Virus record (IMG/VR): IMGVR_UViG_3300030382_001660
Coordinates: 7,380 to 34,335 of that record
Direction: 5' to 3' (one strand)
Length of the DNA: 26,956 nucleotides
Origin: a virus
Shown here: piece after piece, positions 1-26,956 of the stretch
How positions within the stretch are numbered: the first letter of the stretch is position 1
How the letters are laid out: every line of letters starts with the position of its first letter
Program-made: the position numbers and the translations under genes
The notes under the pieces: model-generated
Told to the model about the DNA's origin: nothing
Databases searched by the model: none
The model's input: the letters and a program-made list of their open reading frames with translations, nothing else

Positions 1-2
1 AA

Positions 3-50
3 AAGAAAGAGACAGTTTTTAAAGGATTCGCAGAAGGTAGATCTAAATAA
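3..50 (+). CDS. C-terminal end of an upstream phage gene (partial)
   Basis: An open frame enters from the left edge and gives KKETVFKGFAEGRSK before a TAA at 48-50. The last A of that stop is the first base of the next ATG (TAATG), a translational-coupling arrangement typical of packed phage operons. Only 15 residues are visible, so no product can be named. Position directly before the terminase would fit a small terminase subunit or another packaging-module gene, but nothing in the residues shows it. Confidence 0.6.
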   Translation, partial: KKETVFKGFAEGRSK

Positions 51-2272
51 TGTACGAGCAAAGTTTAGTTAAAATAATCGAACCTATAAAACGTACGACT
101 ATAAGTCGTATGAATAAAGGTAAAAAATGGAAATATGGATACAATAAAGAACATGATATTATCGTTATATCAAAAACTGGAAAAATTGGGGAAATCTATG
201 AAATCCAAAATTTGCGAATTGGTTTGCCGTTGGAACCAGTGCGAATGCAAGTGCACGACAACGGACAAGGAAAATGGGTAAAAGAAGAATATCCTAAAGA
301 ACTAAGTAGGATAAAGAATATATTTGATTGGAGAAATTATCCAGAAGAACAAAAAGACCAATGGTTCGATTATATAGACGAGGAGTTTAAAAGAAGAGAT
401 GAAGGTTTTTGGTTTATGAATAAAGGTAAACCAACCTATATAGTAGGAACTCATTATATGTATCTACAATGGAGTAAGATTGATGTTGGCGCTCCAGATT
501 TTAGAGAAGCAAATAGGCTATTTTATATATTTTGGGAGGCATGTAAAGCAGATAAAAGGTGTTATGGAATGTGTTACCTAAAAAATAGACGTTCAGGATT
601 TTCTTTTATGTCTTCTGCAGAAACAGTTAACTTAGCTACTCTTGCAACTGATAGTAGATATGGGGTGCTTTCTAAAACAGGTGCAGATGCTAAGAAGATG
701 TTTACTGACAAGGTTGTTCCAATTAGCATAAACTATCCTTTCTTTTTTAAACCTATTCAAGATGGTATGGATAGACCCAAAACAGAACTAGCATACAGAG
801 TACCGGCAAGTAAATTTACTAGAAGAAAAATCACATCTAACGAAAAGTTAGAAGATATACAAGGTTTAGACACAACTATTGACTGGAAGAATACTGGTGA
901 TAATAGTTATGATGGTGAAAAATTAAATCTATTAGTGCATGATGAAAGCGGTAAGTGGGAGAGACCCGATAATATATTAAACAACTGGAGAGTTACAAAA
1001 ACATGTTTACGATTAGGTAGTAGGATTATCGGAAAATGCATGATGGGTAGCACTTCAAACGCATTAGACAAAGGTGGAGACAATTTTAAGAAGTTATATA
1101 ACGCGTCAGATGTCACAAAGAGAAATAGAAATGGCCAGACGAAGTCTGGTTTATATTCTCTGTTTGTCCCAATGGAATGGAACTACGAAGGATTTATTGA
1201 TGAGCACGGACTTCCAGTTTTTGATACACCAGACATCGATGTGTTCGGTCCAGATGGTGAATTAATAGATGTAGGTATAATAGAACATTGGCAAAATGAA
1301 GCTGATGGTTTAAAAGGTGATCATGATGCGTTAAACGAGTTCTACAGACAATTTCCTAAAACTACTGAACACGCGTTTAGAGATGAAGCAAAAGGAAGTA
1401 TATTTAATCTCGTTAAAATATATGAGCAAATAGATTATAACGAAGAAATGTCTAGAACCCTTGGGGTTACAAAAGGTAATTTCCAATGGGTTAACGGGGT
1501 AAAAGATTCACAAGTTATATTTTATCCAGATCAAAATGGTAGATTTAAAGTTAGTTGGGTTCCAAAGACTGGATTACAAAATAGGGTGGTACTTAAAAAT
1601 GGTATAAAATATCCTGGTAACGAACATATGGGAGCATTTGGTTGTGACTCTTATGACATATCAGGGACCGTAGATGGAGAAGGATCTAAAGGAGCACTAC
1701 ATGGCCTTACTAGATTCAGTATGGAGGACGCTCCGGCTAATAGCTTTTTTTTAGAATACTTATCAAGACCACCTACGGCTGAAATATTCTTTGAAGATGT
1801 TTTAATGGCGATAGTGTTCTATGGAATGCCAATACTTTGTGAGAATAACAAACCTAGACTTTTATATTATTTAAGAAGAAGAGGATATAGAGGATTCAGT
1901 ATGAACAGGCCAGACAAAATATGGAACAAATTATCTGTAGCAGAAAAAGAAGTTGGAGGAATTCCTAACTCCAGTGAAGATATAAAACAAGCGCATGCTG
2001 CCGCGGTTGAGATGTATATACAAGATCACGTGGGTATGCAACAAGATGGAACATTTGGAGATTTATATTTCAATGCCCTATTAAATGATTGGACTAGATT
2101 TGATATAACTAAGCGTACAAAGTTTGACGCAACAATTAGCTCAGGTTTAGCTATTATGGCTAACAATAGACATTTATACGCTCCAAACGCAAAAATTGAA
2201 AAACCAAAATTAAACATACAAATTTCTAAATATGAAAATAAAGGTAGTATGTCTAAAATAATTAAAAAATAA
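50..2272 (+). CDS. terL: Terminase large subunit (ATPase and nuclease)
   Basis: DNA-packaging motor that pumps phage DNA into the prohead through the portal and cuts it. The 740-aa product has an N-terminal ATPase domain. A deviant Walker A (KNRRSGFSF) starts at K178, with the lysine at the front as in lambda gpA rather than in a GKT/S loop. Walker B is LLVHDE with D298/E299, and a coupling motif GSTSN lies at 333-337. The C-terminal RNase H-like nuclease is read from acidic residues D533 (GCDSYD), E598 (CEN) and D693 (KFDAT), whose spacing resembles T4 gp17. The sequence style (FWFMNKGKPTYIVGTHY, then LQW) resembles terminases of crAss-like and marine Bacteroidota phages. The start overlaps the upstream stop by one base. 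It is followed two bases later by the portal gene. Overall identity is secure; the exact catalytic residues are my assignment. Confidence 0.93.
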   Translation: MYEQSLVKIIEPIKRTTISRMNKGKKWKYGYNKEHDIIVISKTGKIGEIYEIQNLRIGLPLEPVRMQVHDNGQGKWVKEEYPKELSRIKNIFDWRNYPEEQKDQWFDYIDEEFKRRDEGFWFMNKGKPTYIVGTHYMYLQWSKIDVGAPDFREANRLFYIFWEACKADKRCYGMCYLKNRRSGFSFMSSAETVNLATLATDSRYGVLSKTGADAKKMFTDKVVPISINYPFFFKPIQDGMDRPKTELAYRVPASKFTRRKITSNEKLEDIQGLDTTIDWKNTGDNSYDGEKLNLLVHDESGKWERPDNILNNWRVTKTCLRLGSRIIGKCMMGSTSNALDKGGDNFKKLYNASDVTKRNRNGQTKSGLYSLFVPMEWNYEGFIDEHGLPVFDTPDIDVFGPDGELIDVGIIEHWQNEADGLKGDHDALNEFYRQFPKTTEHAFRDEAKGSIFNLVKIYEQIDYNEEMSRTLGVTKGNFQWVNGVKDSQVIFYPDQNGRFKVSWVPKTGLQNRVVLKNGIKYPGNEHMGAFGCDSYDISGTVDGEGSKGALHGLTRFSMEDAPANSFFLEYLSRPPTAEIFFEDVLMAIVFYGMPILCENNKPRLLYYLRRRGYRGFSMNRPDKIWNKLSVAEKEVGGIPNSSEDIKQAHAAAVEMYIQDHVGMQQDGTFGDLYFNALLNDWTRFDITKRTKFDATISSGLAIMANNRHLYAPNAKIEKPKLNIQISKYENKGSMSKIIKK

Positions 2273-2274
2273 AT

Positions 2275-4692
2275 ATGGCAGAGTCTGGCATTAAAAGTTA
2301 TTTTCCAAGTCAAACCGTAAGTGATCAAGAAAAACTAAGTTACGATTATGGTTTAAAAGTGGCTAAAGCTATTGAAACCGAATGGTTTAATAATGATAGG
2401 GGTTCTAATAGATATAGAACTAATCATAATAATTTTCATAATTTAAGATTGTATGCAAGGGGCGAGCAATCTATTCAAAAATATAAGGATGAGTTATCAA
2501 TTAATGGTGATTTGTCCTATCTTAATTTAGATTGGAAGCCAGTTCCTATTATCTCTAAATTCGTAGATATAGTTGTTAATGGAATAGCGGAACGTATGTA
2601 TGATATAAAAGCATACTCACAAGATCCATTTGGCGTTAAAAAAAGAACTAAATACATGGAAGCTGTACTTGCTGATATGCAGATGAGTGATTTTCATAAT
2701 GAAGCTAGAGCTCAATTGGGTGTAAATTTAAGAAATAGTACAATACCAGAACTGCCAGGATCAACCGACGAATTACAATTGCACATGCAACTAAATTATA
2801 AGCAATCTGTAGAGATAGCGGAGGAACAAGCTATTAATACATTGATGAATGGTAATAACTACGAATTAATTAAAAAGCGTTTTTATTATGATTTAACAAC
2901 TATAGGTATTGGTGCGGCAAAAACTTCATTTAACACGTCGGAAGGTGTTACTATAGATTATGTAGATCCAGCTAATCTAGTGTATTCTTACACAGATTCT
3001 CCTTATTTTGATGATATATATTACGTTGGTGAAGTTAAATCTATACCAATAAATGAATTAGCTAAACAATTTCCTCATTTAACAGAGGGTGATCTTAAGG
3101 ATATAGCAAAAAATAAAAGTTTTAATAGAAATAATAATAGTACTAGGTTTTCTATTGATAAAGAAGATAATAACACTATACAGGTTTTATATTTTAATTA
3201 TAAAACCTATATGAATGAAGTTTATAAAGTAAAAGAAACTGGAACTGGTGCTGATAAAATTATACCTAAAGATGATAGTTTTGATCCTCCAGCAGATAAA
3301 GAAGGTGGATACTCTAAAATGTTACGGTCGATAGAATGTTTATATGAAGGCGCTATGATTCTTGGTACTGATAAACTACTTAAATGGGAGATGGCTAGAA
3401 ATATGCTAAGACCTAAGAGTGATTTTACTAAGGTTAAAATGAATTATACTATTGTTGCTCCTAGAATGTATAATGGTAAGATTGAATCGTTAGTGGGTAG
3501 AATTACTGGTTTTGCAGACATGATTCAGTTAACACATCTAAAACTTCAACAAGTAATGGCTAGAATGGTTCCAGATGGAGTTTACTTAGATGCTGATGGA
3601 TTAGCTGAAATCGACTTAGGTAATGGAACAAACTATAATCCGCAAGAAGCTTTAAACATGTTTTTCCAAACTGGTTCTGTAATAGGTAGATCGTTTACGC
3701 AGGATGGCGACATGAACCCAGGTAAAGTTCCTATTCAAGAAATTACAAGTGGAAGTGGTGGAAATAAAATCCAAGCATTAATTGCAAATTATAATTACTA
3801 TTTGCAAATGATTAGAGATTGTACAGGATTAAATGAAGCTAGAGATGCTAGTACTCCTGATAAAAACGCTTTAGTTGGTGTACAAAAATTAGCAGCAGCA
3901 AATTCCAACACAGCTACAAGACACATATTACAAGCTGGATTATTTATAACCGTTGAGATTGCTGAATGCTTATCACTTAGGGTATCTGATATTATAGAAT
4001 ATTCTCCAACTAAAGACGCTTTTATTCAAGCTATTGGTACACATAATGTAGCTACTTTAGAAGAAATGCAAAATTTACATCTATATGATTTTGGGATATT
4101 TATAGATTTAGCCCCTGATGAAGAAGAAAAAATGATGTTAGAAAATAATATCCAAATGGCGTTACAACAACAAAGTATAGAACTTGAAGACGCTATTGAA
4201 GTAAGGGAGATTAAAAATTTAAAATTAGCAAATCAATTACTAAAATTACGTAGAAAAAAGAAAGACGCTAAAGACCAGCAAATTCAACTACAAAATATAC
4301 AAGCTCAAGCAGATGCTAATATACAACAACAGCAAGCTTCTGCTCAGATGGAAGTTCAAAAAAACCAAGCAAAAGTTTCGTCTGATTCTCAACTAGAACA
4401 AATTAAAGCAGATCTTGATTCTAGAAAATTGCGAGAAGAAGCTCAAATTAAAAAAGAGTTAATGCAATTAGAGTTTCAAATGAACATGCAATTAAAGGGA
4501 TTAGAAGTAGATGGGCAAAAAACCAAAGAAAAAGAGAAAGAAGATCGTAAAGACCAAAGAACAAGGATACAAGCAACTCAACAGAGCGAACTTATAGATC
4601 AAAGAAATAACGCAAAACCACCTAAAGATTTTGAATCTGCAGGTAATGATACTTTAGGAGGATTTGATTTAGGCGCGTTTGATCCAAGATAA
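2275..4692 (+). CDS. Portal protein
   Basis: Dodecameric ring at the head vertex through which DNA enters and leaves, and the dock for terminase and connector proteins. The 805-aa length matches the large portals of crAss-like podophages. Segments around residues 58-66 (RLYARGEQS) and 82-103 (LDWKPVP then KFVDIVVNG) are ones I associate with marine Bacteroidota phage portals. Position directly after terL and before the scaffold/capsid pair supports the call. Residues from about 615 to 760 are a long Gln/Lys/Glu-rich predicted coiled coil, ending in a Gly/Asp-rich tail (GGFDLGAFDPR). Such C-terminal helices can form a barrel reaching into the head. It starts two bases after the TerL stop with no Shine-Dalgarno sequence. 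Confidence 0.88.
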   Translation: MAESGIKSYFPSQTVSDQEKLSYDYGLKVAKAIETEWFNNDRGSNRYRTNHNNFHNLRLYARGEQSIQKYKDELSINGDLSYLNLDWKPVPIISKFVDIVVNGIAERMYDIKAYSQDPFGVKKRTKYMEAVLADMQMSDFHNEARAQLGVNLRNSTIPELPGSTDELQLHMQLNYKQSVEIAEEQAINTLMNGNNYELIKKRFYYDLTTIGIGAAKTSFNTSEGVTIDYVDPANLVYSYTDSPYFDDIYYVGEVKSIPINELAKQFPHLTEGDLKDIAKNKSFNRNNNSTRFSIDKEDNNTIQVLYFNYKTYMNEVYKVKETGTGADKIIPKDDSFDPPADKEGGYSKMLRSIECLYEGAMILGTDKLLKWEMARNMLRPKSDFTKVKMNYTIVAPRMYNGKIESLVGRITGFADMIQLTHLKLQQVMARMVPDGVYLDADGLAEIDLGNGTNYNPQEALNMFFQTGSVIGRSFTQDGDMNPGKVPIQEITSGSGGNKIQALIANYNYYLQMIRDCTGLNEARDASTPDKNALVGVQKLAAANSNTATRHILQAGLFITVEIAECLSLRVSDIIEYSPTKDAFIQAIGTHNVATLEEMQNLHLYDFGIFIDLAPDEEEKMMLENNIQMALQQQSIELEDAIEVREIKNLKLANQLLKLRRKKKDAKDQQIQLQNIQAQADANIQQQQASAQMEVQKNQAKVSSDSQLEQIKADLDSRKLREEAQIKKELMQLEFQMNMQLKGLEVDGQKTKEKEKEDRKDQRTRIQATQQSELIDQRNNAKPPKDFESAGNDTLGGFDLGAFDPR

Positions 4693-4722
4693 ATTTTTTA
4701 TTAACTATTATTATATTATATT
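4693..4722 (+). promoter_or_regulatory. AT-only leader before the scaffold-like gene, shared with the leader at 7501
   Basis: The 30 bases between portal and the next gene are almost purely A/T. From 4712 through the first eight coding bases they read TATATTATATTATGGCAAA. The same 19 bases recur at 7514-7532 before another gene, with similar TTTTTATTAA sequence further upstream. This could be a translation-enhancing leader or a phage-specific promoter; the sequence does not decide. No GGAG-type ribosome site is present. Confidence 0.4.
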
Positions 4723-5925
4723 ATGGCAAAAAAGAAAAAAGAAAATGTAGTAGAACAGACTACAAAGGTTAACAAACCTAAAGGTGACGTTACAAAAGTA
4801 AAAGCAAAAATGAAAAAACCAGCAGAGGTTATTGAAGAAACGATAACTAAAGTTGATTTAAGTAAACCACCAAAAACAGAAAAAGATGAACAACCAGTTG
4901 ATAACACAGAAACCGAGGAAGTTCAAGAAAAGATTATTGAAGAAACGACTGATAAAGAAGAGGATACTGACAAATCTACAGAAGAAGATGCTGAAGCACC
5001 TGTTATAGAAGAAATTACAGATGAAGAAGTAGAAGAAACAGTTGAAGAGTTAGAAGAACAGGTTGAAGAAGCTGTAACTGAAGCTCAAGCTACTGGGAAA
5101 CCAATTCCTGAAAATATCCAAAAACTAATGGATTTTATGGAAGAAACGGGTGGTGATTTAAATGACTATGTAAAACTTAATCAAGATTATAGCGAATTAG
5201 CAGATAAAGATTTACTATATGAATATTACAGACAATCTAAACCTCATTTAAACACAGAAGAAATTAACTTCCTTATGGAAGATCAATTCTCTTATGACGA
5301 AGAAGAAGAAGATGAAAGAGATATACGTAGAAAAAAATTAGCGTTAAAAGAGCAAGTTGCCAGCGCTAAAAGCCACCTGGACGGGCAAAAGTCCAAATAC
5401 TATAAAGAAATTAAAGCTGGGAGTAAGTTAACTTCTGAACAACAAAAAGCAGTTGATTTCTTTAATAGATATAACAAGGAGTCAGAAGAGACTCAAAAAG
5501 TAGCAAAACAAAATACAAATACTTTTACCCAAAAAACTGAACAAGTTTTTAACGACAAATTCAAAGGTTTTGAATATAGTGTTGGGGATAAAAAGTATAG
5601 GTATAATGTAAAGAACGCTGATGAAGTTAAAGCAACGCAAAGTGATATTAATAATTTTACTAAAAAGTTTTTAGATAAAAATCTCGCTTTAAAAGATGCA
5701 AAAGGTTATCATAAATCTCTTTACACAGCAATGAATGCTGATGCTATTGCTAATCACTTTTACGAACAAGGTAAAACAGACGCTATGAAAGATAGTGTCG
5801 CTAAAGCCAAAAATGTGAATATGGATCCAAGACAAAGTCACGGTGAAATAGAAACAGGTGGTATGAAGTTTAAAGTGTTAGGTGATAATTCTTCTGATTT
5901 TAAGTTTAAAATTAAACAAAAATAA
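4723..5925 (+). CDS. Putative scaffolding or head-assembly protein
   Basis: A 400-aa highly charged protein located between portal and major capsid genes, the classical scaffold position. It opens with a Lys-rich MAKKKKE tip. A low-complexity Glu/Asp/Thr stretch follows at about residues 45-125. A more ordered part has helices (EETGGDLNDYVKLNQDYSEL near 140-160, YYRQSKPHL near 168), an acidic DEEEEDERD patch, and a Lys-rich helical region with KKLALKEQVASAKSHL. The C-terminal third (from about 280) is mixed and ends Lys-rich (FKFKIKQK), as many scaffold C-termini that contact capsid protein are basic. There is no protease motif. Similar proteins occur at this place in Bacteroidota phages as I remember them. 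The scaffold role is inferred from position and composition; a structural cargo role remains possible. Confidence 0.6.
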   Translation: MAKKKKENVVEQTTKVNKPKGDVTKVKAKMKKPAEVIEETITKVDLSKPPKTEKDEQPVDNTETEEVQEKIIEETTDKEEDTDKSTEEDAEAPVIEEITDEEVEETVEELEEQVEEAVTEAQATGKPIPENIQKLMDFMEETGGDLNDYVKLNQDYSELADKDLLYEYYRQSKPHLNTEEINFLMEDQFSYDEEEEDERDIRRKKLALKEQVASAKSHLDGQKSKYYKEIKAGSKLTSEQQKAVDFFNRYNKESEETQKVAKQNTNTFTQKTEQVFNDKFKGFEYSVGDKKYRYNVKNADEVKATQSDINNFTKKFLDKNLALKDAKGYHKSLYTAMNADAIANHFYEQGKTDAMKDSVAKAKNVNMDPRQSHGEIETGGMKFKVLGDNSSDFKFKIKQK

Positions 5926-5945
5926 CAATTTAAAATTACAAAATT

Positions 5946-7448
5946 ATGGCAATTACTGCAGGTAGTAATTTGAACAGTGTTCCGGCTTCAGCGAAGCAAA
6001 CACTAAACTCAAATTACATCGATTTTGCGACAGCGGGGTCTTCGGACGGCTGGGCGCAACAATATTTACCAGACCTAATGGAGAAAGAAGCAGAGGTATT
6101 TGGTCCTAGGACTATATCTGGATTTCTTTCACAAGTTGGAGCTGAAGAATCTATGATGTCTGACCAAGTTGTTTGGTCTGAGCAATCAAGATTACACTTA
6201 TCATACGTCGCAACAGTAGACGCAGATGGTGACACAAACGGTACGTTTGCAATTACTGCTGATATCGATGGAGATACAACAGTAGGTAGTACAACAAGTA
6301 GAACTCACGGCGTTAGAGTTAATGACATGGTATTAATAGCACAAGCTGGTTCTGTAGAAAAAGCATTGGTTGTTGAAACTCCAGATTCAAATGTTGTTTC
6401 ATTTGAACCTTATAATACAGCTGCTTCAGCTTTATCTGATGGTACAGCAACTGTATTAGTTATTGGTTCTGAGTATGGTAAAGGGATGTCTTATTCAGAC
6501 GAAACTGGTACATACAAAACTGAATCAAGAGGTGCTAACACTCCAACGTTCAAATCATTCACTAACAAACCAATTATAATGAAAGATTACTATGAGATCT
6601 CTGGATCTGATACTGCTCAAATTGGTTGGGTTGAAGTTACAAGTGAAGCAGGTGGAAGTGGCTATTTATGGTACTTAAAAGCTGAAGGTGAAACTAGAGC
6701 ACGTTTTACTGATCATTTAGAGATGGCTTTATTGGAAGCTCAGAAAACACTTGCTGTATCGGCAATTGGTTTCGGTGCTGATGGTCAAACTAGAGGCGCT
6801 GCTGATGCTGGTTTAAATGGTGCTGGTACTGAAGGTTTATTTGCGGCTATCGAAGATAGAGGTAATTTAACCTCTGGTGTTACTGGTGTTAATTCAGCAA
6901 CTGATTTAGCTGAATTCGACGCTATCTTAGCAGAATTTGATAACCAAGGTGCTATTGAAGAAAACATGATGTTTGTTAACAGGGCTACTTCGTTAGCTGT
7001 TGATGATATGTTAGCTTCAATGAATTCTTATGGGGCTGGTGGTACTTCTTACGGAGTATTCAACAACTCAGAAGATATGGCGCTTAATTTAGGTTTCTCT
7101 GGTTTCAGACGTGGATCTTACGATTTCTACAAATCTGATATGAGATACTTAAATGATAAAGCTACAAGAGGTGGTATTAATGATAGAGCAACTACCGCGG
7201 CTATCCGTGGAGTTATAGTACCAGCTGGTACGTCTACAGTTTATGACCAAGCTTTAGGAAAAAATCTTAAACGACCATTTTTACATGTACGTTATAGAGC
7301 TTCTCAAACTGACGACAGACGAATGAAATCATGGATTACTGGTTCGGTTGGTGCTGCTACATCTGCTTTAGATGCAATGCAGATACACATGCTGTCTGAA
7401 AGATGTTTAGTTACACAAGGTGCTAACAATTTCATGTTAATGAAATAA
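5946..7448 (+). CDS. Major capsid protein (probable HK97 fold)
   Basis: Main shell protein of the head. The 500-aa length, position after the scaffold-like gene and before a strong terminator, and sequence character fit capsid proteins of crAss-like and marine Bacteroidota podophages. An N-terminal arm (1-75) contains WAQQYLPDLMEKEAEVFG. A beta-rich, Gly/Asp/Thr-rich section at about 85-165 may be an inserted domain. Then follow the motif KPIIMKDYYEISG, a long helix with EAQKTLAVSAIGFGADGQTR, and a C-terminal half with LHVRYRASQTDDRRMKSWI. The gene looks less A/T-rich than its neighbours, as expected of the most highly expressed virion gene. I cannot verify the fold from sequence alone. The start ATG at 5946 is preceded by ACAAAATT, without a Shine-Dalgarno sequence. 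Confidence 0.87.
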   Translation: MAITAGSNLNSVPASAKQTLNSNYIDFATAGSSDGWAQQYLPDLMEKEAEVFGPRTISGFLSQVGAEESMMSDQVVWSEQSRLHLSYVATVDADGDTNGTFAITADIDGDTTVGSTTSRTHGVRVNDMVLIAQAGSVEKALVVETPDSNVVSFEPYNTAASALSDGTATVLVIGSEYGKGMSYSDETGTYKTESRGANTPTFKSFTNKPIIMKDYYEISGSDTAQIGWVEVTSEAGGSGYLWYLKAEGETRARFTDHLEMALLEAQKTLAVSAIGFGADGQTRGAADAGLNGAGTEGLFAAIEDRGNLTSGVTGVNSATDLAEFDAILAEFDNQGAIEENMMFVNRATSLAVDDMLASMNSYGAGGTSYGVFNNSEDMALNLGFSGFRRGSYDFYKSDMRYLNDKATRGGINDRATTAAIRGVIVPAGTSTVYDQALGKNLKRPFLHVRYRASQTDDRRMKSWITGSVGAATSALDAMQIHMLSERCLVTQGANNFMLMK

Positions 7449-7462
7449 GCATTTATTACTTT

Positions 7463-7500
7463 AAAAGAACCGAGGTTTCGGCCTCGGTCCTTTTATTTTT
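7463..7500 (+). terminator. Hairpin/T-run terminator after the capsid gene
   Basis: Arms 7463-7475 (AAAAGAACCGAGG) and 7482-7494 (CCTCGGTCCTTTT) pair over 13 positions with a single A-C mismatch, around a six-base loop TTTCGG. They are followed by A and TTTTT. The G/C-rich core is striking in this AT-rich DNA. The A-run on the left arm means it could also act on the opposite strand. The next gene starts 24 bases further on, so the hairpin is probably a partial terminator or a transcript-stabilising 3' end. Confidence 0.85.
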
Positions 7501-7524
7501 ATTAATTTTATTATATATTATATT
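7501..7524 (+). promoter_or_regulatory. AT-only leader, near-copy of the leader at 4693
   Basis: The bases between the terminator and the ATG at 7525 are A/T only. They end in TATATTATATT directly before ATGGCAAA, identical over 19 bases to 4712-4730. Further upstream both copies carry TTTTTATTAA with a small indel between. The two genes it precedes also begin alike (MAKKKKE and MAKKTKK). It may be a translational leader or a late promoter. Confidence 0.4.
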
Positions 7525-8361
7525 ATGGCAAAGAAAACAAAAAAAGTTGAGGTGGAAGAACCTCAAATTCAAGATGTGGTAGAAACACCACCGGTTACAG
7601 AACAACCAAAAGCGAGAGAAAGAATAAAACCAAAAGATGAGTGGGAGATAAAAGATAGACTATACATCTTAAGAGGTGGTAAAAAACCACTATCAAGATC
7701 AATCAAATCTGCAAATATTTATTATTTTGATGAAGAAAAAGGTTATGAAAGAGAACTTAAATATTGTCAAAATCAAAAAACTCCCTTTGTAGATGAAATG
7801 AAAGGAGATCAAAGATTAGAACATATTATTTTTAGATCTGGAAATTTACTCGTGGAAAAAGAAAAGGTAACTTTACAAAAGTTATTAAGTATATATCATC
7901 CTGGTAGAGAAAACATCTATGAAGAATATAAACCAGCGGCATTGGCAGAAGAAGAAATAGATGTATTGAATATGCAAGTTGACGCTTTAACGGCAGCTCG
8001 AAATGTTGATATTGATATGGCCGAAGCTATTATGCGTGTAGAGAAAGGTTCTGAGGTATCTAAGTTGAGTTCTAAGGAGCTTAGACGTGATTTACTAGTA
8101 TTTGCTAGAAACAACCCTAAACTCTTCTTAGAGTTAGCGGATGACGAAAACGTTATGCTTAGAAACTTTGGTATTAGAGCTGTAGAAGCTGGAATATTAA
8201 GATTATCCACTGATCAAAGAAACTTTTTGTGGGGTAGTAATGGAAGAAAATTAATGGTTATTCCATTTGATGAGCACCCATATACCGCCTTAGCACATTG
8301 GTTTAAAACTGATGAAGGCATGGAGATTTACTCTAATATAGAAAAACGATTAAATTCGTAA
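7525..8361 (+). CDS. Conserved phage structural protein of unknown role, head-associated by position
   Basis: I do not recognise a named family for this 278-aa protein. It has a Lys-rich tip (MAKKTKK), an acidic/Pro-rich linker to about residue 35, then a folded N-terminal domain with DRLYILRGGKKPLSRSIKS. That is followed by a mixed region with KVTLQKLLSIYHPGRENIYEEY (about 117-138), resembling short DNA-phage 'replicase-like' or head-decorating proteins only in style. A mainly helical C-terminal half spans about 145-278. No membrane segments or catalytic motif are seen. It lies alone between two strong hairpin/T-runs, immediately after the capsid gene, so its dose may be set separately from both neighbours. 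A head auxiliary or completion role is the best inference. Confidence 0.75.
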   Translation: MAKKTKKVEVEEPQIQDVVETPPVTEQPKARERIKPKDEWEIKDRLYILRGGKKPLSRSIKSANIYYFDEEKGYERELKYCQNQKTPFVDEMKGDQRLEHIIFRSGNLLVEKEKVTLQKLLSIYHPGRENIYEEYKPAALAEEEIDVLNMQVDALTAARNVDIDMAEAIMRVEKGSEVSKLSSKELRRDLLVFARNNPKLFLELADDENVMLRNFGIRAVEAGILRLSTDQRNFLWGSNGRKLMVIPFDEHPYTALAHWFKTDEGMEIYSNIEKRLNS

Positions 8362-8372
8362 CAACCTTATAG

Positions 8373-8404
8373 AATAGCCATTCTTTTAAGGATGGCTATT
8401 TTTT
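8373..8404 (+). terminator. Hairpin/T-run terminator after the 278-aa gene
   Basis: The arms AATAGCCAT (8373-8381) and ATGGCTATT (8392-8400) are perfectly complementary. The stem extends inward through a T-G and a C-G pair to a six-base loop TTTTAA. With the last two T of the right arm it ends in a run of six T to 8404. The next gene begins at 8416, leaving no room for a separate promoter, so read-through is likely. Confidence 0.83.
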
Positions 8405-8415
8405 AAAACAATACT

Positions 8416-8580
8416 ATGAAATCAAAGGGATTAGGTGATACAATAGAAAAAATAACAAAAGCAACAGGATTAAAATCATTTACCCATGTGTTAGCTAGAA
8501 ACGGTATACTTGGGAAAAAAGATTGTGGTTGTAATAAAAGAAAAGAAGCTTTAAATAAAGCTTTTCCTTATAAAAAATAA
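8416..8580 (+). CDS. Small conserved Cys-containing phage protein (54 aa)
   Basis: ATG at 8416 to TAA at 8578-8580 gives a basic 54-aa protein, MKSKGLGDTIEKITKATGLK at the start and ending LNKAFPYKK. The middle carries KKDCGCNKRKEALN, with two cysteines in a CGC arrangement (residues 37 and 39). I remember short proteins of this type (GLGDTIEKIT...CGC-KRK-LN-PY) in the structural regions of other Bacteroidota and marine phages, so it is likely real despite its size. Only three bases separate its stop from the next ATG. The role is unknown; metal binding or a disulfide is possible, and a minor virion or assembly factor is a guess. Confidence 0.72.
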   Translation: MKSKGLGDTIEKITKATGLKSFTHVLARNGILGKKDCGCNKRKEALNKAFPYKK

Positions 8581-8583
8581 AAT

Positions 8584-9279
8584 ATGGTTAATATAGATAC
8601 AGTATATCAAAAAGTTTTAGCATTAGCTAATAAAGAACAAAGAGGATACGTAACTCCTCAAGAGTTTAATTTATTTGCTGATCAAGCACAAAAAGAAATT
8701 CTAGACCAATATTTTTATGATATAAATCAATTTAAGAGAATACCTGGTAATGATACAGAATATTCAGATATGTTAGATTTATTAGAAGAAAAAATATCTA
8801 TTTTTGAGGATAACAATCCTGTTACTGGTGGCGTAAATCTTCCACCAGATTTATATAGATTAGGTGCTATTATTTTTAATGGTAATGAAGCGGAACAAGT
8901 AGAGCATAAGGATTTTTTATATATAAATTCTTCTCTATTAACGGCGCCTACAAATGATAGACCTATATATACTAAACGTGGCGATACAGTAGCTGTGTTT
9001 GGACGAGGACCCACAGGAACAGTACAGCGGTTTACTGGTGTTACTTGTAATTATATTAGAGTACCAGAAAAACCACAATGGGGTTATGTTGTGGTAAATG
9101 AAAAAGCATTATTTGATCCTAACCCAACAAAAACAACTAATTTTGAATTACATCCAGTGGAAGAATCTGAATTAGTATATAAAATACTAAAATTTGCTGG
9201 TATTACTATAGAAAAAGATCAAATTATGAGAGCTGGACAGGGTATGGAAATGGCAAAAGTATCACAAGAAAAACAATAA
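8584..9279 (+). CDS. Head-tail connector or ring-type structural protein
   Basis: A 231-aa protein lying between the head genes and the tail-tube-like gene. The N-terminal 50 residues are helical, with NKEQRGYVTPQEFNLFADQA, a segment I associate with connector/ring-type proteins of crAss-like and marine Bacteroidota phages. The rest is mixed alpha/beta and includes GGVNLPPDLYRLGAIIFNG (about 80-98), then an aromatic-rich section and a C-terminal helix with EESELVYKILKFAGI. The length and the place directly before a tubular-tail-like gene support a connector or ring role. No enzymatic motif is seen. The start follows AAAAAATAAAAT, with A at -3 and no Shine-Dalgarno sequence. Confidence 0.68.
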   Translation: MVNIDTVYQKVLALANKEQRGYVTPQEFNLFADQAQKEILDQYFYDINQFKRIPGNDTEYSDMLDLLEEKISIFEDNNPVTGGVNLPPDLYRLGAIIFNGNEAEQVEHKDFLYINSSLLTAPTNDRPIYTKRGDTVAVFGRGPTGTVQRFTGVTCNYIRVPEKPQWGYVVVNEKALFDPNPTKTTNFELHPVEESELVYKILKFAGITIEKDQIMRAGQGMEMAKVSQEKQ

Positions 9280-9283
9280 ATAA

Positions 9284-10639
9284 ATGGGATTATTAGATAA
9301 CACTACACCACAACAATATTATCAAGGAAGTGATTATGGTAATTATCAATTTACGTCTTTAGATGATATTATAACTCAATTCATAATTGGATACGTTGGA
9401 GAAGATAAGATTATATCTAAAGTAAAAAGGACTGACGTAGCATTTCACGCACAAAGAGCAATGCAAGAGTTAAGTTTTGATACTTTTAAATCTTGTAAAT
9501 CACAAGAAATAACTGTACCAGCAACATTACAAATGGTTCTCCCACAAGACTATGTTAATTATACTAAAATTAGTCGAATAGATTCTTCTGGAATTAAACA
9601 TTTATTGTATCCTACGAGTAAAACTTCAAACCCAACAAATCCATACCAAACTGTTGCAGCTTTTGAAATTAGGGCAAAGGGAACAATAACTGGTACTAAA
9701 ACAGCTATGACATTAGATGCTCAATATGATAATATTCTAGTTGGCATGGTTGTAAGTGGTGTAGGTATTGTGCCTGGCACGACTGTTGAAGCAAGTCAAG
9801 TTTCTGGTGGAGTTACATTATTAACTATAGATACTGCTTTAGATTTAACAACAGATAATATTGCTGCTTCAAACGTTACTATTAATGACGCTGAATATAT
9901 ATTTACGAAAGCTGATGGCTCTTTAATAGAAACCCCAAACACTCAAGTTCTTACAGAAATTGCAGAAATAGCAATAGGTAAAGCTTATATAGATTTCGCA
10001 ACTGCACTTACAGGTGTATCAGTTGGAGATTTCGTTTCTCATGAAGAATTTCCAGTTGGCACTGTTATAACTGGTATTGCAGCACAAACAGGCGAGGCAA
10101 TTGGTACAAGGATTTTCGTTTCTAACACAACCACAACAACATCTGCGCTTGCAAATCAGGAAATTACATTTACTTCTGTTAGTCCAGTGTCTGATACTTG
10201 GACAAGTTATAAATCTAATACACCATCTGAAAATCAAAATGATTACCAAGATGATAGGTATTGGCCAATGGGAGGTGAAAGATATGGATTAGACCCTCAA
10301 CATTCGCAAGCTAATGGGTCATTTTATATAGACAAAATTAATGGAAAAATCCATTTTAGTTCTAATATATCTGGAAAAACAGTAGTGTTAGATTATATAA
10401 GCGACGGTCTTGGTACAGACGAAGAAATGCAAGTTCATAAGTTTGCAGAAGAAGCTATATATAAATGGATTGCTTATGGTATATTATCGTCTAGAAATAA
10501 TATACCAGAATATATAATTAACAGATTCAGAAGAGAAAAGTTTGCCGAAACTAGAAAAGCAAAATTAAGGTTATCAAATTTAAAATTAGAAGAATTAACT
10601 CAAATATTACGAGGTAAGTCGAAACATATAAAACACTAG
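9284..10639 (+). CDS. Tail tubular A-like connector protein with a beta-module insertion
   Basis: A 451-aa protein that looks like an adaptor under the portal (T7 gp11/P22 gp4-like role) interrupted by a domain. The N-terminal part (1-130) has DDIITQFIIGYVGEDKII, VAFHAQRAMQELSFDTF, and VLPQDYVNYTKISRID. The C-terminal part (about 310-451) has GSFYIDKINGKIHFSSN, VVLDYISDGLG and a helical end with EEAIYKWIAYGI. Between them, residues 133-202 and 230-296 are Thr/Gly/Val-rich beta stretches unlike the flanks. They match the style of modules in the 619-aa gene. Its TAG stop is followed in the same frame by TAC and the ATG of the next gene. The connector assignment rests on position and remembered family likeness. 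Confidence 0.68.
   Translation: MGLLDNTTPQQYYQGSDYGNYQFTSLDDIITQFIIGYVGEDKIISKVKRTDVAFHAQRAMQELSFDTFKSCKSQEITVPATLQMVLPQDYVNYTKISRIDSSGIKHLLYPTSKTSNPTNPYQTVAAFEIRAKGTITGTKTAMTLDAQYDNILVGMVVSGVGIVPGTTVEASQVSGGVTLLTIDTALDLTTDNIAASNVTINDAEYIFTKADGSLIETPNTQVLTEIAEIAIGKAYIDFATALTGVSVGDFVSHEEFPVGTVITGIAAQTGEAIGTRIFVSNTTTTTSALANQEITFTSVSPVSDTWTSYKSNTPSENQNDYQDDRYWPMGGERYGLDPQHSQANGSFYIDKINGKIHFSSNISGKTVVLDYISDGLGTDEEMQVHKFAEEAIYKWIAYGILSSRNNIPEYIINRFRREKFAETRKAKLRLSNLKLEELTQILRGKSKHIKH
9680..10171 (+). other. Inserted beta-module region within the connector-like gene
   Basis: Two successive modules are encoded here. The first (residues 133-202) contains TAMTLDAQYDNILVGMVVSG and later a VTLLTIDTALDL strand. 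The second (230-296) contains GVSVGDFVSHEEFPVGTVI and ends NQEITFT. The shared plan is a strand, a 'VGD/VGM-x-V-x-G' turn and a final strand with T-L/I-T-F-like ending. This parallels the two clear modules in the 619-aa gene. The homology is a pattern-level judgement, not an alignment score. Confidence 0.5.
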
Positions 10640-10642
10640 TAC

Positions 10643-13600
10643 ATGCCAGAGATTAAGCATACTTTTACCGGTGGTAAAATGAATAAGGATCTCGATGAGA
10701 GACTTATTCTAAATGGAGAATATAGAGATGCAATGAATATACAAGTGTCAACCTCAGAAGGTTCTGATGTTGGTGCTGTTCAAAATATATTAGGTAACTC
10801 TTTAGTTTTTAGTGGACCACTTGATGGTGAAACTATGATTCCTCCTGGTTCTCACTGTATTGGATCTGTTGCTGATGAAAAGAACGATGCGTTATATTGG
10901 CTTATTACACAAGAAAATCAATTTAGTTATACAGATTTTACTGATGGAGTTTTCCAAAGTAAAGACATGATATTACAATATAAGAACGGTAACGTCGTAC
11001 CTGTTCTTGTTGATTTATCAAACACATATATTTTAATGCCAGGGGGAGGAAATCCTATTACTGGTGATATACCAATATCTACACTAACTGGATGGAACGC
11101 GATATCTGTAGGAGATACAGTTAGTAGTTTTGTTGACGTATTTACCGGAAATTTAATTGAGCAAGAATCTTTTATAGTATTAAGTAAAAATTCTGGAAAT
11201 CAAACAATTAATATTGGTGATTATACTAATGCTTCTTCAAGTTTCGTTAACGCTCAACAAGGAGAAATTTATTTTAGATTAAATGAAGTTAATAGCACTT
11301 TAAATTTTTCAATAAAACCTAATTTAACTGAAACTTACGGAGAACCACAACTGATAACTGGCATAAATATTATTGATGACATGTTATTTTGGACAGATAA
11401 TTATTCTGAACCAAAAAAAATAAATATTCCTCGTTGTATTGAAGGCACTCACCCACTCGGTCATCAACACACTCTATTTATAAACGAAGATAGAGGCATT
11501 ACCACTACACAAAATCCTACCCAAATAAGAGAAGAACACATAACTGTTATTAAAAAAGCACCTTTATTAGCTCCAGTTATTTCAATGTTAGCTGCTAGAC
11601 CTGGTAATACGTTTGGAGCAATTGGAGATGGTGTTGGTGGAGCAGCTATTAACATTCCAATTTTTGCAGGACTTACTACTGGTGATCCTGTAATTTTACA
11701 AATAGAATCCGTAAACAGTGCAGGTTTAAACTATAATGTTGATGATGTTTTAATTTTAAAGGAAGGAAATGATCAATCTAGTGATTTTCCTCTTGACGCT
11801 ACAGCACCAGATGTTAGAGTTGTTATAAAGACAATAGATAATACGACGTACATAAGTAATAATGGTAAAACTATATATTATTGCGAATGTGAATTGTTAA
11901 GCGTTCGTAGCGATTTAAGTGTTAGTGCTAATATTTTTGGTGTAGATTTAGATACGTCCTACGAAAAACTATACGAGTTAAAGTTTCCTAGATTCTCAAC
12001 CAGATTTAAATATATTGATGGAGAATATTCTTCATTTGGACCTTTTTCTGAAATTGCTTTTATACCTGGAACTTATGATTATTTTCCTAATAAAGGATAC
12101 AACTTAGGAATGGAAAACAATTTAAGAGAATTAACGTTAAGAAGAATAGTACCAAGAAATATACCTGATGGTGTTGTGCAAATAGATATTTTATATAAAG
12201 AATCTAATTCTCCAAGTGTATATACAGTTGATAGTATTAAGCAAACCGATCCATGGGGTGGGCGAGGCGGTAATTATTGGACGTTTAACGAGTATAAAAT
12301 AACTAAAGATATTATACATGCAGTTCTTCCAGAAAACCAGTTATTAAGACTTTGGGATAATGTACCTAGAAGAGCATTAGCTCAAGATATTATTGGTAAT
12401 AGAATTGTTTATGGTAATTATTTACAAGGTTTTAATTTATTAAGCGAAAGTTATGCAAAAATAAAATCTTCTTTTAAGGTTTTTTTAGAAACTAGATTAG
12501 ATAAAACAACATATAAGTCTATTAAATCTATTAGGAATTATCAAATGGGGATTGTTTACTTAGATGAATACAACAGACAAACACCAATATTAACAGATTC
12601 TAGTGGTACTTTAGCGGTTAGTAAATTAGATGGTAGTAAAACAAATCAAATAGTAGTAGAACCCAAAAATGATCCTCCAATTTGGGCTAAATATCATAAA
12701 TTTTATGTTAAAGAAACTTCTAATGAATATTATAACTTATCTTTAGATAGATATTTTGATGCTAAAGATGGGAATATATGGCTTTCTTTTCCTTCTAATG
12801 ATAGAGATAAAATAGATTTAGAAACATCCTTATACTTAAAAAAGAAATATAATTCAGATGTTCAAGAAACAACTTTAAACAAGTATAAAGTTATAGATAT
12901 AAAAAATGAAGCTCCAGAGTATATACAAACTAGGAGAGTTACTATAGGTACGATTAGTAATGACGATAAGGGATTTACTGTTGGGACACCTGGTAATCCT
13001 GGAGTGTTTTTTTATAATCCAAGCGTTGCAAGTGGAAATACTTACGCAACCGATCGTTGGCCAATTGAAGGAGAAGATAAAATAAGATTTCACGCGACAG
13101 CGTTAACAGATAGTATATTAGAAAACTTCCACATAAAGCACACGAGTTTTTATGGTAATATGTCTCCAAAAAATCCATTATATGTTAAATTTGTTGCTGA
13201 AAACAGTGATGGAGATTTAACGGGTGATTCTACTAATTGGTATGAAGTAGACGAAGTCAATAGAAAAGGGCATTCCCTCATCACAGGGGTTTATAGAATT
13301 AAATTAAAAAACAAAATTGGAAGTCTGCCTCCACCATTTGATGGAGACGCAGATTGGCTAAATAACGGTACTGCTGCTGCACCAGAACTTAGTACCGCCG
13401 CCAGTAATGGAGATGTTGTTGTACACATAGCACAAGATATCGTACAGAATAAAGCTGTTTTCCAAGGAAGATTTTTTGTAAAAATAGAAAGAGATTCTTA
13501 TATTGAAGAGGCTATTGTGAACCAAGGGGCTTTTCAAAATATTCAAACTATTGTAAAAGCAGATTGTTATTACCTTAAAGATTTTACAGAAGAAGATTTA

Positions 13601-16600
13601 TCAAGCGGTGCAATAACATCCCTTGATAATCAAAAAAATAATGCCACAATGACTTCAGGTGTTCATAGTGGTATGATTAATAGTTTTAATAATCAAGGAG
13701 CAATTATTAATAGTACTGGTACGTGGAGTATGTCTAATTTACTAAATCCTAGTACTAGTAATCCATCGCAACTTCCAGATGGAAAACCTATACCAACAGA
13801 CGCTTATTGGAGTAGAGAAATTTGGTATGAAATATATGAAAGATTAAAAAATACTCCAACTGAATCAAGATGGTTTATAGATGAAGCTTTTGCGACTGGT
13901 GAAGAACCACTTTGGGGTGCGCATGGAAAACAAAGATCACAAGAATTTCTTGGAGCACCCCATGACAATGTTGTTACAAGTTATAATCAAGGTTTAAAAT
14001 CATCTACTTTGTATGGGGGATATAGTTCAGATAGTTCTCATGTCCACACGTTAGATCATAATTCAATTAGTGGTCTCACTAGTATAGATGTTCAAGGTTT
14101 AGGTCATGGATCTACTACGCGGGATTATGAATATTTTACTCAAGGAAAAGCAGTTACGGATTATACTATAGATATATCGTATCTTGGACCAGGAGATTCT
14201 CCAAATTCAGATTATAAAACTCTTTCATTGTGGTATCCTGCCCCAAGTCCACTTGGTGTACCTGACTATGAAGATTACTGGTCAATTATGCGGACTTTTG
14301 ATCCTGTTGGTAGAAAATTTGCCGATCATTTAGTAGAGGGTAATCAATTAAGATTTACAAATGATCCAGAAGAAGTAGTTTGGAAGATAAAAAATGTTGA
14401 AAAGTTTTATAAGTTAAATTATGCTGAAGCTGAAGAAGACTTTTTTTATCCAAACGCCGAAACTATTAATGTTGTAACTGGATGTCTTAGTGCTATGGGT
14501 TTTGGACATCCTCAATTAGCCGAATGTGTTTCAAATGGTTACGAATATTGGAATAATGCTCCTTGGAATCGTAGGATAACATATAGACTAACTTTACAAG
14601 CTCCAAATGCTGGTAACGTAATAGGATTTAACGGTTACACACCTTTAGCTAGTGGTAATATAGGTGCTACTAGTTGGGACGCTCCTACCGCACCAGGAGT
14701 TTCAAATGAAAATCCTTGTGGAATAGAAATAGTTACAACTAATTACGTAACTGATTCTGATATTCCTTTTCCTGAAAACCCTGCTGTTTTTGAAACAGAA
14801 CCAAAAGAAAATGTAGATTTAGAAATATATCATGAAGCCAGTGATAATATACCGATAACATTGAGTGGTAACGGTTATGAGTTTGCGCCTATTGGTAGTA
14901 AAGTTACAGTTCCCTCAGCAAGCAGTACAATAGGAGCGCCTGCTGTTGTTGTTGGATGGGATGGTAATGTTGTTGAATTATCAAATCCAGTTAATGATTG
15001 TACTGTCAATCAAGGTGATTTATTTTATTTTGAAAAACACGACGGCACCTTTACTTCAGCTGAATTTGATGGTTTAGTAAATCCTATATCTGGACCATGT
15101 GATTCTTCATTGTTTGTTAGATTTAGCGATAATATTCACAATGTTAAAGTAGGATTAGGGTGGCATAACTGCTATTCTTTTGGTAACGGTGTAGAATCAA
15201 ATAGAATAAGAGATACTTTTAACTCACCTATTATAGACAAAGGTCCTAGAGTTTCTTCTATATTAGAAAAAACGTATACCGAAGATCGTAGAAAGTATGG
15301 TTTAATATATTCCGGATTGTATAATAGTACTAGTGATACGAATAACTTAAACCAGTTCATACAAGCTGAAAAAATAACAAAAGATATAAACCCAATACAC
15401 GGCAGTATACAAAAATTACATACAAGAGATACTGATTTAGTTACTCTTTGTGAAGATAAGGTTTTAAGAATTTTAGCAAATAAGGATGCGGTATATAACG
15501 CAGATGGAAATCCACAATTGGTAGCAACACAAAACGTACTAGGACAAACTGTTCCATTTGTTGGTGAGTTTGGTATATCTAAAAATCCAGAATCATTTGC
15601 TTCTGAATCATACAGATCTTATTTTACAGATAAGCAAAGAGGTGCTGTAATGAGATTATCGAAAGACGGTTTAACACCTATATCTAATCACGGTATGAAA
15701 GATTGGTTTAGAGATAATTTAAAACTAAGTAATCAACTTATTGGTAGCTATGATGATAGAAATGATGAATATAATATAACACTTAAAGATATTGCTAAAA
15801 CAGTTTCGTTTAAAGAAGATGTTAGAGGTTGGGTAAGTTTCAAATCATTTATACCTGAAAATGCTATTAGCTGTGCTAATGAGTACTTTACTATATTAGA
15901 TGGTCAACTGTATAAACATTATATTGAAATATTAAATCCTACTACTGGAGAAGACACGAACAGAAATACTTTTTATAGAGAAGTTGATCCTCCTTTACCA
16001 AACGATGGTTTTACCGCATCTAGTGTAAATGTTATATTAAATGAATCTCCTGGAAGTGTAAAATCTTTTCATACGTTAGATTATGAAGGTAGTCAATCAC
16101 AAATTATTCCTATGACATTCTATGATACTGGCAACCAGTTCATATTAGAAGATCAATATTATAACTTGACAGCAAAAGATGGTTGGTATGTTGAAAGCGC
16201 TATTACAGATTTAGAAAATGGAAGTTTAAATGAGTTTATAGAAAAAGAAGGGAAGTGGTTTAATTATTTCCATGGAAAATCTATAACTACTGATGTTAAT
16301 GGATTTGTAGAATCGAACTATGATACAGATAGTTTTGCAGTCCAAGGTATTGGTTATCCAGATGGAGTGGTTCAAATTAGTGGTTGCACAGATCCTACTA
16401 TGTTTAATTATGATCCAAATGCTATTATAGATGACGGTAGTTGTGTACCTATTATTTCTGGTTGTAACGATCCGCTAGCAATGAACTATAATCCATTAGT
16501 AAATACTCCTTTAATTTCAGATTGTGAATACTGTGTATACGGTTGTATGGACCCAGCAGCAACAAACTATAATCCTCTTGCCACTTGCTATGACCCATCA

Positions 16601-17668
16601 GACCCGTGTTGTTTAGTCCTTGGTTGTACAGATCCTAATGCTTGTAATTATAATCCGTTAGCTGATTGTGATGATGGAAGCTGTTATGGAATATTAGGAT
16701 GTATAGATCCTTTAGCATCTAATTACAACCCACTTGCTACTTGTGATTGTGATGGTACTATTGGTGGAACTGAGTATATCTGTTGCGATTACGGAATTCC
16801 TACTCCACCAGCTACTGGATTTGCAATTTCAGGATGTATGGATAATACTACTATTAATGGTGCTGGACTAGGTATTAATGGAGCGCTTAATTATAATTCT
16901 AATGCTACTGCTGATTGTGCAGGTGTAGTAGGAGGAACAGATTATAGTTGTTGTAAATATTGTGTGTATGGTTGTACGGATCCATTAGCAACAAACTATA
17001 ATCCATTAGCTACTTGTGATGATGGAAGTTGTACGTATATAACTACATATCCTTCTTGTAGTTTAGTTAGTAATGCTGATTTTTCTAGCGCTATATTATC
17101 AAATACTTCTGGAGAAGATTTAGGTTCAGCTATGTTTAATTCACTTCCCGTAACAACTGGTTGGAAATCACATAATTTCTATGATGACCCAAGTAATAGC
17201 GCTGGTAATTCTATACCTCCGTATATAGATGCGGGCGATAGTTTAATTCTAGAAGGATCAAGTGCAAGTATCTTGAGTAACGCTGAGCAAGTTGGTATTT
17301 ATCAAAGAATGCCGGCAACTTTAACCTCAGCAAACGCGTACAGATTAATTATAGAAATAGAATCAGTTACATTAGGGGCTAGTTCGGGTACAGCTTATGA
17401 ACCTACATTATATTTAGGTAATAATAGTGCTTCTAATTCTGGAGCATTGGGATTTTTGTTTACTAGCAATTCTATTAATTGGTACGATTTATTTGGACAG
17501 TATGGTCGACAACACATACCACTGGCAGTTGGAACATATACAATCCAATTTGCCCCTATCGGTAATGCGCCTTATGATACAGAAGCTTTATCTATAATGC
17601 TTAATACTTATGACAATTCACAAGTAAAAATAGGTTATGTCTGTTTAGAAATCGGTTCACCAATTTAA
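10643..17668 (+). CDS. Giant tail nozzle ('muzzle'-like) protein with repeat-rich, lectin-like C-terminus
   Basis: A 2341-aa protein, probably the distal short-tail tube assembly with host-contact appendages. The opening (FTGGKMNKDLDERLI, then NIQVSTSEGSDVGAVQNILG) and the region at about 1575-1700 (GSIQKLHTRDTDLV, VLRILANKDAVYNADGN, FGISKNPESFA, DKQRGAVMRLSKDGLTPIS) are ones I associate with the muzzle-type nozzle protein of crAss-like phages. The central part is beta-rich and variable. Residues 1914-2130 hold seven Cys-rich repeats. Residues about 2139-2341 form a Ser/Thr/Gly-rich beta-sandwich-like end that resembles a carbohydrate-binding domain in composition (W, Y and G rich strands, YLGNN). 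The ATG at 10643 is three bases after a TAG codon in the same frame. The nozzle role is inferred from remembered likeness and position. Confidence 0.7.
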   Translation: MPEIKHTFTGGKMNKDLDERLILNGEYRDAMNIQVSTSEGSDVGAVQNILGNSLVFSGPLDGETMIPPGSHCIGSVADEKNDALYWLITQENQFSYTDFTDGVFQSKDMILQYKNGNVVPVLVDLSNTYILMPGGGNPITGDIPISTLTGWNAISVGDTVSSFVDVFTGNLIEQESFIVLSKNSGNQTINIGDYTNASSSFVNAQQGEIYFRLNEVNSTLNFSIKPNLTETYGEPQLITGINIIDDMLFWTDNYSEPKKINIPRCIEGTHPLGHQHTLFINEDRGITTTQNPTQIREEHITVIKKAPLLAPVISMLAARPGNTFGAIGDGVGGAAINIPIFAGLTTGDPVILQIESVNSAGLNYNVDDVLILKEGNDQSSDFPLDATAPDVRVVIKTIDNTTYISNNGKTIYYCECELLSVRSDLSVSANIFGVDLDTSYEKLYELKFPRFSTRFKYIDGEYSSFGPFSEIAFIPGTYDYFPNKGYNLGMENNLRELTLRRIVPRNIPDGVVQIDILYKESNSPSVYTVDSIKQTDPWGGRGGNYWTFNEYKITKDIIHAVLPENQLLRLWDNVPRRALAQDIIGNRIVYGNYLQGFNLLSESYAKIKSSFKVFLETRLDKTTYKSIKSIRNYQMGIVYLDEYNRQTPILTDSSGTLAVSKLDGSKTNQIVVEPKNDPPIWAKYHKFYVKETSNEYYNLSLDRYFDAKDGNIWLSFPSNDRDKIDLETSLYLKKKYNSDVQETTLNKYKVIDIKNEAPEYIQTRRVTIGTISNDDKGFTVGTPGNPGVFFYNPSVASGNTYATDRWPIEGEDKIRFHATALTDSILENFHIKHTSFYGNMSPKNPLYVKFVAENSDGDLTGDSTNWYEVDEVNRKGHSLITGVYRIKLKNKIGSLPPPFDGDADWLNNGTAAAPELSTAASNGDVVVHIAQDIVQNKAVFQGRFFVKIERDSYIEEAIVNQGAFQNIQTIVKADCYYLKDFTEEDLSSGAITSLDNQKNNATMTSGVHSGMINSFNNQGAIINSTGTWSMSNLLNPSTSNPSQLPDGKPIPTDAYWSREIWYEIYERLKNTPTESRWFIDEAFATGEEPLWGAHGKQRSQEFLGAPHDNVVTSYNQGLKSSTLYGGYSSDSSHVHTLDHNSISGLTSIDVQGLGHGSTTRDYEYFTQGKAVTDYTIDISYLGPGDSPNSDYKTLSLWYPAPSPLGVPDYEDYWSIMRTFDPVGRKFADHLVEGNQLRFTNDPEEVVWKIKNVEKFYKLNYAEAEEDFFYPNAETINVVTGCLSAMGFGHPQLAECVSNGYEYWNNAPWNRRITYRLTLQAPNAGNVIGFNGYTPLASGNIGATSWDAPTAPGVSNENPCGIEIVTTNYVTDSDIPFPENPAVFETEPKENVDLEIYHEASDNIPITLSGNGYEFAPIGSKVTVPSASSTIGAPAVVVGWDGNVVELSNPVNDCTVNQGDLFYFEKHDGTFTSAEFDGLVNPISGPCDSSLFVRFSDNIHNVKVGLGWHNCYSFGNGVESNRIRDTFNSPIIDKGPRVSSILEKTYTEDRRKYGLIYSGLYNSTSDTNNLNQFIQAEKITKDINPIHGSIQKLHTRDTDLVTLCEDKVLRILANKDAVYNADGNPQLVATQNVLGQTVPFVGEFGISKNPESFASESYRSYFTDKQRGAVMRLSKDGLTPISNHGMKDWFRDNLKLSNQLIGSYDDRNDEYNITLKDIAKTVSFKEDVRGWVSFKSFIPENAISCANEYFTILDGQLYKHYIEILNPTTGEDTNRNTFYREVDPPLPNDGFTASSVNVILNESPGSVKSFHTLDYEGSQSQIIPMTFYDTGNQFILEDQYYNLTAKDGWYVESAITDLENGSLNEFIEKEGKWFNYFHGKSITTDVNGFVESNYDTDSFAVQGIGYPDGVVQISGCTDPTMFNYDPNAIIDDGSCVPIISGCNDPLAMNYNPLVNTPLISDCEYCVYGCMDPAATNYNPLATCYDPSDPCCLVLGCTDPNACNYNPLADCDDGSCYGILGCIDPLASNYNPLATCDCDGTIGGTEYICCDYGIPTPPATGFAISGCMDNTTINGAGLGINGALNYNSNATADCAGVVGGTDYSCCKYCVYGCTDPLATNYNPLATCDDGSCTYITTYPSCSLVSNADFSSAILSNTSGEDLGSAMFNSLPVTTGWKSHNFYDDPSNSAGNSIPPYIDAGDSLILEGSSASILSNAEQVGIYQRMPATLTSANAYRLIIEIESVTLGASSGTAYEPTLYLGNNSASNSGALGFLFTSNSINWYDLFGQYGRQHIPLAVGTYTIQFAPIGNAPYDTEALSIMLNTYDNSQVKIGYVCLEIGSPI
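16382..17032 (+). repeat. Seven Cys-rich GC-D-P / NYNP / DDGSC protein repeats
   Basis: Within residues 1914-2130 the motif GC-x-D recurs seven times: GCTDPTMFNYDP, GCNDPLAMNYNP, GCMDPAATNYNP, GCTDPNACNYNP, GCIDPLASNYNP, GCMDNTTINGAG and GCTDPLATNYNP. Each is about 23 to 46 residues and most end in a cysteine-containing acidic close such as CDDGSC. Copies 5 and 6 carry longer spacers with paired CC. The cysteines suggest disulfides formed outside the cell, or metal binding. This repeat style is known from surface or secreted proteins of marine Flavobacteriia. Confidence 0.85.
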
Positions 17669-17679
17669 AAAATTAAAAT

Positions 17680-18054
17680 ATGCCTACTTACGTTATTACT
17701 TTCAATTTTTCAATAGAATCTCTAAACACATCTTTACAAGTTGGGGATATTATATATTATGTACCAACTACAAACCCTACTATGAGTAATACTTACGATA
17801 TTGGGAATTTAAATAACGTGCAAGAGTATGGTGTATTAACCGCTATAACTGAAATACCAGGAGGATTTACACTTACGATTGACTCTAATTTACCTGCACC
17901 GGTAGTGACTAATTATATTATGTTTGCTAAAGAGAAAAAAGCAAACACAACTAGTATATTAGGATATTATGCAGACATACAATTTGTGAATAATTCTAAA
18001 GAGAAAGCAGAGTTATTTTCTGTGGGATCCGAAGTAACAGAAAGTAGTAAATAA
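17680..18054 (+). CDS. Small tail-associated phage structural protein
   Basis: A 124-aa beta-rich protein without Cys, signal peptide or membrane segment. The strand-turn pattern runs TYVITFNFSIESLNTSLQVGD, then YGVLTAITEIPGGFTLTIDS. The C-terminal part (about 85-124: SILGYYADIQFVNNSKEKAE, then a FSVGSEVTESSK end) is one I recall at the end of short tail-module proteins in several marine phages. It sits between the nozzle gene and the beta-module gene, eight bases before the latter's ATG, so the two are probably co-translated. A minor tail or fibre-attachment role is likely; the precise function is not shown. Confidence 0.7.
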   Translation: MPTYVITFNFSIESLNTSLQVGDIIYYVPTTNPTMSNTYDIGNLNNVQEYGVLTAITEIPGGFTLTIDSNLPAPVVTNYIMFAKEKKANTTSILGYYADIQFVNNSKEKAELFSVGSEVTESSK

Positions 18055-18062
18055 ATTATAAT

Positions 18063-19922
18063 ATGACAAAAGTAATTAACGATTTTAAAATAAATTTAGG
18101 TAGTATATCTGCTGCGGGAGCTACAAGACAATTTCATGTACTTGGAGATGATGGTGCTATATTTTCTTTAGAAGTTAAAAATGAAGATGGTTATTATTAT
18201 AATTTCACAACAAAAACCTTTACATCTACAAAAGCTAGATTAAAGAATAAAAAAATAAGTAGCGGTAAATATACTAATACTATTACTTTTCCATCAGTTG
18301 GAGATAACGACCAATATGATATCTATCTTTGGGCTAGCACTGCGCATGACACTGTTCATACTAATTATAGTGAAGTTCGTTTTGGTGATGGTAGTTTAGA
18401 TATAAACTCATCTACAGGTTCTAATTCTAGTTTATTACAAAAAGTAATATACCAATATACTGACGTTACAGTTACGTTAAGCGCAATATCTCCAGCTGGT
18501 ACACACCATAGTTCTGGTGATTTTAGTGGCATGAGCGTTTCTACGGCTACAATTACAGCCGGTAGAGGTCAAAACGTTGTAAAAACAGCATTTTCAGTAG
18601 GTGTTACTGTTGCTGCTACAAAAGCGGTAAGAATAGGTAGGCAACCATTGGCAAGTGATTTAGCTGCTTATACTAGTGTTACAATAGGTAGTGGTGTTAA
18701 AATACCTGGTGAAAATATATGGGCTGGAACAGCTCGTAATACAGATACTGTAGATGGGGCGGTTTCTAGTGCAACTAAAATAGTAATGGATACTAATGTT
18801 GCAGATAAAATGAAAGTAGGTGATAGAATCACTGGTACTGGTGTTTCTAGTTCCTCTACTGTCACTGTTGCAGCGCTAAATCCAGATGGGGATAACGTGA
18901 AAGAATTCTCTGTTTCAGAAGCAGTTTCAATTAGTGATGGAGTAACTCTAACATTTACACCACCTTATTACTACAGATGGAGTATAAATAGTGGTAGTAG
19001 TATACATAAGCTGTTATACGGCATGAATTTAATAGACGCAGACGCAAGTACCGTAGATTCGTCAACTGATACTGTAGACGGAGCTATTACTAGTGGCGTA
19101 AAAGTTGTTATGGACAACAATGTTTCAGATAAAATGGCTGTTGGCGATAGAATAACAGGTAACGTAGATCTTAACGCAGCAAACGTAACAGTTGTAGCTT
19201 TAAATCCAGATGGTGATAATGTAAAGGAGTTTTCTATGTCTGAGGCTATTGCTTTAGCTGATGGTTTGACGTTAACTTTTACCACACCAACTACAATAAG
19301 TAATTATGAAAACGTTTTAACATACACTACTGAAGTTCATGATGAAGATGGTAGTGTGAGAGAAGTAAAAAAATCAATTACAAAAGCTAGTGTTACAGCA
19401 TTAGATCCTTTAGGTTATAAACCAACGATTACGAATGGTTTAATAACAAAGCAATTAGGTAATATTACTTTTAGTAGACAAGTGATAAACGACTTAGCTA
19501 GTCAAGCTTGCTTATTTTATGCGTATGGTTCTGACTCTATTAAGTCAATATCTAATGCTACTATAAAGTTAACTGATTTAAAAGTTGAACTAACAGCTCC
19601 AACAACAACTACTACAGCGGCGGTTCGTGCTAGTACAACTATACCAGTTGCAGATAGAGAAGGTACAGTACAAAACGTTTCTACTATAAGCGGTATAGGT
19701 ATAGATTCTTCTGTTGCAAACCCAACAATAGCAAGCGCTACAGCAGATGGCGCTGGTAACTGGACAGCGAGCGCTGCTCAAACATTAGAAAGCGGTATAA
19801 CATTAACAATTGGCGAAAGCAGTAGAACGGCAACAATAACAGGTAATATAGAGATTTTAAATGTAGATGACACTAGTTTTACGGTGTATTTTGATGTAGA
19901 AAAATTCCTAGCTGCATCATAG
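18063..19922 (+). CDS. Beta-module tail/fibre-type protein (619 aa)
   Basis: Unknown family; probably a virion surface or tail-fibre protein. Residues 1-115 form a beta-rich domain with DFKINLGSISAAGATRQF, then EVKNEDGYYYNF. A central part, interrupted by two nearly equal 71-residue modules (228-298 and 336-406), gives way to a Thr/Ser-rich part. A third, divergent module of about 70 residues starts near 520 (STTIPVADREGTVQNVSTIS). The sequence is Ser/Thr/Gly/Val-rich, almost cysteine-free, and lacks a signal peptide. It ends with TAG; read-through would meet TAA after 16 codons. It lies in the tail module directly after the small structural protein and before the cupin gene. A receptor-binding role is an inference from composition and place. 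Confidence 0.7.
   Translation: MTKVINDFKINLGSISAAGATRQFHVLGDDGAIFSLEVKNEDGYYYNFTTKTFTSTKARLKNKKISSGKYTNTITFPSVGDNDQYDIYLWASTAHDTVHTNYSEVRFGDGSLDINSSTGSNSSLLQKVIYQYTDVTVTLSAISPAGTHHSSGDFSGMSVSTATITAGRGQNVVKTAFSVGVTVAATKAVRIGRQPLASDLAAYTSVTIGSGVKIPGENIWAGTARNTDTVDGAVSSATKIVMDTNVADKMKVGDRITGTGVSSSSTVTVAALNPDGDNVKEFSVSEAVSISDGVTLTFTPPYYYRWSINSGSSIHKLLYGMNLIDADASTVDSSTDTVDGAITSGVKVVMDNNVSDKMAVGDRITGNVDLNAANVTVVALNPDGDNVKEFSMSEAIALADGLTLTFTTPTTISNYENVLTYTTEVHDEDGSVREVKKSITKASVTALDPLGYKPTITNGLITKQLGNITFSRQVINDLASQACLFYAYGSDSIKSISNATIKLTDLKVELTAPTTTTTAAVRASTTIPVADREGTVQNVSTISGIGIDSSVANPTIASATADGAGNWTASAAQTLESGITLTIGESSRTATITGNIEILNVDDTSFTVYFDVEKFLAAS
18744..18956 (+). repeat. 71-residue beta-module, copy 1
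   Basis: Residues 228-298 of the 619-aa protein, starting DTVDGAVSSATKIVMDTNV and ending VTLTF. It is exactly the same length as copy 2 and agrees with it at about 48 of 71 positions by my manual alignment. Blocks VGDRITG and ALNPDGDNVKEFS are identical. The central loop (about positions 32-39) is where the copies differ most. Confidence 0.9.
19068..19280 (+). repeat. 71-residue beta-module, copy 2
   Basis: Residues 336-406, starting DTVDGAITSGVKVVMDNNV and ending LTLTF, 108 codons downstream of copy 1. Identical length and shared VGDRITG and ALNPDGDNVKEFS blocks show a duplication of a defined unit. The DNA copies differ at many synonymous positions, so the duplication is not recent. Confidence 0.9.
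19620..19824 (+). repeat. Divergent third beta-module
   Basis: Near residues 520-587 the sequence follows the same plan as copies 1 and 2: a Thr-rich strand (STTIPVADREG), a GIGIDSSVANPTI turn in place of the VGDRITG block, and an ending strand (SGITLTIG). Identity to the other copies is low, so this is a tentative assignment. Confidence 0.35.
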
Positions 19923-19976
19923 AGTAAAAAAACGGTAAAAACTGTAATTATAAATATACTAAAATATATTTAAATT

Positions 19977-20471
19977 ATGTCTAAAAATGAGTTACAGAAA
20001 ATATTTGATAATACAATACAATTATCTTATAAAGAAAAAGTTAAAGAAATAGAAGATTACTTTGTAAGTATAGCTGATGGAGAAAATATTATAGGTACTG
20101 GTAAGGAAATAATATATCCAGATCACTTGTGGAAATATAAACATTCTTTTGCAGAGGGTATTTATATCAGAGAAATGCAAATGAAGAAAGGCCAATTAGG
20201 TTTTTCCGCAATACACAAACATAGTTACGGATTCTTTCTTTTATCTGGTGTACTAGCATCGTCAAAAGAAGATGGGGTTGAAGAGTTTATAGCGCCTTGT
20301 TATATAATATCACCACAAGGGGCTAAAAGAATTGTTTATGCAATTGAAGATTGCGTAATAGTTACCGTGCACGCTAACCCAACAAACACGGAAGACTTGG
20401 ATGAATTAGCAAAGTTAAATGTCGTGTTTAATTGGGAAGAATACGAAGAATATATAAAAAATAAGAAATGA
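19977..20471 (+). CDS. Cupin-fold protein
   Basis: A 164-aa protein with a cupin-like core. A first motif with H80 and H82 (AIHKHSYGFFLLSGVL) is followed by a strand with FIAPCYIISPQGAKRIVYAIEDCVIVTVHANPTN, where H132 could be the third ligand, as in metal-binding cupins that use several His in a beta barrel. Residues 1-60 form a charged, helical extension. I recall cupin-like proteins of this kind in phage genomes, including the phrase for 'drug out of age, e.g. xPxGxKR-yA-EDxVWxTVH-NPT', and this matches in outline. No enzyme activity can be assigned. It lies between the beta-module protein and the ejection-type proteins, so it may be a virion part or assembly factor rather than metabolic. 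It is the only gene here ending in TGA. Confidence 0.75.
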   Translation: MSKNELQKIFDNTIQLSYKEKVKEIEDYFVSIADGENIIGTGKEIIYPDHLWKYKHSFAEGIYIREMQMKKGQLGFSAIHKHSYGFFLLSGVLASSKEDGVEEFIAPCYIISPQGAKRIVYAIEDCVIVTVHANPTNTEDLDELAKLNVVFNWEEYEEYIKNKK

Positions 20472-20499
20472 AAATATTATTAATTAAAACATATACATC

Positions 20500-21318
20500 A
20501 TGAGCTGGGGTGCTATTGTAGTTGGCGTAGTTGGTGCTGGCGTGAGTTATGTTCAAAGTGAAAAGAATAGGAAATTAGCTGAGGGACAAGCTACTGATGC
20601 TAAAACTGCCCAAGCTAAAGCTCAGGCACGGTTAGAGAAAGAAAAAGAGGCGTATAGAAACATGGAAATAAAGAATGCTTATGCTAATATGGAAAATCCT
20701 TACGAAGATTTAACCGTCAATCAACAGCAAGCTGAATTCCAAGCCCAACAAATGTCTCAACAACGAGCCAATATAATGCAAGGTTTACGAGGTGCTGCAG
20801 GTGGTAGTGGTATAGCTGCTCTTGCACAATCTATGGCAAACCAAGGACAGATACAAACCCAAAGAATATCTGCTTCTGTTGGGGAGCAAGAAGCTAGAAA
20901 CCAAGCATTATTAGCTAAAGGTGCTAGCGCTGTTGATATGGCAGAGAGAGGTGGAGAACAGTGGGTGCAATCAGCTGAAATGGACAGACAAGCAACGCTG
21001 CTTGGTATGGGTTATGGTGAAGCTACTGGAGCTAATATGGCATTGCAAGCAGCAAAAACTAATGAAATGAATGCCGCTTTAGCACAGCAACAAATAACAG
21101 CGGATATGTTTGGTACCGTAGCACAAGGATTAGCTGGGCATGATTGGGGTGGTGGACAGAAGAAGCAAAATCCAAATTTAGTATCTGGTGTTGATCCAGC
21201 TAATACTACAGGTATGGTTCAAGCTATGGATAGAAGACCAGGTTCACCAACTTTGGGACAAACTATTAGTGTACCTGCAAACGTCAGGTTTCAACCAGAA
21301 TTATGGCCAACATCATAA
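20500..21318 (+). CDS. Internal virion (DNA-ejection) protein, putative
   Basis: A 272-aa protein that fits the small internal virion proteins of podophages (T7 gp14-like place and style). Residues 2-18 (SWGAIVVGVVGAGVSYV) form a hydrophobic Gly-rich helix that could insert in a membrane. Residues about 20-55 are an Ala/Lys/Glu/Gln-rich coiled coil. Residues about 70-215 are Gln/Ala-rich helices with QQMSQQRANIMQGLRGAAGG and GSGIAALAQSMANQGQIQ, a type I remember from marine podophages. The C-terminal 55 residues are Pro/Gly-rich and probably flexible. There is no signal-peptide cleavage site. It precedes two larger proteins that probably act with it. The ejection role is an inference from these features and the operon place. 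Confidence 0.7.
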   Translation: MSWGAIVVGVVGAGVSYVQSEKNRKLAEGQATDAKTAQAKAQARLEKEKEAYRNMEIKNAYANMENPYEDLTVNQQQAEFQAQQMSQQRANIMQGLRGAAGGSGIAALAQSMANQGQIQTQRISASVGEQEARNQALLAKGASAVDMAERGGEQWVQSAEMDRQATLLGMGYGEATGANMALQAAKTNEMNAALAQQQITADMFGTVAQGLAGHDWGGGQKKQNPNLVSGVDPANTTGMVQAMDRRPGSPTLGQTISVPANVRFQPELWPTS

Positions 21319-21336
21319 ATAAATAAAAAATAAAAT

Positions 21337-22908
21337 ATGGGAGCAGATAGTACAATAGTAAACGCGGCTTTTAAAGAAGCTTTATCAAAAGCAGGGGCAG
21401 CTGTCCCTGATATGTCAGGTGTAATTAAAGGGCAAGTTGAAGTAAACAAAACATACTTAGGAGGCATAGCAAATGTATTTGCTGATATGAAAAAGAATCG
21501 AGAAGAGATAGAAGCGGCACAAAACATACAATTACAAGCGTTTAAAGATCAAGCTAGGAAAGCTACAAGTCATATCTTAGAACACGAGTTGTCTCAACCT
21601 ATGAAAGTGCATGACGCTATATATGACAAATTCAAAGCGCTAGAAGAAGAATTTAAGTTATATAATACCACCGGAGATGATGATAACGAAAGTAATGAAA
21701 AGATGCGAGCGCACTTATATGCTCAGTTAGGTATGATAAGTAATCAAGCGGTTAAATCTAGAGGTACTATAGCAGAAAAAGGCGCTATGGCTGACGATAT
21801 AGTTGCTTCTGGATCAGCACAAGATTTAGCAGTGGGTAGAGCTATAATGGGTGTTGATGGTAATTATGAAAATATAGAATTAAGTTTTGATGAAAAAGGA
21901 CAATTGGTATACCACGTTTTATTAGACGGTATGGACAAACCTGTTAGTTGGACTATTGATGAATTTAATGAAAAAATTGTAATACATAATAAAGCAAATG
22001 ATGTATTTGAACAAACCGTTGCGAATACGTTTTTTAAAGCTGGACAAGATGGTGAAACATTCACTGACGAAAGTCTAGTCATAGTAAAAGATAATTATAT
22101 TAACGAAATTATAAAAAATAATAGGGATTTTACAGATGCAGCATTTTCAAAGTCACTTGGTAGAAAATCTTGGGTAAACTCTTTATATGACCTCAACGAA
22201 GACACTATTAATATAGCTACCAAAGCTATTGAATATTTGTTTACAGAGGATATGATGGATAAAATTGCATTAGTTGATGTAGATAATTTAGGTGGTATTA
22301 CGATGCTTGATGTAGATACAGACGAGAGTGGTACTATTACTAAAGATGATATGGAAAATTTATCCCCTGAAGCACAAGCTCATTGGCAAGCAAATATCGA
22401 ATCTATAATTGGGGCTTTAACAAAGACAGATCATCCAGCGTTTAATTTACAACGTTCTTCTGAGATGGTAGGACAGTATTACATGGACGGATTAGATAAA
22501 GAATATCAGAGAGGACTTAATAACCGGCCAATTGACAAAAATAATCTTAGTGAGACTGCAAAAGAGAATATATCTAAAAGGGATAGAATAAATACTTTAG
22601 TAGCGGAACTAAAAGATGATGCCAGTGATTTGGAAACAATAACACTTGAGGGCGGGGTTTATGTTGAGCAAGAAGGTAATCAAATTCATTTTAGAAAACG
22701 AAACACTACCGCTACAGCAGATGCTATCACCACTTTAAAAACTGTTCACATAAAAGATAAAAAGGGTTTAACAACATGGTTATGGCATTACGGTAATGTA
22801 GCAGATCAATATAGAAGAGGTCCTGAATATGATATATTCACTGATCCTCTTGGTGATTATCAACAAGGTGAAATGGTGCCTTTCGGTGGAGAACAAAAAT
22901 CAAGATAA
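21337..22908 (+). CDS. Probable internal virion protein with a single EF-hand-like loop
   Basis: I do not recognise a family for this 523-aa protein. It is mainly helical: an Ala-rich start (VNAAFKEALSKAGAAVPDMSG), a Lys/Glu/Gln-rich helix at about 45-80, and a mixed part around 170-230. A calcium-loop-like stretch at residues 327-338 (DTDESGTITKDD) has acids at 1, 3 and 12, S at 5, G at 6 and I at 8. The C-terminal part is Lys/Glu/Asp-rich with a beta-like segment (TITLEGGVYVEQEGNQIHF, near 430). There are no membrane segments and no cysteine. It lies 18 bases after the ejection-type gene and six bases before the giant open frame, which suggests a shared virion cargo set. The role is inferred from context only. 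Confidence 0.62.
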   Translation: MGADSTIVNAAFKEALSKAGAAVPDMSGVIKGQVEVNKTYLGGIANVFADMKKNREEIEAAQNIQLQAFKDQARKATSHILEHELSQPMKVHDAIYDKFKALEEEFKLYNTTGDDDNESNEKMRAHLYAQLGMISNQAVKSRGTIAEKGAMADDIVASGSAQDLAVGRAIMGVDGNYENIELSFDEKGQLVYHVLLDGMDKPVSWTIDEFNEKIVIHNKANDVFEQTVANTFFKAGQDGETFTDESLVIVKDNYINEIIKNNRDFTDAAFSKSLGRKSWVNSLYDLNEDTINIATKAIEYLFTEDMMDKIALVDVDNLGGITMLDVDTDESGTITKDDMENLSPEAQAHWQANIESIIGALTKTDHPAFNLQRSSEMVGQYYMDGLDKEYQRGLNNRPIDKNNLSETAKENISKRDRINTLVAELKDDASDLETITLEGGVYVEQEGNQIHFRKRNTTATADAITTLKTVHIKDKKGLTTWLWHYGNVADQYRRGPEYDIFTDPLGDYQQGEMVPFGGEQKSR

Positions 22909-22914
22909 AGCTAA

Positions 22915-25900
22915 ATGGAAGATTTAGATTTAATATTACAACAGTATGTAGCTACAGCTAACAACCCAGAATACAATCTAGATTGGGATGTTATCAATAG
23001 TAAGTTTCCTGAACTAGCGGAATACGATCCTATTGCTCTACAAGAATATGTAGCCACTGCTAATAATCCAGAGTATAATAAAAATTGGGATACTATTAAT
23101 CGTAAATTTCCAGAGTTTAGAAAAGATTTAATTTATATAAAACCTGAAAATTCTCAACAAGCAATAGAAAGTGTTAAGAATATTAGAGACGGCATAGATA
23201 GAAATGATTCAGATGTAATAAATGCTATAGCGGAAGATTATTTTAATCTTGACAATATACCTGTAAAAACAAGAACAGAATGGGGAGTTCATACTTCACG
23301 TCAAGTAGAAGTAGCTCCTACAGATGAAGATATAAAAGGATATTTTGAAAGTGTTGATGGGACTGGTAAAAAAACTGGAGATTTTACTAAATTCGAACAA
23401 TATAAGGAATATCAAGAGACTGGCGTATTTAATTTAGATTGGGTTGACGAATCTACTATATCTAATGCTGTTAAGAATCGTCAAAGACAAAAACAAGAAC
23501 AATACATATCAAATATAGATAACGATGAAGTTAGACAGTCTGCTGAAATAGCAGTTGAAGAAGAGGTGTTTGATATTTTTGAACCAGACGAAGATCATTT
23601 ACTTTACAGGTATACTAAAGCTTTAGAAGAAGATAGAAAGTTACAAAAACAATATGACGATGACGTCACTAAATTTGGACTACACAATCAATATGTTAAA
23701 AAAGAAAACAGTAAGGCCGATAAATTTTTAACTGATTATTTTACTAAAAAGCAAAAAGGATTAGAGAGAGATAGTTTTAATTTTGGTATTGATGTTGAAA
23801 AGTTTGAAGGTATAAAAAACAAATATGAAAAACAACTTACCGAGATTGAAGAACAAGCTAAAGCTCTTGGAAAAGTAACCGAACGTTCTTCACCGGAAGA
23901 TATTGCTAATTGGAATGAATTAGTTAACAAACAGAATGCGATCATTAATAAGTTTAACCAAGAAACATCGGGGTTAAACATAGAAGAAAGACAAGCGGAA
24001 TTATTAGATAGATATAATAAATTTACAGCAGCAATAGATAAAGTGAGTGAATCAAATGAAATAGCTAAGTCATTTGCTTTAAACTACAATATAGGCGAAA
24101 GACTTAGATTGCACATGGAAAAAGCCGTTATCGGTGATATGGTTGGTCTTGGTTTTGGGGCGCTTAAATTCGTAGCGGATATTTCAGAGGGTATAGTAGA
24201 AACTTTTACAGGTAGACAAGCTAATTCAGCGGTAACAGATTACTTTCAAAATACGTATGCAGCACACATAAACTATAAAGAAAGTTTAGATAAGCACATG
24301 CAGACAACTCTCCCAGAGCAAATTCCTTGGAAAGATGTTAGTATGGATAATATAGGTGAGGTTTCTGCGCAGTTATTTGCAGATAATAGCTTTAGTATTT
24401 TATCAGCATTAACGTATGGTGGTGCTGTTGCTAGGGTATCTAAAATCGGCGCTACTGCCGCTGGATACACTGTACCACAAGCGTCAAGAATGTTGATGCA
24501 AACTTTCTTCGCTGTAGAAGGTGGTGCTAAACTTAGTCAAATGGAAATTGCACAAAAGAACGCTGCAGAAAATATAGCTATATTAGAGAATGCCCTTCTT
24601 TCAGCCCCAACACAAGATGAGCGTTTACAAATATTAGAGTTAATTAGTGAGCAAGATAAAGCTCTAAATGTAACTCAAGTACAAAAAGCATTTTCAACTG
24701 TTTTATACGGTGGTATAGCTGCTTACGCGGAACGTTTAGGTACGATGGGTTATGTTAGACGTTTAAACACTATGATGAAAGCGGCATCTAGACCATCAAT
24801 GAAAAATGCTTTAAAAGGAGCCACGGCATTTGGTTTTAATTCTGGAATAGAATATGTTGAGGAATTTGTAACACAAGTGGGTCATAATTTAACAGATGTG
24901 GCAATATTAGACCAAAATAAATCTTTATTATCCGGTATCGATGCTAAGTTCAATATGAACGTTCTGTTTTCTACAATGGCTATTCAAGCTCCTTCTACCA
25001 GTGTTAATATATATAACTCTGTAAAAAATGAAATTTCAGCTAGAAAAGATATTGCTGAGGATAGGAAAAATAGAGATGAGTTAATTGACATACTACACAC
25101 GTTAAGACAGGACGAGAAGTTCGGTGGATTAGAAGCTGGAATGAAGACGTATCTTGAAAATAGAAGAGATGAGTTGTTAGCCGGCGCTGGAGTTAGAGAC
25201 TCATATCTATTTGCTAACGCTGCTCAGTTAACAAATGAAGAGGTGTTTGCTTTATTTGAAGCACAAGCTAAAAAGAGGGATAAGTTAACTGAAATGAGAG
25301 ACTTAGGCGCTACTGCAGCTGGAGAAATGAAAGAAAGTGAAAGAGCTAGAAGAGCGAGAAAAATACTTACTGGTGATATAAATCAACTTGATAATGAAAT
25401 AGACGAGTTATTAAGAAAACCTGAAGAAAGAAATCAAAAAACAGTTGAAGAAGTATTAGGTAAAGAAAACGTTGAAGCGCAAACCGCGTTTTATTTTGGT
25501 AAATACAAAGCCGCCGAACAGATTGCTAGAGGACTAGGTGATGTACAAACATTTAAAAATGACATTGTTGATGGTGAGGTAGTAGAAGGTAGTGGTATAG
25601 CTAAATTAGAAACTTTCTTAAATAAACAACTGAAAAATAAAAAGATAGATTTAGAAGAAAAAAATATTATACTAGAAGGTTTTAAAAAAGGTAATTTCGC
25701 TGCACACGTGGGTACTAATACCGTTATATTAATGGAAGATAACATTATTAGAGGTATAAATAGCGCCCTAAGTGATTTAGCGAGATCGGTAGTTGCTTAC
25801 GCGCCATTCCATGAACTTCAGCACGCTAATGATATCGCTACTGGTCTTGTTAAAGATGGTGATGTTATTGAAACTCAAAAAGCTATTGTCGCAGGAATAC

Positions 25901-26956
25901 AAGATCATATAGAAAATTTACATAAAAGAGGTAAAATCAAAGACGCCGACTATAACCTTATAAAAAGAAGAATAGATCAGTATACTAAAAATAATGGTGG
26001 TAACGTTAATTTAAAAGAACTATTAACTATAGCTGGTGAACTAAAAGACGCTGGTATATTAAGTCAAGAATCTAGAGATCCACTATTATCAATGAAAATT
26101 TTACTGAATAAGTTTATCAGAAGAAATTTTGGAGATCGTGAAATGTTCTTCAAATTAAAAGATACAGAGCAGGTACTACAATATATAGATAGTTTCCAAC
26201 GTGGAGCTAGAGCATCTAGATTAATGTTAGGGCCAGAAGAAGAAACTAAGAAAGTTAATTTCTCTGAAATATACCAAGAAGTTGACGCTATGTACAACGA
26301 AGAAGCTTGGGCTGATCCTAAAAAGAAAAGTGATTTAGCTTTACAAATGGCATACACGTTAATACCAGAAGTTATTAGACGTATGCAAAACGTTAAGTTA
26401 GACAAATACGTAAAAGAAGATCTTGCAATAAACTTCGCCACACATGACCAAAGGGGTTTGTTTGGATTAATTAAGAAGTATAACAAAGAAGAATATCCAG
26501 ACATAAGTGTGATGGAATATTTAAATAGCTTTATTACTACTCCAAAGGGTAAATTTAAATTACTTGATTTGAGGCTTATGGAGTTTTATCAAAACGATCC
26601 TAAATATGGTAATTTAATACAGTCAATGGAACAAGAGGGTGTAGGTGCTCAAGTTGCAAAATTAACTGATGAAACAAATTTAGAGAACGCTTTAAAAGAT
26701 GATACTAAAAAACCTAAAGTAAATATTCTTAAAGTAGGTAAAGTTGCTGGTAAAGAACAAGCTATTATAAAAGCTGTAAATGAAAAAGGTGATTTTAGAA
26801 AAGTTATTGATAACAATGTTGGTACAGTAGGTAATATAATATTTGATATTCCAGGAAATAAGATAGCGGATCCTACAGCAAACATAACAACATCTGATAA
26901 AATTATAGATCCTAAAACAGGTAAACCAGTAAAAAAGGGAGAAAGAGGTATTCTAG
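22915..26956 (+). CDS. Giant internal virion/polyvalent-type protein, open at the window end, with HExxH motif
   Basis: ATG at 22915 opens a frame that shows no stop for 1347 codons and leaves the window, so the C-terminus is missing. Residues 8-34 and 42-68 are tandem repeats with YVATANNPEYN, a W-D-x-I-N and a KFPE ending. Residues about 70-400 are charged and helical. Hydrophobic or Gly/Ala-rich segments lie at about 405-425, 494-520 and 597-615, as in membrane-active internal virion proteins. Residues 966-970 are HELQH in a YAPFHELQHANDI context, a possible zinc-protease helix. A later helical region (about 1180-1240) has FGLIKKYNKEEYPDI then YLNSFITTP, a type I recall from giant phage polyproteins. 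No RNA-polymerase DxDGD motif was seen. Size, place and segments suggest an ejected multi-domain protein; the enzyme activity is untested. Confidence 0.8.
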   Translation, partial: MEDLDLILQQYVATANNPEYNLDWDVINSKFPELAEYDPIALQEYVATANNPEYNKNWDTINRKFPEFRKDLIYIKPENSQQAIESVKNIRDGIDRNDSDVINAIAEDYFNLDNIPVKTRTEWGVHTSRQVEVAPTDEDIKGYFESVDGTGKKTGDFTKFEQYKEYQETGVFNLDWVDESTISNAVKNRQRQKQEQYISNIDNDEVRQSAEIAVEEEVFDIFEPDEDHLLYRYTKALEEDRKLQKQYDDDVTKFGLHNQYVKKENSKADKFLTDYFTKKQKGLERDSFNFGIDVEKFEGIKNKYEKQLTEIEEQAKALGKVTERSSPEDIANWNELVNKQNAIINKFNQETSGLNIEERQAELLDRYNKFTAAIDKVSESNEIAKSFALNYNIGERLRLHMEKAVIGDMVGLGFGALKFVADISEGIVETFTGRQANSAVTDYFQNTYAAHINYKESLDKHMQTTLPEQIPWKDVSMDNIGEVSAQLFADNSFSILSALTYGGAVARVSKIGATAAGYTVPQASRMLMQTFFAVEGGAKLSQMEIAQKNAAENIAILENALLSAPTQDERLQILELISEQDKALNVTQVQKAFSTVLYGGIAAYAERLGTMGYVRRLNTMMKAASRPSMKNALKGATAFGFNSGIEYVEEFVTQVGHNLTDVAILDQNKSLLSGIDAKFNMNVLFSTMAIQAPSTSVNIYNSVKNEISARKDIAEDRKNRDELIDILHTLRQDEKFGGLEAGMKTYLENRRDELLAGAGVRDSYLFANAAQLTNEEVFALFEAQAKKRDKLTEMRDLGATAAGEMKESERARRARKILTGDINQLDNEIDELLRKPEERNQKTVEEVLGKENVEAQTAFYFGKYKAAEQIARGLGDVQTFKNDIVDGEVVEGSGIAKLETFLNKQLKNKKIDLEEKNIILEGFKKGNFAAHVGTNTVILMEDNIIRGINSALSDLARSVVAYAPFHELQHANDIATGLVKDGDVIETQKAIVAGIQDHIENLHKRGKIKDADYNLIKRRIDQYTKNNGGNVNLKELLTIAGELKDAGILSQESRDPLLSMKILLNKFIRRNFGDREMFFKLKDTEQVLQYIDSFQRGARASRLMLGPEEETKKVNFSEIYQEVDAMYNEEAWADPKKKSDLALQMAYTLIPEVIRRMQNVKLDKYVKEDLAINFATHDQRGLFGLIKKYNKEEYPDISVMEYLNSFITTPKGKFKLLDLRLMEFYQNDPKYGNLIQSMEQEGVGAQVAKLTDETNLENALKDDTKKPKVNILKVGKVAGKEQAIIKAVNEKGDFRKVIDNNVGTVGNIIFDIPGNKIADPTANITTSDKIIDPKTGKPVKKGERGIL
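22936..23118 (+). repeat. Tandem 34-residue repeat at the N-terminus of the giant protein
   Basis: The unit LQQYVATANNPEYNLDWD (residues 8-25) continues to a KFPEL end. It recurs with a 34-residue period as LQEYVATANNPEYNKNWD (42-59) and a KFPEF end. In the 27-residue core 21 positions are identical. The DNA differs at many third positions, so the repeat is conserved at protein level. Confidence 0.92.
25810..25824 (+). other. HExxH motif (putative zincin site) in the giant protein
   Basis: The codons CAT GAA CTT CAG CAC encode residues 966-970, HELQH. A hydrophobic stretch (ARSVVAYAPF) precedes them and ANDIATGLV follows. In zincin proteases two His bind zinc and the Glu is catalytic. No downstream third ligand in a GxxH/D or Glu-helix pattern is obvious, and a Pro two residues before the first His is unusual for the motif helix. 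Confidence 0.5.

What the first reader, a model, noticed from the sequence alone, without database searches (positions are those of the whole stretch)
22915..26956. Giant run-off frame (over 1347 codons) with HExxH in a virion-cargo position
The frame at the right edge is one continuous protein with N-terminal repeats, hydrophobic segments and HELQH at residues 966-970. A metalloprotease-like motif inside a probable ejected phage protein suggests a cut step on entry: opening the host envelope, acting on a host protein, or self-processing of a polyprotein. The alternative is a chance motif in a helical structural protein; the Pro at -2 and the lack of a clear third ligand argue for caution.
Basis: partly seen in the sequence, partly recalled or inferred. 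Interest (0 to 1): 0.62.

Follow-up and report, generated by a model that had tools for sequence, protein, structure and literature searches.

The report
Swappable metalloprotease in phage cargo protein
The motif is the active site of a genuine zinc-protease-type domain inside a giant protein that these phages probably pack in their particles, and related phages keep that active site unchanged while exchanging the whole piece that carries it.

Summary
In detail: one open frame (1347 codons) runs off the contig end, with two N-terminal repeats and HELQH at residues 966-970. The motif is not chance. A full-length relative has 3045 aa. Among 80 full-length relatives sharing its C-terminus, 78 carry exactly one HExxH (shuffled: 0.68) and the other two HDxxH. 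In an alignment of 78 zincin regions (median pairwise identity about 20%) only four columns are invariant: H966, E967, H970 and E1035, which supplies the missing third ligand. Confident models of two divergent subclasses share one topology; the second matches mostly zincin folds in the PDB, lethal factor and PPEP first. The domain just upstream is related to a Cellulophaga phage protein recorded as a virion protein by MS/MS. This is a zincin inside a giant virion "polyvalent" protein, a kind predicted in 2017; no cultured phage was found with this protein. New is an in-gene exchange: two phages about 93% identical on both sides carry unalignable anchor-plus-zincin blocks. I favour cleavage at entry of a host or envelope protein over processing of the polyprotein's constant part; cleavage within the own module remains open. 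Zinc binding, activity and substrate are untested.

The parts
22915..26956 (+). giant open frame, 1347 codons, cut off by the contig end; full-length relative has 3045 aa
22924..23013 (+). N-terminal repeat 1 (residues 4-33)
   Evidence: read from the translation; kept in L002
23032..23115 (+). N-terminal repeat 2 (residues 40-67)
   Evidence: read from the translation
24100..25413 (+). anchor domain (residues 396-833), related to virion structural proteins of Cellulophaga phages
   Evidence: hhalign probability 97.4, E 1.1e-11 in a one-to-one comparison; one member of the compared set is annotated from MS/MS
25510..26211 (+). zincin-type metallopeptidase domain (residues 866-1099)
   Evidence: AF2 model pLDDT 84.8 overall and mostly above 90 in this part; fold hits
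25810..25824 (+). HELQH (H966, E967, H970): two predicted zinc ligands and the general base
   Evidence: invariant in 78 sequences
26017..26019 (+). E1035, predicted third zinc ligand, near the start of the glutamate helix
   Evidence: invariant in 78 sequences; helix 198-210 of the model
21337..22908 (+). preceding ORF (523 aa) at the end of the virion gene block
   Evidence: the gene in the same position is a structural protein in phi38:1 and, by MS/MS, in phi18:3 one small ORF away
10643..17668 (+). muzzle-like structural protein, 2341 aa
   Evidence: Pfam crAss_MUZ E 4.6e-14; PHROG virion structural protein E 3.9e-129
50..2272 (+). terminase large subunit
   Evidence: PHROG 6681 E 8.1e-171; nearest named relatives are a Manatee Spring podovirus and flavobacterial phages

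Best explanation
The frame is the first part of a giant multidomain virion cargo ('polyvalent') protein: N-terminal repeats, an anchor domain shared with virion proteins, a zincin-type zinc metallopeptidase (H966, E967, H970, E1035), a variable middle, a HAD phosphatase (in some relatives with a kinase inserted) and a conserved helical-looking C-terminus; the last parts lie beyond the contig end and are known from relatives. Strongly supported: the catalytic site and zincin fold (about 0.95). Indirectly supported: packaging in the virion and ejection with the DNA (about 0.85). Inferred: the zincin cuts a protein during or just after entry. Because anchor and zincin are exchanged together while the rest of the protein and the neighbouring genes stay the same, I place the substrate outside the constant part: a host envelope, membrane or cytosolic protein (about 0.45) or a site within the anchor-zincin module itself (about 0.3).
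For: One HExxH in 78/80 full-length relatives and HDxxH in the other two. Only H, E, H, E invariant among 78 sequences, again in 60 sequences of subclass 2 alone, while the first ~2000 residues of 17 full-length relatives keep only the two His and this Glu. Same helix-strand-helix-strand-strand-HExxH helix-Glu helix order in two AF2 models from different subclasses. Subclass-2 model: the first 37 rows are lethal-factor-type toxin chains (catalytic domain or its related inactive N-terminal domain, best Z 6.8), PPEP/Zmp1, IrrE, YbeY-like, MATCAP and one HExxH oxygenase; window model: lethal factor and Certhrax are the rows that cover the domain (Z about 5). Anchor domain related to Cellulophaga virion proteins, phi18:3 gp123 annotated from MS/MS. 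Exchange of the anchor+zincin block between flanks about 93% identical.
Against: No library profile recognises the domain. Fold Z-scores are modest, and Foldseek E-values are not significant on their own. Two of 80 relatives have Asp for the general-base Glu. Cultured relatives phi18:3, phi38:1 and phi46:3 have no HExxH in the related protein, so the activity is not needed for that virion design. No zinc, activity or proteomic data for this protein itself.
Confidence: 0.72

Rival explanations
1. The zincin matures the polyprotein: it cuts the giant protein itself, in the head or after ejection, releasing HAD, kinase and other domains.
For: Iyer et al. 2017 (PMC5512222) propose this for polyvalent MPTases; P1 DdrB is processed before packaging. 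Near-universal presence fits an obligatory step.
Against: The anchor+zincin block is replaced by another subclass while the rest of the polyprotein stays 94% identical, and zincin similarity does not follow the middle (rho 0.07) and follows the C-terminus only weakly (0.20), so fixed cleavage sites there would have to suit very different proteases. N4 virion RNAP with such a domain is packaged uncut.
Confidence: 0.3
2. The zincin helps open the envelope on entry, by cutting an outer-membrane, periplasmic or wall-linked protein near the ejection channel (a special case of the host-substrate reading).
For: It sits next to the anchor domain and is inherited with it (rho 0.37; L088/L098 and L079/L099 pairs); crAss001 and N4 cargo proteins are thought to form membrane channels.
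Against: No wall-binding domain was identified near the zincin; cultured relatives do without it.
Confidence: 0.2
3. The domain keeps the zincin fold and metal only for stability, or carries another HExxH chemistry such as an oxygenase.
For: HExxH also occurs in alpha-ketoglutarate-dependent oxygenases (one such structure at Z 3.4; the overlap is noted for N4 in PMC12633501). Two relatives have HDxxH.
Against: The general-base Glu is kept in 78/80; peptidases rank above the oxygenase (Z 6.8 vs 3.4).
Confidence: 0.07
4. Chance HExxH in a helical structural protein.
Against: Conservation and structure.
Confidence: 0.01

Closest known systems
Zincin-like MPTase domains of phage polyvalent proteins (Iyer et al. 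2017, PMC5512222)
   Same: HExxH helix followed by a glutamate helix, three-stranded sheet, giant multidomain protein among virion genes; Asp three residues after HExxH as in one clade they describe
   Different: The main text does not mention Cellulophaga phages or polynucleotide kinases; here the position is fixed behind a virion anchor domain, the domain is near-universal in the family, and anchor and zincin are exchanged as a block
N4 virion RNA polymerase, C1 domain (PMC12633501)
   Same: giant ejected virion protein with an HExxH domain and a large helical C-terminal part
   Different: no polymerase was named here by the profile scans; HAD and kinase instead, other order of domains
MEROPS M34 peptidases (anthrax lethal factor, PPEP-1/2/3)
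   Same: closest solved folds, HExxH + Glu
   Different: no sequence match; secreted bacterial proteins, not virion proteins
Last gene of the virion block in Cellulophaga phages phi18:3, phi38:1, phi46:3 and Flavobacterium phage elemo
   Same: same gene position, related anchor domain in the Cellulophaga proteins; elemo has HEIFH in this gene
   Different: the Cellulophaga proteins have no HExxH; elemo gave no sequence match to the family in the comparison run

Membership tests
zincin metallopeptidase superfamily | HExxH on a helix | tested here: met
   model helix 128-141 holds HELQH; invariant in 78 sequences
zincin metallopeptidase superfamily | third ligand from a downstream helix | tested here: met
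   E1035 invariant in 78 sequences, in helix 198-210 of the model; ligand distances could not be measured
zincin metallopeptidase superfamily | beta sheet plus active helix and Glu helix | tested here: met
   three strands before the HExxH helix in both models; zincin folds fill the list for subclass 2
zincin metallopeptidase superfamily | binds zinc and hydrolyses peptides | not testable with these tools
   needs biochemistry
MEROPS M34 | fold closest to lethal factor / PPEP | tested here: inconclusive
   top rows, but Z only 5-7
MEROPS M34 | sequence profile match | tested here: not met
   no PDB chain of that family at E <= 10
polyvalent proteins | several unrelated enzymatic domains in one chain | tested here: met
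   zincin, HAD (Pfam HAD and DUF2608) and zeta-like kinase in relatives; the window holds only the zincin part
polyvalent proteins | encoded with virion genes and delivered with the DNA | tested here: inconclusive
   gene order and anchor homology support it; delivery not shown
Crassvirales | crassvirus virion genes | tested here: inconclusive
   muzzle Pfam match, but the terminase is closest to a 60-kb podovirus and flavobacterial phages; phi38:1 is filed under Pervagoviridae
N4-like virion RNA polymerase | T7-type RNA polymerase domain | not tested
   no dedicated search; Pfam and PHROGs name none in window protein or relatives

The most novel reading that the evidence does not exclude
Phages of this group carry a protease 'warhead' next to the membrane or anchor part of their ejected giant protein and swap warheads by recombination inside the gene, keeping only the catalytic residues, to match changing host targets: an exchangeable entry-stage protease system.
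Probability: 0.35. Interest if true: 0.82.

Novelty: new variant of a known kind. Interest (0 to 1): 0.6.

Why it matters
Proteases in ejected phage proteins have been predicted since 2017, and what they cut is not known for this group. A family in which the catalytic residues are kept while the surrounding module is exchanged gives a natural experiment: pairs of near-identical phages that differ mainly in the anchor-protease block, so its effect on host range or particle processing can be tested directly.

Tried and rejected
Chance motif: rejected. H998, H1003, E986 and E1129/E1130 as third ligand: rejected because they are not invariant. Metalloprotease naming by library: Pfam and PHROGs gave nothing usable for the window protein. 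The Synechococcus phage hit (E 6e-3) was not pursued; it lies in a gene annotated recombinase. Bacterial genomes: no relatives by zincin or C-terminus. Named phages: no C-terminal relative. Direct HMM search from the window's anchor domain to the virion proteins failed; profile-profile comparison succeeded. phrog_32588, matched by the N-terminal part of some relatives, is not the phi38:1 protein. My first count of swapped pairs was biased by the filter and was redone. The Holmfeldt 2013 proteomics paper is not in the library. Fold rows for residues 286-360 of the window model concern low-confidence helices and were ignored; the viral structure library gave no significant match. No RNA family or tRNA in the window.

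Full report
What is there. The window is the right-hand part of a 34,335-base virus contig; the contig stops at the window's last base. Its gene order is terminase, portal, virion proteins, a muzzle-like protein, further ORFs including a tail-fibre-like one, and the giant frame. The nearest named terminases belong to a 60-kb podovirus from Manatee Spring (63%) and to Flavobacterium, Cellulophaga, Tenacibaculum and Maribacter phages, so a Bacteroidota host is likely (inference). The frame starts at 22915 and is open to the edge; HELQH lies at residues 966-970.

The full-length protein. A viral contig encodes a 65% identical relative of 3045 aa. It continues with a HAD phosphatase, with a zeta-toxin/polynucleotide-kinase-like P-loop kinase inserted after HAD motif I (Pfam AAA_33 2.5e-10, Zeta_toxin 7e-10), and a long conserved C-terminus. 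A search with that C-terminus found 128 contigs; the best 80 were fetched. Together with the loci of the earlier scans, 80 distinct proteins longer than 2000 aa were compared. HAD motifs I, II and IV are complete by pattern in 70 of 80; Pfam sees DUF2608 in 18/18 and HAD in 7/18 of the tested segments. The kinase P-loop stands 35 residues after HAD motif I in 6 of the 80. No named phage and no bacterial genome searched here carries this C-terminus.

The motif is a zincin site. Of the 80 proteins 78 have exactly one HExxH; composition shuffles give 0.68 on average and never more than 4. The other two have HDxxH at the aligned place. Aligning 78 zincin regions with median pairwise identity of about 20%, only four columns are invariant: H966, E967, H970 and E1035 in window numbering. 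Subclass 2 alone (60 sequences, without the window) gives the same four. In 17 full-length relatives, two of them with HDxxH, the invariant residues in the first 2000 or so are the two His and this Glu. The spacing from the first His to the Glu varies from 50 to 91 residues.

Structure. AlphaFold2 with these alignments gave confident models for the window domain (pLDDT 84.8) and for a subclass-2 relative (88.2). Both have the order helix, strand, helix, strand, strand, HExxH helix, further helices, Glu helix, the zincin core described by Iyer et al.. For subclass 2, the solved structures compared best are lethal-factor-type toxins (best Z 6.8; partly the catalytic domain, partly the related inactive N-terminal domain), Certhrax, PPEP/Zmp1, IrrE, YbeY, MATCAP, LTA4 hydrolase and aminopeptidases. 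For the window domain the rows covering the domain are lethal factor and Certhrax at Z about 5. These Z values are modest and Foldseek's own E-values are not significant; it is the consistency of the list together with the four invariant residues that carries the case.

Virion cargo. Residues 396-833, just before the zincin, match by profile comparison the domain of the last virion-block gene of Cellulophaga phages (hhalign probability 97.4, E 1.1e-11; subclass 2: 98.2; BLAST links). phi18:3 gp123, one of these, is annotated as a virion protein from MS/MS. These cultured relatives lack HExxH; elemo gp18 has HEIFH and the Manatee Spring protein two HEFGH in the same gene position.

Exchange. 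L023 and L089 are 93-94% identical in the upstream genes, over the first 206 bases of the giant gene and over the last 5.6 kb, but about 3 kb between, holding anchor and zincin, does not align and carries different zincin subclasses. At 80% identity or more, 14 pairs share both flanks and only 6 of them share the zincin. Zincin similarity follows the anchor domain best (rho 0.37) and hardly the middle (0.07); these correlations rest on alignments of very divergent sequences and are only indicative. Pairs L088/L098 and L079/L099 share anchor and zincin but differ in the middle. Assembly chimerism in single contigs cannot be excluded, but several independent pairs show the pattern.

Mechanism. 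Known: giant virion proteins with HExxH domains are ejected (N4), and polyvalent MPTases were proposed to process their own chain or to act on targets. Here a block exchange that leaves the rest of the chain unchanged speaks against substrates in the constant part, and for a host protein or a site inside the module. Near-universal presence speaks for a regular step of infection rather than an occasional counter-defence. Which of these is right needs the experiments listed.

Position relative to the known. It is a zincin by the tested features and works like a polyvalent-protein MPTase; membership in M34 is not shown. What is added is a large uncultured family, the third ligand, the link to a virion anchor domain, and the block exchange.

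Noticed in passing
L023:7508-10780 versus L089:4268-7193: Non-alignable block between flanks 93-94% identical at nucleotide level: anchor and zincin replaced inside one gene.
   Followed up: yes
L002 residues 1979-2330 (also L053, L058, L065, L066, L110): P-loop kinase (zeta-toxin/polynucleotide-kinase-like) inserted 35 residues after HAD motif I; other relatives have the HAD without it.
   Followed up: partly
L047 residue 1030 region and L106 residue 868 region: HDxxH instead of HExxH at the aligned position, with the third-ligand Glu kept.
   Followed up: partly
L113:6055-10374 (phi46:3 gp120): A stretch that looks by eye like a GNAT acetyltransferase lies in the variable middle of the related virion protein, suggesting that other enzymes occupy the slot.
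   Followed up: no
L017 (Manatee Spring phage MW202828), protein residues 1615 and 2500: Two HEFGH motifs in the 3859-aa protein annotated 'reticulocyte binding/rhoptry protein', in the same gene position; the annotation looks spurious.
   Followed up: partly
window 10643-17668: The muzzle-like protein is 2341 aa, against 1324 aa for the phi38:1 relative, with the Pfam match confined to a part of it.
   Followed up: no
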